Shown piece by piece: positions 1-64,000 of a stretch of DNA of 64,000 nt; the stretch's first letter is position 1; the number at the start of each line of letters is the position of its first letter. The notes beneath the pieces are model-generated. The model saw nothing but the letters and a program-made list of their open reading frames with translations. It did not search any database and was not told the DNA's origin. The position numbers and the translations under genes were made by a program. Source of the stretch: Stanieria cyanosphaera PCC 7437 (lineage in GTDB: Bacteria; Cyanobacteriota; Cyanobacteriia; Cyanobacteriales; Xenococcaceae). Location of the stretch: contig NC_019748.1 in NCBI RefSeq assembly GCF_000317575.1, positions 3,182,501 through 3,246,500 on the forward strand, read 5' to 3'.

Positions 1-576
1 CTTTTAGAAGTTCCTGCTCAAGGAGTGAAATTTCTGCAACTAGCTCCAGGTGAATTCTTTTTTGTCTCGATTAAAGTTGCTGGTTACACTGGTATCCTCG
101 TCTCAAGTCCTTTTATTCTTTATCAGATTATTCAATTTGTTTTACCAGGTTTGACTCGTCGCGAACGTCGTTTACTTGGTCCTGTGGTTTTTGGTTCAAG
201 TATCCTCTTTTTTGCGGGATTGGGTTTTGCTTATATCGCTTTAATTCCTGCTGCACTGAACTTTTTCATCAATTATGGCGGGGATGTGGTCGAACAAGCT
301 TGGTCAATTGACCGCTATTTTGAATTCGTTTTGTTATTGATGTTTAGTACTGGTTTAGCCTTTCAAATTCCTATTATTCAATTAATTTTAGGATTTTTAG
401 GCATTGTTTCTGCCAAACAGATGCTGGCTGGCTGGCGTTTGGTAGTTTTAGGTGCAGTGGTAATGGGAGCAGTTTTGACTCCTTCTACAGATCCACTAAC
501 CCAGTCTCTTTTAGCTGGCGCAGTTTTAGGGCTTTATTTTAGTGGCATTGGTTTGGTGAAATTAATTGGCAAATAA
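1..576 (+). CDS. tatC: Sec-independent protein translocase TatC (5' end outside window)
   Basis: TatC is the polytopic receptor of the twin-arginine translocase in the plasma and thylakoid membranes. The frame is open from base 1 with no start, so the N-terminus lies outside the window. The 191 visible codons are the C-terminal three quarters of a family usually near 250 residues. They include the conserved segment that follows the first periplasmic loop ([15 protein letters not shown]), an RRERR cytoplasmic loop and several hydrophobic helices. The stop abuts folP. PhoX, encoded at 33.3-35.5 kb, has a twin-arginine signal and would be a substrate of this pathway. Confidence 0.95.
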
Positions 577-577
577 A

Positions 578-1426
578 ATGAATCAACTAAAACCACTCCA
601 AATCCGAGAACATCGCTTTAATTGGGGAGAAAAAACCTATTTGATGGGAATTCTTAATGTTACTCCCGATAGTTTTAGTGATGGAGGACAATTTAATAAT
701 TTAGAATCTGCGCTGACTCAAGCACAACAAATGATTGCCCAAGGCGCAGATCTGATTGATATTGGCGGTCAATCTACCCGTCCAGGTGCAGAAGAAATTA
801 CTTTAGATCAAGAATTAAATCGAGTTATTCCTGTTATTAAACAACTGCGTCAAATAACTTCTATTCCTATTTCCATTGACACTACCAGAGCAGCCGTAGC
901 TCAAGTAGCCATTACAGCAGGCGCAGATCTGGTTAATGATATTTCTGGCGGTACTTTTGATCGAGAAATGTTTGCTACTGTAGCTCAGTTAAACGTTCCC
1001 ATTATTTTGATGCATCTGCGGGGAACTCCTAAAACTATGCAGCAGTTAACCGATTATCAAGATTTACTCGGAGAAATGTCCAGGTTTCTTGACAATCAAA
1101 TCGATAAAGCGATCGCAGCAGGAATATCTCATACTCAAATCATTATCGATCCTGGAATTGGTTTTGCCAAAACTTATGCTCAAAATATCAAAATATTACA
1201 AAACTTATCCCAATTTCAAACTTTAAATGTACCAATTTTAGTAGGAGTTTCTCGTAAAAGTTTTATTGGTCATATTCTTAACCAAAAAAATCCTCAAGCA
1301 AGAGTATGGGGAACTGCTACTGCTTGTTGTGCTGCCATTGCCCAAGGTGCAGATATTTTGAGGGTTCACGATGTAGCTGAAATGTACGATGTTTGTCGTG
1401 TTGCTGACCAAATTTGGCGGAATTAA
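578..1426 (+). CDS. folP: Dihydropteroate synthase
   Basis: Joins p-aminobenzoate to 6-hydroxymethyl-7,8-dihydropterin pyrophosphate in folate synthesis, in the cytoplasm. The 282-residue protein carries the family signatures in order: NVTPDSFSDGG (27-37), DIGGQSTRPGA (61-71), SIDT (99-102), VNDISGG (119-125), the MH pair near 145, IDPGIGFAKT, the VGVSRKSFIG phosphate-binding loop and a C-terminal R-x-HD. I prefer the ATG one base after the tatC stop. A TTG at 566 in the same frame would overlap tatC by 11 bases and adds only four residues. The near-contact with tatC suggests co-transcription. Confidence 0.95.
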   Translation: MNQLKPLQIREHRFNWGEKTYLMGILNVTPDSFSDGGQFNNLESALTQAQQMIAQGADLIDIGGQSTRPGAEEITLDQELNRVIPVIKQLRQITSIPISIDTTRAAVAQVAITAGADLVNDISGGTFDREMFATVAQLNVPIILMHLRGTPKTMQQLTDYQDLLGEMSRFLDNQIDKAIAAGISHTQIIIDPGIGFAKTYAQNIKILQNLSQFQTLNVPILVGVSRKSFIGHILNQKNPQARVWGTATACCAAIAQGADILRVHDVAEMYDVCRVADQIWRN

Positions 1427-1671
1427 ATAAGCTGTTACCCATCTAATTTCCTGGTTGAGAAAATGCAGAAGGCAGAAGCAGAGATTGAATATGCAATTTA
1501 AAGGAACAAAAGTTTACTTAAAAATCTAGTTCTCAAAAATTAAATTTAATTGAGGGATTACTTAAAAAATAAAAACTGTTTTATCTTAAAAATAAAATCA
1601 AGTAATTTAGATTTAATTATCTAAGAATTTAACATCAAAGTCGGGATTGAAACAAAATTCAAACTAGAACA

Positions 1672-2124
1672 ATGAATCAACGTTGCATGATCCCAGTTAT
1701 TAAAACTCCCAAAGACTATCGAGCTTATCGCATTAGTCCTGATGATACCAATCGCCTAGCAATTATTTTTGATTCAACGAGCGCAGGCGATTCTTTGACT
1801 GTTTGTGTAGAAATCTTCGATCCTGGAGGAAAAACACCTCCCCACCGCCATAATTTTGCCGTAGAAATGTTTTTTATCTTAAAAGGGCAAGGAATTGCAG
1901 TTTGTGATGGCAAAGAAGTTCCCTTAAACCCAGGGGATAGTATTTTAATGCCCAAAACAGGAATACATTTTATTAAAAACACAGGTACTGAAAGATTATA
2001 TGCCCTTTGTATGATGGTACCGAACGAAGATTTTTCTGAACTAATTCTAAGTGGTATGCCAACGGAATTAGACGAACAAGACTTACAAGTCATTACTCGC
2101 ATAGACTCTTTAATTCCTTGTTGA
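1672..2124 (+). CDS. Single-domain cupin protein
   Basis: A 150-residue protein with one cupin beta-barrel. Motif 1 supplies H58, H60 and E65 (PPHRHNFAVE) and motif 2 supplies H99 (PGDSILMPKTGIH), the usual 3-His/1-Glu metal site. Such small cupins may be dioxygenases, isomerases or ligand sensors, and the sequence does not say which. It stands alone, 245 bp after folP and 306 bp before gpmI, with no sign of an operon. The start ATG opens MNQRCMIP; a second ATG at codon 6 is possible. Confidence 0.8.
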   Translation: MNQRCMIPVIKTPKDYRAYRISPDDTNRLAIIFDSTSAGDSLTVCVEIFDPGGKTPPHRHNFAVEMFFILKGQGIAVCDGKEVPLNPGDSILMPKTGIHFIKNTGTERLYALCMMVPNEDFSELILSGMPTELDEQDLQVITRIDSLIPC

Positions 2125-2430
2125 AAATCTAATTGAGACTTGAGATTAAATAAACCTTAAAAATACTAGACTTGATTGTCTAGGTAAAAGATACTAGGGA
2201 TGTTATTAAAAGTTGAAAAAAAATCTAAGCTAAAAATTTTTCCTGATTCTAGATAACTGCCTTCAAATAACCTCCAGAAAAGATAAAACAGCAACCTAAC
2301 CAACTGCAAAAATTAATTCATTGACGCTAAAGCGACCCGAAAAAACAAAAATCAAAACAAAGATACTCGAACAAAACTCAGTCTCGATGCTATTATCAAT
2401 GTGCGTAGCAATTAATATATAGGGCAGTTA
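2125..2430. other. Intergenic region before gpmI
   Basis: No gene seen. A small hairpin CTAGAC/GTCTAG (2166-2171, 2178-2183) with a 6-base loop follows the cupin gene but has no T-run on the plus strand. The rest is AT-rich and probably carries the gpmI promoter. Confidence 0.5.
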
Positions 2431-4035
2431 ATGATGGTTCAAGCACCTGTAGCTCCAGTGGTGCTAGCGATCCTAGATGGTTGGGGTTATCGCGAGTCCA
2501 AGGAAGCAAACGCCATTGCCACGGCTCAAACGCCAATATTCAGCAGCTTACAAGCAGCTTATCCCAGTACGCTAATTCGTACTTCGGGTAAAGATGTAGG
2601 TTTGCCAGATGGTCAAATGGGTAATTCTGAAGTCGGACACCTTAATCTAGGAGCAGGAAGAATTGTTCCTCAAGAGCTAGTGAGGATCTCAGATGCAGTA
2701 GAAGATGGATCGCTGTTTAGCAATTCAGTTTTAGTTAAAATCTGTGAACAGGTTCGTTCTCGGGGAGGCAAGTTACACCTAATTGGTTTATGCTCCGAAG
2801 GAGGCGTACATTCCCATCTCGATCATTTATTGGGACTATTAGATTTAGCCAAATTAAATGCGATCGCAGATGTTTGTGTTCATGCAATCACCGATGGTCG
2901 AGACACTAACACCACCGAAGGAATCAACGTCATTGGTACAATTCAAGCTTATCTTGATAAACTTGGGATCGGAAAGATTGTCACGGTTAGTGGTCGTTAC
3001 TTTGCGATGGATCGCGACCGCCGTTGGGATAGAGTCAAAAAAGCTTATGACGTAATGACTCAAGATGATCAGATCGACGACCGTTCAGCTACAGAAGTAT
3101 TAAAAAGTTTTTACGCTCAAGACATTACAGACGAATTTATTCCCCCAACTAGAATTGCTCCTGGAGCAGTAGAATCAGGAGATGGAATAATTTTTTATAA
3201 TTTCCGTCCAGACCGAGCTAGACAACTAACCTATGCGTTTGTACAGCCTGATTTTAATGGTTTTGAACGGGAATTATTGATTCAACCTCTTAGTTTTGCA
3301 ACTTTTACTCAGTATGACCCCAACTTATCAGTAGAAGTAGCTTTTAAACCTCAAAACCTCACTAATATTTTGGGTGAAGTGATTGCCAATCATGGATTAA
3401 AACAGTTTCGTACCGCAGAAACGGAAAAATATCCTCATGTAACCTATTTTTTCAATGGAGGTTTAGAAATACCTTTTGAAGGTGAAGAGAGAGAATTAAT
3501 TCAAAGTCCAATGGTGTCTACCTACGATCAAGCACCAGCTATGTCAGCAGATTTAGTAACTGATGCTGTTTGTCAAGCAATTGAGAAAGAAATTTATTCT
3601 CTAATTGTAGTTAACTATGCCAATCCTGATATGGTAGGACATACAGGTAATCTAAATGCAGCAGTTGAAGCGATCGAAACTGTAGACCGATGTTTGGGAA
3701 GAGTGTTTGAAAGCACGATTAAAGTAGGTGGTACAATCCTGATTACTGCAGATCATGGTAATGCCGAATATATGAGAGACGAAGCAGGTAATCCCTGGAC
3801 GGCTCATACTACCAATCCTGTACCTTTTATTCTGATAGAAGGAGAAAAACGTAAAATTCCAGGACACGGCGCAGAAGTACCGTTAAGAACAGATGGAAAA
3901 TTAGCTGATATTGCACCGACAATTCTAGAGATTTTACAATTACCTCAACCAAAAGAAATGACTGGTCGCTCTTTGATTGAATCGGCAGAATATCAAGTTA
4001 AACAAAATCGTACTCCAGTGCGGATTTCTTTGTAA
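2431..4035 (+). CDS. gpmI: 2,3-bisphosphoglycerate-independent phosphoglycerate mutase
   Basis: Interconverts 3- and 2-phosphoglycerate in glycolysis and carbon export from the Calvin cycle, using two manganese ions and a phosphoserine intermediate. The 534-residue length is typical. The alkaline-phosphatase-fold metal residues begin at D16 (LDGWG). The catalytic serine is S66 in GNSEVGH. Further conserved blocks are DGRDT, GRYFAMDRDRRWDR, FRPDRARQ, TAETEKYPHVTYFFNGG, NYANPDMVGHTG, TADHGNAE and AHTTNPVPF. Starts at a double ATG. secG follows 162 bp downstream, an association seen in many cyanobacteria. Confidence 0.97.
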   Translation: MMVQAPVAPVVLAILDGWGYRESKEANAIATAQTPIFSSLQAAYPSTLIRTSGKDVGLPDGQMGNSEVGHLNLGAGRIVPQELVRISDAVEDGSLFSNSVLVKICEQVRSRGGKLHLIGLCSEGGVHSHLDHLLGLLDLAKLNAIADVCVHAITDGRDTNTTEGINVIGTIQAYLDKLGIGKIVTVSGRYFAMDRDRRWDRVKKAYDVMTQDDQIDDRSATEVLKSFYAQDITDEFIPPTRIAPGAVESGDGIIFYNFRPDRARQLTYAFVQPDFNGFERELLIQPLSFATFTQYDPNLSVEVAFKPQNLTNILGEVIANHGLKQFRTAETEKYPHVTYFFNGGLEIPFEGEERELIQSPMVSTYDQAPAMSADLVTDAVCQAIEKEIYSLIVVNYANPDMVGHTGNLNAAVEAIETVDRCLGRVFESTIKVGGTILITADHGNAEYMRDEAGNPWTAHTTNPVPFILIEGEKRKIPGHGAEVPLRTDGKLADIAPTILEILQLPQPKEMTGRSLIESAEYQVKQNRTPVRISL

Positions 4036-4197
4036 AAACTAAAGCTAATTATTGTTGAGGATTAGGGATAAACTTAGACGAACTTAGCTGTTAACTAAAA
4101 CTATCCTTTTTTCCTCGGTTCTGTCATCAAATCAGAGCCTTACTAGCTTACAATAACTAACAGTTAATTTATTAAGAGTAAAATTTAAAATCTTATT

Positions 4198-4428
4198 ATG
4201 CAAGTAGATCGCTTAGTTGAAATTATTTGGTTAGTTTCTGCAAGTTTATTAGTAGTACTTGTTTTACTTCACTCTCCTAAAGGCGATGGTTTAGGAGGTA
4301 TTGGTGGACAAGCACAATTGTTTACCAGTACTAAAAGTGCAGAAAAAACTTTAAACCGTATTACTTGGGCATTAAGTCTTACTTTTATTGCCTTAACTAT
4401 CGTTTTGAGTGCTGGTTGGTTAGGTTAA
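4198..4428 (+). CDS. secG: Protein translocase subunit SecG
   Basis: A 76-residue two-helix membrane protein, the small subunit of the SecYEG channel. The first helix lies near residues 5-25. The conserved loop SPKGDGLGGIGGQAQLF, which contacts SecY, follows, and a second helix ends the protein near the C-terminus. Length is normal for cyanobacterial SecG. Separated from gpmI by 162 bp, and followed by a clear intrinsic terminator. Confidence 0.93.
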   Translation: MQVDRLVEIIWLVSASLLVVLVLLHSPKGDGLGGIGGQAQLFTSTKSAEKTLNRITWALSLTFIALTIVLSAGWLG

Positions 4429-4507
4429 TTAATTAAAAAACTAGTAGTTTAATTTCTTTTTGAAAATTATAGATTCAAGAATTAAAGATTGTTTTTGATA
4501 AATTATT

Positions 4508-4538
4508 GACGCTATTGAATTAATTAGCGTCTTTTTTT
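4508..4538 (+). terminator. Intrinsic terminator after secG
   Basis: Stem GACGCTA (4508-4514) with TAGCGTC (4525-4531), a 10-base loop and a run of seven T. It ends the secG transcript. Confidence 0.85.
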
Positions 4539-4604
4539 ATTTTTTGGATTTAATATAATTTGAGTAGGGATAATTCAGTAATTATCCTAGATCAAGCTTC
4601 AAAA

Positions 4605-6800
4605 TTAATTGACTCTAAACTTGCCAACACTGTTTTGTAACTGCTGAGAAATAGACAGAAGTTCTTGAAATGAGCCAGAAACATCGGTAGCAGAAGAAGA
4701 AGTTTCCGAAACAATAGCTGCTACTTGTTGAATAGTTTTCGTAACAGTTTGACTAGTTTGAGATTGTTCTCTTAGTGCTAGAGCGATCGCTTCAACTAAC
4801 TGATTAACTTCTTCACTAGTAGTAGTCAACTGTTGTAAAGAACTACGAGTTTGTTTCATTAATTGACTTCCAGCTAGTACTTCCTTACTACTTTCTTCCA
4901 TTGCTCTAACAACTTTATCAGTTTCGGCTTGAATTTCTAACACTAATGCTTCGATATCGGTAGCAGTTTGAGCAGAGCGTGATGCTAGAGATTGTACTTC
5001 ATCAGCAACCACGTTAAAACCTAAACCTTCTTCCCCTGCACGTGCTGCTTCAATAGAGGCGTTAACAGCTAAAACGTTGGTTTGGAGGGCAATTTTACGA
5101 ATTAATTCAACTGCTTTAGAAATTTTCCGAGAAGCTTTACCCAATCGTTTAACTTGTTCTTTGGTGGCGGAAGTAGTTTCTCCTAAAGCTAAAATTCTCT
5201 CTACTGTTTCGTTAATTGCTTGGTCACCTTTTTGAACTTTTTCGTTGGTTTGTTTAATAATGATTTCAGCTTTAGCTGCTCTACTCGCTAATGTATCCAT
5301 TGATTTAACCATCATTTCAATTCGATTGAGAACGAATGAAATTTCTTCTTTTTGATAAGAAGTTCCTGTTGCTAATTTCGCGATCGCATTTTCATTACGA
5401 TTAGTAGTTTCTGCTACAGTTTGTGTCGCTGCTTTGACTTGAGCAACAATTTTTTCTAGATTTTCAATAATCGAGTTATAAGAATTTGCTAGTAAACCTA
5501 GTTCATCATCAGTAACGGTAGCGCGGATGGTTAAATCTCCTTGATTAACTGGCTTCAATTGTTCTTGTAATTGTTGTACTCGTTGCTGGAGTTGTTCTTT
5601 AGCAATTTGTTGTTGGTTTAAAAGTTTGTTAAGTTCCGCAGTTCGTTGTTCGACTTTGGTTTCCAAATTGTCAAAATAATTTTGTAATTGACGTGCCATT
5701 TGATTAAAAGAACTTGCTAAAGCTCCAATTTCGTCTTGACTAGAGACATAAGCTTGATAATTGAAATTTCCATTAGCTATCTCTTTGGCTGCTTGAGTCA
5801 GTGATAAAATCGGTGAAGTAATCCGACGAGAAAACCAATAAACACTTAATAATAATAAAACTGAAGAACCTAAGCTAATTATAAAAATTTGACTAGCGAT
5901 AATTCTAGCAGGGACAAAAGCTTCTTTTTGCTCGATTTCTGTTACTAAAGCTAAATCTTGCTCATCAATCCAACGATAAATACCAAGAACTGATTTGCCA
6001 TCATGATTTTTATACAATCCTTGACCATCTTGTTGAGCAATAGCAGCATCGATAGCAATGCTAGTTAAACCTTGAGAATATCGGTTATTTTCTGAAGCAG
6101 TTGCGGAAACAAGAGTATTTTTTTGATTTAATTGACTGATTAAATAAGTTTTTCCGCTTTCTCCTAAGTGAGTTTGTTTTTCAACAAAATAATTAATTGT
6201 ATCTAAATTAAGATTAACTGCCAAAATACCAATACGTTGTTTTGCCTGATTAAAAATTGGTGTAGCTAAAGTAACTGTAAATTTTCCTGTGGTAGGAGAT
6301 TGGTAGAAAATTGGCTTAACTTTAGTTTTTTCAGCTTTAAAATAAGTAATATTATTATCTAGAGGTTGAGATTTACCTTCTAAACTTTGATTAGTAGAAA
6401 AAGCAACCAGACCATTATTAGTAAGCAAAGAAATTTCTTGTAAATTTGGTTTGATTTTAGTTAAATTTTTAAAATATTGAGTCAGATTTTGATAAGCAAC
6501 CTGAGTTTCTGGATTGGAATTTTTGGCAGTAGGATTTTTAAATAATAATTCTGCTTGTTTGCTTATTTCTGGTAATTGTGCCGATAAAAGAACATCTTGA
6601 CGCTGAATTGTGAACCAATTGTCGATTTCTTCCTCTTGAATTGACGCTGTAGCACTCAAGCGCTCAAAAACTGATTTTTCAATTGCTAGTTTAGCTTGGT
6701 AATAAGCATTTAAAGCAACTACACCTACTGTAGTTAAAGACAAGAGCGAAAAAGAAATAACCAGTTTAGATAACAAAGATTTTTGCACAGGACTAATCAT
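4605..6800 (-). CDS. Methyl-accepting chemotaxis protein with dCache-like sensor
   Basis: A 731-residue transmembrane chemoreceptor. In order: an N-terminal helix (about 14-32), a large extracytoplasmic sensor (about 35-300) with the LNLDTI and [10 protein letters not shown] features of Cache domains, a second helix (about 302-322), HAMP (about 323-378), a glutamine-rich coiled coil, a second HAMP-like segment, and the signalling domain. The signalling hairpin tip, near residues 570-605, reads [20 protein letters not shown] followed by [13 protein letters not shown]. It would control CheA, probably for type IV pilus phototaxis. No che genes lie nearby, so it is an orphan receptor. The sensor ligand cannot be read from sequence. 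Confidence 0.92.
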
Positions 6801-7112
6801 AGATTTTCTTTTAAGACTGAGAGCAACAGAGATTTAAAACAATTCAAAAGGGTTGATTTTGCTAAGATAGAGTAAATATTAGCTTTTTTTTGGGAAATTT
6901 TATCAATCTTTTTTTATCCTTTAAAATAAAGCAGTATAACCATAAGTATCTGTCTACACTGCTAATAATTCCCGAAAAACTCAGCAAACTATCATAAGAC
7001 TTCGGTATCTTTCGGTGTTGCATGGGGTTGACTCAAAGAAATAACCCCACGTAAGCTAAAAAAAATTCTCTTGGCAATTGCCAAGAGCGATCGCTAATTA
7101 ACTGTTGAAAAC
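6801..7112. other. Divergent promoter region, chemoreceptor / response regulator
   Basis: No gene seen. Holds a TGGGGTT/AACCCCA inverted repeat (7023-7029, 7043-7049) with a 13-base loop and no T-run, then a 20-bp perfect palindrome (7068-7087) that runs directly into a HIP1 site. Both lie close to the response-regulator start. Confidence 0.6.
7068..7087. promoter_or_regulatory. Perfect 20-bp palindrome before orphan response regulator
   Basis: CTCTTGGCAATTGCCAAGAG is fully self-complementary and ends 25 bases before the ATG of the OmpR-type regulator. The position suits an operator, perhaps autoregulatory, or a 5'-UTR hairpin. The role is inferred from symmetry and position only. Confidence 0.45.
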
Positions 7113-7811
7113 ATGAACATCCTTGTGGTGGAAGACGAACTAGAAATTGCTCAACTAATTAAACAAACTTTAGAACAAGAATCTTTTTCCTGCGAGCTTG
7201 CTCACAATGGGTTAGTTGCGTTAGAAAAGTTTCAGCAGCAACAACCAGATTTAATTATTTTAGATTTAATGCTTCCTGGTTTAGATGGTTTGGAATTATG
7301 CACTAGAATTCGTCAACAATCTCATCACAAAGATCCTTACATTTTGATGCTAACTGCTAGAGGAGAGGAAATTGATCGCGTTATTGGTCTTTCTACAGGT
7401 GCAGATGATTATTTAGTTAAACCTTTTAGTCCCAGAGAGTTAGTCGCTAGAGTAAGAGCTTTATTAAGACGTAGTTTGCGTCATGGTAATTCGACATCTC
7501 AGATTTATCAAAGCAAGCATTTTACCCTAGATTTAGACCAGCATCTGGCAACTCGGCAACTGAATCAAAATTCAGAAACTTTGGATTTAACTACTTTAGA
7601 ATTTAATCTCCTCGCTACTTTTATGAGTTATCCAGGTCGCGTTTGGAGTCGTACCCAACTAATCGATCAATTATGGGGAAATGATTTTTTTGGTGATGAA
7701 CGAGTAGTAGATACTCATATCCGACGTTTACGGAAAAAGATTGAACCTGATGCTGCTCATCCTACTTTTATTAAAACTGTGATTGGTGTTGGTTATAAGT
7801 TTGAGGACTAA
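7113..7811 (+). CDS. OmpR/PhoB-family response regulator (orphan)
   Basis: A 232-residue two-component regulator. The receiver domain (1-120) has the acidic pair E7/D8, phospho-acceptor D51 (ILDLMLPGLDG), T81 and K103 (VKPFSPREL). The C-terminal winged-helix DNA-binding domain (about 135-232) ends RRLRKKIEPDAAHPTFIKTVIGVGYKF. No histidine kinase gene is adjacent, so the partner is elsewhere. The perfect palindrome just upstream is a candidate binding site. I do not assign it to a named cyanobacterial regulator. Confidence 0.93.
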   Translation: MNILVVEDELEIAQLIKQTLEQESFSCELAHNGLVALEKFQQQQPDLIILDLMLPGLDGLELCTRIRQQSHHKDPYILMLTARGEEIDRVIGLSTGADDYLVKPFSPRELVARVRALLRRSLRHGNSTSQIYQSKHFTLDLDQHLATRQLNQNSETLDLTTLEFNLLATFMSYPGRVWSRTQLIDQLWGNDFFGDERVVDTHIRRLRKKIEPDAAHPTFIKTVIGVGYKFED

Positions 7812-7974
7812 TTTTTGATTTGTTATCTGAAGGCAAGATTAAGTATATTACTATATTTTTTAAGATTTGTAGTGCTTGATACAGCGAAATTTCTAGCAAT
7901 TCTCTTGATTTTTGTTCTATAGTTATAGATAAGAGCTTTAAATTTCTAATCATAGATTATTCCGGTGACAATTC

Positions 7975-8217
7975 ATGAGCCTTGCAACCTTATCTCCATC
8001 CCCTTCTATTAACTACTCACTCGACATGATTAAAGACGAAGCACGTCAGTTGGTAGAACAAGGGATTATCAGTCGTCAACAACCTATTTACGTACTTTGT
8101 CAGTATATTCCCGCGCGCGAATGGGTTTGTGTTGAGTGCGAATTAGAAAAGTGTGATTATCTTTTAAGAGATCCAATCGGTGAATTAATTGCTTACGAAG
8201 ACTGGGATAATGATTGA
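7975..8217 (+). CDS. Small conserved cyanobacterial protein (DUF4327-like), copy 1
   Basis: An 80-residue protein of unknown function. It closely resembles the product of the gene at 8474. Both share a YS-x-x-x-IKDE start block, RQLVE-x-GII, PIY/PLY-x-LCQY-x-PAREW, E-x-CDYLLRD and a WDND C-terminus. I recognise this as the cyanobacterial DUF4327-type family from memory. Soluble, with no signal peptide or membrane segment. An intrinsic terminator follows, so the two copies are probably transcribed separately. Confidence 0.75.
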   Translation: MSLATLSPSPSINYSLDMIKDEARQLVEQGIISRQQPIYVLCQYIPAREWVCVECELEKCDYLLRDPIGELIAYEDWDND

Positions 8218-8291
8218 TATTTAAACAACAGAAGATTAAGTTTTGGAAATTAATTTTATTAAACAAATATAACATCAACATAATCGTAGAG

Positions 8292-8315
8292 AACCTGGAC
8301 ACCCAGGTTTTTTTT
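8292..8315 (+). terminator. Intrinsic terminator between the paralogous small genes
   Basis: AACCTGG (8292-8298) pairs with CCAGGTT (8303-8309) around a 4-base loop, followed by a T-run. Confidence 0.88.
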
Positions 8316-8473
8316 AGGAGGGAATAATATTTAAAAAAACATAAAAATATTATTGTTTATTTACAAAATTGCGACAAAAAGTAACTTACAATACGGAAAA
8401 ATATAGATTTTATTGGTAACCCTTTTGCCTTAATATCTAATATTAGGGTGTTTGATTAATAGGTTTAACCCTT

Positions 8474-8722
8474 ATGAGTATTAATGCAACTTTGACGGCT
8501 TCGGCTTCACCGTTTCGCTATTCGATCGAGACGATTAAAGATGAAGTAAGGCAACTGGTAGAGAGGGGGATCATCAAAAAAAACCAACCTCTCTACGCTC
8601 TTTGCCAGTATTTACCTGCTCGTGAATGGTTGGGGATAGAATCTGAATTGGAAAGATGTGACTATCTTTTACGCGATCGCATTAGCGATCTATTAAGTAC
8701 AGAAAGATGGGACAATGATTAA
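8474..8722 (+). CDS. Small conserved cyanobacterial protein (DUF4327-like), copy 2
   Basis: An 82-residue paralogue of the gene 250 bp upstream, keeping IKDE-x-RQLVE, LCQYLPAREW, RCDYLLRD and the WDND end. The N-terminal 15 residues differ between copies. Divergence is moderate, so the tandem duplication is not recent. Function is unknown. Confidence 0.75.
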   Translation: MSINATLTASASPFRYSIETIKDEVRQLVERGIIKKNQPLYALCQYLPAREWLGIESELERCDYLLRDRISDLLSTERWDND

Positions 8723-8874
8723 TCTGGCTGTTTAGCAAGAAAAGTAATTTTACCTAATCATTTATATCAAGTCCGTTAACCCGTCTCAATAAATTTACTT
8801 GCTTCTAACTTGTCTTTTTCTCCTGCCTCCTGTCTTCACCCACCAATAACATAATTATTCAACAGAACATGATA

Positions 8875-9261
8875 TTAGTTTGGTTTTTCTGATTGACGCA
8901 GCTTTTCTAGTTCATTTCTCAGAGCTATAATTTGTTCGGTAAGTTCTTGTAATTCAGATTGAACTTTATTGTCAGTTGGACTGGGGTTAGATACGGTTTC
9001 AGTAGTGCTTTGAGAAGTTGTTGCAGTTTTTTGCCATCCACGTTGACTAAGAAAGGTTTCGAGGTTTCTTCTAGCTTCTTGTTCAGTAATTTGACCTTTT
9101 TCAGCCCATTTGCCAGTTTTTTCGCTCAACTCTGTTTGTAAATTAGAAATAGTTTCAGTGCGTTTTTGAGGATCGGCAAAAGTTTCACATAAATCTGTTG
9201 CTGCTCCTACAGCTACATGGAAGCCTTGTTGCACAAATTGAAAAAGATTATTGTTGTTCAT
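8875..9261 (-). CDS. Hypothetical protein, phasin-like helices
   Basis: A 128-residue soluble protein that I cannot name. The N-terminus (FVQQGFHVAVGAATDLCETF) looks like an amphipathic, phasin-like helix. A middle segment reads KTGKWAEKGQITEQEARRNLETF, then a Ser/Thr-rich linker, and a coiled coil near 100-125 (LQELTEQIIALRNELEKLR). It lies 50 bp downstream of the gene at 9312-9668 on the same strand, so the two probably form an operon. Phasin-like here is only a structural impression. Confidence 0.65.
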   Translation of the reverse strand: MNNNNLFQFVQQGFHVAVGAATDLCETFADPQKRTETISNLQTELSEKTGKWAEKGQITEQEARRNLETFLSQRGWQKTATTSQSTTETVSNPSPTDNKVQSELQELTEQIIALRNELEKLRQSEKPN

Positions 9262-9311
9262 GATGATTTAGATTAATCAGAAATCTAGGGAGCTAGTCAA
9301 AAATATTTTAT

Positions 9312-9668
9312 CTATCCTAGTTGTTCTAAATACAGATTTACATCTTCAATTAATTGAGTCAATTCAGCTTCACTGGTGAGCCGAATGCGATCGTCACGAA
9401 CAGTTAATAAGACTTTAGCAGCAAAAGGACTGGGATAAATATTAGGATTACAAAACACTTCTAAAAACACTTCCCCAGTGTAACGATACTCCATTGAAGG
9501 TTGAGGTTGAGGTTTACCACCGCTACCAGCAGCAGCATGAGAGGCAACTGTTTTGAGACTCTGCATTAAAATAGTAATCTCTTGTTGTAAGTTTTTAGCT
9601 GCTTCCCCATCAAAACTAAAGCTGATCGAACCCTGAATTAAATTGAGTGTTAATCGTGTCATTGTCAT
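9312..9668 (-). CDS. Hypothetical protein
   Basis: A 118-residue soluble protein of unknown function. It has an N-terminal beta-rich stretch (LTLNLIQGSISFSFDG), a short Gly/Pro/Gln linker (GSGGKPQPQP) and a C-terminal domain with a terminal helix (LTQLIEDVNLYLEQLG). No signal peptide. The double M (MTMTR) leaves two start options three residues apart. It appears to be the first gene of a two-gene operon with 8875-9261. Confidence 0.65.
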   Translation of the reverse strand: MTMTRLTLNLIQGSISFSFDGEAAKNLQQEITILMQSLKTVASHAAAGSGGKPQPQPSMEYRYTGEVFLEVFCNPNIYPSPFAAKVLLTVRDDRIRLTSEAELTQLIEDVNLYLEQLG

Positions 9669-9884
9669 AGATTTTAATAATTGAGGTTAATGCTAAAAAA
9701 TTTCATCGATTCACCGTCAAAATTTACCAGAGAATCAGCCAAACTAAGACAATCTTTGAAAAAGATCTCAATAAATTAACATATTTATTTTGATTAAAGA
9801 GAAATCAAACTATTAGCTGACCGAGGCTGACAAGATTTTTATTTTACGATTTAAAGTATTAATTTGTTTCATTTTATTATTGTC

Positions 9885-10811
9885 ATGCCAGATCATCGTG
9901 CTAAAATTCGCCAAGTTCTTTGGATTACTTTGTTACTTAATTTATTTGTAATGGGTTTAAAAGCAGTAGTAGGTTTTGCTACGGGTTCTCTTAGTTTACA
10001 AGCAGATGCTTTACATAGCGTCACTGATAGCCTTAATAATGTTTTAGGTTTAGTAACTAATCGTTTTTCGTCTCCTATTCCAGATAGAGAGCATCCTTAT
10101 GGACATCAAAAGTTTGAGGCAATTGGTGCTTTAGGTATTGCTGCTTTTTTAGGTATTGCTTGTTTTGAAATTCTTAAAGGTTCAATAGAGCGCATTTTTA
10201 TAGGTATTACTCCCATTCAAATCTCAATTGCTGAATTATGGTTGTTATTGATAGTTTTAGGGATAAATATTTTTGTCGCTTTTTATGAACGTAACGTAGG
10301 GAAAAGGATTGGCAGTCCAATCTTAATTGCTGATGCCAAACATACCATGAGTGATATTTGGGTAACTATATTAGTATTAGCTGGTTTGCTTGGAGTTTCT
10401 CAAGCTAAGACTTTGAATTTACCTCAATTACAATGGTTAGACGTGATTTTAGCTTTTCCTGTGGCAATCTTGGTTTTTTATAGCGGTTGGACAGTTTTAA
10501 AAGATAACTTACCTTGGCTAGTAGATCAAATTGCGATCGCGCCTGAAGCAATTCACCACATTGTCATGGAAGTACCTGGGGTGATCAATTGTCATGATAT
10601 TGCTTCTCGTGGATTGTTGGGAAGACAGGTTTTTATCGAGATGCATCTAATAGTCGATGCGTCTGATGTAGAAACTGCTCATCAAATCACTGAAAAAGTT
10701 GAAACTCGATTACAAGAACGTTTTAACCCCGTTAGAGTTTTAATTCATGTCGAGCCACCAAATTATCAATCAAATCAAATTAGCTTTGGGATTGAAAATC
10801 AATCACTATAA
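9885..10811 (+). CDS. Cation diffusion facilitator family metal exporter
   Basis: A metal/proton antiporter of about 308 residues. Six membrane helices are followed by a cytoplasmic C-terminal domain (VPGVINCHDIASRGLLG, metal-sensing ferredoxin-like fold). The transport site shows HxxxD in helix 2 (LHSVTD) and HxxxD in helix 5 (KHTMSD), a pattern usual for zinc-type members, though specificity is not certain. The frame is open from a TTG at 9864, but the ATG at 9885 (MPDHRAK) is the better start. Confidence 0.9.
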   Translation: MPDHRAKIRQVLWITLLLNLFVMGLKAVVGFATGSLSLQADALHSVTDSLNNVLGLVTNRFSSPIPDREHPYGHQKFEAIGALGIAAFLGIACFEILKGSIERIFIGITPIQISIAELWLLLIVLGINIFVAFYERNVGKRIGSPILIADAKHTMSDIWVTILVLAGLLGVSQAKTLNLPQLQWLDVILAFPVAILVFYSGWTVLKDNLPWLVDQIAIAPEAIHHIVMEVPGVINCHDIASRGLLGRQVFIEMHLIVDASDVETAHQITEKVETRLQERFNPVRVLIHVEPPNYQSNQISFGIENQSL

Positions 10812-10853
10812 ACTGATATTTCATTATAAATCTTTTTCCCCAAAAAAATTGAC

Positions 10854-10883
10854 TTTTCCACAGATTTAACCAAGTTTTCCACA
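10854..10883. repeat. Two cyanobacterial DnaA-box-like sites in a 21-bp tandem repeat
   Basis: TTTTCCACA occurs at 10854-10862 and 10875-10883, 21 bp apart. Each copy is followed by a variant of AG/GATTTAACCAA or GGAATTAACCAA, so the whole is a two-copy tandem repeat. TTTTCCACA is the DnaA-box form used in cyanobacteria. It lies between the convergent ends of the exporter and the LysR gene. Confidence 0.5.
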
Positions 10884-10932
10884 GGAATTAACCAAAAAAT
10901 TCATTTATTTAATTAAGAATTTCTAGATTAAG

Positions 10933-11868
10933 TTATTTTGCTAATTGAGCCAAAAGACTAGAAGAAGGAAAAGACATTTTAGGACTTTCTTGAAGTAGAT
11001 AATCAAGAAAAGTTTGAGCGATCACAGATAGCTTTTTACCTGCTAAATAAGAGACATACCAATTACGTTTGATTGGGAAATGCTCTACATCAAGAACAGT
11101 TAACTCTCCACTCATTCCTTCTGAGATTAAACAATGTTCAGATAAAACTGAAATACCTAAACCACCAGCGATCGCTTGTTTAATTGCTTCGTTACTACCA
11201 AGCTCTAATCTAACATTAACTGAAACTTTATATTTAGCAAATAAATTTAAAACTGCTGCTCTTGTACCAGAACCTTTTTCACGCATAATAAAAGGTTGAG
11301 CATTTAAGGCATCAATAGAAATATGATGTTGTTTACTTAAGGGATGATCAGCTTTGGCTACTACGACTAAAGGATTATCCAAAAATTGTTTGTTATGAAG
11401 ATCGATATCTTCGGGAGGATTACTAACAATATAAAGATCATCCTCATTTTCTAACATCCGTCTTTGAATTTCTTGGTGATTAGTTACTTTGAGAGTGACA
11501 TCGATTCCTGGATAATGCTGACAGAAAGAACCCAACAATCGCGGTACAAAATATTTAGCAGTCGTAATTACTGCCAATCTTAACTGTCCTTGCTTAGTAC
11601 CTTTTAAATCAGCTATTTTCATTTCAAAGTTATCTAGTCTTTCAAAAATATCTTGACAAGTTGCTAATAACTCTTTTCCTGCATCAGTCAAATAGAGACT
11701 TTTGCCAATTTGTTCAAATAAAGGCAAACCTACTGCCTTAGTTAATTGTTTGACTTGACTAGAAACAGTAGGTTGAGTAATAAATAATTCTTCAGCAGCA
11801 CGAGTAAAGCTACCATGTCGAGCAACTGTTTCAAATACTTTTAACTGATGTAAGGTTGCCTGAATCAA
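10933..11868 (-). CDS. LysR-type transcriptional regulator, CmpR/CbbR-like
   Basis: A 311-residue LysR regulator. The N-terminal winged helix (1-60; LHQLKVFETVARHGSFTRAA followed by EELFITQPTVSSQVKQLTKAVGLPLFEQ) closely resembles the CmpR/CbbR group that senses carbon status in cyanobacteria. The effector domain occupies about 90-300 (MREKGSGTRAAVLNLF, GGLGISVLSEHC). Target genes are not adjacent. Assignment to CmpR rather than another carbon-responsive LysR is from remembered similarity. Confidence 0.88.
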   Translation of the reverse strand: MIQATLHQLKVFETVARHGSFTRAAEELFITQPTVSSQVKQLTKAVGLPLFEQIGKSLYLTDAGKELLATCQDIFERLDNFEMKIADLKGTKQGQLRLAVITTAKYFVPRLLGSFCQHYPGIDVTLKVTNHQEIQRRMLENEDDLYIVSNPPEDIDLHNKQFLDNPLVVVAKADHPLSKQHHISIDALNAQPFIMREKGSGTRAAVLNLFAKYKVSVNVRLELGSNEAIKQAIAGGLGISVLSEHCLISEGMSGELTVLDVEHFPIKRNWYVSYLAGKKLSVIAQTFLDYLLQESPKMSFPSSSLLAQLAK

Positions 11869-12285
11869 AATTAAAATCTCCTTTGTTTTTTTATTAGTAA
11901 ATAAATACTAATTTGACGAGGTACTACTGAGAAAGCTCTGAAATCTCTTGTTCATCATTTACTGTAAAACTCAAGCATAGTATTTAATCTATTTTTTTTG
12001 GAATTAATATTCGATTGTTTCTATATACATATTACTATAGTTCAGAGAGGAGATGGTATTCCATCACAATAGGAAGTATGCGGTTGAAATTTCAAATCAG
12101 CAGTATAACCTTTTTCAGTCGGTCAAAAACTCTGCGAGAGCTTGGGTAGTAAGGATTGTTTCAGCTTCTAAATAGCTCTACGCCGACTACCTTTTGAAGT
12201 AACAAATTCTCGCAGTTGTACATTTATACCTAATCTTTTCTCTAACCAGCAACTACCAAAACTATAGGTTCGAGTCTCACTAGAT
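11869..12285. other. Intergenic region between LysR gene and psiE
   Basis: No gene supported. It must hold both divergent promoters. An inverted repeat TGCGAGA (12133-12139) / TCTCGCA (12208-12214) spans 82 bases. A GGTTCGAGTC stretch near 12268 resembles a tRNA T-arm, but the rest of the cloverleaf is absent. Confidence 0.4.
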
Positions 12286-12744
12286 ATGATTAGACAAGGG
12301 AAGAAAATAATTAACCTAGTAACACAGTTAAAAAAAGATGAGAGTTTTCTCAAATTAATTCATTGGTCGGAAAATGTCATTTCTAAAGTACTGTCCATTG
12401 CCTTACTAGTCGTCATTTTTGTAGCTTTAGTTGACTTAATTTTTTTTCTTGCTGAAGATATTTGGAAAGATCCTTTAGGATTTTATAATAAAGGTTTGAT
12501 TGAGTTATTTGGATTATTTTTAAATATTTTGATTGCCTTAGAGTTATTAGAAAATATTACCGCTTATCTAAAAAAACATATAGTTCAAGTAGAATTGGTT
12601 ATTGTTACTTCTTTAATTGCTGTAGCCAGAAAAATTATTATATTCGATCTTAAAGTATATAATAGTGAAGATTTAATGGCTTTGGGAGTAGCTATTTTGA
12701 GTCTTTCTATTAGTTATTGGTTGATTAAAAAAAGTAATAATTAA
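12286..12744 (+). CDS. psiE: PsiE-family phosphate-starvation-inducible membrane protein
   Basis: A 152-residue protein with four hydrophobic helices (about 32-54, 68-88, 97-115 and 128-146). The family signature is ELLENITAYLKKHIVQVELV followed by IVTSLIAVARKIIIFD. The family is known from E. coli PsiE, expressed under phosphate limitation; its biochemical role is unknown. It stands alone. An overlapping minus-strand frame is a shadow. Confidence 0.8.
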   Translation: MIRQGKKIINLVTQLKKDESFLKLIHWSENVISKVLSIALLVVIFVALVDLIFFLAEDIWKDPLGFYNKGLIELFGLFLNILIALELLENITAYLKKHIVQVELVIVTSLIAVARKIIIFDLKVYNSEDLMALGVAILSLSISYWLIKKSNN

Positions 12745-13224
12745 TAGTAAATTAAAAGACTTTTCTTTAAAAAATAGCAGTTCTCACGCTCTACGAAGTA
12801 CACTATTAACAGTTATCAGTGATACCGAAGGCACAGGCTTCGCCTGACCAGTGGTCAGTTACTAATTAGTAATTACTAATTATGAGGGATGAATAATCAA
12901 CAATTAACAAAAACCAGGGTATTAATCTACCTCACGAGAATAAGAAACGCTATAGTTTACCAGTAGAGCTAAATCTAAATTAAACTAATAATAAAAAAAT
13001 TAGTCTTGCGGAGTTAATCAACTCTAGTGACAATTTCAAGAGAAAGCACGGCAAGACCGTTTCATTTTAGTAAAAGATATAGCAGTTATTACTTTAATAA
13101 AGTACACTTCAATCAACAATTAACAAAAATCAAGATGTTGATTGTATTTTATCAAAGTATTGAAACAGCCCTACGAGAAGGTCGGGCCTTTTCTCGACCC
13201 GCAAAGTAGATGTTGATTAGCTTA
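12745..13224. other. Intergenic region with MITE-like element
   Basis: No convincing gene; the open stretch 13027-13209 has no family features. It holds the element at 12775-12954 and two copies of a TCAACAATTAACAAAAA motif (near 12897 and 13112). Confidence 0.5.
12775..12954. repeat. MITE-like element with imperfect terminal inverted repeats
   Basis: The left end TAGCAGTTCTCACGCTCTAC (12775 on) matches, inverted, the right end TAAGAAACGCTATA and adjoining CTACCTCACGAGAA (12926-12954). Both ends share a consensus of the form TATAGC-x-TTTCT...TGAGGTA with the element at 33121-33214. No coding capacity. Confidence 0.5.
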
Positions 13225-13259
13225 GTGAAGTACCCTGAGCCTAAAGGCATAAGGGCTTC
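13225..13259 (-). mobile_element. Right end (RE) of the broken tnpB element, with omega-RNA 3' part
   Basis: On the minus strand, just after the tnpB stop, the sequence forms GAAGCCC...GGG-TACTTCAC with inner pair GCC/GGC. This is the classic subterminal hairpin of IS200/IS605-type right ends. The omega RNA of such elements covers the tnpB 3' end and this hairpin; the bases beyond 13225 would act as guide. Confidence 0.65.
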
Positions 13260-14489
13260 CTACCCAGAAACAAGCGCAGTAGTAGATTTCTTTCGTCCTC
13301 TATTACTACGTCTTACAGTTTGGCGACAGGCTTGATCCCCGCTTCCCAAGGTCTTTATTATCCGCAGTGCTTCATCTCTGATGTTTCTAGCTGCATTTAC
13401 ATCTCTATCTATGTTTTTATTATTACAGCTAGGACAGTCCCAAAACCTTATTTCAAGACTCAGCTCGCTTACTTGAAATAGACAATTATTGCAAGTTTTA
13501 CTAGAGGCAAAGAAACGGTCAACCTCTATATACACTTTGCCCTCGTTTTCGGCTTTATACTTCAATATGGTACAAAATTGACCCCAACCTACTTGGCTGA
13601 TAGCTTTTGCTAAGCTGCGGTTTCTTACCATGTTACTAACTGCCAGACTTTCTACTCCAATAACTTGATTTTCGTTAACTATCCTGCGTGATAGCTTGTG
13701 GTGAAAGTCTTCTCTACAACGAGATATTTTATTATGAATGCGCGCGACTTTAATTCTAGCTTTATTGCGGTTATTAGAACCCTTTTGTTTTCTAGATAGT
13801 TGTTGTTGTTTTCGTTTAAGATTTAACTCATGCTTTTTCAACCAACCAGGATGATTAAACTTACTTCCTTCGCTGGTAATGCAAAAATGTGTTAAACCAA
13901 GGTCTAACCCTATCGCTTTACCTTCAGAAGATTGAGCAGGTTTTTCTAACCCGTCCTCAAACAAAATAGAAGCATAATACTGACCAGAAGGATTTTTACT
14001 GATTGTGACAGTTTTAATTTTCCCTTCGATTGGTCTATGTACTCTAGCTACAATCGAACCTATTTTCGGAACTATTAGATACTCTTCTTGAAGCTTGACG
14101 TTGCTTGGATATTGTAAAGACTGCTTGCCGTGTTTAGATTTGAATCTAGGATACATAGCACGTCTTTCAAAGAAATTATTGAAAGCTATGCCCAAGTTCA
14201 AACATACTTGTTGTAAGCACATTGAGTAAGTCTCAGACAACCAAGCTGTGCGGACATATCAAGCGTCTGAACCAAGTTCAGACGGCTTGTCCTCTTCTTC
14301 TTGCTTCTTAAGAGTGGGTAACATCTTTTTGATATCATAACCAGAAAGACCTTTACCTGTATCTTGATAGGTTTCGTTCATCAAGTTAAGAAAATAATTC
14401 CACACCCAACGACAAGAACCAAAAGCTTTAGCTAGCTGCTGTTTCTGTTGAGTATCTGGATATAATCTTACTTTGACTACCTTGAGCAT
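13260..14489 (-). pseudogene. tnpB: IS200/IS605-family TnpB nuclease, interrupted by in-frame TGA
   Basis: An RNA-guided RuvC nuclease of IS200/IS605 elements, about 408 codons in all. The N-terminal part (14489-14262, ATG start, MLKVVKVRLYPDTQQKQQLA) and the C-terminal part (14258-13263) are in the same frame, separated by one TGA at 14259-14261. The stop lies inside a palindromic insert (14252-14292). Downstream, everything needed is present: RuvC D in IGLDLGLTH, E in GVESLAVSNM, CNNC...CPSC zinc ribbon and DRDVNAARNI. Loss of function therefore rests on the insert alone. A TTG at 14240 could restart a truncated product. No tnpA is nearby. Confidence 0.85.
14252..14292. repeat. Palindromic insert disrupting tnpB
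   Basis: CGTCTGAAC (14264-14272) and GTTCAGACG (14276-14284) form a 9-bp stem with a CAA loop. It is flanked by the outer pair GGACA/TGTCC (14252-14256, 14288-14292). It adds about 14 codons to tnpB without shifting frame but brings in a TGA. Confidence 0.6.
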
Positions 14490-14545
14490 TAGAGTAAATT
14501 TAATTTGTTATAAATTATTGTAGCAGAAAACCAGTTAGTGTTTAG

Positions 14546-14590
14546 TTCGCGCTCCATCCCGTCCCATAAATGGAGACGGGGATTTTCGCT
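14546..14590 (-). mobile_element. Left end (LE) of the broken tnpB element
   Basis: Upstream of the tnpB start, ATCCCGTC and GACGGGGAT pair (one bulged G) around an inner CCAT/ATGG stem, at about 14548-14575. This is a typical LE hairpin. It lies a few bases from the hrcA stop, so insertion spared hrcA. The exact cleavage point was not determined. Confidence 0.6.
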
Positions 14591-14597
14591 CACATTT

Positions 14598-15680
14598 CTA
14601 ACTAAGAGCCTCAGAAAGATAGTCCGCAGTGATTTCGACTAGAGCGATCGCATTTTGATAAAGCATTCTGGTTGGACCAATTATACCAACGCTACCCACT
14701 GGGGTATCATCCTGATAGTAGTTAGCTGCAACTAAAGTGCAGATCCGCATTGGTTCGAGAGGATTTTCTGAACCAATTTTGATTTTGACTTTTTTAGAAT
14801 TACCAGCTAATTCAGGAAGGGTAAAAATTACAGGAAAAAGTTGTTCTTGTTTTTCTTCCAACAGATACAATAGTGTTTGTACTTGTTGCAGTTGAGAAAA
14901 TTCTGGTTGGCGCAAAACTTCCGCAACACCATGAATAACTATCGGTGTAGAATTATTTGGCTTGACTAAACGATGTAACTCTTGAGCAATAATTTTGATA
15001 AAACCAGTATATTGAACAAATTCACGGTCAATTTTGTCCCAATCTAGAGAAGTTATTTGCATCAAAGTTTGTCCTTTGAGTTTTTGATTGAGAAAATTCG
15101 ACAGTATTTGTAATTCACTTTCGATTAATTCTTCATCCAAGGGTTCTTGTTCGGTGTTTAATAAGGATGATTCTACTAATACTGACTGAGTTTGATAAGA
15201 ATCAGTCACAATCACCAGCATAATCTGTCCTGAAGGCAAATAAACTAGCTGAAGATGACGTAAACTATCGCTCGGATTTTGAGGAAAAGTAATTAAAGCA
15301 ATATAACCACTCAAAGCAGCCAGAATTTTGGTTGCTCTTTGTAATAAGTGTTCAAAACTTACTCTTTCCCATTGTAGTTTTTGGTGCAAAGATTGCTCTA
15401 GTTGTTTGCTCGAAATTTCATCAGGATTAATTAAGCGATCTACATAGATTCGATAACCCCAATCTGAAGGAATTCTCCCCGCAGAAGTATGGGGTTGAAA
15501 TAAAAGTCCAGCTTCTTCTAATCTGCCCATAATATTACGAATGGTCGCCGAACTAATATTAAAGCCGTATTCTTCTACTAACGTTTTTGAGCCTACTGGT
15601 TCTGCCGTAGCTATATAATGCTGAATCGTAGCTTTAAGTATATTCTGAGATCTTTCATTCAAATTAAATTGATGAGACAT
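14598..15680 (-). CDS. hrcA: Heat-inducible transcription repressor HrcA
   Basis: A 360-residue repressor of heat-shock operons that binds CIRCE operators. The N-terminal winged helix reads LNERSQNILKATIQHYIATA, EPVGSKTLVEEYGFNISSAT and IRNIMGRLEEAGLLFQPHTS with AGRIPSDWGYRIYVD. The GAF-like middle includes LRHLQLVYLPSGQIMLVIV, and the C-terminus has VGSVGIIGPTRMLYQNAI. Length is normal for the family. It is monocistronic here, with no grpE/dnaK beside it. No CIRCE sequence was seen in its own upstream region. Confidence 0.95.
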   Translation of the reverse strand: MSHQFNLNERSQNILKATIQHYIATAEPVGSKTLVEEYGFNISSATIRNIMGRLEEAGLLFQPHTSAGRIPSDWGYRIYVDRLINPDEISSKQLEQSLHQKLQWERVSFEHLLQRATKILAALSGYIALITFPQNPSDSLRHLQLVYLPSGQIMLVIVTDSYQTQSVLVESSLLNTEQEPLDEELIESELQILSNFLNQKLKGQTLMQITSLDWDKIDREFVQYTGFIKIIAQELHRLVKPNNSTPIVIHGVAEVLRQPEFSQLQQVQTLLYLLEEKQEQLFPVIFTLPELAGNSKKVKIKIGSENPLEPMRICTLVAANYYQDDTPVGSVGIIGPTRMLYQNAIALVEITADYLSEALS

Positions 15681-15798
15681 CGAGGAAAAAATAGTTTTTA
15701 TTAAGGAATATATTCTAAATTTTTTGTTAAGTATAACCTCTGTGTTGTTTTCTGAAAATCTCCTAAAGTAATAGATGCGATTGTAGTGGTAATATCAG

Positions 15799-15818
15799 AG
15801 ACGCGATATATCGCGTCT
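15799..15818. repeat. Perfect 20-bp palindromic repeat
   Basis: AGACGCGATATATCGCGTCT is fully self-complementary, in the hrcA-rhodanese intergenic region. It resembles the dispersed AGACGCGAT...ATCGCGTCT repeats of cyanobacterial genomes. It is followed at about 15860-15893 by CTGCCTTCTGCC-type low-complexity sequence, also common in this phylum. Confidence 0.6.
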
Positions 15819-15923
15819 GTACACCAGTTATCAGTAAAAACGTAATATATTAGGATTTACTGCCTTCTGCCTTTTGTCTCCTGCCTTCAGATTTCTAGCT
15901 AGAATATGAAATTAATCGATTTT

Positions 15924-16274
15924 TTAATAACGAGAAATAGTTGGATCGATCATTTGAGAATAAGCATCAATTCCTCCTGTAACATTTTTAACGTTAGTAA
16001 AACCCTGATTAATTAACCATTGGCACATTTGAGCAGAACGCATACCATGATGGCACATGACAATTGTTTCTGCTTCGGGAGAAAATTGAGTTTTAATTAA
16101 CTCTTCCCATTGGGCAAACTGACTTAAGGGTAAAACTTGAAAACCTTCAAGTGAAGCAATCTCTATTTCTTCAACTTCTCGAACATCGATTAATTGTAAA
16201 GATTCATCTCGATCTGCTAACTGTAAGGCGAGTTCTTCAACAGTAATTGCTGGAATAGAAGAGTAGTAGTACAT
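15924..16274 (-). CDS. Rhodanese-like sulfurtransferase domain protein
   Basis: A single-domain rhodanese of 116 residues. It has the entry motif LQLIDVREVEEIEIA (residues 26-40) and the active-site loop CHHGMRSAQ with catalytic C74. The C-terminal block GFTNVKNVTGGIDAY is typical. Likely a sulfur carrier or persulfide transferase in the cytoplasm; the partner is unknown. Monocistronic. Confidence 0.9.
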   Translation of the reverse strand: MYYYSSIPAITVEELALQLADRDESLQLIDVREVEEIEIASLEGFQVLPLSQFAQWEELIKTQFSPEAETIVMCHHGMRSAQMCQWLINQGFTNVKNVTGGIDAYSQMIDPTISRY

Positions 16275-16437
16275 TGCTTGCCATGATTTGATATTTGTTT
16301 GATTAATTGTTAATTTACAAAATTTTTGAGTCTAGGTTGCTGATAAACAAAGCACAAATTATCTACCGATTCCTGCTACAAGATTCTTGATATGATCAAT
16401 CGGAGCTATATTTGCTAATTTTGAGTTCTGTTAGTCC

Positions 16438-18114
16438 ATGAAATCCCGTTTTTTATTTTTAACTTTAGCAGTCATTGCAGTCACGTTTAGTTTGCTTGCG
16501 GTAACTAGCTGGTATTGGATTCTCTCTCAAAGTCCGTTGAATTTGTTGGGAGGTGGGGTAATAACTTATCCCTCAGCAGCAGTATTTGTTCCTAAACAAG
16601 CTCCAGTGATGGTATCATTGCTTGCTAATCCAGAAAAACTAGAATCTTTGAGTCAATTAACTGTCCCTATTTCTCAACGTAGACAGTCTCATCAAGAATG
16701 GCAAGAACTAAAAAACAACTTATTAGCAAAAACGGGTTTAGATTATAATCGAGATCTTCGACCTTGGTTAGGAGAAGAAGTTACAGTTGCGGTGACATCA
16801 TTGGATTATGACCGCAATGAAGCTAATGGTGTACAACCTGGTTATCTTTTGGCGATCGCAACTAAGGACAGAGAATTAGCTAAGGAGTTTTTACAAATAT
16901 CTTATTCTCAACAAGCGATCGCAAATAAAGTTGATTTAGCATTTGAACAGTATCAAGGTGTTAATCTCATTTATCAACGGCAAAAGCAGAATTTTCAGCA
17001 ACCCAAGGTTTGGGCAAGTGCTGTAATTGGCGATTTTGTTTTGTTTGCTAATTATCCTCAAGTTTTGGAAGAGGCGATTAATAGTGTTCAAGCAGTAGAT
17101 TTAAATCTTACTCATGCTGTTGCTTATCAAAATGCTTTAAAAACAATTGTACAACCGAGAATTGGACTAGCTTATCTTAATCTTCCTGGTGCTTCAGCTT
17201 GGGTTGGGAAATCGGCGACACCCATAACTCCTGAAATCGAACAGATGCTTACTGTTACTTTATCTTTGAATCCTCAAGGATTGGTAGCGCAAACAGCTTT
17301 GATTGGAATTGAAGGAGAAAAAGATCGTATTCCTACCTTAACTGAACCTGTAACAGCTTTAAAATATTTACCGAATGACAGTATTTTGGCAGTGGCAGGA
17401 GTGGATTTAAATGATTTTTGGCAACAAATTGTCAATGGTTTAGATCCAGATAGTCCTTTGGCGCAATTTATCAATCAAAGTTTGGTTAGTTTACAAACAC
17501 CTTTAGGAATCGATTTTGCCCAAGATATTTTTAGTTGGATACAAGGTGAATATGCTTTAGCGTTAGTACCCAATTTGGATGCTAATCAATTGGATTGGTT
17601 ATTGATTGCCGAAAAAACTCCTACTGTTAATACAGATAATGCGATCGCTACATTAGATAGTTTAGCGTCAGATCAAGGTTTGAATGTCGGTAATTTTGAG
17701 GTTGAAAATAGTCAAGTTACAGCATGGACAAAACTAAAAACCTCTGCCCGTAATCAATTAGTTAGTTTAAATGCCGAAGTTAAAGGTGCGCACACAAATC
17801 AAGAAGACTATGTAATCTTAGCTAGATCGGTTGAAACCATTACCAAAGCGATCAAACCCAATCATACTTCGATCTTAGAACAACCAAACTTGCAAAAAGC
17901 GATCGCATCCTTACCAACAAATAATGATGGTTATGTTTATCTTGATTGGGAAACAGGAAAATCCATTTTTGAGCAAAAATTACCAATTATTAGAGTAGTG
18001 GAATTGGCTGCCCAATCTTTCTTTAGTCATTTAAAATCTCTTACTATTACTAGTTTAGGTAGTGAAAATGGCATCCGTCGCGCAACGATTTACTTTAATT
18101 TAGATTTTTCGTAA
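16438..18114 (+). CDS. DUF3352 domain protein, membrane-anchored
   Basis: A 558-residue protein with an N-terminal signal or anchor helix (residues 5-28) followed by a large extracytoplasmic region. AVFVPKQAPVMVSLLANPEK, WLGEEVTVAVTSL and LPNDSILAVAGVDLNDFW are hallmarks of the cyanobacterial DUF3352 family, whose function is unknown. It precedes the glycosyltransferase cluster by about 80 bp. A functional link to it is possible but unproven. Confidence 0.8.
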   Translation: MKSRFLFLTLAVIAVTFSLLAVTSWYWILSQSPLNLLGGGVITYPSAAVFVPKQAPVMVSLLANPEKLESLSQLTVPISQRRQSHQEWQELKNNLLAKTGLDYNRDLRPWLGEEVTVAVTSLDYDRNEANGVQPGYLLAIATKDRELAKEFLQISYSQQAIANKVDLAFEQYQGVNLIYQRQKQNFQQPKVWASAVIGDFVLFANYPQVLEEAINSVQAVDLNLTHAVAYQNALKTIVQPRIGLAYLNLPGASAWVGKSATPITPEIEQMLTVTLSLNPQGLVAQTALIGIEGEKDRIPTLTEPVTALKYLPNDSILAVAGVDLNDFWQQIVNGLDPDSPLAQFINQSLVSLQTPLGIDFAQDIFSWIQGEYALALVPNLDANQLDWLLIAEKTPTVNTDNAIATLDSLASDQGLNVGNFEVENSQVTAWTKLKTSARNQLVSLNAEVKGAHTNQEDYVILARSVETITKAIKPNHTSILEQPNLQKAIASLPTNNDGYVYLDWETGKSIFEQKLPIIRVVELAAQSFFSHLKSLTITSLGSENGIRRATIYFNLDFS

Positions 18115-18195
18115 AAATTTTTCTACCTATGATCGATTTTCTTGACGATCTGGGTATTAAAGAAGTAGTAACGCAATTACTATACTTCTAAATTT

Positions 18196-19125
18196 ATGAA
18201 TGTAGCGGTAAAAGAACCAGTCTACATAATTATTCCCATCCATAATCGCAAACAGATTAGCTTAAAGTGTCTGGAAAATCTGAATCAGTGTGGCGATTTA
18301 CAACGATATCACGTAGTAGTGGTTGATGATGGTTCTACTGATGGAACTACAGAAGCAATTAATTGTCTTTATCCTGATGTAATTGTACTTCCTGGCGATG
18401 GTAATTTATGGTGGACAGGTGCAATTAAAAAGGGGATGGAATATTCTTACCAGCAAGGTGCAGAGTATTTTATTTGGTTAAATGATGATACTTTATCGAA
18501 TAAAGGTGCAATTCAATCTCTAGTTTCAGTTTGTTCTTTGTCTCCTAACAAAATTGTTAGTGGACAATGTTATGCTACAACTGAGTTAAAAATGCCTACT
18601 TATGGAGGACAAAGAAAAAAAGGTCTTTCTTTAAATTTGTTATATGCTCCTCAAACAGAAGTAATTAAGTGTGACTGTATGAGTGGTAATTTTGTATGTT
18701 TACCACGCTCAATTATTGAAAAAATTGATTTTCCCCCTAATGAGAAATTTCCTCATTGTCTGGCAGATATAGTCTATACTTGGGAAGCGAAAAAAGCTGG
18801 TTATCAATTAGAAGTTTTAGGTTGTGCAATTGCCGTTTGTGAGTTTAATCCTCTTTTTGAAGGTTGGTCATCTAATCCTATTCCAATGAAAGAACACTGG
18901 AAAATAATAAACTCTCCTAAATCTAATTTGTATCCTCCAGCTTATTGGTTTTATAGTCAAACTTTTTATGGGTGGATGGGAATTATTATTTTCATTCAAG
19001 GATATTTTCGTTTACTTTTATTTACGATCGCGCGTTTAATTTTGCCTTTATATTTTCTAAAAAAATTAAAGATTTGTAAAAATAAAATAATTACTAATTA
19101 TAAAAAAAAATTAAATGAACAATGA
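18196..19125 (+). CDS. Family-2 glycosyltransferase, copy 1
   Basis: A 309-residue GT-A fold transferase. The nucleotide-sugar site VVVVDDGSTDGTTEAI lies near residues 40-55, the signature GDGNLWWTGAI near 75-85 and the metal motif WLNDDT near 96-101. The C-terminal hydrophobic segment (WMGIIIFIQGYFRLLLFTIA) may anchor it to the membrane. NLWWTGA is typical of rhamnosyltransferase-like GT2 enzymes of polysaccharide assembly; donor and acceptor cannot be read. It overlaps the next gene by 11 bases. Confidence 0.9.
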   Translation: MNVAVKEPVYIIIPIHNRKQISLKCLENLNQCGDLQRYHVVVVDDGSTDGTTEAINCLYPDVIVLPGDGNLWWTGAIKKGMEYSYQQGAEYFIWLNDDTLSNKGAIQSLVSVCSLSPNKIVSGQCYATTELKMPTYGGQRKKGLSLNLLYAPQTEVIKCDCMSGNFVCLPRSIIEKIDFPPNEKFPHCLADIVYTWEAKKAGYQLEVLGCAIAVCEFNPLFEGWSSNPIPMKEHWKIINSPKSNLYPPAYWFYSQTFYGWMGIIIFIQGYFRLLLFTIARLILPLYFLKKLKICKNKIITNYKKKLNEQ

Positions 19126-20017
19126 TAGAAAAATAAATTTATTTATCATTATTCCCGTACATAATCGTAAACAAATCACACTTGCCTGTTTAGAAAATCT
19201 TAAAATTTGTAACGCTCTACAAAAATATCAAGTAGTAGTTGTAGATGATGGCTCTAGTGATGGAACTACAGAAGCAATAAATGATTTATATCCGAGTGTA
19301 GTTGTTTTAAAAGGTGATGGTAATTTATGGTGGACGGGCGCAATTAATATAGGAATGAAATATGCGTATCAACAAAACGCAAGTCATTTTATTTGGCTAA
19401 ATGATGATTGCATATTGTCCCATAATACTTTGACTTACTTAATTAGTTTTGTTGAACGAGAAAATCAAAGAGCTATTGTTGGCTGTCAAGGTATTGAATT
19501 AGAAAATACGACAGCTTTAGCTTTTGGTGGTAAAGTAAAAACCTGGCGAGGCTATCGATTTATTGATTTGCCTTTCAACACAATAAATACTTGTGATTTA
19601 CTTAGTGGTAATTTAGTTTGTATTCCTCGATTAGTAGTTGACACTATTGGCTATCCAAATCCAAAAAAATTACCTCATTATGGAGGAGATTCTTTATATT
19701 TAATTCGTGCTAAAAAAGCAGGTTTTGAAATATTTGTAGATAATAGAAGTTTAGTTTATAACCAAAAACAACAAGAATCTCATTTATATCCAAAAAATTG
19801 GCTAATTGCACAAGGTAATGCTTGGAAAATAATTCAACTAGTTTTTATTCCTCAGTCTGGATTAAGTTGGCGAGTATGGTTAAGTATTAATTGGGAAGCA
19901 TATTCTTACTGGGGTTTAATTATGTTTTCAAAAAAATATTTTTTTTTAATTGTAATTACTTGTTTAAGATTTTTACCTTTCCAATTGAGAAATTATTTAT
20001 TTAAAAATTGTAAGTAG
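19115..20017 (+). CDS. Family-2 glycosyltransferase, copy 2
   Basis: A 300-residue tandem paralogue of the gene before it, with the same order of motifs: IIIPVHNRKQIT, VVVDDGSSDGTTEAI, GDGNLWWTGAI and WLNDDC. The C-terminal region differs but also ends hydrophobic. The start ATG lies inside the end of copy 1, implying translational coupling. Divergence outside the motifs suggests different acceptors. Confidence 0.9.
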   Translation: MNNDRKINLFIIIPVHNRKQITLACLENLKICNALQKYQVVVVDDGSSDGTTEAINDLYPSVVVLKGDGNLWWTGAINIGMKYAYQQNASHFIWLNDDCILSHNTLTYLISFVERENQRAIVGCQGIELENTTALAFGGKVKTWRGYRFIDLPFNTINTCDLLSGNLVCIPRLVVDTIGYPNPKKLPHYGGDSLYLIRAKKAGFEIFVDNRSLVYNQKQQESHLYPKNWLIAQGNAWKIIQLVFIPQSGLSWRVWLSINWEAYSYWGLIMFSKKYFFLIVITCLRFLPFQLRNYLFKNCK

Positions 20018-20043
20018 TATTGATATACTAATAAGTTTTAATC

Positions 20044-20958
20044 ATGAGTTGTATTAGTGTTGTAATTACTTGTTATTCTGAAGGAAAGCTACTTTTTGAT
20101 GCAGTAAACAGTATACTGAATCAACCACTATCAGCTTTATAAATAATTATTGTTTGTGACGGATCACATCATCAACCGACTATTGATGTATGTAAAGAAT
20201 TGCAGAAAAATACTCAAATTCAATTACTATGGCGTGATACCAACGGAGGAACGTCAGTAGCTAGAAATGATGGGTTTGAAGCTGCAAAAGGAGAAATTTT
20301 AGTACCGCTTGACGCAGATGATATTTTACCTAAAAATTCTTTAAGTTTGATTTTACAAACTTTTGAAAAGCATCCAGATGCAGGTTTTGTTTATGGAAGC
20401 TATTTAAAACAATATCAGGCAGGAGTTGAAGGAAAAATAATTAATCCTGGTAAGATTAATTTAAAATCAATGCTCCAAGCTAAACCATTTACTTTAAGTA
20501 CCAATTGGAAATTATTAGGTACAACTCCATTACGTAAATCATTATGGCAATCAGTAGGGGGTTATGATTGTGATTTTGGCATTAAAGATTTACATGATGT
20601 TGAATTTTGGATGAGAGCATTTGCTTCTGGATGTAGTTATTATCAAATTCCTGACGTTATTTATATTTGGCGTAAATATTTAGGCAATAATAGCAGTAAA
20701 GTTACTCCTCTTTCTTGGTATCGTATTGCTCAAAAACATTTTTTAATATATCAAAACTTAGGTTTAGAGTATCGTGCTTATGAGCTTTTACTTTTAGGGA
20801 GTAAATGGCTAAATCAATCAGGAGATATACAAATTTTTTCTGAACAATTAAGGCAATTTATATTTAGAGGAAATTTTCAATTATCTACCTTAATTGCTTT
20901 TGGAGTTTCCCCGAGTTTATTTCGATTAATAGCTAAATGTGCTAGTCAAAGACGTTAA
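20044..20958 (+). pseudogene. Family-2 glycosyltransferase with a nonsense codon
   Basis: Reading from ATG 20044 gives MSCISVVITCYSEGKLLFDA, then LNQPLSAL, TAA (20140-20142), then IIIVCDGSHHQPT in the same frame. GT2 proteins normally have a Glu-like residue at this point (SALEIIIV), so GAA to TAA is the simplest explanation. The rest of the protein is intact: ARNDGFEAAKGEILVPLDAD with a DADD metal motif, and HDVEFWMRAFASG. A restart at TTG 20200 would lack the nucleotide-binding strand. Third gene of the glycosyltransferase cluster. Confidence 0.8.
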
Positions 20959-21042
20959 TTTTTTATAGTATATAAAAAATATTATTTTCTAATTATAATT
21001 TTCTCGTAAAATAGAGTTTGATTACTAATTTTATTCTTGGTA

Positions 21043-21246
21043 CTAAAGAAACAAACAAGGATTGATCTTAAAATAAGCTCCCAATTTTTTTGCTTGTGCT
21101 TTGCTAATGGCTCGTTTGCCGTTAACTATCGAAGAGATTAAACCTTTTGAAGGACTAATAATTCCAACTAAAATTAGTCTTGGATTGAAGATTTGGCTAA
21201 AGTTGCCATTATATTTTTGAGTAAATACTGCTAGACTAAACTTAGT
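21043..21246 (-). pseudogene. HigA-type antitoxin remnant
   Basis: The minus strand is open for 67 codons before a stop at 21043-21045. It ends GLISSIVNGKRAISKAQAKK followed by LGAYFKINPCLFL, which is the C-terminal helix-turn-helix half of HigA antitoxins. There is no start codon in frame, and a TAG precedes it at 21247-21249. No higB toxin remains. It fills most of the 305-bp gap before the Phd/PIN pair. Confidence 0.65.
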
Positions 21247-21249
21247 CTA
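21232..21249. promoter_or_regulatory. Inverted-repeat operator before antitoxin gene
   Basis: TAGACTAA (21232-21239) and TTAGTCTA (21242-21249) are perfect inverted repeats with a 2-base spacer. A further ACTAAGTCTA half-site follows, ending 10 bases before the antitoxin ATG. This is the expected place for Phd-type autorepression. Confidence 0.55.
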
Positions 21250-21263
21250 TAAACTAAGTCTAT

Positions 21264-21506
21264 ATGGAAATCGTTAATATTCACCAAGCTAAAACTCAGT
21301 TGTCCAAACTGCTGACACGGGTAGCGTTAGGAGAAGAATTTGTTATTGCTAATCGAGGAGTACCCGTAGCAAAACTTTCTCCTTATCAAAAAACTATTAC
21401 TACTCCTCGAACGCCAGGAAGACTAGCAGGTCAAATTGAAATTGCCGAAAATTTTGACGAAGTAGACGAACATATCCTTCGTTTATTTGAAGGAGAAGAA
21501 GCTTGA
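21264..21506 (+). CDS. Phd/YefM-family antitoxin
   Basis: An 80-residue antitoxin. The N-terminal DNA-binding fold reads MEIVNIHQAKTQLSKLLTRV and EEFVIANRGVPVAKLSP, the standard Phd signature. The acidic C-terminal tail (FDEVDEHILRLFEGEE) is the toxin-neutralising part. Its stop codon overlaps the toxin start (TTGA). An inverted repeat upstream fits autoregulation. Confidence 0.93.
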   Translation: MEIVNIHQAKTQLSKLLTRVALGEEFVIANRGVPVAKLSPYQKTITTPRTPGRLAGQIEIAENFDEVDEHILRLFEGEEA

Positions 21507-21889
21507 AACTTCTTTTGGATACTCATTGCTGGTTATGGTGGTTGAATGAACCGCAAAAATTAACCTCTTCGATGCAACAAGCCATCTGCGATTCTGAAAA
21601 TGAATTATTTCTTTCTGTAGCAAGTATTTGGGAAATTGCCATTAAGGTAGCTATTGGCAAACTTACAATTCCCCAACCTTTATCTCAATTAGTTACCGAA
21701 CAATTACCGCTAGACGGTATCAACACTCTCGATATCCGAATGATTCACGTTCTCAAGATTGAAGAGTTACCACTTCATCATCAAGATCCTTTTGATCGCA
21801 TTTTAATAGCACAAGCAATTTGTGAAAATCTGACTATTATGACTTGCGATCGCAAATTTGTTGCTTATCCAGTTTCTCTTAAAAAATAA
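21503..21889 (+). CDS. PIN-domain toxin (VapC-type RNase)
   Basis: A 128-residue ribonuclease toxin. The acidic metal site is D6 (LLLDTHCWLWW), E44 (SIWEIAIK), D95/D98 (HHQDPFDRILIAQA) and D116 (TCDRKF). The LDTH-x-WLWW and HHxDPFDR pattern is characteristic of the PIN subgroup paired with Phd-type antitoxins. Starts with TTG overlapping the antitoxin stop, so translation is coupled. Confidence 0.93.
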   Translation: MKLLLDTHCWLWWLNEPQKLTSSMQQAICDSENELFLSVASIWEIAIKVAIGKLTIPQPLSQLVTEQLPLDGINTLDIRMIHVLKIEELPLHHQDPFDRILIAQAICENLTIMTCDRKFVAYPVSLKK

Positions 21890-21893
21890 TTAG

Positions 21894-23525
21894 TTAAGAA
21901 ACCAGTAACGGTGCTGCGGATAACAACTTTTGGGTATAAGGATGCTTGGGTGAAGTAAAAATCTTTTCCTTACTATCTAACTCGACAATTTGACCCCCAT
22001 TCATTACCGCAATGCGATCGCAGAAAAATCGAGCAACCCAAAGATCGTGAGTGATAAAGAGGTAAGTAAGGTTAAATTCTGCTTTTAATGCCAACATTAA
22101 CTCTAATACTTGGGTTTGTACTGTCGCATCCAACATACTGACGGGTTCGTCGCAAATAACTAACTGAGGATTAGTAATCAAAGCACGAGCGATCGCAACT
22201 CGTTGTTGTTGTCCTCCTGATAATTCGCTCGGATAACGATGATAATATTGTTCTACTGGAGTTAAACCCACTTTTTGAAGCATCATAGCTACTTTTTGCT
22301 TCGCTTCGGCAGGTGTAGCTAGTTTATGAATTAATAAAGGATCGGCGATACTATCTCCTACAGTCATTAAAGGATTGAGACAAGCGTGGGGATCTTGAAA
22401 AATCATTTGCAGTTGACGGCGTTTTTGACGCATTTGCGATCGTGATAGTTTAGTCAAATCTTCTCCCATAAATTCTACCGATCCGCTAGTGGGTTTAATT
22501 AGCTGCAAAATCGTGCGGGAAAGAGTACTTTTACCACAACCAGATTCTCCGACTAATCCTAAAGTTTCGCCTGGATAGAGATCGAAATTAATTCCATCTA
22601 CAGCCTTAATAACATTCTTTTGTTGAGAAAATAATTGCTGAACGAAATTACTTTCTAAAGTGAAATGCTGTTTTAAATCTTTTAGCCGTAGGATGGGTTG
22701 GGGATGATTTAATTTGGACGAATCACCATTCGCCTCTACAGCTTGTAAATGCAACGCTGCTTCTAATAAAGACTGGGTATATTCGTGTTGAGGATGATGA
22801 AGAATCGATTTAACTGCACCAGACTCAACCATCTTACCGTTATACATAACCGCCACGCGATCGCAATATTCCCCAATCATCGCCAAATCGTGGGAAATTA
22901 ATAATAAAGCCATTGACCTTTCCTTACATAAACGAGTCAATTCCGTTAAAATCTCTGCCGAAACAGTCACATCAAGACTAGTAGTAGGTTCATCGGCAAC
23001 AATCATTTTAGGATTGAGAAGTAAAGCAAGAGCGATCGCAACTCTCTGACGCATTCCACCACTAAATTCATGGGGATATTGTCCCCAACGATTAGCAGGT
23101 ATCCTCACCGCATCTAAAGCTTCAATTGCTTTTTGTTTCGCTTCACGATGAGATAAATTTGGTTGATGTGCTTTTAAAGTTTCCAAACAATGATCGCCAA
23201 TTGTCATTAAAGGATCGAGACGCGTCATCGGATCCTGAAAGACTAAAGCCACGACTTCACCACGAAATTGACGTAATTGACGGGGATTTAAGTCAAAAAC
23301 CGACTTATGATTAAAGTTTACTGTTCCTTCAGTGCTGCTACCATCAGGTAACAACCGCATAATTGCCCTACCAATAGTAGACTTCCCACAGCCAGACTCT
23401 CCGACTAAACCCAATTTTTCCCCAGGATTGAGAGAAAATGAGACATCATCAACAGCCCAAATAGTTTCAGATTGAGATTTGCGGGGATAAGCAACTCTGA
23501 GATTGTTAACTTCCAGTAGAGTCAT
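21894..23525 (-). CDS. Oligopeptide/dipeptide-type ABC transporter, fused double ATPase
   Basis: A 543-residue protein with two ABC ATPase domains in tandem, like GsiA or YejF. Domain 1 has Walker A GESGCGKST (42-50) and signature FSGGMRQRVAIA. Domain 2 has GESGCGKST (about 316-324), signature LSGGQQQRVAIA and VICDEP. Each half ends with the oligopeptide-permease extension (HPQHEYTQSLL; SPKHPYTQKLLSAAPL). It should energise uptake of peptides or similar solutes, but no permease or binding protein is adjacent. It sits tail to tail with the toxin gene, 4 bp away. Confidence 0.93.
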   Translation of the reverse strand: MTLLEVNNLRVAYPRKSQSETIWAVDDVSFSLNPGEKLGLVGESGCGKSTIGRAIMRLLPDGSSTEGTVNFNHKSVFDLNPRQLRQFRGEVVALVFQDPMTRLDPLMTIGDHCLETLKAHQPNLSHREAKQKAIEALDAVRIPANRWGQYPHEFSGGMRQRVAIALALLLNPKMIVADEPTTSLDVTVSAEILTELTRLCKERSMALLLISHDLAMIGEYCDRVAVMYNGKMVESGAVKSILHHPQHEYTQSLLEAALHLQAVEANGDSSKLNHPQPILRLKDLKQHFTLESNFVQQLFSQQKNVIKAVDGINFDLYPGETLGLVGESGCGKSTLSRTILQLIKPTSGSVEFMGEDLTKLSRSQMRQKRRQLQMIFQDPHACLNPLMTVGDSIADPLLIHKLATPAEAKQKVAMMLQKVGLTPVEQYYHRYPSELSGGQQQRVAIARALITNPQLVICDEPVSMLDATVQTQVLELMLALKAEFNLTYLFITHDLWVARFFCDRIAVMNGGQIVELDSKEKIFTSPKHPYTQKLLSAAPLLVS

Positions 23526-23628
23526 AGATGCTAGCAGTTAGAAGAAATATAGCAAGTCTACTGCATTTTAATTACTGAAGGAAAAAGTTGCAGCTTTTCC
23601 AAGAAAAAAAATATATACAAAAAAGTTT

Positions 23629-24117
23629 TTATAAACTTCTTTGATTAGATAAATATTCAATTTTTTCTCCTGCAAATTCTTCAAATAATTGCCGATGACT
23701 TTGAAGAGAAAATTCATCATCTCTTGTCTCGTATTCTTTTACCCAATCGAGCAACATGGTTAGATTTTCATGCTGAGCCTCTGGAGAAGGATATTTATGA
23801 GATTCCCAGGGACGAGCAAGACAGTTTTGCACGCAGGTATCAATCCCAGGATTAAGAAAAATCAACTTAGTACAATGACGAATAGCTTCTGTTAACAAGC
23901 TGGAATAACAACCTTCAATTACCCAATTGTCATTAGTTTTAATAAATTCAGATAAATCTTTTAAACTATCTTCCATGTTTCTCCTGACAGTAGGATTTTC
24001 TACTTCCCAGGCTAAAGTATCTAGATCGAGATGTGCTAATTCGTAATTCTGCTTCAAAGCTAATGCCATCGTCGATTTTCCTGAACCAGAATTACCAAAA
24101 ATTACTATTTTATTCAC
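23629..24117 (-). CDS. P-loop nucleotide kinase-like protein
   Basis: A 162-residue P-loop protein with Walker A GNSGSGKST (8-16) and a DLDTLAWE substrate-side motif, WVIEGCYSS and LIFLNPGIDTC. The pattern is that of FlaR/adenylate-kinase-like small ATPases. Substrate unknown. Monocistronic; upstream lies a HIP1 site and the divergent flavoprotein gene. Confidence 0.8.
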   Translation of the reverse strand: MNKIVIFGNSGSGKSTMALALKQNYELAHLDLDTLAWEVENPTVRRNMEDSLKDLSEFIKTNDNWVIEGCYSSLLTEAIRHCTKLIFLNPGIDTCVQNCLARPWESHKYPSPEAQHENLTMLLDWVKEYETRDDEFSLQSHRQLFEEFAGEKIEYLSNQRSL

Positions 24118-24303
24118 AAGCTAATTGAAGATCTTGCAATGCGATCGCTCTCATAATACACCAGTAACCAATCAACTATCAACCATTCACAAAAATCTAG
24201 ATGTTTACGCTAATTCTAAAACCTAAAAACCGCTATAAATTTCATCCCTACTATTTCCCGATCGCTTTCTAACTTGAAATTAGTTATATTTAGGAAGTAG
24301 TAT

Positions 24304-25527
24304 ATGCGACACATTGGTATTATTGGTGCTGGTCAAGCTGGTTTATACTTAGGTTTTAGTTTAATTGAAGCAGGTTATCGAGTCACTCTGTTTGCTGAAC
24401 GTTCTCCTGAAGAAATTTTTAATAGTCAACCTTCTGCATTGGCAGTATTGTTTTCTGATGCGCTGGAATTAGAACGTAATTTGGGACTTGATTTTTGGAG
24501 TGATGAGTTTGATGGTTGCGAACAATTCCTTTGTCAAGCATACGATTCTGAAGGAAATTTACTCTTAAAATTCTCTTCTGCTATAGAAAAACCTTGGCAA
24601 GCGATCGATCAACGTCTCAAATTTTCGCTGTGGATGCAAGAGTTTGTTCGTCGAGGTGGTGAACTAATTGTAAAAACTGTCACCATAGCTGATTTAGAAG
24701 AATGTGCTAAAAAGTATGATTTAGTCGTCGTAGCTGGTGGAAGAGGAGAAATTTCTAGATTATTTGAACGAGATAAAAAAAAATCAATCCATAACCAACC
24801 AAAAAGACATTTAGCAGGAATAATTATTAAAAACCATTCAGTTTCCCAGAAAACTTTTAAACTAGCTAATCTTCCTGGTATTGGCGAGATTATTCAAACT
24901 ACTTTTTTCCACAAGTATCAAATTCCTACTACTGCGATCGGTTTTGAAGCCTATCCAGGCGGTATGATGGATCGTTTTAGTCAAGTACAAAATGGTCAAG
25001 AACTTTTAGCGATCGCTAAAGAAACTATCAAACAGTTTTTACCTGGAGACTACGAATTAATTAAGGATAGCGAACTTGCCGATCCACAAGGTTGGTTACG
25101 TGGCGCAGTTACTCCTACTGTTCGTAAACCAGTTGCTTATTTACCTTCTGGTGCAATGGTGATGGGAATTGGTGATGCGGTGATTCTTAATGATCCTATC
25201 TGCGGACAAGGAGCAAATAGTGCTACAAAAATGTCTAAATTAGTTACACAAAGAATTATTGAGGTTGGTCAAGGTAGCTTTGAACCTACTTGGATAGAAG
25301 CAGTTTTTGAAGAATTTTGGCAATATTCCCAATACGTTAATGCTTATGCAGATTGTTTACTAGAACCTCCTGCCCATTTACCAAAGATTTTGATGGCAAT
25401 GGCAGAAAATCCAGCCATAGTTACAGATTATCTCAACGGAGTTAATCATCCTCCCGCATTATCCCCTTGGTTTTTTAAACCAGACGCAGCAGAACAATAT
25501 CTAGCTAAGAAAAATTTGTTAATTTAG
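24304..25527 (+). CDS. FAD-dependent monooxygenase, styrene/indole monooxygenase (StyA)-like
   Basis: A 407-residue flavoprotein. The N-terminal Rossmann dinucleotide motif is GIIGAGQAGLYLGFSLIEAG; the second FAD motif GDAVILNDPICGQGANSATK lies near residues 295-315. The domain plan and RGEISRLFERD segment match the StyA group of two-component epoxidases, which need a separate flavin reductase; none is adjacent. Substrate in this organism is unknown. Start ATG is preceded by GGAAGTAGTAT. Confidence 0.82.
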   Translation: MRHIGIIGAGQAGLYLGFSLIEAGYRVTLFAERSPEEIFNSQPSALAVLFSDALELERNLGLDFWSDEFDGCEQFLCQAYDSEGNLLLKFSSAIEKPWQAIDQRLKFSLWMQEFVRRGGELIVKTVTIADLEECAKKYDLVVVAGGRGEISRLFERDKKKSIHNQPKRHLAGIIIKNHSVSQKTFKLANLPGIGEIIQTTFFHKYQIPTTAIGFEAYPGGMMDRFSQVQNGQELLAIAKETIKQFLPGDYELIKDSELADPQGWLRGAVTPTVRKPVAYLPSGAMVMGIGDAVILNDPICGQGANSATKMSKLVTQRIIEVGQGSFEPTWIEAVFEEFWQYSQYVNAYADCLLEPPAHLPKILMAMAENPAIVTDYLNGVNHPPALSPWFFKPDAAEQYLAKKNLLI

Positions 25528-25714
25528 CGATTTCTTTTCTGAAAAACTGAAAATGTAGAGTTAATCGCCAAGTAACTGACAAAATTTCTGTTGCTCGTTT
25601 TCTTTCTCAACTACGCAAATTATTTTGCACAATTACTTATTAAAAGACAGAATATTTGACAACTCCAAATTGATCGCTGATAACAGTGGAAGCAAATTTT
25701 CTAACTGAGTAGCA

Positions 25715-26764
25715 ATGAAAATCGGAGTGGCTGTCCTAGGGGTAGGACGTTGGGGAGTGCATTTTGTCAGGAATATGTCTCAACATTCTCAAGTAGAATT
25801 AGTTGCGATCGCAGACCCTCATCCTAGTCAATTAAATTACTGTGTCCAACAGTTTGGCATCGATCCAACCAAAGTAACTTTAGCGACTGACTGGGAAACT
25901 ATCCGAGAATTAGACAATCTTCATGCCATAGTGGTGGCTACCCCTGCGTCTACACATTACGACCTGATTTATGATGCTCTTTCCAGAGGTTATCATGTTC
26001 TAGCCGAAAAACCCCTTACTCTCAATCCTGAACAATGTCTGGAACTAACCAAATTAGCTACATCCAAACAGTTACAATTGTTAGTCGATCATACTTATTT
26101 ATTTAATTCAGTCGTTCAAAAAGGTCAACAAGTAATTCAATCAGGTAAATTAGGTCAATTACGCTACGGCTATGCCACTCGTACTCATTTAGGACCCGTC
26201 CGTCAAGATGTTGATGCCCTTTGGGATTTAGCTATTCATGACATTGCAATTTTTAATCATTGGTTAGGACAAACTCCAATCAAAGTTCAAGCTAGAGGAA
26301 AAGTTTGGTTACAACCAGAACATCAAATGATTATTTCTAACCAGGTTGGGTTAGCGGATTTAGTTTGGTTGACTCTGTTTTATCCTGACGGTTTTGAGGC
26401 AAATATTCATCTGTGTTGGTTAAATCCTGATAAACAAAGAAGACTATGTGTAGTTGGTAATGAAGGTACTTTAATTTTTGATGAAATGTCCCAAGCAACA
26501 CCTTTAACGATCCAACAAGGTTATTTTGCTCAAGAAGGCGATAAATTTATTCCTCAAGGACAAAATTGCCAAATTATTGCCACCGAACCAGCCGAACCCC
26601 TTTCTCAAGTATGCGATCGCTTTATTACTGATATTCTCAAGGGTAGTAGTTCCACTCTCTCCTCTGGTTGGGTAGGAACACAATTAGTGCAAATTTTGAC
26701 TGGTTTGACTCGTTCTTTAGAACAACAAGGGGAAATTATTGCTCTACCTACTTTTAGTTCCTAG
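25715..26764 (+). CDS. Gfo/Idh/MocA-family NAD(P)-dependent oxidoreductase
   Basis: A 349-residue dehydrogenase. The N-terminal Rossmann fold has GVAVLGVGRWGVHFVRN, the family EKPLTLN motif (K contacts substrate and cofactor) and VDHTYLFN. The C-terminal alpha/beta domain holds WDLAIHDIAIFNHWLG with the catalytic His. Such enzymes act on sugars, sugar nucleotides or bile pigments; the specific substrate is not evident. Monocistronic. Confidence 0.9.
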   Translation: MKIGVAVLGVGRWGVHFVRNMSQHSQVELVAIADPHPSQLNYCVQQFGIDPTKVTLATDWETIRELDNLHAIVVATPASTHYDLIYDALSRGYHVLAEKPLTLNPEQCLELTKLATSKQLQLLVDHTYLFNSVVQKGQQVIQSGKLGQLRYGYATRTHLGPVRQDVDALWDLAIHDIAIFNHWLGQTPIKVQARGKVWLQPEHQMIISNQVGLADLVWLTLFYPDGFEANIHLCWLNPDKQRRLCVVGNEGTLIFDEMSQATPLTIQQGYFAQEGDKFIPQGQNCQIIATEPAEPLSQVCDRFITDILKGSSSTLSSGWVGTQLVQILTGLTRSLEQQGEIIALPTFSS

Positions 26765-26781
26765 ACGAACCCTTACTAAAG

Positions 26782-26910
26782 GCGATCGCTTTAGGCATTA
26801 CTTTTGTTACGGTAAGGGGTAAACAGTCCTACTGGTTTGTACAATTTGCCTGGGGATATCCTGTGCCTACTCATTTTAGACATGAATTTAAAGAGTTGAT
26901 GAAGAGATAA
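26782..26910 (+). pseudogene. Possible gene remnant
   Basis: A 42-codon open segment without a usable start reads GITFVTVRGKQSYWFVQFAW and GYPVPTHFRHEFKELMKR before TAA. Composition looks protein-like rather than random, but I do not recognise the family. It lies just after the oxidoreductase stop, before the tRNA gene. Confidence 0.25.
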
Positions 26911-27027
26911 ATTTAGTCGCTTGATTAGGATAAGTTAAAGGGTAATTGAGCGAATTTTGAGCGGATAAACAGATTGTGGTTCTGTGTGTTGTGGTCAGAA
27001 CTCCCGATTATAAAGTAGCGCAGCCAA

Positions 27028-27100
27028 CGAGCGTGGAGGGAGTCGAACCCCCGACCAACAGAACCGGAATCTGTTGCTCTATCCACTGAGCTACACGCCC
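27028..27100 (-). tRNA. tRNA-Arg (anticodon CCG)
   Basis: On the minus strand a full cloverleaf: acceptor GGGCGTG/CACGCTC, D-arm AGCTCAGTGGATAGAGC, anticodon stem ACAGA/TCTGT around loop TTCCGGT (anticodon CCG), and T-arm GGGGGTTCGACTCCC. Discriminator G; CCA is not encoded. Confidence 0.97.
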
Positions 27101-27342
27101 TTACGATTATTAAGAATAACACGTCTTAACTAAATTTAAAGTAAGCTCTTCTAAACTGTAGCAAGAGATTAATACCTACTAAGATGATGTTTTGTTGGAT
27201 AGTTATGTTATCGATAAGGCAAAGCAGAAGGACGAGACTTTTAAACGCCACTGCCACAAAAGATTGATTTCAAGAAAATCTGGGCATATTAGTAGCACGT
27301 TGCTTTTTGAGTAATGTTTTGCCCGCTCGATTAATTAAGGTA

Positions 27343-29853
27343 ATGGCTACTATAACTTCTCAAGGCTCTACCATTTCGTTAGCAAAGATTTTTGGATTAT
27401 TTACTGTTTGCTTTTATGTTTTATTTACTTTATTAGCTGATAGCCATAGTTTAATGGTTCTTTATCCTGTGGTTTTGCTTTGGCAAATAGGTTTGATGCT
27501 GCCTATTTTGTGGTTACTCATGCTAGTTTGGCAGGGAAAAAAATTAGCTTTAGGTAATCATTTAGATTGGCTAGTTGGATTGGGTTTAATTGCTGTGGTT
27601 ATTTCTACAGTTTTTGCTCAATTTAAATCACAAGCAATTTGGTATGGTTGGGCAGCTTTTGGTTTAATTGCTGTTATTTATTTAGTTAATTATTATGGTG
27701 CTACTCCGCAAAATAGATTTCGATTTTTAGTTAAACAAGGATATTTAAATTTAGCTTTAATTATTGTTAGTTTATGTTTGTGGTTTACTCAAACATTACT
27801 ACCAGAGTTAGCTCGTTTGCAACAACTGAAACAATCGGGAATTAATTTAGCTTTTGATTTTTCAACTATAGAATTACGGAATTGGTCACCTTTTGGACAT
27901 CAAAACTATGTCGCTGGTTATTTAGTTTTAGCTTTACCTTTATTAATTGGTTTGACTATTTTGGCAACAGATTGGCGACGTTGGTTGTGGTTGAGTGGAT
28001 GTATTTTAGGATTACTCGATCTTTATACTACTAGTTCACGGGGTGGTTGGTTAGCGGTAATTGCAACTTTTGTGATTGGTTTATTAATTCTCTTGTGTTT
28101 TAGTCCTTTACCTCGTCTTTGGCTAGTTTTGGGAGGAATAGGTAGTTTGATTGGGCTTAGTTTGGTGATTTTAGCTAATAATCGTTTCAATAATTTGATT
28201 ATGGCAGTCATTAAAGGACAAGGAGGATCAGAATTGGCTTATCGCACTATCAATGCGGTAATCGGTTGGCGGATGGGAATTAGTCACCTTTGGACTGGAG
28301 TAGGATTGGGTAATGTTGCTTTACTTTATCAAAGGTATCGTCCTACTTGGGCAGGAAGAGAATCAGAATTAGCATTTCAATTACATAGTACTCCTGTTCA
28401 GCTTTGGGCTGAAATTGGTATTTGGAGTGTAGTGTTAGAAGTAGGCACGAGCGCATTTTTGGGGTTTTTCTTATTCAAATTGTTGCGTGAGGGCAATAAT
28501 TTAGTTACAAGCGATCGCATTTTGAGTTGGTGTCTTTATGCTAGTTTGTTTGCTTACGGGGTAATGAGTCTGACTGATTATCAGTTAGATAATATGGCAA
28601 TTAGCGGTACTTTAGTTTTATTTGGGGGTATTTTAGCTGCTATTTGGCGGTCAAACTCTTCTTGGCAACGGCAATTAAAAAAAGTTCAATCCAGTTTGAG
28701 TTTAGTAGGATTAGGAATTACTTTGGCTGTAATAATTTGGTTGTTTCCTGTACATCGTGCTTGGCAACTTTCTAGTCAAGGTTTTATGGCACTCAATCAA
28801 GGAGACAAAAATACTTTTATTGAAAAATTAACAAAAGCTAATCAGTTAGCACCTTGGGAACCTTATTATTCCGCTCAACTTGGTTGGAATTTGGGTGAAT
28901 TTGCGCTAGCAAGTAGTAATGTAGAGGAAAAACAGCAATTATCTCTAGCAGCAATTGAATGGTTGCAAAAATCAATCACTGCATCACCTTATTCAGAATT
29001 TGGTTATAGTAATCTTGGTTGGTTAGTTTTAAATAGTAATCCTTCAGCAGCAACTCAAGCCTTTGTTAAATCAGCAGAATTGATTCCAGCTAAACGCGGT
29101 GTTTTCTACGGTTTGGGAGTTAGTTTATTAGTGCAAAGACAAATAGATTTAGCTACAGAAGCCTTTACTTTAGAAATTTTACGTGATCCTGTGTTTGTTA
29201 CTAGCCCTGTTTGGCAATCTCCTTTGCTAAGACAAATTTATCCTTTAGTTTTAAATCGCTTAGAAACTAAATATAGTGAATTGATTAAACAAAATTCTGA
29301 CAATTCCTTTTGGCATCTTTGTCGAGGTAGTTTGTATTGGTGGGAAGGAAATTTAGCAGCAGCAAAACAAGATTGGCAACCTTTAGCTAATCCTTTAACA
29401 GAAATATTGCTTGAAATTGATTCTGATTCAGAATTAAAAGCTAAAATCAATGCTTTACCAAAATCATCAACTCAATTACTCCTTAAAGCTTGGTTTGAGC
29501 CAGAAAATCGACCTCAATTACTCCAACAAGCATGGTTGCTACACAAAGATCATATGCCTTCTTCTTTACATCAGGAGTTATTAATCTCAATGGCACAAGC
29601 AAATAGCTTGAGAGAATGGTTAATTATCAAAAATCCTATTATTCCATATCGTCGAGAACGTTCAGGATTTGGTGTAGTTAGTCGTCATATTGATGGCACT
29701 ATCCCTAATGATTTTTTAGTAGTAGTTGATCATATCGCGATCGCAACTTGGTTTGAAAGTATCTTTCCTTCACCAATTTACTTTCCTGATCTTGATCGCA
29801 TTTTACAAACGCAACGCGATACTTTATTAAAAACTATCTTGGCAAGCAAATAA
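27343..29853 (+). CDS. O-antigen ligase-like (Wzy/WaaL/IctB family) protein with TPR region
   Basis: About 836 residues. The first 450 form roughly a dozen membrane helices with the Wzy_C-type core: NWSPFGHQNYVAGYLVLALP, LYTTSSRGGWLAV and WRMGISHLWTGVGLGNVALL followed by AFQLHSTPVQLWAEIG. The soluble C-terminal part has TPR-like helices (AIEWLQKSITASPYSEFGYS). It likely ligates or polymerises glycans at the cell surface. The frame is open from TTG 27307, but ATG 27343, just after AAGG, is preferred. It stands alone. Confidence 0.85.
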   Translation: MATITSQGSTISLAKIFGLFTVCFYVLFTLLADSHSLMVLYPVVLLWQIGLMLPILWLLMLVWQGKKLALGNHLDWLVGLGLIAVVISTVFAQFKSQAIWYGWAAFGLIAVIYLVNYYGATPQNRFRFLVKQGYLNLALIIVSLCLWFTQTLLPELARLQQLKQSGINLAFDFSTIELRNWSPFGHQNYVAGYLVLALPLLIGLTILATDWRRWLWLSGCILGLLDLYTTSSRGGWLAVIATFVIGLLILLCFSPLPRLWLVLGGIGSLIGLSLVILANNRFNNLIMAVIKGQGGSELAYRTINAVIGWRMGISHLWTGVGLGNVALLYQRYRPTWAGRESELAFQLHSTPVQLWAEIGIWSVVLEVGTSAFLGFFLFKLLREGNNLVTSDRILSWCLYASLFAYGVMSLTDYQLDNMAISGTLVLFGGILAAIWRSNSSWQRQLKKVQSSLSLVGLGITLAVIIWLFPVHRAWQLSSQGFMALNQGDKNTFIEKLTKANQLAPWEPYYSAQLGWNLGEFALASSNVEEKQQLSLAAIEWLQKSITASPYSEFGYSNLGWLVLNSNPSAATQAFVKSAELIPAKRGVFYGLGVSLLVQRQIDLATEAFTLEILRDPVFVTSPVWQSPLLRQIYPLVLNRLETKYSELIKQNSDNSFWHLCRGSLYWWEGNLAAAKQDWQPLANPLTEILLEIDSDSELKAKINALPKSSTQLLLKAWFEPENRPQLLQQAWLLHKDHMPSSLHQELLISMAQANSLREWLIIKNPIIPYRRERSGFGVVSRHIDGTIPNDFLVVVDHIAIATWFESIFPSPIYFPDLDRILQTQRDTLLKTILASK

Positions 29854-30110
29854 TTGAGATTATATTCAAGTTTTTTATTTGTTTAAAATTCTCAATAGCG
29901 CTCGCTATGTAACAACAATTGGCTGAGATATACTAAAAAAAACTAAACCAAGAGTGCCAAAGATAATTTAGAAAATAAACAAAAAACTAATCTTTAAATA
30001 ATTGCGATCGCTATTTGAAATCTTGCAGATAAAATAAGACTAAATTCGATTCACAAAACCGATTTTAATAAAAGAGCTAGTTACACTCTAATATTTAGTT
30101 AAATCTTTTA

Positions 30111-31715
30111 TTATTCATTTTTTCCAGAATTAATAGTAGTTAAAATTTTAGTTTCAGACTCAACTTCTGCTTGTCTTTCTTTTTCTTGAATTTGAAATTG
30201 TACTAATTGTTTTTCAATTTCAGTACGGATAGTTTGACGATATTCAAGAAAATGTTCGTTATGGGCGCACACAGTTAAATAATGTTCCCAAACCGCAGGA
30301 TTATGTTTAAAAATTCCGAATAAATGATGCCAGAATTGCCAGCGAGTATTGCGTTTAAAACCTTGTCGCCAGATGACAATCATTAAAGCTTTGAGGTCAA
30401 CCCAATTAGGTAAACTAGCAGGAATTTTACACTGAGACGCGCCAAGCTTAAGAAAACAACGATAAACTCGGTCTAAATAGGTTTTAGGTTCGTATAATGT
30501 CCAAAATGCTTCAATATATTCCCTAGCAATTTCCTCAATCGGACGAGTAGGAACAAAATTCATCAAAGTTGTTTGATTGATATCTTTTCTTGTCTCATCT
30601 CGCAGACGTTGTTCCTCTTCTAAACGCTTCCACAAAGCTGTATTAGGTAAAGCTTGTAACATCCCAAACATTGCCGTAGGAATAGCTGCTTCTTCTACAA
30701 AATGAATAATGCGTTGACCAGCATTTGGTTTCTCACCATCAAAACCAATGATAAACCCTGCCATTGGTCGTAATCCCGCTCTAATTATTTTATCTACTGT
30801 ATCAACAAGCGAATTTCTCGTATTTTGGAATTTTTTAGTTAATTGTAAACTATCTTCGTCAGGAGTTTCGATCCCTAAAAAGACGGCGTTAAAATTGCAT
30901 TGCACCATTAATTCCATTAATTCTGTATCGTCTGCTAAATCTACCGAAGCTTCAGTATTAAAAGCAAAAGGATATCGATGTTCCGCTTGCCAAATTTTTA
31001 GTTCTTTTAGCAACAATTTAACATTGCGTTTATTGCCGATAAAATTATCATCCACCATAAAAATACTTCTACGCCAACCTAATTTGTAAAGATAATCTAG
31101 TTCCTTCAAAAGTTGGGCTGGTGTTTTGGTTCGAGGTTTGCGACCATAAAGAACAATAATGTCACAAAACTCGCATTGAAACGGACAACCACGAGAAAAT
31201 TGCACCGACATTGAATCATAAGCATCCAACTCTAGCAAGTCGTAGCGAGGGATAGGAGTAGCAGTGACATCGGGTTTTTCTGTAGTGCGAAACGTGCCAT
31301 TTTTTTCCCTTTTTGTTAAAGCGTCGACAAACATGGGAAGAGTAATTTCTCCTTCATCTAAAATAAGAAAATCTGCCCCTGCCTCTTGCGGTTCATGGGG
31401 TAAAGAAGTAGCATAAGGGCCACCTACGGCGACTAACTTACCTCGTTGTTTTGCTGCTTTAATTTGTGCTATTAAATCATTTTTTTGAACAATCATGGCA
31501 GAAAAAATTACTAAATCTGCCCATTGCCATTCCTCTTCAGTAACCTCTCGAATATTGCGGTCAACCAAATTAAAATCCCACGTTTGGGGTAGTATTGCTG
31601 CAACGGTGATTAATCCTAATGGTGGCAATAAGACTTTACGGTTAACTAATTCTAAAATTTTGTCATAAGACCAAAAAGTTTGCGGAAATAGGGGATAGAT
31701 TAATAAAATTCGCAT
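30111..31715 (-). CDS. B12-binding radical SAM enzyme with DUF4070
   Basis: 534 residues. An N-terminal cobalamin-binding fold (1-135) precedes the radical SAM core with CxxxCxxC at C177, C181 and C184 (RGCPFQCEFCDI). The C-terminal region (about 380-500), with YLDRVYRCFLKLG and IFKHNPAVWEHYLTVC, fits DUF4070. Relatives include HpnJ-type and BchE-type enzymes. The exact reaction, such as a methyl or ring rearrangement on a lipid or tetrapyrrole, cannot be assigned. Monocistronic. Confidence 0.88.
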   Translation of the reverse strand: MRILLIYPLFPQTFWSYDKILELVNRKVLLPPLGLITVAAILPQTWDFNLVDRNIREVTEEEWQWADLVIFSAMIVQKNDLIAQIKAAKQRGKLVAVGGPYATSLPHEPQEAGADFLILDEGEITLPMFVDALTKREKNGTFRTTEKPDVTATPIPRYDLLELDAYDSMSVQFSRGCPFQCEFCDIIVLYGRKPRTKTPAQLLKELDYLYKLGWRRSIFMVDDNFIGNKRNVKLLLKELKIWQAEHRYPFAFNTEASVDLADDTELMELMVQCNFNAVFLGIETPDEDSLQLTKKFQNTRNSLVDTVDKIIRAGLRPMAGFIIGFDGEKPNAGQRIIHFVEEAAIPTAMFGMLQALPNTALWKRLEEEQRLRDETRKDINQTTLMNFVPTRPIEEIAREYIEAFWTLYEPKTYLDRVYRCFLKLGASQCKIPASLPNWVDLKALMIVIWRQGFKRNTRWQFWHHLFGIFKHNPAVWEHYLTVCAHNEHFLEYRQTIRTEIEKQLVQFQIQEKERQAEVESETKILTTINSGKNE

Positions 31716-31878
31716 TAAATTTTGCTCTCCTCGTCTACCTAAACTACAAATAACGTTTATACGAGAGTAGCGCAGTCTTTAGGTTAATTGGAGAACATTA
31801 ATTAAATTTTTTTTGGCAATAACAGTATGGCTAATTGGAAAACCTGCGTTTAGGTTTGGATTGACGACTCCCTCCACT

Positions 31879-32520
31879 TTACTCTCCACTTAACCAGGCG
31901 ATCGCACTTCTAATCCATTCTTCTATATTATTATTTTTCAGTAATTGATTGTCTTGACTCAGAGCAGTAATTGCTTGTTCAATTTCTATGGAAGTGTAAC
32001 CAAGGGCAAGTAAGGTCATTTCTAAATCTTCAATAATTTCGGATTTAACTACAACAGAAGTGGTAGATGTTGTAATTTTTATTCCTTTAATTTCTCGCCA
32101 TTGAGCAAGTTTAGATTTTAATTCTAAAGCAATTCTTTCGGCTGTTTTTTTTCCCACACCAGGAGTTTTACTTAATACGTTAATGTTACTAGTAACTATT
32201 GCTCCAACTAATTCAGAAAGTTCTAAAGTATCGATTAAAGCTAAAGCTAATTGTGAGCCAATACCACTCACGCTAATTAACTCTCGAAATAAATCTCTTT
32301 CTGCTAAAGAAGAAAAACCATAAAGAGTGTGTCGGTCTTCCTGAATTTGTTGATGAGTAAAAATTTGAATTATTTCATCTTGTTGAACTGATAATTGACG
32401 AGAAAAACGCTGGCAAATTTGTACTTCATAGCCAATGTGATTAACTTCAATAATTAAAAAAAATCGATTATTTGTATTTTTTATTATTTCTATTATTTTT
32501 CCTTTGAAGTAACTAATCAT
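31879..32520 (-). CDS. ruvA: Holliday junction branch migration protein RuvA
   Basis: 213 residues. Domain I is an OB fold beginning MISYFKGKIIEI. Domain II has two helix-hairpin-helix motifs (LISVSGIGSQLALALID and LSKTPGVGKKTAERIALELK). The C-terminal UBA-like domain III (LEMTLLALGYTSIEIEQAI) contacts RuvB. Length is normal. It recognises four-way junctions in recombination. ruvB/ruvC are not adjacent. Confidence 0.96.
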   Translation of the reverse strand: MISYFKGKIIEIIKNTNNRFFLIIEVNHIGYEVQICQRFSRQLSVQQDEIIQIFTHQQIQEDRHTLYGFSSLAERDLFRELISVSGIGSQLALALIDTLELSELVGAIVTSNINVLSKTPGVGKKTAERIALELKSKLAQWREIKGIKITTSTTSVVVKSEIIEDLEMTLLALGYTSIEIEQAITALSQDNQLLKNNNIEEWIRSAIAWLSGE

Positions 32521-33291
32521 TAGTTATTTAGTTGATGTTATTTGTTGATAATTGATTAAAGTTAAATATTGCCTTTAATTGAAAATGATATTATAGCCTT
32601 TCTCTCATTAATGAAATACAATCTAAGATACTGATTTTTTGTTGATGGTTAATCGTTAATGGTGCTGTCTCACCAATTTAAGAACTGCTATACCGTTTCT
32701 CATTGTTGTGAGGCGCAATCATCAAGTATGAGCGAAAATTTGAAAAATTGCTTTAGGAATTGTAAAATTTTGTATTTTTTAAGAAAAGATTAAAATATTA
32801 TTGAGAATAAGCAATGAAATAAGGTACTTTTCAGCCGTTAAAAATTTTGGTATGATCTAAAATCAGAAATAGCATGATATTTTAGGTTTTTATTGTCTAT
32901 TTTCAAAAAATATCTTGCCAAAAATCATTCAAAGCTAGATAAAATAAGAGTTTATTAAAATAGAAATATTTTTACTTTAAATAACTTAATCATTCCTTAT
33001 TGACTAAGTACAATTGCAGGATTGACAATTAAGCTAATAAAAATTATGGAGATAAAAATATCTTCGAGGAATAATTTTGACCCCTGCCCCCTAACCTCTA
33101 ATATTAAAGTAGAGGTCAGATATAGCAGTTCTCATACTGATGAGGTACAAAGTATTTGGATTTAAGGCAGGAGACAGGTGTTAAATGTACCTCTTGGATT
33201 CGAGAAACGCCATAACAAGTAATTAGTAATTAGTAATTAGTAAATGCAACCAGGCTTTTTTATTTCAACCAATTATTCGTACTTGATATAA
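32521..33291. other. Long intergenic region with MITE-like repeats
   Basis: No gene supported in 771 bp. It holds a single MITE-like end at 32689-32713, the full element at 33121-33214 and a TAATTAG tandem array (33220-33243). The rest is AT-rich without recognisable signals. Confidence 0.55.
33121..33214. repeat. MITE-like element with 29-bp terminal inverted repeats
   Basis: The left end TATAGCAGTTCTCAT...GAGGTACA (33121-33149) is matched inverted by TGTACCTC...GAGAAACGCCATA (33186-33214). The core is about 36 bp and non-coding. The same end motif occurs at 12775, 12926-12954 and 32689-32713. Confidence 0.6.
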
Positions 33292-35529
33292 TTAAGCTTC
33301 CGTAATCTTACGATCATCAAGACGACGAACTGCTACTACACTAGGTTTGGGTGGAGTATTAGTAGTTTTGTCTGGCCAATTAGAACCAATCGGCACTTGA
33401 CGAGTTTGAAGAAAGTCTTCCCCTGTAGTTGTCTTCATCGCAAAGGAGCGAGTTTCAGATTTCAAATCTTGCCGAATACCATTAAATTCACCTGGATGTT
33501 GAGGCGCAAGGAATAAAGTCTTTTCATCTGCGGTTAACCAAGGGCCACAGATTTCGCAATCCATAGGGCCGTAGGCAAATAAATAACCTTCACCTGCATT
33601 CACACCAGAGGTAGGAAAATACCAAACGGAGTTGTTGCCAAACAAACCTCGTAAATTAGACTGACTGACAGGAGTTCCTTCAGAATCAACTCGACTAGGA
33701 ATTGCTTGATTATGTTTATCTGTAGACATATCTGTTACCATCCAAAGATTACCCTGGCGGTCAAAGAGAAGATTATCGGGATTAGAGAATCCTAAACCTC
33801 CTTCGGCTGGTTCACCGCCTGTAGCAAACAATTCCCACTGAAAAGTCATGGCTGCTGAATCTTGATTATCTTCGACTAATTTCATAATCCAACCGTGTTC
33901 GTAGGCAGATTCACCGTTAGGCCCTTGGAAAATGTTTTGATTGGGACTACCATCCTTTTCATCAGGAGAACCAGAGGTAAAAGCGATAAATAAAATTCCT
34001 TCATTGTTAAGATCAGCATCTTCAGGACGGGCGGTACAAGTTGCACCAGCAGCACTGGCTGCAAAATGGGCATCAATTAAAATAGCTCCTTGTAATTCTT
34101 CTTCATTATTACCTTGGTATAAATCTGCTAAAGTCTTGTATTTTTGAGCAAAAGCTTGAGCAAAAGAATCTTCTGTTACTGGAGTAAAACCACCGTCAGG
34201 ACGATTAGGTAAAGGAATCATTCCTCCAGTGTGGACACTAGGCAGATCTGGATTAATGAGGGTATCTGGTTGAAGCGCAATCCAACTACCTGTACCATCG
34301 GGATTAAACTTAGCAGCGTAAAGCATTCCCTTTTCCATCAGACGCGAATTTTCTTTGCTAGTAGGGTCTTGAACTATATCAGTACTAATGAACTTATAAA
34401 AATGACCGCCTCGGCGATCGCATCCTGAATATACTGCTAGATTTTTGCCAGCTACTGCTCGAAAGGCAAAGGCTTCGTGACGATAACGACCCAACCAGGA
34501 ATGTTTAGTTCCGTAATCATTAGGATTAGCGGGATCGACTTCAACTGCCCAACCATATTTATTACCTTGATAACCAAAAACATTACCCTGTCCAGCTAAA
34601 TCCTCAATTTCTCCTGCTTCGGTAACCAAACTAAAAGGTACAGTACTGGGAGGAAAGGAAGTACCATCGGCATAAACTGCTTCTGCTACCTCACCTTGAA
34701 AATTTTCTTCCGCACTAAAAACTGTACCCCAAGGAGTAGTACCACCAGCACAATTTTGATGAGTACCAATAATGCGATCGCTCAAACCATCTAGATAACC
34801 TTGTCCACTATTCTTACGAAATACTGTTGCTGCCGGGCCGGTTACTTTTAAATATTTGCCATCTTCAAGACCAGAAATACCAGTAATACGGCGATCGCTT
34901 TTATTATAGGTGCGTTCCCAACTGCCATCGGATTTTTTACGAACGGAAATAATCGATAAACCAGCATCATATTGAGCAGCTTTAGCAATTTCGTAAATTT
35001 TATTCTTGAGAGGATCGCCTTCGGGTAGAGAAAAAGCGTCAATTTCACCTCCTGCTGCTGTCATCGCTGCCATCACCTCATCAAAGGGCAGAGACTTACC
35101 AATTACTGCTTGATAACTTTGTCGCCAGGGTTTAGCACTGACATATTCGTGATTAACAACTAAATAACCTTGATTGGGAGAAGTTTCGATCAGAGTAACG
35201 TAGTCATTGTTATAACCAAAATGATCTGATTCACCAATGCGATCGCCCCATGAGATAATTACCTGATAAGTAAAGCCTTCTGGTAAAACAAGATCATCAA
35301 CCACTTCAAAAGTACTGAAACTTTCTTTTTGTTCAGCAGCAGAAAGACCATAAATTTCTAAAGGCATTGTTCCTTTAATCGGTGGAAAGATATTGCTAGG
35401 GGAATTTTTTGCTACAGCAACACCCCCAGTAGGCAAAAGTTTCTGTTCATTTTGTGCCATATCCTTGAGGGCAATCGAACCCACACCTGCACCCAAAAAC
35501 ATCAGAAAATGCCTACGCTTAATTCCCAT
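33292..35529 (-). CDS. phoX: PhoX-type alkaline phosphatase (DUF839)
   Basis: A 745-residue secreted phosphatase. The N-terminal twin-arginine signal KRRHFLMFLGAGVGSIAL (R5, R6) points to Tat export. The DUF839/PhoX body has LPEGFTYQVIISWGD, YLVVNHEYVSAKPW, HQNCAGGTTPWGTVFSAEEN, HEAFAFRAVAGKNLAVYSG and FSNPDNLLFDRQGNLWMVTD, supplying Ca/Fe ligands. It releases phosphate from organic esters outside the cytoplasm. An AAGGAAG site precedes the ATG. I did not find a convincing Pho box. Confidence 0.9.
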   Translation of the reverse strand: MGIKRRHFLMFLGAGVGSIALKDMAQNEQKLLPTGGVAVAKNSPSNIFPPIKGTMPLEIYGLSAAEQKESFSTFEVVDDLVLPEGFTYQVIISWGDRIGESDHFGYNNDYVTLIETSPNQGYLVVNHEYVSAKPWRQSYQAVIGKSLPFDEVMAAMTAAGGEIDAFSLPEGDPLKNKIYEIAKAAQYDAGLSIISVRKKSDGSWERTYNKSDRRITGISGLEDGKYLKVTGPAATVFRKNSGQGYLDGLSDRIIGTHQNCAGGTTPWGTVFSAEENFQGEVAEAVYADGTSFPPSTVPFSLVTEAGEIEDLAGQGNVFGYQGNKYGWAVEVDPANPNDYGTKHSWLGRYRHEAFAFRAVAGKNLAVYSGCDRRGGHFYKFISTDIVQDPTSKENSRLMEKGMLYAAKFNPDGTGSWIALQPDTLINPDLPSVHTGGMIPLPNRPDGGFTPVTEDSFAQAFAQKYKTLADLYQGNNEEELQGAILIDAHFAASAAGATCTARPEDADLNNEGILFIAFTSGSPDEKDGSPNQNIFQGPNGESAYEHGWIMKLVEDNQDSAAMTFQWELFATGGEPAEGGLGFSNPDNLLFDRQGNLWMVTDMSTDKHNQAIPSRVDSEGTPVSQSNLRGLFGNNSVWYFPTSGVNAGEGYLFAYGPMDCEICGPWLTADEKTLFLAPQHPGEFNGIRQDLKSETRSFAMKTTTGEDFLQTRQVPIGSNWPDKTTNTPPKPSVVAVRRLDDRKITEA

Positions 35530-35681
35530 AACCAGTTGCTTCTTCCTTTAAAATTTTTACTCAACTCTTCCAGATAAGATCAAGTTTCAACTCTGATTAA
35601 ATTAGAGGGATTGATCCACACCATCAAAGAATCTATCGAGCAAAATTTAAGAACTGGTAATTTTCAAATTAAGATTGTTAT

Positions 35682-36428
35682 TTAAAGAAAGCCAAAATAT
35701 TTCAAACCTTCCAAAATACCGCCTGCACAAACAGCTTCAGCGAGGTAAAGAGAATCATTTTGATTTGTTTGATACCACTGACGCAATTCTGATTTAGCAT
35801 TACCAACAATAATGCCTTTTTCATCTCCTTTAAACAAAGCAATATCATTACCAGAGTCACCACAGGTAACCGTAGCTTCAGCAGTAACCTCCCATTTACT
35901 TCTAAGGAATTGAACAGCTAAACCTTTATCACCCTTGAGAGGAAGAATATCTAAATCTTGTGAACCACTGTAAACCAGCTTGATTTTAAAACCTTGAGAT
36001 AATAATTCTGTTTCTAAAGTAGATAATAAGGCTTCTGCTTCTGATTCACTCAGATAATAACTAATTTTGAAAGGATTTTGCTCAGATTCAGGTTGAGGTT
36101 TAAGTTGAGAGTATTGATTAGCTATTGCTGCTATTTGTTCTCGATGCCAACCCTGAGAAAGTATCTTTGCCCATTCTCGGTCTACTTCGGCTTGACTAGG
36201 ATTAAAATAAATTTCTGTGCCAACTGCCGTAATTAAAGCATCTGGAGTCAGTAGAGGTTTTTCCTGTGCCAACTGTTTATAGAGATAAAGCGATCGCCCT
36301 GTAGCGTATACTATTTTAGTACCATATTGTTGCCGATGTTGTTCTAGTTGTTGATTGAGAAGCTCTAAAGCACGATCATCGCCTACTAACGTATGGTCTA
36401 AATCTGTCACAAATAAAAATGGGTTCAC
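35682..36428 (-). CDS. spp: Sucrose-phosphate phosphatase
   Basis: A 248-residue HAD-superfamily phosphatase that makes sucrose from sucrose-6-phosphate. HAD motif I is DLDHTLVGDD (D9, D11), motif II is YATGRSLY, followed by a C2 cap, K in GDKGLAVQFL and motif IV CGDSGNDIALF. The DLDxTLVG and GDSGND forms are those of cyanobacterial SPP. It provides a compatible solute. Divergent from ccmP. Confidence 0.92.
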   Translation of the reverse strand: MNPFLFVTDLDHTLVGDDRALELLNQQLEQHRQQYGTKIVYATGRSLYLYKQLAQEKPLLTPDALITAVGTEIYFNPSQAEVDREWAKILSQGWHREQIAAIANQYSQLKPQPESEQNPFKISYYLSESEAEALLSTLETELLSQGFKIKLVYSGSQDLDILPLKGDKGLAVQFLRSKWEVTAEATVTCGDSGNDIALFKGDEKGIIVGNAKSELRQWYQTNQNDSLYLAEAVCAGGILEGLKYFGFL

Positions 36429-36593
36429 TTGAATTCACTCCGTTTGCCAAATAAAAGCCCTAAACTTTAACAAAGTAGCAATCTTGAAAGCATTTTACCT
36501 CTAGCCATAGAAATAACCAAATCAACTACTTTACAACTGTTACCAGACTTGATTAGCTAGAGAACGGTTGTTATAAAAACAAGGATTGAAATT

Positions 36594-37235
36594 TTGGGTG
36601 TAGAACTTCGCAGTTATGTTTATTTAGACCGCTTACAACCACAACACGCTTCCTATATTGGGACAGTAGCTTTGGGATTTTTGCCTTTACCTGGAGATGC
36701 TTCTTTGTGGATTGAAATATCTCCTGGGATTGAAATAAATCGTATTACAGATGTAGCTTTAAAATCGGCAGTAGTACGTCCTGGAGTTCAATTTGTGGAA
36801 AGATTATATGGTTTGTTAGAAATTCATTCTAATAAACAGGGGGAAGTTAGAGCAGCAGGAAAAGCTATTTTACAAGCATTGGGAGTAAGTCAAAGAGATT
36901 GTCTCAAACCCAAAGTTGTTTCTAGTCAAATTATTCGCAATATCGATCCTTATCAAGCTCAATTAATTAATCGTAACCGTCGCGGACAATTATTATTAGC
37001 AGGACAAACTTTATATGTGTTAGAGGTACAACCTGCTGCTTATGCTGCCTTAGCTGCTAATGAAGCGGAAAAAGCTGCGTTAATTAATATTCTGCAAGTA
37101 CAAGCGGTAGGTAGTTTCGGCAGATTGTATTTAGGAGGAGAAGAAAGAGATATTTTAGCTGGATCTGCTGCTGCTTTAGCTGCGATAGAAAATGTCGCTG
37201 GAAGAGAAACTTTTCTGGATGGAAGTAATGAATAA
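36594..37235 (+). CDS. ccmP: Carboxysome shell protein CcmP (tandem BMC domains)
   Basis: A 213-residue protein with two bacterial-microcompartment domains (about 1-100 and 105-205), as in the BMC-T protein CcmP of beta-carboxysomes, whose double trimer forms a gated pore. Conserved stretches are [68 protein letters not shown] and [15 protein letters not shown]-like [19 protein letters not shown]. The start is a TTG preceded by AAGGA. It lies outside any ccm operon. Confidence 0.94.
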
Positions 37236-37445
37236 AATTAATTTATCGAGATTATCAATTTAATTTAATATAGGCAAGATTCTGGTTTTTGATTAATGAT
37301 TAATAGTTGATTGTTCAGATACCTTGGATACCTTAATTTCCCAAGGAGTTTGAGTAAATCTTGAACTTTATTTTTAGATTTAAGTTGGTAATAGTTTTTG
37401 AACGAGGGATAATAGATTAATTAGAATTAACTTTAGGCAAATTCA

Positions 37446-38342
37446 ATGGCAAATGTAGAACATTTAACCAAACTAAAACAAGGTTCGGTCAAATGGAGTG
37501 AATGGCTTGGTTGCAACGAACAAACGATCCCAGATTTTCGTCAAGCTAATTTAAGTAGAACTAATTTAGCAGGAGTTGATTTAGCTCAGGCTAACTTAAA
37601 TAGTGCTAATCTTGATCGGGCTGATTTAACAAGTGCAAATTTAGCTCAAGCTAACTTACAATTTGCTCAATTAATTGACGCTAAATTAGCTCAGGCTAAT
37701 CTTAGTAATGCGGATTTACGTCAAGCTTATTTAATTGATGCAGATCTTACTGAAATTAATGCGATCGCAGCAGATTTTCGAGAAGCAAATTGTCGTTGTG
37801 CAAATTTAAAGGAAGCAAATTTAATTGGTACTTTGATGCGAAAAGTTAATCTTCAACAAGCCAATTTAACAGCAGTAAAATTACATCGGAGTAATTTAAG
37901 TGAAGCTAATTTAGTTGAAGCAAATTTAAATCAAGCCGAACTTATTAATGCTAATTTGTATGATGCTGAATTGATCGGAGCATTTTTTTATCAAGCCAAT
38001 CTTACTAAAGTTAATGCCATTAAAGTTCACGCTAGTAAAACTTATTGTTTTGCTGCTAATTTAAGTGAAGCTAATTTAAAAAAAAGTGATTTCCGTTGGT
38101 CAAATTTAACTTATGCTAATCTTCGAGACGCAAATTTAATTGGAGCTAATTTAAGAGGTGCAAATTTGAGCCAAGCTGATCTTAAAGGAGCTAATTTAGA
38201 AGGAGCAAATTTCAAAGGAGCTAATCTTACCAAAGCAGATTTAAGAGGAGCAAATTTCAAAGGAGCTAATCTACAAGATGCTATATTTAAGAATACTAAA
38301 TTACAAGGAACTATTATGCCTGATGGCACTAAACATTTTTAA
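37446..38342 (+). CDS. Pentapeptide-repeat protein
   Basis: 298 residues. After a 30-residue leader (WSEWLGCNEQTIPDF), nearly the whole protein is A(D/N)Lxx repeats that fold as a right-handed quadrilateral beta-helix, densest at residues 30-100 and 215-290. Slight irregularity near 190-205 (HASKTYCF) may break the helix. No signal peptide. Function unknown; these are abundant in cyanobacteria. Confidence 0.92.
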   Translation: MANVEHLTKLKQGSVKWSEWLGCNEQTIPDFRQANLSRTNLAGVDLAQANLNSANLDRADLTSANLAQANLQFAQLIDAKLAQANLSNADLRQAYLIDADLTEINAIAADFREANCRCANLKEANLIGTLMRKVNLQQANLTAVKLHRSNLSEANLVEANLNQAELINANLYDAELIGAFFYQANLTKVNAIKVHASKTYCFAANLSEANLKKSDFRWSNLTYANLRDANLIGANLRGANLSQADLKGANLEGANFKGANLTKADLRGANFKGANLQDAIFKNTKLQGTIMPDGTKHF

Positions 38343-38392
38343 GATAGTTGTTAATTATTTATACCTTAGTAGAGATAATTCATGAATTATTC

Positions 38393-39061
38393 CTACTTTA
38401 ATTGTCTTTGAATTAATTCCTGAATTCCGAGTCCTCTTTCTCCTTTAGTAACCCAGTCTGCTTGGTGTTTTACTTCTGTTAAAGCATTACCTACAGCTAC
38501 TCCTAATCCAGAATATTTAAGTAAATCTAAATCATTTTCCGCATCACCTACACCAATAACTTCTGATGCAGTTAAATTTAATTTATTTAAAGCTAATTCT
38601 AAGCCACTAGCTTTATTTATTCCTGTTGGTAGAATCATAATTGCTCGTTTGTTTAAAATTATTTCCAAAGATAAATTTAATTCGGCAATTGTCTCTCTAA
38701 CTATCTCTTCATGAGGTTGCCAAGTAGCAACGATCGCTTCTCCTACGGCAATATTTTTAAGATCTTTTTGTTGTAACCTTTCAATTAATTTGGTTGAGGC
38801 TGGTTGACATAATAAATATGATGTTTGAGACTGAGGATGATATAAAACTGCCCCATTTTCAGCTACCACATAATCACAAATATCAATTTTTTCAAAAATC
38901 TCTTGCAAACTACTAATTCTTCTTCCAGTTACTAAAATAAATTTTCTTCCCGATTCTTTCCACCGATTAACAGCAGCTAAAGTTGCTAGATCGACTTTTC
39001 CTTCGGTGGCTAAAGTGCCGTCATAATCACTTGCGATCGCTGAATAATTCATTTTTATCAA
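38393..39061 (-). CDS. HAD-superfamily phosphatase (Cof-type)
   Basis: 222 residues. HAD motif I is SDYDGTLA (D11, D13), motif II VTGRR, K in NKASGLELAL and motif IV GVGDAENDLDLL, with a type-IIB cap including VVAENGAVLY. A sugar-phosphate or phosphoglycolate-like substrate is plausible. The start could also be the ATG four codons in (MNYSAIAS). Monocistronic. Confidence 0.88.
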   Translation of the reverse strand: MIKMNYSAIASDYDGTLATEGKVDLATLAAVNRWKESGRKFILVTGRRISSLQEIFEKIDICDYVVAENGAVLYHPQSQTSYLLCQPASTKLIERLQQKDLKNIAVGEAIVATWQPHEEIVRETIAELNLSLEIILNKRAIMILPTGINKASGLELALNKLNLTASEVIGVGDAENDLDLLKYSGLGVAVGNALTEVKHQADWVTKGERGLGIQELIQRQLK

Positions 39062-39440
39062 TTTGATATTAAATTAAAAATCTTTACTACAATATCGATC
39101 ATAAGAGCGATTGGCTGATCGTAGTGACTGATTTATTGATGGGTGATAGTAATTAACAATTATCATCAAGATTAATTAAGCTAATTATTACTCGAAATCA
39201 AAAGACAAAAGTAAGAGAGAATTTTTTTACCAGAGCGAGGCTCTTAGCGATCGCTCCTGGGCGAGATCGCATTTTGATTACATTCTTGAGGGGCTGTCTG
39301 CGGAATTTATTTCCGCAGTTTATAAGCCCCGTCCGCTTCTGGCAAACCAACCAACTACCGCAGCGATAATAATAAAAGCTATCTGTCTCCCTTCGGGTTC
39401 GTCAGTTGCTCATGGGGGAAACCCCCAAGACCGCACTGAC
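39062..39440. other. Region containing 171-bp block copy A
   Basis: No plus-strand gene supported. 39062-39230 is AT-rich and featureless. From 39255 it shares TCCTGGGCGAGATCGCATTT with 39991-40012, and from 39277 it is the repeated structured block. Confidence 0.5.
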
Positions 39441-39449
39441 TCACCAGTT
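39277..39449 (-). repeat. Structured 171-173-bp repeat block, copy A
   Basis: It matches 40048-40220 base for base except one T/C at about 39284. It holds a two-tier hairpin (outer GGGGCT/AGCCCC, inner CTGCGGAA/TTCCGCAG) and a GGGGG-AAA-CCCCC hairpin, and runs through the last two codons and stop of the minus-strand coiled-coil gene. Confidence 0.85.
39404..39437. repeat. 34-bp G5/C5 hairpin repeat, copy 1
   Basis: Core TCATGGGGGAAACCCCCAAGA, bracketed by CAGT...ACTG. The identical 34 bp occurs at 40175-40208 and, inverted, at 60552-60585. Confidence 0.85.
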
Positions 39450-39734
39450 CTTCAATTCACCAAATTTTTCCGTGATTTCAGGGATTTTCTGAACAGCAGT
39501 TTCGACATTTTTAATTCGAGCATCAATAGCTTTGATATCACCTCTTACATCAGCAATTTCTTGTTTGAGTTCGGATTTAACCTCAGTAATTTCCTGTTTG
39601 AGTTCAGATTTAACCTCAATAATTTCCTGTTTGAGTTCGGATTTAACTGTATCAATCTTGCGATCTAATTGGTTAAAGCGATCGCTAATAAATTCTTTTA
39701 ATTGTTGAAGGTCTGTATTAGATGTCGTGGTCAT
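39441..39734 (-). CDS. Small coiled-coil protein, cassette A
   Basis: 97 residues, charged and almost entirely helical, with no signal or membrane segment. Residues 1-28 (MTTTSNTDLQQLKEFISDRF, NQLDRKID) and the last 20 (QKIPEITEKFGELKNW) match cassette B. The middle carries three in-register 11-residue repeats (EVKSELKQEIT type) encoded by 33-bp repeats at 39555-39653, which cassette B lacks. I do not recognise a function. The stop lies inside the 171-bp block. Confidence 0.7.
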   Translation of the reverse strand: MTTTSNTDLQQLKEFISDRFNQLDRKIDTVKSELKQEIIEVKSELKQEITEVKSELKQEIADVRGDIKAIDARIKNVETAVQKIPEITEKFGELKNW

Positions 39735-39768
39735 AGCTATAATTGAGTTAAGAATTTTAGTAAATTGA

Positions 39769-39807
39769 GGAAACCTAATGCTTTATTGTCAAAAGGTTTC
39801 CTTTTTT
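39769..39807 (+). other. Hairpin with T-run upstream of cassette A gene
   Basis: GGAAACCT (39769-39776) pairs with AGGTTTCC (39794-39801), followed by six T on the plus strand. An equivalent GGAAACT/AGTTTCC hairpin with a T-run precedes cassette B (about 40474-40510). The T-run is on the strand opposite to the gene, so it could terminate plus-strand transcripts. Confidence 0.6.
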
Positions 39808-40047
39808 ATTGTATGTCTTTGATAATAAGATTTAATTAGGAAGAGGTGATGCCGAAGCCACTGCTAGTCTTCGAGGCACGCTTACTTCGTCGCTCTTCGA
39901 GTCCTTGTCCACAAACCGCATTTTAAAAATAAAACAGTAAGATGGATAGCGATCGCGACGCAAGGAGCGAACTCCTCGCTACGCGCCTCGCTCCTGGGCG
40001 AGATCGCATTTTAAGAGATAATTTTTTACTAGAGCGACGCATTTTTA

Positions 40048-40220
40048 ATTACATCCTTGAGGGGCTGTCTGCGGAATTTATTTCCGCAGTTTATAAGCCC
40101 CGTCCGCTTCTGGCAAACCAACCAACTACCGCAGCGATAATAATAAAAGCTATCTGTCTCCCTTCGGGTTCGTCAGTTGCTCATGGGGGAAACCCCCAAG
40201 ACCGCACTGACTCACCAGTT
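40048..40220 (-). repeat. Structured repeat block, copy B
   Basis: Second copy of the block at 39277-39449, 771 bp away, with one mismatch. A fragment (TTTTTAATTACATCCTTGAG) recurs at 40611-40630. Confidence 0.85.
40175..40208. repeat. 34-bp G5/C5 hairpin repeat, copy 2
   Basis: Identical to 39404-39437. Lies four bases past the stop of the cassette B gene. Confidence 0.85.
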
Positions 40221-40439
40221 TTTTAACTCGCCAAATTTTTCTGTAATTTCAGGGATTTTTTGAACAGAAGATTCTATATTACTCATTCTTTTGTCTATGC
40301 CTTGTAAATCAGACTCAAGTTTAATTATTCTTTTATCTAACTCATTGAACTTATCATCAATTTTTTTATCTAATTGATTAAAACCATCTTGAATAAATTC
40401 TTTAAGCTCTTGAATATCTGTATTTGATGAAGTAGTCAT
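40212..40439 (-). CDS. Small coiled-coil protein, cassette B
   Basis: 75 residues, helical and charged. It is a paralogue of the cassette A protein: shared N-terminus (SNTD-x-Q-x-LKEFI) and an identical C-terminus (VQKIPEITEKFGELKNW). The middle (DKFNELDKRIIKLESDLQ) is shorter and lacks the 11-residue repeats. Upstream bases through GCTATAATTGAGT-CAAGAATTTT are also shared with cassette A. Function unknown. Confidence 0.7.
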   Translation of the reverse strand: MTTSSNTDIQELKEFIQDGFNQLDKKIDDKFNELDKRIIKLESDLQGIDKRMSNIESSVQKIPEITEKFGELKNW

Positions 40440-40723
40440 TGCTATAATTGAGTCAAGAATTTTAATTAATTGGGGAAACTAGCGTGCTTTGTCACAAATG
40501 AGTTTCCTTTTTTATTTTACGTCTGTGTCCAAAAAATAATTAACTACTGACTCATAAGATTGCGCAGTGCTGTGCTTTTGGAAAGATATCCCCAAGCTAC
40601 GCGCCTTGCGTTTTTAATTACATCCTTGAGGAGTTGTTTTTCAATAAAAAAAGGCAAAAAGAAAAGTGAAAACTCTTCCCTTTGCACTATAGTAATTGTA
40701 AATATATAAATTATGCTTAAAGT

Positions 40724-42112
40724 CTAACGACCAATACCTACATAACGGAAACCAGCGTCTTGAACAGCTTGTCGGTCTAGGAAATTACGACCATCGATAA
40801 TTAATGGTTGAATCATTACTTTTGCCATTTTGGTAAAGTCAAGTTTCAAAAATTCTTGCCAATCAGTAACTAAAACTAAAGCATCACAACCATCAGCTAA
40901 CATTTCGGCATTGGATTCAATAATTACGCCTGATAAACCGTGACTTAGACCAGATTGGGAAACAATAGGGTCATAAGCTTTGACTTTAGCACCAAGACGA
41001 TTTAATTGCTCAATTAAATTTAAAGCAGGCGCATCACGCATATCATCGGTATCGGGTTTGAAAGTTAAACCAAGTAAACCGACTGTCTTTCCTTTGAGGA
41101 TTTTTAATTCGTGTTGTAATTTTTCTAAGGTTACTAAACGCTGACGTTGGTTAACAGTAACCGCAGCTTTAAGTAATTCTGCATCATAACCATAATCATC
41201 CGCAGTATGAATTAAAGCAGAAACATCTTTAGGAAAACAAGAACCACCCCAGCCTAAACCGGCTTGAAGGAATTTGCTGCCAATACGGGAATCTAAACCA
41301 ATACCTTTCGCAACTTGGGTAACATCAGCACCAACGCGGTCGCAGATATTCGCAACTTCATTAATAAAACTAATTTTAGTAGCCAGGAAAGAATTAGCAG
41401 CATATTTAATCATTTCTGCTGAACTTAAATCAGTAACCACTACTGGTACGGGAGGTAAAGATTTATCTTCAGCAAAGCTGCGGTCTACCAAAGGTTGATA
41501 TAATTCTTGCATCATCGCGATCGCTCGATCACTATTGCCACCGAGAACAATGCGGTCGGGATTAAAAGTATCGTAGACGGCTGAACCTTCTCTTAAAAAT
41601 TCTGGATTACTGACAACATCAAAGTTACCGCCAATATTTTCTTCTAGGGTACTAATACCACCACCAGCAGTAACCAAGGCTTTTTGTCTTTCAGCAATAC
41701 CATCTAGTACAATCATTCTAACCCAGTCCCCAGAACCAATCGGTACGGTAGACTTATTAACAATTACTTTATAACCACCATTGAGATGTGCGCCAATTCC
41801 TCTAGCTACTGCTTCCACATAACGAGTGTCGCTTTCTCCTGTAGGCAGAGGTGGAGTACCAACTGCAATAAATAAAATCTCACCGTGTTCTACACCTTTA
41901 GCTAAGTCAGAAGTAAATTGCAATTTACCAGCTTCAGAAGAGGATTTCATCAATTCTGATAATCCTGGTTCATAAATTGGAGATTGTCCAGCCTGCATTA
42001 ATTTGACTTTTTCTTCGTTGTTATCAACACAGATGACATCATGTCCAATATGAGATAAACAAACGCCAGTCACTAAGCCAACATAGCCAGTACCAATAAC
42101 ACATACACGCAT
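40724..42112 (-). CDS. ugd: UDP-glucose 6-dehydrogenase
   Basis: 462 residues. It oxidises UDP-glucose to UDP-glucuronate with two NAD+. It has the N-terminal Rossmann motif GTGYVGLVTGVCLSHIGH, VNKSTVPIGS, the catalytic cysteine in GWGGSCFPKD, and the C-terminal LGLTFKPDTDDMRDAPAL. It is downstream of the decarboxylase gene by 51 bp on the same strand, so both steps from UDP-glucose to UDP-xylose are encoded in one operon. Confidence 0.95.
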   Translation of the reverse strand: MRVCVIGTGYVGLVTGVCLSHIGHDVICVDNNEEKVKLMQAGQSPIYEPGLSELMKSSSEAGKLQFTSDLAKGVEHGEILFIAVGTPPLPTGESDTRYVEAVARGIGAHLNGGYKVIVNKSTVPIGSGDWVRMIVLDGIAERQKALVTAGGGISTLEENIGGNFDVVSNPEFLREGSAVYDTFNPDRIVLGGNSDRAIAMMQELYQPLVDRSFAEDKSLPPVPVVVTDLSSAEMIKYAANSFLATKISFINEVANICDRVGADVTQVAKGIGLDSRIGSKFLQAGLGWGGSCFPKDVSALIHTADDYGYDAELLKAAVTVNQRQRLVTLEKLQHELKILKGKTVGLLGLTFKPDTDDMRDAPALNLIEQLNRLGAKVKAYDPIVSQSGLSHGLSGVIIESNAEMLADGCDALVLVTDWQEFLKLDFTKMAKVMIQPLIIDGRNFLDRQAVQDAGFRYVGIGR

Positions 42113-42163
42113 AAATTTAATCCTCTTCTAATCGTTAGTTCTAATGAATTTGCTAGTAAAAAA

Positions 42164-43114
42164 TTAACTTAATTTTTGAACTTCTTTGCTCTCGATGCGA
42201 TCGCGAAAGTCTTCTATAGTTAGTTTTAAGCCTTCTTGGAGGGGAATTGTCGGTTCCCAACCTAGCCAAGTTTTAGCACGAGTAATATCTGGTTGTCGCT
42301 GTTTTGGATCGTCTTGAGGAAGTGGTTTATAAACCAACTCGGCATCAGGATTGACCATAGTTTGAATAGTTTTAGCTAATTCTAAAATAGTGTATTCTCC
42401 AGGATTACCGATGTTAACTGGTCCAATATATTCGTTGTTCATCAACCGCATCAATCCTTCTACTAAGTCGGAGACATAGCAAAAACTGCGAGTTTGCGAA
42501 CCATCACCATAAATTGTTAAGGGTATTCCTCGTAATGCCTGAACCACAAAATTACTAACTACACGACCATCATTTTCCAACATGCGGGGGCCGTAGGTAT
42601 TAAAAATTCTTGCTACGCGAATATCAACATTATTTTGTCGATAGTAATCAAAAGCCAGAGTTTCTGCTACTCTTTTCCCTTCGTCATAGCAACTACGAAT
42701 CCCAATACAATTGACATTACCACGATATTCTTCGGGTTGGGGATGTACGTCTGGATCGCCGTAAACTTCTGAAGTAGAAGCAAGTAAAAACCTTGCCTTG
42801 ACTCGTTTAGCTAATCCAAGCATATTCAAAGTTCCCATGACATTAGTTTTAATTGTTTTCACGGGATTGTATTGATAATGAACTGGAGAAGCTGGACAAG
42901 CGAGGTGATAAATTTGGTCTACTTCAAGGCGAATAGGTTCAGTAATATCATGACGAATCAATTCAAAATAAGGATTATCTAGCCATTTAAGGATATTACG
43001 CTTGTGACCAGTGTAAAAATTATCAAGACAGACAACTTCATGTCCTTGTACCATCAAGCGATCGATTAAATGGGAACCGATAAAACCAGCACCACCAGTT
43101 ACTAATATTCTCAT
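42164..43114 (-). CDS. UDP-glucuronate decarboxylase (UDP-xylose synthase), SDR family
   Basis: 316 residues of extended SDR. NAD motif is [12 protein letters not shown] (7-18), then [22 protein letters not shown] and YDEGKR, which supplies the catalytic Tyr-x3-Lys. [10 protein letters not shown] and the C-terminal [17 protein letters not shown] match UXS. It converts UDP-glucuronate to UDP-xylose for surface polysaccharide. First gene of the operon with ugd. Confidence 0.93.
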
Positions 43115-43290
43115 CTAGCTGACTCGGAATAATTTTAAAGTCAATCTTAAACTATGTTTGATTGTTATGATGTCTAATATGACCTACTTCCAAACAAGTT
43201 CTTGTAAATTTGCTAGTCAGTTTTATCAAATTTTTGTAAAGATTTTGAAAAGTAGATGGCTAAAAACGCTATTAACACTCAAAAAGTTGA

Positions 43291-44448
43291 TTAATTCAAC
43301 TGTATATACTCGTATAGCGTAGTTCTTTGTTGATAGGGACGATTAAGAGAATTTACTGCTTGTTGTAGAGTTTCTACCGACATCGATGTGCCACCTTGCG
43401 CTCCTGCCATCGTGGTAATATGTTCTTCCATTAAAGTACCACCAATATCATTACAACCCCAAGTTAGAGCTTCAGTTGCTCCTGATAGATTAAGTTTTAC
43501 CCAGCTTGGTTGATGATTGGATATCCAATTACCTAAAAAAATGCGAGCGACGGCAGTTAGGTGTAAAGTGTCTGATAAGCTTGGTTGATCTCTGCCTACT
43601 CGATGACGGAGTGGTTTGGGTGCTTCTTGTCCAACAAAAGGAAGAATAATAAATTCGGTAATTTTAGCAGGATAATTATTTTGAATCGCAGTTTTTTGTA
43701 GCGATCGCAATTTAGCTAAATGCGCTATTTGTTGTGCTGGTGTTTCAATGTGACCAGATAACATAGTACTAGTAGTAGGCATTCCTAGACGATGAGCGGT
43801 ACTAATTATTTCTAACCAGGTAGCGGTATTAATTTTTTCAGGACAAATAATTTTTCTAACCGCATCATCTAAAATTTCGGCAGCAGTACCTGGCATTGAA
43901 TCTACTCCAGTCTTTTGTAAAGCCAGAATTACTTCTTCGTAACTAATTCCATCTTCTCTAGCAATAAACTCTATTTCTTGTGGCGAAAAAGCATGGAGAT
44001 GAAGTTGAGGAAATTGTTGTTTAATTGTTGCTACTAAATGTAAATAGTAATCCAAGGAAGTACCATTTAATTTTGCTTGGGGGTTAAGTCCTCCCTGCAT
44101 ACATATTTCTGTGGCATTTTTTTGCACTGCTTCGGCTGTTTTGAGCAGAATTTGCTCACTATTGAGCCAAAATGCTCCCTCTTGATCAACATCACGACGA
44201 AAGGCACAAAAACTACAATGTTGCTCACAGATGTTTGTGAAGTTAATATTGCGGTTGATCACGTAGGTTACTGTATCTCCTACTTGTTTCTGTCTAAGAC
44301 TGTCTGCCGTTTGTTTAATTCGTGCAATCGCTTGTGGATTTTTTTGCTGAAGTAAGGTTAAGGCTTCGGTTTCTGATAAGTCTTCACCTCTATCTGCTTT
44401 GTCTAAAATAGCCTCGACAATTTTTAAGTTATTAGTTTGGCAAATCAC
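43291..44448 (-). CDS. cofH: FO synthase subunit CofH (radical SAM)
   Basis: 385 residues. It couples tyrosine with 5-amino-6-ribitylaminouracil in making the deazaflavin FO, used in cyanobacteria as a photolyase/cryptochrome antenna. The radical SAM cluster site is C74-x3-C78-x2-C81 ([12 protein letters not shown]). Further family blocks are [34 protein letters not shown] and [14 protein letters not shown]. The start is GTG 44448, 12 bp from the divergent gene. cofG is not adjacent. Confidence 0.92.
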
Positions 44449-44460
44449 TGGAAGAAATTA

Positions 44461-46236
44461 ATGAAAATTAAGTATATTTCTTTTTCTTTAGTAATTATTG
44501 TAGTTGGTATTGTATTTTCTTTGTTTTTACAAGGACAAGTTGCTGATGGGGTTTATTTTAGTGGTGATGGTGGTTTAAAAGCTTTACTTGCACAACAGTT
44601 AGCTGAAGGAAAATTTCGATTCGATTTAATTCCTCCCCAAGAAGCTTGGATACAGAATCTTTGGCGTGATGGTTTGTATCCTTATGAAGAACCTTTTGTT
44701 TATGATGTTGATAATAAATACTATATTACTTTTCCCTACACTTTCCCTTTAGTAACCGCTCCTTTTTATGCTTTATTTGCTTATCGAGGTTTGTATTTAA
44801 TTCCTTTAATATCAACTTGGATCATTTGGCTTAATTTTGATTGGGTTTGTCGTCAATGTAAGTTAAATGATTTGATTACTTCTTTGGGATTATTTGCTTT
44901 AATTTTTTCTAGTTTTTTAACAATTTATAGTGCTATGTATTGGGAGCATACTTTAGCCGTTGCTCTTTGTTTTGCTGGCATGAGTATTTTTTTGCTTAAG
45001 AGTTATCTTCAAGGCATTTCTGTCAAAAATGCTTTGATTAGTGGATGTTTAATTGGTTTGGCTGTTTGGTTTCGACCAGAATTTATTTGTGTGGTTGGCT
45101 TGTTAACTGGTTTGGTTATTTTAGCTACTATTACTGTTTTATTTAAAGAAATTAATTATTTAAGTAGAAATAAAATCTTTTTCCTTGGTAGTATGTTCCT
45201 GACGGTAGGAACTTTTTTTATTACTAATAAGTTAATTTACAATCATGCTCTTGGTATTCATGGAATTCAAGTAGTAGAAAAAGTCGCTTTACAAGACAAG
45301 TTATTGGGAGCATGGCAAAATTTTCAAGGAATAAGCTTGGCTCTATTTGATTATTTACCGCTCATTTATTTACCTTTGCTTTACTTAGCAATTTATTTAT
45401 TACAAAAATGTCGTAATAATAGTTATATAAGAGTAATAATAATTAGTGTAACTGTTATTTTATTAATAACTATAACTGTCTCTTTATTGATTACGGGTCA
45501 AGTAGGGACAATTAAAAATCTTACTAAAAGTTTATTGCCTCAACTGAGTTTAGGTCTAATTAGTATATATATTTTAAAAGATATCGAAATCAAATTTAAT
45601 CTTTACTTAGCAATTGCTTATTTATTCTGTTTAGGATTGATCATTGGTGTAGCTCTCCTTGTTCCTGTTGGTACTGCTGGTTTAATTGCAGGAGGGAAAC
45701 AATGGGGACCAAGATTTTTAATGATTTTAGTACCAATGATTACTTTAATAACTGCGATCGCTTTAAACAATTTCCTCAATTATAGTCAAAGTTTAACCAA
45801 ATATTACATCTTTGCTTTACTAGGAATTTTAATAATATGGGGAATGCATCAAAATGTTTATCAAGCTAGTTTAGCTTTACAAAAAAATAATCAAGCGACA
45901 GCACCAGCCGTTGAATTTTTACAAGAAGATAATCACAATTTTATAGCTATTTCTCATCAATTTGTTGGACAAGCTTTAGAACCTGCTATTCCGAGTAATA
46001 AAATATTTTTTAGAGTTGATAATCAAAACAATTTAATTAAATTAAGTAAAGCTTTAGCGACACAACAACAGCGAGAATTTCTCTATATTTGTTATCCAAA
46101 TCGAGCTTGTGATTTACCTAAATTAAATCATGAAGATTTATCTTTTAATCAGGAAAGTAATCAATACAATCTTCAATTTGTTGCTTTAGGGAAATTTGGA
46201 AAATATCCTATTTATCAAGTGGAAATTGAGCAATAA
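44461..46236 (+). CDS. Polytopic membrane protein, GT-C glycosyltransferase-like
   Basis: 591 residues with about 11-12 membrane helices. After the first helix comes an acidic loop (YFSGDGGLKALLAQQLAEGK), as in lipid-linked glycosyltransferases of the GT-C fold, and a soluble C-terminal tail (residues 480-591). I do not recognise a named family. Chosen start ATG 44461; an upstream TTG at 44437 would overlap cofH. The ugd/UXS operon nearby makes a cell-wall glycan role plausible. Confidence 0.7.
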   Translation: MKIKYISFSLVIIVVGIVFSLFLQGQVADGVYFSGDGGLKALLAQQLAEGKFRFDLIPPQEAWIQNLWRDGLYPYEEPFVYDVDNKYYITFPYTFPLVTAPFYALFAYRGLYLIPLISTWIIWLNFDWVCRQCKLNDLITSLGLFALIFSSFLTIYSAMYWEHTLAVALCFAGMSIFLLKSYLQGISVKNALISGCLIGLAVWFRPEFICVVGLLTGLVILATITVLFKEINYLSRNKIFFLGSMFLTVGTFFITNKLIYNHALGIHGIQVVEKVALQDKLLGAWQNFQGISLALFDYLPLIYLPLLYLAIYLLQKCRNNSYIRVIIISVTVILLITITVSLLITGQVGTIKNLTKSLLPQLSLGLISIYILKDIEIKFNLYLAIAYLFCLGLIIGVALLVPVGTAGLIAGGKQWGPRFLMILVPMITLITAIALNNFLNYSQSLTKYYIFALLGILIIWGMHQNVYQASLALQKNNQATAPAVEFLQEDNHNFIAISHQFVGQALEPAIPSNKIFFRVDNQNNLIKLSKALATQQQREFLYICYPNRACDLPKLNHEDLSFNQESNQYNLQFVALGKFGKYPIYQVEIEQ

Positions 46237-46465
46237 ATTCTTCTCCTTTTGGTTGAAGTATCTAAGGTAATGCTTGTGCTTATTAAAATATCACGTTCAA
46301 GCGATCGCTATTGTTGTAAGTTTCAAATAATCTTACCAATAACTTTATATTCTATGGATGAGTTATAATTCGCACTCATCCTTATGTTTTAATTAATTAT
46401 TTAATAACTTACAATTTTATTTACCAAGCAGAAGGTAGATTTTGATTATTGGGTATATTTTTATC

Positions 46466-47008
46466 TTAATTAAAAAAAGATACTCTCCTTTGAAAATTAT
46501 TTTCTACAGCAATACAAGTACCTAAAGGATATAAAATTTTTTTTCTAATAGCACGTTCTATAGAAGATTCTCTTTCTTGATGCTGAAAATCTGCCATACG
46601 ATGAGTAAATAAAGTTATTGCTTCATAAATTAATTTTAAATTGTAAAGAGAATCTACTTGAGCAATTTTCACTGCTAAAAAACGAAATTGCTGACAAACA
46701 TCTTTAGCTTGATCCTTAGTTAAATTATGATCTCTATAATAGTAATTAACTGCTTCTGCCATATATTGAGCGTGTTTAGCTGCATTTTGAATTTTATGTT
46801 GGGCATCTTCAATAGGAGCAAGAAATTTATCTAATAAAAGCTGTTGTACATAACAATCTCTTAATTCAGAATTAGCAATTAAATTTATCTCTGCCATTTT
46901 TTGCTCATGTCTTCTTTTATTTTCTGCATGAGCTTCTTGAATGATTGTTTGTAATAAACTAGCAATGGGAGATACAAATAAATCCATATTTTTCTTTACG
47001 AGCAACAT
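46466..47008 (-). CDS. Hypothetical alpha-helical protein
   Basis: 180 residues, all-helical and soluble; not recognised. The charged segment AENKRRHEQKMAEIN lies near residues 28-42, and HRMADFQHQERESSIERAIR near 136-155. An alternative start is M8 (MDLFVSP). It is transcribed away from the cluster at 47197-48469, with a 188-bp shared upstream region. Confidence 0.6.
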   Translation of the reverse strand: MLLVKKNMDLFVSPIASLLQTIIQEAHAENKRRHEQKMAEINLIANSELRDCYVQQLLLDKFLAPIEDAQHKIQNAAKHAQYMAEAVNYYYRDHNLTKDQAKDVCQQFRFLAVKIAQVDSLYNLKLIYEAITLFTHRMADFQHQERESSIERAIRKKILYPLGTCIAVENNFQRRVSFFN

Positions 47009-47196
47009 ATAATTAGATTTATTTTGCCCATTTTTATAATAGTAATTACTGTATGGGCAAATGATATTTATGCCTTTCTAAATAATAATTTTATAAACAA
47101 ACCTCTTTTGTAAAAAAATGTAATAGTGATAGCGATCGCAATTAAATTATTCTTAATTATGTTACTGTAATGTTAAAAACATAATTCTATTTTTTT

Positions 47197-47856
47197 ATGA
47201 AAGACCAATATAATTCTAATCTGCGTAAAAAAATCAAACTAACTAAACCTGAAGAACTGTATCAAATTAAAGATGAAAAAGGTCAAATTATTGATTATGA
47301 AAAAGCTCATGGGCGATCGCTTTTTAATCACTATCGTCATAATATGACAAATTATGATGAGATACTTGATGGAATTCGTCAAGAACAAGGTTATGTTAGC
47401 GGTAAACAAGAAAAAGAAGCTGTAATTGGTACTGCCGAAAAAATATTAGAACAATATAGAAATGAACACGTCAAGGTTATTCAAGATAGCCAAAAAAAAG
47501 GTACAGTTCTTAAAATGCTACTGACAAAAGCTAAGGTAAGTACAACAACTGCCTTAGCAAATCTTCTCGATCAATGGTCTGATAAAATTAAAGAAATTGG
47601 TAAACTTGAAAATAGTCAACGCTCCCTACAAATTTGGAATGATACTTATCGAGTTCAACGTGAATTAATTAAACAATTGTTGATTAAAGAAGAAGTTTCT
47701 TCAGAATTAGTTAAACAGATCAATGAAATTTATAGTACTCGCTCGGTTAATAAGGCGATAGAAAAAGGCTGTAATCTTTTTAATTTAGAAAAATCAGAAA
47801 TTTTGAAACTTGTTAAATCTGCTATCAGATATGCAAAACTTTCAGAGGAAAATTAG
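47197..47856 (+). CDS. Hypothetical protein, first gene of GIY-YIG cluster
   Basis: 219 residues, Lys/Glu-rich and helical, with no signal peptide or membrane segment. Not recognised. Notable segments are RSLFNHYRHNMTNYDEILDG, EKAVIGTAEKIL-like EAVIGTAEKILEQYRNEH and AKVSTTTALANLLDQW. Two bases separate its stop from the next ATG, indicating an operon. High lysine content differs from the housekeeping neighbours. Confidence 0.65.
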   Translation: MKDQYNSNLRKKIKLTKPEELYQIKDEKGQIIDYEKAHGRSLFNHYRHNMTNYDEILDGIRQEQGYVSGKQEKEAVIGTAEKILEQYRNEHVKVIQDSQKKGTVLKMLLTKAKVSTTTALANLLDQWSDKIKEIGKLENSQRSLQIWNDTYRVQRELIKQLLIKEEVSSELVKQINEIYSTRSVNKAIEKGCNLFNLEKSEILKLVKSAIRYAKLSEEN

Positions 47857-47858
47857 TA

Positions 47859-48188
47859 ATGAAAATGCAAGCTATCAAACAAGAAATTTATGAGATGACT
47901 TGTACAAAGAATACCAAACAATTAAAAAAAGAACATCCTGACCTGACCAAGGACAAAGATTTACGATATAAAATACATTGGCAGCAAATTCTTCAACAAC
48001 TTAAGGTTCTACGAGAACAGAATTTAGAATTATCTTTTACTGATTTAGAAAAGTCTGCAAGAATGCTCAAAAAATCTTTATTTACTGTTGGTAAGATAGC
48101 TGGTTTAGATAACAACAAAATTGAAATTGATTGGCAACGTATTCAACTATCAGCCCAATTTTCAGATATTCATATTGAGGAGTTATAA
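47859..48188 (+). CDS. Hypothetical protein, second gene of GIY-YIG cluster
   Basis: 109 residues, soluble and charged, not recognised. The N-terminal YEMTCTKNTKQLKKEHPDL and a helical middle suggest a DNA- or protein-binding small domain, but nothing definite. It is preceded by an AGAGGA ribosome site. Its last codons carry the GAGGAG that would serve the next gene. Confidence 0.65.
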   Translation: MKMQAIKQEIYEMTCTKNTKQLKKEHPDLTKDKDLRYKIHWQQILQQLKVLREQNLELSFTDLEKSARMLKKSLFTVGKIAGLDNNKIEIDWQRIQLSAQFSDIHIEEL

Positions 48189-48190
48189 TT
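48177..48190 (+). promoter_or_regulatory. Strong ribosome binding site with non-AUG start
   Basis: GAGGAG (48177-48182), TTATA, then ATT (48188). ATA (48191) and ATC (48194) follow in frame. No ATG, GTG or TTG exists in this frame between the upstream TGA (48176-48178) and the GIY motif. Confidence 0.6.
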
Positions 48191-48469
48191 ATAATCCCGA
48201 TTACTCAGATAGAATTACTTCCTCAAGTTAGCGGTATTTACAAAGTGTTAGATGCTAACAAAAAGGTTTTGTATATTGGACAGGCAAAGAATATTTATCA
48301 ACGCTGGCACAAAGGACATCACAAAATTGCTAAAATTATTGCGCTCTGTGGGACAAATGCTTATATTGAATGGGTTGAAATTCCAGAATGGTTATTAAAT
48401 CGTGCTGAAAATGCAGCAATTTGTTTCTATCAACCGACTCTTAATACTAAAACTCCCCCTGTTGTTTAA
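48188..48469 (+). CDS. Single-domain GIY-YIG nuclease, probable non-AUG start
   Basis: 93 residues if begun at ATT 48188. All hallmarks are in place: GIY (16-18, SGIYKV), YIG (29-31, VLYIGQAKN), R39 and H41 (IYQRWHKGHH), the metal-ligand Glu E74 (RAENAAI) and N86 (QPTLN). The only ordinary start, GTG 48245, would delete the GIY strand. Third gene of the operon, touching the stop of the second. A small homing, restriction or repair-type nuclease; partner and target are unknown. Confidence 0.7.
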   Translation: MIIPITQIELLPQVSGIYKVLDANKKVLYIGQAKNIYQRWHKGHHKIAKIIALCGTNAYIEWVEIPEWLLNRAENAAICFYQPTLNTKTPPVV

Positions 48470-48739
48470 ATAGCAAATTTATTTTAGATACTTCATTGAT
48501 CAAAAATAAATCTTGTGGTCAATTTCGTCACCAAATTTTTAAAAACTCCTCACCAAAAAAGCTTAATCCTCGATACATTAAAAGAAAAAACACTACAACC
48601 ATTAACATTCGTAATGTAAGACTTGTGCAGATATATTTCCCATAAAATACTCCCTACGAACAAAGAATTAGGGAAATCGATGAGAAAATAAAAATTCTGC
48701 AATCAAAAAAGATAGGTGTTGAGTTAGGAGAATCACTAA

Positions 48740-51337
48740 ATGTTAGAAGCATATCGCAAACACGCAGCAGAAAGAGAAGCAATGGGGATACCGCCTCTTC
48801 CCCTTAATGCCGAACAAACCTCTCAACTATGCGAACTATTAAAAAATCCGCCAGCAGCAGAAAAAGAAGAACTATTATCATTATTAAAAGATAGAGTTCC
48901 TCCTGGTGTAGATGAAGCTGCTTATGTAAAAGCTGGTTTCTTAACTGCCGTTGCCAAGGGTGAAATTAAATGTCCTCTTATTTCTCCTCAAGGTGCAGTA
49001 GATTTATTAGGCACGATGGTAGGAGGTTATAACGTTCAATCTCTAGTAAGTTTACTCAAATCTAAAGATCCTAGTATTGCTGCTGAAGCTGCTAGTGCGT
49101 TAAGTAAAACCCTATTAGTCTTTGATGCTTTTAATGATGTTTTAGAATTAGCAGATAATAATCCCTATGCTAAACAAGTAATTGATTCTTGGGCAAATGG
49201 TGAATGGTTTATTAATCGTCCTAAATTACCTGAAAGTATTACCGTAACAGTTTTTAAAGTACCAGGAGAAACCAATACTGATGACTTATCACCTGCCCCT
49301 CATGCTACCACTCGCCCTGACATTCCTCTCCATGCCTTGGCAATGTTGGAGTCAAAAATGCCTGATGGTTTAGAAACTATTGCCAAATTGAAAGAAAAAG
49401 GACATCCTGTAGCTTATGTTGGGGATGTAGTGGGAACAGGTTCTTCTCGTAAATCGGCAATTAACTCTGTTTTATGGCATATTGGTCATGATATTCCCTG
49501 TATTCCCAATAAAAAAGCTGGTGGCTATATCTTAGGTGGTAAGATTGCCCCAATCTTTTTTAATACTGCCGAAGACTCTGGGGCATTACCAATCGAATGT
49601 GATGTTTCCCAGATGAATACAGGAGATGTTATTACGATTTACCCTTACAAAGGAGAAATTACTAACGAAAACGGCGATGTTATTTCAACCTTCACTCTCA
49701 AACCCGACACTATTTTAGATGAAGTTCGTGCAGGGGGACGCATTCCCCTATTAATTGGTAGGGCATTAACTGATAAAACTCGCCATGCCTTAAGTTTAGA
49801 ACCTTCTACCTTATTTGTTCGTCCCTCAATGCCCAAAGATACAGGAAAAGGTTTTACTCTCGCCCAGAAAATGGTAGGCAAAGCTTGTGGTTTACCTGGA
49901 GTTCGCCCTGGTACTTCCTGCGAACCCCATATGACTACTGTTGGTTCTCAAGATACCACAGGACCAATGACCAGAGATGAATTAAAAGAATTAGCTTGTC
50001 TTGGTTTTAGTGCAGATTTAACCTTACAAACTTTCTGTCATACGGCAGCTTATCCCAAACCAGTAGACATCAAAACCCATAAAGAATTACCTGATTTTTT
50101 CTCTACTCGTGGTGGGGTTGCCTTACGTCCTGGGGATGGTATCATTCACTCTTGGTTAAATCGAATGTTGTTACCCGATACCGTCGGTACTGGTGGTGAC
50201 TCCCATACTCGTTTTCCCCTTGGTATTTCCTTCCCTGCTGGTTCTGGTTTAGTCGCGTTTGCAGCAGCTTTGGGAGTAATGCCTCTCGATATGCCTGAAT
50301 CTGTGTTAGTTCGTTTCACAGGAGAATTACAACCAGGAGTTACTTTACGGGATATTGTTAATGCTATTCCTTGGGTAGCGATGCAACAAGGTAAACTTAC
50401 CGTTGCCAAAGAAAACAAAATCAATGTTTTCAACGGGCGCGTCATGGAGATGGAAGGTTTACCAGATTTAAAAGTAGAACAAGCTTTTGAACTTACTGAC
50501 GCTACTGCGGAACGTTCTTGTTCTGGAAGTACGATTAAACTGAGTGAGGAAACTGTAGCAGAATATCTGCGTTCTAATATTGCCCTGTTAAAAAACATGG
50601 TAGCAAGAGGCTATCAAGATGCCCGTACCCTGATGCGTCGTGTTGCCAAAATGGAACAATGGTTAGCTAACCCTCAGTTAATGTCTGCCGATGCCGATGC
50701 CGAATATGCAGATATTATCGAAGTTAACCTCAACGAAATTAAAGAACCTATCGTTGCTGCACCCAATGACCCCGATAACGTTAAGTTAATGTCAGAATGT
50801 GCAGGAGATAAGGTAGACGAAGTGTTCATCGGTTCTTGTATGACCAATATTGGACATTATCGCGCTGCTGCAAAAATCTTAGAAGGTGCAGGTACGGTTA
50901 AAGTTCGCCTGTGGATTTGCCCCCCTACTCGTATGGATGAAAAACAACTGCGAGAAGAAGGAGTTTATGGTATCTTTGCTGCTGCTGGCGCACGTACCGA
51001 AATGCCTGGATGTTCCTTATGTATGGGTAATCAAGCGCGTGTAGAAGATAATGCGACAGTCTTCTCTACTTCTACTCGTAACTTCAACAACCGTATGGGT
51101 AAAGGTGCAAGAGTTTACTTAGGTTCGGCAGAATTAGCTGCTGTGTGTGCCTTGTTGGGTAAAATTCCGACAGTGGAAGAATATATGGCAATTGTGAAAG
51201 AAAAAGTCAATCCTTTTGCTAGCGATTTGTATCGTTACCTTAATTTCGACCAAATTACAGGTTTTGAAGATGAAGGTAGGGTAATTCCTTTAGAAGAAAT
51301 GCCTAAGATTGAGGATATTTTAGGAATGCCTGTTTAA
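48740..51337 (+). CDS. acnB: Aconitate hydratase B
   Basis: 865 residues. It isomerises citrate and isocitrate in the TCA cycle. The N-terminal HEAT-like domain (1-160; [20 protein letters not shown]) is specific to AcnB. Then come the swivelling domain ([35 protein letters not shown]) and the catalytic core. [4Fe-4S] ligands are in [11 protein letters not shown] and PGCSLCMGN; the mobile loop holds [17 protein letters not shown] lies before the ATG. Confidence 0.97.
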
Positions 51338-51350
51338 CCTTTTACCCTAA

Positions 51351-51382
51351 CCCCTTTCCTCGTAGGAGAGGGGGAATTTTTT
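51351..51382 (+). terminator. Intrinsic terminator after acnB
   Basis: CCCCTTTCCT (51351-51360) pairs with AGGAGAGGGG (51364-51373), one G-T wobble, loop CGT, followed by GAATTTTTT. Confidence 0.75.
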
Positions 51383-51405
51383 AAGGAGTTTGCTACGATT
51401 TAAAT

Positions 51406-51654
51406 GTGAAATATCAACTCAAATTTAAACGCCAAGCTATCAAAGATTTACAAGGGTTGTCTTCTGATGTTAAAGAAAGAATATTAGCCACTATTTTGGC
51501 TATGCAAGATGATTTACAAGGGGATATCAAAAAACTCACCAACTTTACTCCAGAATATAGATTAAGAGTTGGAACATATCGAGTTTTATTTAAAATTGAT
51601 GGCGAAACTTTGAGAATTTATCGAATAAAACATAGAAAAGACGCTTACAAATAA
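51406..51654 (+). CDS. RelE/ParE-family toxin
   Basis: 82 residues. Fold and motif order of RelE/ParE mRNA-interferase or gyrase toxins: MKYQLKFKRQAIKDLQGLSS, IKKLTNFTPEYRLRVGTYRV and LFKIDGETLRIYRIKHRKDAY. The start is GTG 51406 (an ATG two bases earlier is out of frame and stops at once). It is encoded before its antitoxin, the reverse of the usual order. Confidence 0.88.
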   Translation: MKYQLKFKRQAIKDLQGLSSDVKERILATILAMQDDLQGDIKKLTNFTPEYRLRVGTYRVLFKIDGETLRIYRIKHRKDAYK

Positions 51655-51673
51655 TCAAAATAACGTAAATAAA

Positions 51674-51874
51674 ATGATTGAATTACATCCCGAATTTATA
51701 ACTAAAAATGGTAAAAAAGAATTTGCTGTACTTCCCTATGATGAATTTTTGAAGTTACAAGAAATCCTAGAAGATTTAGAAGATTTAAGAGACTTAAGAT
51801 TAGCTGAAGACGAAGACAGAGACAGTCCTGATTATTCCTTAGAAGAAGTAAAAGTAATGTTGGACATCTCTTAA
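51674..51874 (+). CDS. Antitoxin of the RelE pair
   Basis: 66 residues. The N-terminus (FITKNGKKEFAVLPYDEFLK) resembles Phd/RelB-type antitoxins that accompany RelE in cyanobacteria. The C-terminal half is very acidic (LEDLEDLRDLRLAEDEDRDS), fitting toxin binding. It starts 19 bp after the toxin stop, so it forms an operon. Confidence 0.8.
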   Translation: MIELHPEFITKNGKKEFAVLPYDEFLKLQEILEDLEDLRDLRLAEDEDRDSPDYSLEEVKVMLDIS

Positions 51875-51906
51875 TTTGGTCAAATAATATAATTTTTGCA
51901 AAAAAA

Positions 51907-52113
51907 ATGTTAAATAATGAACAATTATCTGACACCCCAGGAATTAAAATACCAATTAAATTAAATATTTTTATAGATAATATTTTTGGATATACAAATT
52001 ATAATGACAGAGAAAAGAAAATAGTACAAACAATTGTTGATAAATTTCAATCTTCAATAAACCGAGACATAAAAATAAAACAATCAAATTTAAATGAACT
52101 ATCAAGACATTAA
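51907..52113 (+). CDS. Possible small protein
   Basis: A 68-codon frame opening MLNNEQLSDTPGIKIPIKLN. Hydrophilic and AT-rich, no family recognised. A minus-strand frame overlaps it. Kept only because it follows the toxin-antitoxin pair closely on the same strand. Confidence 0.3.
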   Translation: MLNNEQLSDTPGIKIPIKLNIFIDNIFGYTNYNDREKKIVQTIVDKFQSSINRDIKIKQSNLNELSRH

Positions 52114-52226
52114 TAGTTTTTTTAAAAAAAATATCAATTTGCAATCGTTTGAGCAAAAATTTCTAAAAAGTTTACAGTAACGCTATATATAGCTTGTTAT
52201 AAGTGCTTTAGGTTCAATTTTGTAAT

Positions 52227-53705
52227 CTATTCAACATATTTTTCGTACTTTTTATAAACATTCAATCCTGGAATTTCTTGAGTAAATTCTGGAGGTATTC
52301 TGTATTGCTCGGCAGTATATTCTTCTCGAATTAATTTGAGGGCATGATAAGGTTTTTGCCATTGTTTTAAAATTTTAATCAATTCTTTAAATTTTGTATA
52401 AGCATCTTGGTAACGATTAATTAAACCAATATATTGTAAAAGCGGAACATAATCTTCTGGGGCTTGATTTTCACCATAAATTCCAATAATAGGAGCTAAT
52501 TTTTCAAAGACTTGATAATTCTCGATTACAAGTATCACTAATTTTTTCGGAGCTAATAAATCATATCCTTGCAATTGATTAACAAGCTCGGCAATAGTTT
52601 TGAGAATAGTAAAGTCAGCTAATTGATATTGTTTAAATAAAGCAAAAAGTTTTAGTCCAAACTCATGTTCAGAAATAATATTTACTTCTTTAAGATAGGA
52701 TTGTAAAGCATCTCTTCCTTCTTCGGTATTCAGTAGAGGAATAATTTCTGCAAGTTTCTTTAGAGGAATAATTTCTGCAAGTTTCTTTTTAACCTTATCT
52801 CTAAACTTATCTTTGTCTGGTTCTTCACCAATAGTATCTAGAACAAATTGATAAAATTCTTGTTGTTTAGTACTGCGATAACGCAATTCTGTTTGTTCAA
52901 CTCTAAGAAAACTATTTTTAGTTGCGATCGCAACTCTTAACAGTTCAACACTATGATGTAATTGTTGTTCTTCTTTAGTTCCTTTTTCTCCTGCTTTTTT
53001 GAATTTCAGAAACAGTAAAAATTCTTCACTACCAAATTTTTCACTATCAACTCTTTCTGCTTTTCGAGCTAAAGATAATAATTCTTTAAAAGAGCGATCG
53101 TGTAAGAAAACTGTTCCTTCAGGAACTTTAGGATTCCCAAATTTATCTTGAAACTCTTCAATAATATTTTGATTGATATTTTTGAATAAAGAAATTAAGG
53201 AATAGATAAAAGGAGAGCTAATTAATAAAAAAATACCAACTAACAATGGAATAGGGGTATTAACAGTTCTGTTTTTATCAGTTAGATCGAGATATATACC
53301 CTGAGATTGTAAAAAAGCTGTAGTCTGTTCTAAATCTTCTGGAGTTGTTTGAACAATATCATCTTCAGATATTAATTGGCGACGAGTAGCAATTAGATTG
53401 GTTTGCTCTGTGTCTTTTTCTATTAATCCTTGGTAACGATTTTGAATATTTTGATTGAGTGGTAAGGTATGGTTTTTTTTCTGAGAGTTTAATTGAGATT
53501 GTTCATCTTTTGATGTGTCTAAAGAAAATTCATGAAACTGATTAGGAAAATTAGCCAATAAATAGATTCCTAATTTTTGAGTTAAATCAGCATACTTACC
53601 TAAAAATAAGGAGGCAGCTTGAGCTTGATTAGTTTCAATGACACCTAAACTTAAGATAGAAAGAGTTGTAGCTATAGTAGTTCTTTTTAGTGATTTGGAA
53701 ATCAT
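52227..53705 (-). CDS. Hypothetical signal-peptide protein with one membrane helix
   Basis: 492 residues. Signal peptide at 1-31 (TTIATTLSILSLGVIETNQA, cleavage after AQA). A low-complexity region follows, then a membrane helix near 153-175 (PIPLLVGIFLLISSPFIYSL), then a long charged helical domain (180-492). The domain contains an exact 9-codon tandem duplication, KKLAEIIPL twice, near residues 306-323. The topology suggests an exported N-terminus and a cytoplasmic C-terminus. Family not recognised. Confidence 0.75.
   Translation of the reverse strand: MISKSLKRTTIATTLSILSLGVIETNQAQAASLFLGKYADLTQKLGIYLLANFPNQFHEFSLDTSKDEQSQLNSQKKNHTLPLNQNIQNRYQGLIEKDTEQTNLIATRRQLISEDDIVQTTPEDLEQTTAFLQSQGIYLDLTDKNRTVNTPIPLLVGIFLLISSPFIYSLISLFKNINQNIIEEFQDKFGNPKVPEGTVFLHDRSFKELLSLARKAERVDSEKFGSEEFLLFLKFKKAGEKGTKEEQQLHHSVELLRVAIATKNSFLRVEQTELRYRSTKQQEFYQFVLDTIGEEPDKDKFRDKVKKKLAEIIPLKKLAEIIPLLNTEEGRDALQSYLKEVNIISEHEFGLKLFALFKQYQLADFTILKTIAELVNQLQGYDLLAPKKLVILVIENYQVFEKLAPIIGIYGENQAPEDYVPLLQYIGLINRYQDAYTKFKELIKILKQWQKPYHALKLIREEYTAEQYRIPPEFTQEIPGLNVYKKYEKYVE
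52735..52788 (-). repeat. 27-bp exact tandem duplication within a coding region
   Basis: The two 27-bp units 52735-52761 and 52762-52788 are identical and keep the reading frame, duplicating nine codons. Confidence 0.9.
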
Positions 53706-54126
53706 CTCAATAAATCAATCAATATATAAATTTTTGAATACTTGAAGTTAAGTGATAGAGTGATTTGCAATTGAGTTAAGCAAATCTGATATCTTACTGA
53801 TTATCAATCAAGACTTAATCAATAACTTCTAGACCTAAAGTACCCAGGTACAATTTGTAAATCACTAATTTAGATAAAGTTTTTTTAACAACAACAGAAG
53901 ATTAAGCTGTTTTTCATTTAATACACTGCTTTAGAAAAGACATTTCAGTTATCAATTATCAATGATTGTCTGTTCGTTGTTCCCTATTTGCAAGTCAGAA
54001 TGAAAATAGTTGTTTTCTGTTCAATGATTGTTCAGTTTGAAGAAAATCACATATGCAATGTTTTAGAACTACTTATGCTCTAACCTAACTAATGAATTAT
54101 TTAAATCAAAAAGGGAAATTGTTTCA
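53706..54126. other. Intergenic region, divergent promoters
   Basis: 421 bp without a supported gene. AT-rich, with scattered short repeats of TCAATGATTGT (53960 and 54023 areas). It must hold promoters for the membrane protein gene and the M15-like gene. Confidence 0.45.
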
Positions 54127-54708
54127 ATGATTCAAGATAATCAAGCTATAAACGTAGGAAAATATTTAACCTTGGCAGACTTTTGTACCTGTAGTCAAAC
54201 TTATCAAAGATATCAAGACAAAATCGTTCCTATTCCTCAAAATCCTGACAGTATTAAAGCTATTTGTGATCTAAATAAATTTATTATCGATCCAGTGATT
54301 GATTATTTTGGCAAAGCAAGATTTGAATTAACGTATGGCTTTTGTTCTGCTGATTTAAAAAAGTATCTTAATCAAAAAGACTCCAATACAGGAATTAAAA
54401 ATGGACGGATCGATCCGAGTCGCGATCAACACATGGCTCATGAATTAAATACTAAAGGTAAATATTATTGTGATAGATTAGGGGCTGCTTGCGATTTTAT
54501 GATTATTGATTTACCTAGTGATGAGTTGGTCGAATGGATACTTCAAACAAAACTTCCTTTTGATTCGCTTTATTTTTATGGCAAAGCAAGATCAATTCAT
54601 ATTAGTTATGGTTCACAGCAGAAACGCGATATTTGGACATTTACTTGTTTAGGAGTACCAACAAAAAAAGGTCTTACAGGATGGATAAAATTAGCTCAAA
54701 AAATTTAA
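54127..54708 (+). CDS. Peptidase M15-like protein
   Basis: 193 residues. Candidate zinc ligands are H102 or H105 (DQHMAHE), D123 (LGAACDFMI) and H158 (SIHISYG). The order and the GxAxDF and IHxSYG patterns resemble the M15A peptidases (PF08291-type D,D-peptidases). The extended spacing between the first His and Asp is unusual. No signal peptide, so it could be phage-derived or act in the cytoplasm. Its last nine codons lie in a 136-bp direct repeat. Confidence 0.6.
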   Translation: MIQDNQAINVGKYLTLADFCTCSQTYQRYQDKIVPIPQNPDSIKAICDLNKFIIDPVIDYFGKARFELTYGFCSADLKKYLNQKDSNTGIKNGRIDPSRDQHMAHELNTKGKYYCDRLGAACDFMIIDLPSDELVEWILQTKLPFDSLYFYGKARSIHISYGSQQKRDIWTFTCLGVPTKKGLTGWIKLAQKI

Positions 54709-54818
54709 CGATAATTGCTTGTCATGGTTTGACTTGACATGGTATTATCTAAATAATGGAAAAGCTGTGGCAATCGAGCCTGTTGCTTAAAATAAGTTTT
54801 GTGGTAATTAGCAACAAC
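54683..54818 (+). repeat. 136-bp direct repeat, copy 1
   Basis: It begins in the last codons of the M15-like gene and runs 110 bp past its stop. It matches 55072-55207 with four mismatches. Contains TTGACATGG and a GTTGC...GCAAC inverted pair. Confidence 0.85.
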
Positions 54819-55488
54819 TTTTCAAGGCAAAATTAAACATAAAATATAAAACTCTTATTTCTCTCCTCTGCACCTAAAACTCCTTTCAGCTTACTCTGCG
54901 ATCGCTTTAACTAAAAATCACCACGTCTTGATTGATTGTTACTCCCAAACAACACAACTAATGTAAGGCAGTAAAAATAGCCACAGTTCAAAGCAAATTA
55001 ACCCTGTCCTGAATTCTAAAACCTTCGTTTGATTTAAAACTCAACCTTAAGAAACAGATGAATTGAGCGTTGGATAAAATTAGCTCAAAAATTTTAACGA
55101 TAATTGCTTGTCATAGTTTGACTTGACATGGTATTATCTAGATAATGGAAAAGCTGTGGCAATCGAGCCTGTTGCTTAAAATAAGTGTTGTGGTAATTAG
55201 CAACAACCTTAATGAGCTTCTTTCTAGAATTAGTGAGACCGCATCTTAAGAGAAACTACCACGTCATCAAATCAACAATTGAATATTATGGATGATGAGG
55301 AGACTCGGAGAAATTCGATCTAAAAAGTTTTAATATTAATTTTTAAAAGTAAGTAGAGACTTAAATAAGTAGCTCATTAACAATGTTAGTTAAATTTTTT
55401 TGGGAAAAATTTGGAAATTGCTCTGGCTAAATTGCCACCAAAACACAACAATTTTGCTTAGAACTACAAAATTATCAAATTTAATGCT
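54819..55488. other. Intergenic region with repeat copy 2
   Basis: No gene supported. Unique sequence 54819-55071 (one HIP1 site), then repeat copy 2, then AT-rich sequence to 55488. Confidence 0.45.
55072..55207 (+). repeat. 136-bp direct repeat, copy 2
   Basis: Second copy, 389 bp downstream. The coding part is out of context here, because no upstream peptidase sequence precedes it. Confidence 0.85.
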
Positions 55489-55701
55489 TTATTTAATTCC
55501 TTTGTTTTCTAAGATATTTTTTAATAACGAATAAGCTTCTTGATATTTATAATGTCTCGGTTTACCTTCAATAACAATTTGATATTCATTTTTATATTGA
55601 CCATGACCATGACCAGAAATCAAATGTTGATCAAATGCTTCTTCTGCTAATTGACGCACTTGTTCTTTTAATTCATCATTTGGTTCGGTTTCTGTAATCA
55701 T
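55489..55701 (-). CDS. Small hypothetical protein
   Basis: 70 residues, soluble, opening MITETEPNDELKEQVRQLAE. It has a His/Gly stretch (SGHGHGQYKNEYQIVIEGKP) and a helical C-terminus. Not recognised. AT-rich flanks; no operon partner. Confidence 0.5.
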   Translation of the reverse strand: MITETEPNDELKEQVRQLAEEAFDQHLISGHGHGQYKNEYQIVIEGKPRHYKYQEAYSLLKNILENKGIK

Positions 55702-55982
55702 TGTTTTTGTGTGTATATTTATATGTATTTGTTAGGCAAATTTTAATTTTGTTGTCGAAAAAGCGTCATCTACCAAAAGCAATAATCATTTATAAAATAA
55801 TCTAAGTTATTTGATAGAAAAAGTACAGTTAACTATTTGTTAATAGTTGATAATTCGTCGTTAACCAATCTATATCAACTACTAAAAAAAGCCTTCAATC
55901 TTAAAAATTCATAACTAAGGGCAGAGGAATAAATACAAAAAAACTGATAGTCTCTGTAGAGGAGATATTAGAGAATCCAACA

Positions 55983-57893
55983 ATGTTATCTAAACAAGTT
56001 GTCGAACCAATTCGTATCAACGCCAGAACCACAGATGTCTTTGATATTTTTAATATTAAACAATATGTAGGTGCAAACCCTTATTTAAATAAAGCAGCTT
56101 TAGTTTTTGACTTCGCATTTACAGAATCTGCCCAACCACTACCAATAGAAAATTATTTGACTGTTATTGGCGATCGCTATCCCCGCCTTAAAGAAATTGA
56201 ATATCAATCTTATGCAGAGTTATTTGCTTCTACTGTAGCTGAAGTCAATAAATTGGAAATGGATTTACACCTAAAAAGTTGGAGTGTTAAACCCATAGAA
56301 GAAATTAATAGAATTGCGATCGAGTCTCTTCATCACCGAACAACTAAAGAAGTCGTTTATTGTGTTTGGGATTGGTTTGAGTTTATTACCCAAGGCGAAG
56401 AATTTGAGTTATCGCAACAGATTACCATCTTACAACAATTATTTCGTAACTCGGTTTACGGTGGCCCTACAGTCTATGCACTTCTACGTACAGCAAATGA
56501 AAAAAACATTCCCACTTTTTATCTTTGGGATGAAGGTTTAATGCAATATGGCTACGGGAAACAACAGGTACGTGGAATTGCTACTACCTTTGACGTTGAT
56601 AGTCATTTAGATTCTGATTTTACTACCCAAAAAGATGATTGTAAAAAATTTCTGCAAGAATTAGGTTTTCCCGTTCCTAGAGGAGATGTAGTCTTTTCTT
56701 TAGCAGAAGCACAGGAAGTAGCAGAAGAAATTGGTTATCCTGTGGCGGTTAAACCCGTTGCCGGTCATAAAGGTATTGGTGTTACAGCCGACGTACAGAA
56801 TGAAATAGAATTAGAAGCAGCTTATAATCGCGCTGTAGCAGGTATTCCCCGAGAAGAAAAAATTTGTATTATTGTCGAAAATAGTATTGCAGGACATGAT
56901 TATCGTTTACTTTGCGTCAATGGTAGATTTGTAGCAGCTACCGAACGAAAACCAGCTTATGTAGTTGGAGATGGTTATTCAACTATTGCCGAACTGATTG
57001 AAAAAGAAAATTATTCGCCTAATCGTAGTGATACTCCTACTTCCCCGATGGGTAAAATCAAAACCGATGAAGCGATGCATCTTTATTTAGAAGAACAAGG
57101 ATTAGATTTAGATAGGGTAATTGAACGCGATCGCACTGTATATTTACGCAAAGTCGCCAATCTTTCTTCGGGAGGATTTAGCCTCGATGCAACTAACAGA
57201 GTTCATCCTGATAATATTATTTTGGCGCAGGATATTGCTCAACATTTTCGTCTCACCTGTTTGGGAATTGATATTATTACTAACGATGTTGCTCGTTCAT
57301 GGAAAGAAACTAGTTTTGGCATCATTGAAATTAATGCTGCACCAGGGGTTTATATGCACCTCAAACCAGCCATTGGTGAACCAGTCGATGTGACTGCCCG
57401 TATTCTTGAAACCTTTTTTGAAACAGAAAAAAATGCCCGCATTCCGATTATTACCTTTAATCGCGTCTCAATTCGTCAACTCCAAAAATTATGCGATCGC
57501 ATTTTAATGTCTCATCCTGATTGGACAATTGGCGCAGTTTGTCGTGAGGGCATCTTAATTAATCGTTCCGAAAAAATCCTCAATCGTCATTACAACACCA
57601 ATGTTCTTAATCTGCTACGCAACCCCAAACTAGACTTACTAATTGCTGAATATGATGAAGACGCATTGGAAGCAGAAGGAATGTTTTATCACGGTAGTAA
57701 TTTAGTAGTATTGGAAGATCCTAGTGAAACAGAAATGATCCTAGGACGAGATGTTTTTTCAGATTCTACGGTAGTAATTAAACAAGGCAGAGAAATTACC
57801 ATCAAACGGAAAGGGTTACTAGAACAATATGAATTAGAAGCAGAAGAACTAATCGAACAAGTTTATTTAAAAGAAATTGGCACTATTTCCTAG
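55983..57893 (+). CDS. cphA2: Cyanophycin synthetase of the short CphA2 type
   Basis: 636 residues, against about 870 for CphA1. It has an N-terminal domain (1-160), an ATP-grasp domain (about 215-480) with VAVKPVAGHKGIGVT, IIVENSIAGHDYRLL, ATERKPAYVVGDG and FGIIEINAAPGVYMHLKPA, and a shortened C-terminal region (490-636). The Mur-ligase P-loop (GTNGKTT-type) of CphA1 is absent. Family knowledge: CphA2 enzymes polymerise beta-Asp-Arg dipeptides with one ATP per step, recycling cyanophycin. No cphA1, cphB or isoaspartyl dipeptidase gene is adjacent. Confidence 0.88.
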   Translation: MLSKQVVEPIRINARTTDVFDIFNIKQYVGANPYLNKAALVFDFAFTESAQPLPIENYLTVIGDRYPRLKEIEYQSYAELFASTVAEVNKLEMDLHLKSWSVKPIEEINRIAIESLHHRTTKEVVYCVWDWFEFITQGEEFELSQQITILQQLFRNSVYGGPTVYALLRTANEKNIPTFYLWDEGLMQYGYGKQQVRGIATTFDVDSHLDSDFTTQKDDCKKFLQELGFPVPRGDVVFSLAEAQEVAEEIGYPVAVKPVAGHKGIGVTADVQNEIELEAAYNRAVAGIPREEKICIIVENSIAGHDYRLLCVNGRFVAATERKPAYVVGDGYSTIAELIEKENYSPNRSDTPTSPMGKIKTDEAMHLYLEEQGLDLDRVIERDRTVYLRKVANLSSGGFSLDATNRVHPDNIILAQDIAQHFRLTCLGIDIITNDVARSWKETSFGIIEINAAPGVYMHLKPAIGEPVDVTARILETFFETEKNARIPIITFNRVSIRQLQKLCDRILMSHPDWTIGAVCREGILINRSEKILNRHYNTNVLNLLRNPKLDLLIAEYDEDALEAEGMFYHGSNLVVLEDPSETEMILGRDVFSDSTVVIKQGREITIKRKGLLEQYELEAEELIEQVYLKEIGTIS

Positions 57894-58382
57894 TCATTTT
57901 TGGTATTTCTTTCTTCAAGCTGAACTTAATTTACGACTAAAGAAAGATTATTCAAGATTTATTTTTTTTTGGGGATGGCAATTGGCAACAAAAAGATACC
58001 TCAGCAGGAAATCGTGAAAATCCCACAGGTACTATGCCTGGAGGCTAAATAAATCTTTTCCCATTTTTGTTACACCAAGAGCAAAAACTATTTAAATATT
58101 GCGATCAATAAAGTAGGAGAGTAAGCTATTCTCCTGCTTATTTTTTTAGCTAAAAATTTATAGCCTTATGTTATGTGTATTAAAACATCATATGTAACGT
58201 AGGAGGTATTGACCAATCTTCCTTACCTGGTTGTTGTATTCTGGGATATTAAGTGAGAATTTTTTGAGTAACTTCTAGTAATTTTCGGCTGATTAAGGTA
58301 TGAATATCTTGTAAACAGCAAACTTCATTTTTAAATTAAAAGTTTATAGCCACAGTTAATTATCATCAATCTAATTAAGCTA
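57894..58382. other. Intergenic region after cphA2
   Basis: 489 bp. A start-less open segment ending WQQKDTSAGNRENPTGTMPG before TAA (to about 58049) looks protein-like but is unrecognised. It is followed by a terminator at 58111. The remainder is AT-rich. Confidence 0.4.
58111..58147 (+). terminator. Intrinsic terminator downstream of cphA2
   Basis: AAGTAGGAGA (58111-58120) pairs with TCTCCTGCTT (58130-58139), one wobble, followed by ATTTTTTT. Confidence 0.8.
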
Positions 58383-58745
58383 ATGAACAGCCAAAAAAAA
58401 ATAATTACTCAATTAGATGTCCAAATCTTCAGCCACATCTACAAGATTTTCTTTAAAGGAATAATTATCTTAGCTAGCTTGAGTTTAATCAACCTTGAAG
58501 CAAAGGCATCTTCTCCTGAAGCTTGGGAAAAACATCAACAAGAAGTAATTTCTAAATGTTTTCAAGCCAGTAAACTTCGTAACCCCCAGCCTGTTGGCAA
58601 AATCATTCTTTTTAGTGATGAAGTAGGTTATGATGCTCTATCTATAAAAGGTCACTATCAACAACCTCACATGAACAACCAAAAAACTCAAGTACTTTGT
58701 TTATTCAACCGCAGAACTCGTAAAGCTTATATTGGTGAGAAATAG
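58383..58745 (+). CDS. Small secreted conserved hypothetical protein
   Basis: 120 residues. A signal or anchor helix at about 24-42 (IFFKGIIILASLSLINLEAK), with possible cleavage after AKA. The mature part carries VGYDALSIKGHYQQPHMNNQ and CLFNRRTRKAYIGEK, a pattern I have seen in cyanobacterial hypothetical proteins. Function unknown. Confidence 0.65.
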   Translation: MNSQKKIITQLDVQIFSHIYKIFFKGIIILASLSLINLEAKASSPEAWEKHQQEVISKCFQASKLRNPQPVGKIILFSDEVGYDALSIKGHYQQPHMNNQKTQVLCLFNRRTRKAYIGEK

Positions 58746-58852
58746 ATATTTAATATTTTAAAGAAAAAACTTAATTTTGCTTCATGATCGAAATAGGTTA
58801 GTCTCATTAAGCGTGAAGGCTTATCAAAAAGCTACCTTTAAAAGAAGTGCAG

Positions 58853-59224
58853 ATGGGAGAAATACAGTCAGCAGCCGTTCTCACTGTAGATACGATCTTT
58901 ACCTGGCAACCAAATGGGTATAGTATCGACTGTCAATGTCGTCTGAGAATTTATAAGCTTTCTTTTGATACAGCTATAGTAATTGCCTCTCAACTTCCAG
59001 AAGATTCGAGTATAGCATTGAACGGGATGATGCTACAGCTAATTCACTTGGTTTGTTATCGTTTTGGTCTTGCTCCTAACAAAACTATGTGGATTGAACA
59101 TGATCCAGGATGGCATCCAAATAAGCAGGAAAAATATTACGAAGTCATTTTGGTTTGGAATGAAGCTAGTTGGCACAAAAGCAGTAAGCATAAAATTGAA
59201 CAGTTGCTTGGACAACCATTGTAA
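58853..59224 (+). CDS. Hypothetical protein
   Basis: 123 residues from ATG 58853; a GTG at 58847 would add two. Soluble, alpha/beta composition, with TIFTWQPNGYSIDCQCRLRI, IVIASQLPEDSS and MWIEHDPGWHPNKQEKYYEV. Not recognised. It follows the small secreted protein by 107 bp on the same strand. Confidence 0.6.
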   Translation: MGEIQSAAVLTVDTIFTWQPNGYSIDCQCRLRIYKLSFDTAIVIASQLPEDSSIALNGMMLQLIHLVCYRFGLAPNKTMWIEHDPGWHPNKQEKYYEVILVWNEASWHKSSKHKIEQLLGQPL

Positions 59225-59350
59225 AGAGATGAATAATATCAAGCAATTACACTTTTTCAAGAAAATTTAGCAAATAGCGCTTGATTTACTCTCAATAAAT
59301 CATCATTAGCTTGGTTCAGCTTTTTTAGCTTCATCAAAATTCCTGGGTAG

Positions 59351-59380
59351 AAACCCCGTCCTTCTAGGACGGCTTTACAT
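59351..59380 (+). mobile_element. Left end of the intact tnpB element
   Basis: CCGTCCT (59356-59362) pairs with AGGACGG (59366-59372) around TCT, directly before the tnpB start. This is a typical IS200/IS605 subterminal hairpin. The exact left boundary was not determined. Confidence 0.6.
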
Positions 59381-59402
59381 TAAACGTGTTAAAATGTGAG
59401 GC

Positions 59403-60644
59403 ATGACTGAACGTGCCTACAAGTTTCGCTTTTACCCAACACTATCGCAAGAAAATCTCTTGCGACGGACAATGGGTTGTGTGCGTTTGGTCTACAACAA
59501 AGCTTTGGCTGCAAGAACAATCGCTTGGTATGAAAAACAAACAAGAATTGATTACAAACAAACTTCTAGTTTGTTGACCAGTTGGAAGAAAACCGAAGAA
59601 CTTGATTTTCTCAATGAGGTTAGCTGCGTACCTTTGCAGCAATGCTTGAGGCATTTGCAAAAAGCCTTTTCTAACTTTTGGGGCAAAAGAGCTAAATATC
59701 CTCGTTTTAAGAAAAAACGTAATGGTGGTTCGGCAGAATTTACCAAGTCGGCTTTTAAGTACCGAGATGGTAAAGTTTGGCTGGCTAAGTGCAGCGAACC
59801 ATTGAATATCGTTTGGTCGAGGTATCTTCCACAAGGATGCGAACCATCGACTGTTACTGTTAAACTCGAACCTTCTGGTAGATGGTTCGTTTCTTTGTTG
59901 GTTGATGATTATACCGTAGAAGTACTTCCACCAACTGAGCAAAAGATTGGATTGGATGTTGGTGTTTCTAGTCTGCTTAGTACCAGTGATGGTGACAAGA
60001 TAGCTAATCCCAAGCATTTTAATCGGCTGTATCAGAAGCTTGCGTGCGCACAAAAGGAACTGAGTCGGAAAACCAAAGGCTCTAGTAACCGAGAGCGCGC
60101 GCGACTTAAAGTAGCCAGAATACACGCCAAAATTAAAGATGCTCGTACCGATTTTCTGCACAAATTGACTACTCGCTTGGTTCGCTTGTATAGCTTGATT
60201 GCTATTGAAGACTTGGCGGTGAGCAACATGGTTAAGAATCGCAAGCTGGCTCGTTCTCTTAGCGATGCTGCCATCTGTCAAATGTTTCGTCAACTTGAAT
60301 ATAAATGTGAGTGGTACGGGCGAAAATTGGTCAAGATTGACCGCTTTTTTCCTAGCTCTAAACGATGTCACCATTGCGGTTTTGTAATGGATAAGTTGCC
60401 TTTGAATATTCGCAGTTGGGATTGCCCTAGCTGTAAGACAACAGGCATTGATAGAGACATCAACGCTGGAAAAAATATACTCGCTGCGGGACTCGCAGTG
60501 ATTGTCTGTGGAGCGGACATAAGACCCGATAACCATAGTGTTAAAGGAGCGAGTGCGGTCTTGGGGGTTTCCCCCATGAGCAACTCGCGTAGGCAGTTGC
60601 GAAAAACCGCGCACAGCGGAAGGAAACAGAAACCTAAGTCGTGA
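59403..60644 (+). CDS. tnpB: IS200/IS605-family TnpB RNA-guided nuclease, intact
   Basis: 413 residues. The N-terminal helical/WED region opens MTERAYKFRFYPTLSQENLL. RuvC residues are D185 (IGLDVGV), E269 (AIEDLAVSNM) and D352 (DRDINAGKNI), with zinc ribbon C322/C325...C341/C344. All catalytic positions are present. No tnpA lies nearby, so it is an orphan or non-autonomous element. The last ~35 residues beyond the usual core (ASAVLGVSPMSNSRRQL) are encoded by a 34-bp hairpin repeat. It is only distantly similar to the broken tnpB at 13.3 kb. The 390-codon frame on the opposite strand is a shadow. Confidence 0.93.
   Translation: MTERAYKFRFYPTLSQENLLRRTMGCVRLVYNKALAARTIAWYEKQTRIDYKQTSSLLTSWKKTEELDFLNEVSCVPLQQCLRHLQKAFSNFWGKRAKYPRFKKKRNGGSAEFTKSAFKYRDGKVWLAKCSEPLNIVWSRYLPQGCEPSTVTVKLEPSGRWFVSLLVDDYTVEVLPPTEQKIGLDVGVSSLLSTSDGDKIANPKHFNRLYQKLACAQKELSRKTKGSSNRERARLKVARIHAKIKDARTDFLHKLTTRLVRLYSLIAIEDLAVSNMVKNRKLARSLSDAAICQMFRQLEYKCEWYGRKLVKIDRFFPSSKRCHHCGFVMDKLPLNIRSWDCPSCKTTGIDRDINAGKNILAAGLAVIVCGADIRPDNHSVKGASAVLGVSPMSNSRRQLRKTAHSGRKQKPKS
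60552..60585 (-). repeat. 34-bp G5/C5 hairpin repeat, copy 3 (inside tnpB)
   Basis: Reverse complement of 39404-39437, identical over 34 bp. Here it is bracketed by GCGAGT/ACTCGC and is read as the TnpB C-terminus. Confidence 0.85.
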
Positions 60645-60685
60645 GTCTTAGGAATCACCGCCCTAGAAGTGCGGTGAGGATGTCA
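60633..60685 (+). mobile_element. Right end of the intact tnpB element / omega-RNA 3' part
   Basis: Two hairpins follow each other: CCTAAG/CTTAGG (60633-60638, 60647-60652), spanning the tnpB stop, and TCACCGC/GCGGTGA (60655-60661, 60671-60677). The omega RNA would end here and the next bases would be the guide. The exact end is not fixed. Confidence 0.55.
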
Positions 60686-60975
60686 ATGTTATAGCAGTAC
60701 AAAGAAAGATTAGGACATCATTATAAATCGTAGGGGCGATTCATGAAGCGGAGGGGCTGTGTGTGGGGTCTGAAGTTGGCGAGGCAACTTCGCCAACCAC
60801 TCCTTACAGGGTTTTTTGTCCTAACATATTTGCGTAGTCTGATAGTTGTTTTGTTATCAAGCTTGTTAATCTACTGAAAAAAATTTTTCTAAACCTCTGC
60901 ATAAAAAAATCATTACCAACATACTTAGTAATTGAAAGCAAAAATCAAACAAAATTACTTTAAAGGTCTAGAACA
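60686..60975. other. Intergenic region before the curlin-like gene
   Basis: No gene. It contains CGTAGGGGCGATTCATGAA (half of a common cyanobacterial palindromic repeat) at about 60729, and GTTGGCG/CGCCAAC at about 60775-60797 followed by ACAGGGTTTTTT. The latter could terminate transcription from the tnpB side. Confidence 0.45.
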
Positions 60976-61311
60976 ATGAAAAAAGCTGCACTAATCATCT
61001 CCACTCTCGCTTTAGCTCTTTCTCCCGTAGCTGCCTTTGCCGGGCAAGCACAAAGCAATGTTCAAGCTGGTTCTAATACTGCTGTCACTCATGGTATTGG
61101 TAATGTTACTAATCAAGCTGTTTCCAACGATTTAACTCAAACTCAATTAGGTTTAGATGGTTACAGTATCGATCCTCAAATTCAACAATCCGTACAAGCT
61201 GGACAAAACCAAAGTGCTACTTCAGGTATCGGCAACGTGACTAACCAAGGTGTTTACAACAGTGCTGATCAATTCCAAACTGATATTAATGTTCCTGTTT
61301 ATCCTTACTAA
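60976..61311 (+). CDS. Secreted curlin-like repeat protein
   Basis: 111 residues. Signal peptide at 1-22 (LIISTLALALSPVAAFA, cleavage after AFA). The mature part is two repeats of about 40 residues: NVQAGSNTAVTHGIGNVTNQ and SVQAGQNQSATSGIGNVTNQ, each followed by a short Q/N/S tail. Regular Gln, Asn and Gly spacing recalls curlin/CsgA amyloid repeats. Cyanobacterial proteins of this style are known, but their function is not. It has its own terminator, and no csg genes are nearby. Confidence 0.7.
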   Translation: MKKAALIISTLALALSPVAAFAGQAQSNVQAGSNTAVTHGIGNVTNQAVSNDLTQTQLGLDGYSIDPQIQQSVQAGQNQSATSGIGNVTNQGVYNSADQFQTDINVPVYPY

Positions 61312-61326
61312 ATAAAAAAATAAAAA

Positions 61327-61363
61327 GTTGGGTCTTAGTAATCTTTAACCCAACCTTTATTTA
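61327..61363 (+). terminator. Terminator after the curlin-like gene
   Basis: GTTGGGT (61327-61333) pairs with ACCCAAC (61348-61354), followed by CTTTATTTATTT. The T-run is broken, so moderately strong. Confidence 0.6.
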
Positions 61364-61396
61364 TTTGTAACTAATTTTGTTGATTGAAAATTGAGC

Positions 61397-62995
61397 TTAT
61401 CTGTGACTAGCTACCTCGATGGTTGGTGCAGATAAAGACATCATTGAATACTGATTAGTTGGAGAAATAGACGCTTCTTTTACTAAGCTAGGTACAGAAT
61501 TACGCAGTAATGCGGTTAATTGATGAGTAGTAGAGTCATAAATTTGAGTGACTATTTTGGGATACAAACCAATACCAATAATGGGTACTAACAGACAAGC
61601 AATAATAAATACTTCTCTAGGTTCAGCATCAATTAACTTGGTATGGGAGACTAACTCTTTGTTTTCTGGCCCGTAAAGCATTTCTCGCAACATGGAAAGG
61701 AGATAAATAGGTGTTAGGATTACGCCTACTGCTGCTAAGAAAACAATAATTACTTTGAAAGTAGAATTGTAAGCATCACTGGTAGCAAAACCAACAAAAA
61801 CCATCAATTCTGCAACAAAACCACTCATTCCAGGTAATGCTAGAGAAGCTAAAGAACAAGTAGTCCACATGGCAAAGATTTTTTTCATCTTCTGTCCGAC
61901 ACCACCCATTTCATCTAGCATCAGGGTATGGGTACGGTCATAAGTAGCTCCTACCATAAAGAATAAGCTTGCCCCAATCAAACCGTGAGAAATCATTTGT
62001 AGCATTGCCCCACTGACACCCAAATCGGTAAAAGAGGCGATCCCAATTAAAACAAAACCCATGTGGGAAATCGAAGAATAAGCAATCTTGCGTTTCAAAT
62101 TTCTTTGGGCAAAGGAAGTTAAGGCTGCATAAATGATATTAACTACACCCAAAATGACTAACACAGGGGCAAAAATGGCATGGGCATCGGGTAGCATTCC
62201 AGCATTCATCCGTAGCAAGGCATAACCACCCATCTTTAACAAGATACCAGCCAGTAACATATGAGCGGGTGCAGTTGCTTCACCGTGGGCATCAGGTAAC
62301 CAAGTATGCAGAGGAAAAATAGGCAATTTGACACCATAGGCAATCAAAAAGCCAGCATACAAGAATAATTGCAGATTAAGAGCATAATCCTTAGCTGCGA
62401 TCGCACTCATGTCGAAGGTGACAGTATCACCATAAAATGCCATGGTTAAACCTGCAACCAGAATAAATAGAGAACCTCCTGCGGTATAGAGGATAAATTT
62501 GGTCGCAGCGTAAAGACGTTTTTTCCCACCCCAAATGGAGAGAATTAGATAAACCGGAACTAGTTCTAATTCCCAGGCGAGGAAAAACAACAACATATCT
62601 TGTACGGCAAACACGGCTATTTGTCCGCCATACATTGCCAGCATCAAAAAATAAAATAATTTCGGTTTAAAAGTTACTGGCCAAGCTGCCATAATAGCCA
62701 AAGTGGTAATAAAGCCAGTCAGAAGAATCAGAGGCATAGACAACCCATCTGCCCCGAGTGACCACTTTAAATCTAATTGTGGTATCCAAGAGTAACTTTC
62801 TACTAGTTGTAAATTGGGGTTACTCAAGTCATAACCAGTGTAAAAGGCGTAGGTAATTACAGCAAAATCAATTAACCCGATAATTAGGGCATACCATCGT
62901 ACAGTTTTGCCATCTTTATCAGGAATAAAAGGAATCGCAAACGAGGCGACGATAGGAAAAAGAATGATTGTCGTTAACCAAGGAAAATTTGCCAT
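61397..62995 (-). CDS. ndhD: NAD(P)H-quinone oxidoreductase subunit 4 (NdhD)
   Basis: 532 residues, about 14 membrane helices; an antiporter-like proton-pumping subunit of NDH-1 in the thylakoid. Key features are [37 protein letters not shown] (membrane Glu), [20 protein letters not shown] and [17 protein letters not shown]. The NdhD1-type sequence suggests the respiratory/cyclic complex rather than the CO2-uptake form. In many relatives ndhF1 lies upstream; here it does not. Confidence 0.95.
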
Positions 62996-63163
62996 ATTTT
63001 AGGAGAGCGAGAAATTGGTTTGGTAATTTTACTTATTAAGTCTTTTCCTTTTTCATGATCTAAGGTATTTCCAGTAACTTGGCTCATTCTTAACAAATTG
63101 TTTAGAGCATAAAGATCAATATCACCGAAGCGTAAAACTATTGCAGGCAGATCGGGAGCGAAA

Positions 63164-63400
63164 TTGCATATGAATTACCATATATGTCTTAAATGTGTGT
63201 CTTTATTAACCCAAGATTTTACTCGCATTGCTGAACTAAATGCTCAATATGCAGACTTGCCAGGAGATTTTGCCGATTTAAGTTTAATTGCCATTTCAGA
63301 ACGTTTAAATATTAGCGCGATCGCAACTTTAGATAGTGATTTTGATATCTATCGACGTTATCGTAAACAACCATTTGAGAGAATTTTTCTACCTGAATAG
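63164..63400 (+). pseudogene. PIN-domain toxin remnant
   Basis: 78 codons. The last 60 match the C-terminal half of VapC-type PIN toxins: IAELNAQYADLPGDFADLSL, IAISERLNISAIATLDSDFD and YRRYRKQPFERIF. The N-terminal half with the first Asp and Glu is missing; TTG 63164 or ATG 63170 would give only an inactive stub. No antitoxin precedes it. Confidence 0.7.
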
Positions 63401-63568
63401 AATGATAAAGCGATCGCCTTAATTTTAAGACTGTCTCTACAAAAAGTACTAATTGTAAGTTTCTTTTTATTTAATCGCACAAATTTTTTTTTCTCTCTTG
63501 CTGGTTACAATTTTTTTGTACAGATGAATTAATCTATATTTTTAGCAATACATTAAATTCTAAAACTT

Positions 63569-64000
63569 ATGAGACTCAGACCTAACTGGCTGCGCCTTAA
63601 GAAATTTGATAGCTTCTCCAATCCTATTCGTCTAGCAAAAAGAGATGGGAAGTTTGAAATTGATGGCATGGGAAGTTGGCGTTCTTATTTTGATGATCCT
63701 TATCATTTAATGTTGGCAATTCCTTGGGGTGGTTTTTTTGCCATAGTTGCTCTGAGTTACATAACTATCAATGCTCTTTTTGCTGTAATGTATTTGCTAG
63801 GTGGGGATTGCTTAGATTCACCAAGACCGATTAATTTTGAAGATGCGTTCTTTTTTAGTGTTCAAACCTTCGGCACAATTGGTTATGGTGTAATTTCTCC
63901 GAAAACTACTTATGCTAACATCATTGTTACTTTTGAAGCGATCGCCAGTTTAATAACTATTGCTTTAGTTACAGGTTTGACTTTTGCTCGATTTGCTAAA
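63569..64000 (+). CDS. KirBac-type inward-rectifier potassium channel (3' end outside window)
   Basis: 144 codons visible. A cytoplasmic N-terminus and slide helix (WRSYFDDPYHLMLAIPW) lead into membrane helix 1 (about 51-78), a pore helix (FEDAFFFSVQTFG) and the selectivity filter TIGYG (103-107), then membrane helix 2 with a glycine hinge (ALVTGLTFARF). The cytoplasmic gating domain lies beyond the window. The start ATG is at 63569. Confidence 0.92.
   Translation, partial: MRLRPNWLRLKKFDSFSNPIRLAKRDGKFEIDGMGSWRSYFDDPYHLMLAIPWGGFFAIVALSYITINALFAVMYLLGGDCLDSPRPINFEDAFFFSVQTFGTIGYGVISPKTTYANIIVTFEAIASLITIALVTGLTFARFAK

Follow-up and report, generated by a model that had tools for sequence, protein, structure and literature searches.

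A small dispersed hairpin repeat has probably cut the membrane anchor from two neighbouring coiled-coil genes in Stanieria cyanosphaera

Introduction

Small palindromes can be found inserted inside protein genes, as is the case for the Rickettsia palindromic elements. The GTAG- and CGTC-tagged REPs and REPINs, mobilised by RAYT transposases, are likewise short palindromes, and are thought to be mobile as single-stranded DNA via Y1 transposases (PMC3116915, PMC3733652). Very small mobile repeats of cyanobacteria (Elhai et al. 2008, Genome Res 18:1484) are cited in PMC3733652 as untagged REP-like repeats. A hairpin insert of 50 nt also occurs in T4 gene 60, in which the stop codon directly follows the take-off codon and the GGA codons are matched (PMC5009743).

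Here, we analysed two adjacent units of Stanieria cyanosphaera PCC 7437, each consisting of a small coiled-coil gene and a block with hairpins. The locus as a whole is best explained, and in our judgement very probably so, by the insertion of a tiny hairpin (R1) that severed the membrane anchor of the protein, after which the damaged 3' end was copied between paralogs.

Results

Organisation of the two units

The window, i.e. the whole stretch of 64,000 nucleotides that was analysed, holds two units on the minus strand, each made up of an ORF followed by a 173-nt block (Table 1). The blocks (39277-39449 and 40048-40220, minus strand) are identical at 172 of 173 positions, with the sole mismatch at block position 166, whereas the units are only 74-90% alike, piece by piece, outside the block. 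Aligned in register, units A and B differ every few bases until 6 bp before the stop codon, where identity sets in abruptly and, one base excepted, runs to about 10 bases beyond the second hairpin (R2). A previous sequence-only reading of this DNA had described tandem minus-strand units with near-identical blocks and diverged genes (ORFs of 97 and 75 codons), a two-tier hairpin after the stop codon, and hairpins upstream of both genes, all of which we could confirm.

Table 1. Features of the two units and of their flank, in window coordinates
Feature	Position	Strand	Basis
Gene A, truncated coiled-coil ORF, 97 aa	39441..39734	-	ORF list and uninterrupted 119-aa homologue in G001
Gene B, truncated coiled-coil ORF, 75 aa, older paralog from a different subclade	40212..40439	-	ORF list and tree
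R1 of unit A, 55-nt mobile hairpin, TGAGTCAGTGCGGTCTTGGGGGTTTCCCCCATGAGCAACTGACGAACCCGAAGGG	39389..39443	-	Copy collection, covariation, fold (-25.1 kcal/mol)
R1 of unit B, identical to that of unit A	40160..40214	-	Block alignment
Severed C-terminal membrane anchor of gene A, RQIAFIIIAAVVGWFARSGRGL and stop	39320..39388	-	Translation, frame joining
Severed anchor of unit B, identical to that of A	40091..40159	-	Block alignment
R2 of unit A, second dispersed hairpin, ACGGGGCTTATAAACTGCGGAAATAAATTCCGCAGACAGCCCCTC, overlapping the last codons of the former ORF	39288..39332	-	Alignment, fold
R2 of unit B, identical to that of unit A	40059..40103	-	Block alignment
5' leader of A, -10-like TACAAT, then hairpin GGAAACC...GGTTTCC	39769..39813	-	Sequence, fold
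5' leader of B, -10-like TAAAAT, then hairpin GGAAACT...AGTTTCC	40474..40519	-	Sequence, fold
Pre-existing flank 3' of the UDP-glucose dehydrogenase gene, AAGGATGTAATTAAAAACGC, recurring after each block	40608..40637	-	Comparison with G001

The leader is common to the gene family. A -10-like TAnAAT is followed by a hairpin whose arms differ yet appear to stay complementary in relatives, and which is possibly a stabiliser of the mRNA 5' end.

The block contains the former 3' end of the gene

The block consists, in this order, of R1, a severed anchor of 22 codons and R2. The first codon of R1 is the stop codon (TGA) of both genes. In a frame shifted by one base from that of the ORF, the central part of the block encodes the anchor and its stop. 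When R1 is removed, a single frame results in which EITEKFGELKNW runs directly into RQIAFIIIAAVVGWFARSGRGL, joining ELKNW to RQIAF. In G001, a genome of the same genus, the homologous ORF is uninterrupted and 119 aa long, and the stretch ELKNW[RK]Q is uninterrupted in more than 20 family members. The former ORF takes its final codons from R2, which has many dispersed copies and an inner stem that covaries by eye; a likely R2 remnant forms the last codons of the ORF in G001 as well.

The former anchor is strongly hydrophobic, with a Kyte-Doolittle maximum of 2.29, compared with 0.25 and -0.17 for the truncated proteins. Between the anchor and its G001 counterpart, 9 of 66 sites differ with one amino-acid change (dN 0.02, dS 0.79). 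This coding-type pattern indicates that the anchor was translated and under selection at the protein level through most of the divergence from G001, and that R1 arrived late. Both ORFs show low dN/dS against relatives, over short stretches and for a history most of which precedes the truncation. Over the whole protein, no Pfam or NCBIfam family was found at its curated cut-off, and only coiled-coil noise was returned: DUF1664 barely passes for A (35.4 against 34.6) and fails for B and the G001 homologue, as is typical of coiled coils, and sll0565_fam scores 20 against a cut-off of 50. Judging from these sequences, loss of the anchor should release the coiled coil from the membrane, and the truncated proteins are presumably made and free of membrane attachment.

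R1 is a dispersed and covarying hairpin

The distribution of R1 was surveyed with a 27-nt core pattern, using the reversed pattern as control. Of the 27 genomes of the family, 22 contain the core and none yielded a match to the reversed control, showing that the pattern is not due to chance. Across the phylum, 33 of 386 sampled genomes contain the core. One of them, G067, from another family of the same order, has 114 copies in a 7.7-Mb genome, far above the numbers elsewhere. The genome of Stanieria itself has only 8 sites with at most 3 mismatches to the core, 2 of which lie inside the cassette described here. Another occurrence in the window, at 60552-60585 on the plus strand, lies within the 3'-terminal part of a transposase gene of the IS605 OrfB type that is multicopy in the same genome.

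Around the fixed core, the outer stem varies among copies yet remains paired, while a bulged base is constant. In 50 distinct outer sequences, giving 350 pair cells, standard pairs were found in 301 cells; shuffled sequences averaged 205 and never exceeded 227, and about a third remained when the partner was slid along. The variants include GATGCAG/CTGCATC, GGACGGG/CCCGTTC and GCAAAAGT/ACTTTTG. Kinship among copies can by itself beat shuffles, but so many different paired stems would be hard to explain otherwise than by conserved pairing. The sequence-only reading had allowed for a merely passive repeat, scattered without coiled-coil genes and without covariation. R1 is indeed scattered away from such genes, but its strong covariation marks it as a mobile element that is structured, and not as a shapeless repeat.

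Insertion sites of R1

The flanks of 23 insertions share only an approximate TGG directly before the insert, with G in 20 cases at position -1, G in 17 at -2 and T in 16 at -3. The insert length ranges from 54 to 58 nt. Where the uninterrupted gene is known, namely in the coiled-coil family, an IS630-type transposase and a transposase of G010, no target duplication is seen; this statement rests on few gene insertions, the other direct-repeat flanks being located in heptanucleotide arrays. Apparent seven-base target duplications at some copies were set aside, as these copies lie in such arrays or in repeated stretches.

The IS630-type transposase gene is split by R1 between W and LN (KHGSW/LNMVE) in both G004 and G016. 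Another transposase gene of G010 carries R1 on the other strand and reads through it in frame. At L098, L101 and L103 of G010, an amplified transposase family contains this antisense, in-frame copy of 54 nt, which suggests that the transposase tolerates the 18-residue insert. No R1 was found near Y1_Tnp genes in the 1.5-kb flanks of the 17 loci of the Stanieria genome.

History of the two genes and of the locus

In the tree, A groups with G001, G006 and a G010 gene, and B groups, with weaker support, with genes of G009, G014, G018 and G006. In its leader and N-terminus, B shares 86-88% identity with the genes of G009 and G014. A recent tandem duplication of A and B was rejected, as their upstream parts fall into different subclades. 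Membership in different subclades combined with a single mismatch in the block indicates that the two genes are paralogs of long standing and that their 3' ends were homogenised recently, most simply through gene conversion between neighbours. Of the options raised from the sequence alone, "recently inserted or gene-converted" was right, and so was "mobile tail".

In G001, the corresponding locus between the UDP-glucose dehydrogenase gene (99% identical protein) and a HAD gene contains no cassette, and the G001 homologue of the coiled-coil gene sits elsewhere, at the edge of a rearrangement. A 20-bp flank is present once at this empty site and three times in the window. A further fragment that had been noted at 40611 does exist, but a third cassette was rejected, since the same sequence is the flank of the empty site in G001.

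Proposed course of events

The product of the ancestral gene would have been a short coiled coil carrying a membrane anchor at its C-terminus. R2 would have landed first, at the 3' end of the gene, and become the last codons of the ORF, an R2-like sequence being shared with G001. R1 would later have inserted exactly between the last Trp codon of the coil (NW) and the first Arg codon of the anchor (RQIA). Because R1 starts with TGA, the protein ends at that Trp, and the 22 anchor codons are left as untranslated DNA. The stretch of R1, anchor, R2 and about 10 bp would then have been copied by recombination between the two neighbouring, much older paralogs; copying of the damaged 3' end would explain why the genes are less well conserved than the apparently non-coding block. 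The movement of R1 itself probably involves a folded single strand of DNA, with insertion on the 3' side of (T)GG and no duplication of the target.

Alternative explanations

The sequence-only reading proposed a small coiled-coil protein with an attached structured RNA or mobile tail. A dedicated structured RNA or 3' UTR kept by selection would suit the covarying stem of R1, as well as its identity in A, B and a diverged G010 paralog whose coding flanks differ. However, more than 20 family members do without R1, and copies are by no means always 3' of coiled-coil genes: 3 of 111 distinct copies adjoin one, and the other 108 lie away from them. Furthermore, the central part of the block once coded for protein and has substitutions of the coding type, and a scan of the locus against Rfam gave no match. 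The block is mostly the gene's own severed C-terminus and its hairpins are dispersed repeats, so this explanation, largely refuted by the uninterrupted homologues, is very improbable. We give slightly less credence still to ribosomes bypassing R1, so that the full-length membrane protein is still made. The layout is that of T4 gene 60 (PMC5009743) and of mitochondrial bypass elements, with a stop directly after the take-off codon (TGG TGA in A, B, G010 and G004; TGG TAA in G016) and then a hairpin of 50-60 nt, and in A, B, G010 and one IS630-type copy the frame continues intact past R1. Against this, the take-off codon TGG and the would-be landing codon GGG are unmatched, unlike the GGA codons of gene 60, the insert varies in length, many R1 copies lie outside genes, and recent insertion explains the intact anchor.

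A further question concerns how R1 came to occupy the same codon repeatedly. In the diverged paralog of another genus, G010 C258, an identical R1 sits at the same codon, and the anchor that follows is this gene's own and differs from that of A and B. Among the 111 copies, no other site has the stem variant GTCAGT/ACTGAC together with the tail of A, B and C258. A single clade of interrupted genes was rejected (p-AU 0.0016, in a tree of 75 columns with long branches), making one old insertion unlikely, and an ancestral insertion shared within the coiled-coil family was discarded on these grounds. Since same-codon insertions are found in two gene families, R1 has either a real target preference or spreads between homologous sites; the visible TGG rule is too short to predict them. 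It is conceivable, albeit rather doubtful, that R1 is site-specific or homing, with an extended target (AAYTGG/AGRCARAT in the coiled-coil gene; SW/LN in the IS630-type gene) or with copying between homologous sites across genera. By the same tentative account, R1 would re-insert at the same codon of the same family across genera while its outer stem changes by paired substitutions. The identical R1 with its unique stem variant, shared by the Stanieria genome (G000) and G010 although the genes concerned are not one clade, is consistent with homing, as are the related stems at the shared codon in G004 and G016. On the other hand, the 23 flanks have little beyond TGG in common, the gene cases lack an obvious longer common motif, only two gene families are involved, and the tree is limited by its 75 columns and long branches. 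Homing refines the insertion and copying set out above and does not exclude it. In another member of the coiled-coil family, G010:C269 (L080, 1789-1900), a different dispersed repeat of 69 nt lies four bases 5' of the R1 site; it is in frame and adds about 23 residues between coil and anchor.

Discussion

R1 is apparently a new, undescribed family of a known kind, the tiny mobile repeats of cyanobacteria. Like small untagged hairpin repeats of this phylum, it is dispersed and structured, and inserted into repeats or genes. A text search of the literature for the R1 core found no relevant paper. Among known systems, the repeats of Elhai et al. are similar in being tiny dispersed cyanobacterial hairpins that lie inside other repeats and genes and carry no tag. 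R1 shares with REPs and REPINs the short palindrome, but it has no GTAG or CGTC tag, its foot being TGAR..GAACCC or AGCG..CAAGA (111 copies), it is absent beside the Y1 genes of its own genome, and it interrupts genes. The repeats described in 2008 are reportedly shorter than the 55 nt of R1.

R1 also differs from a MITE, as its ends (TGAG.../...AGGG) are not inverted repeats and its gene insertions show no duplication. With the Rickettsia elements it has in common that the antisense copy in the G010 transposase, like the 69-nt repeat of G010:C269, is read through in frame; however, the R1 copies of the cassette truncate the protein at once, and the sequences are unrelated.

These findings describe a one-step conversion of a membrane-anchored protein into a probably soluble one by a tiny mobile hairpin. 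They also illustrate that, through recombination between neighbours, coding sequence that is dead can seem better conserved than the adjoining gene. Repeated insertions at the same codon provide a handle on target choice by elements that are too small to encode anything, and G067, rich in the R1 core, is a good place to seek the mobilising enzyme.
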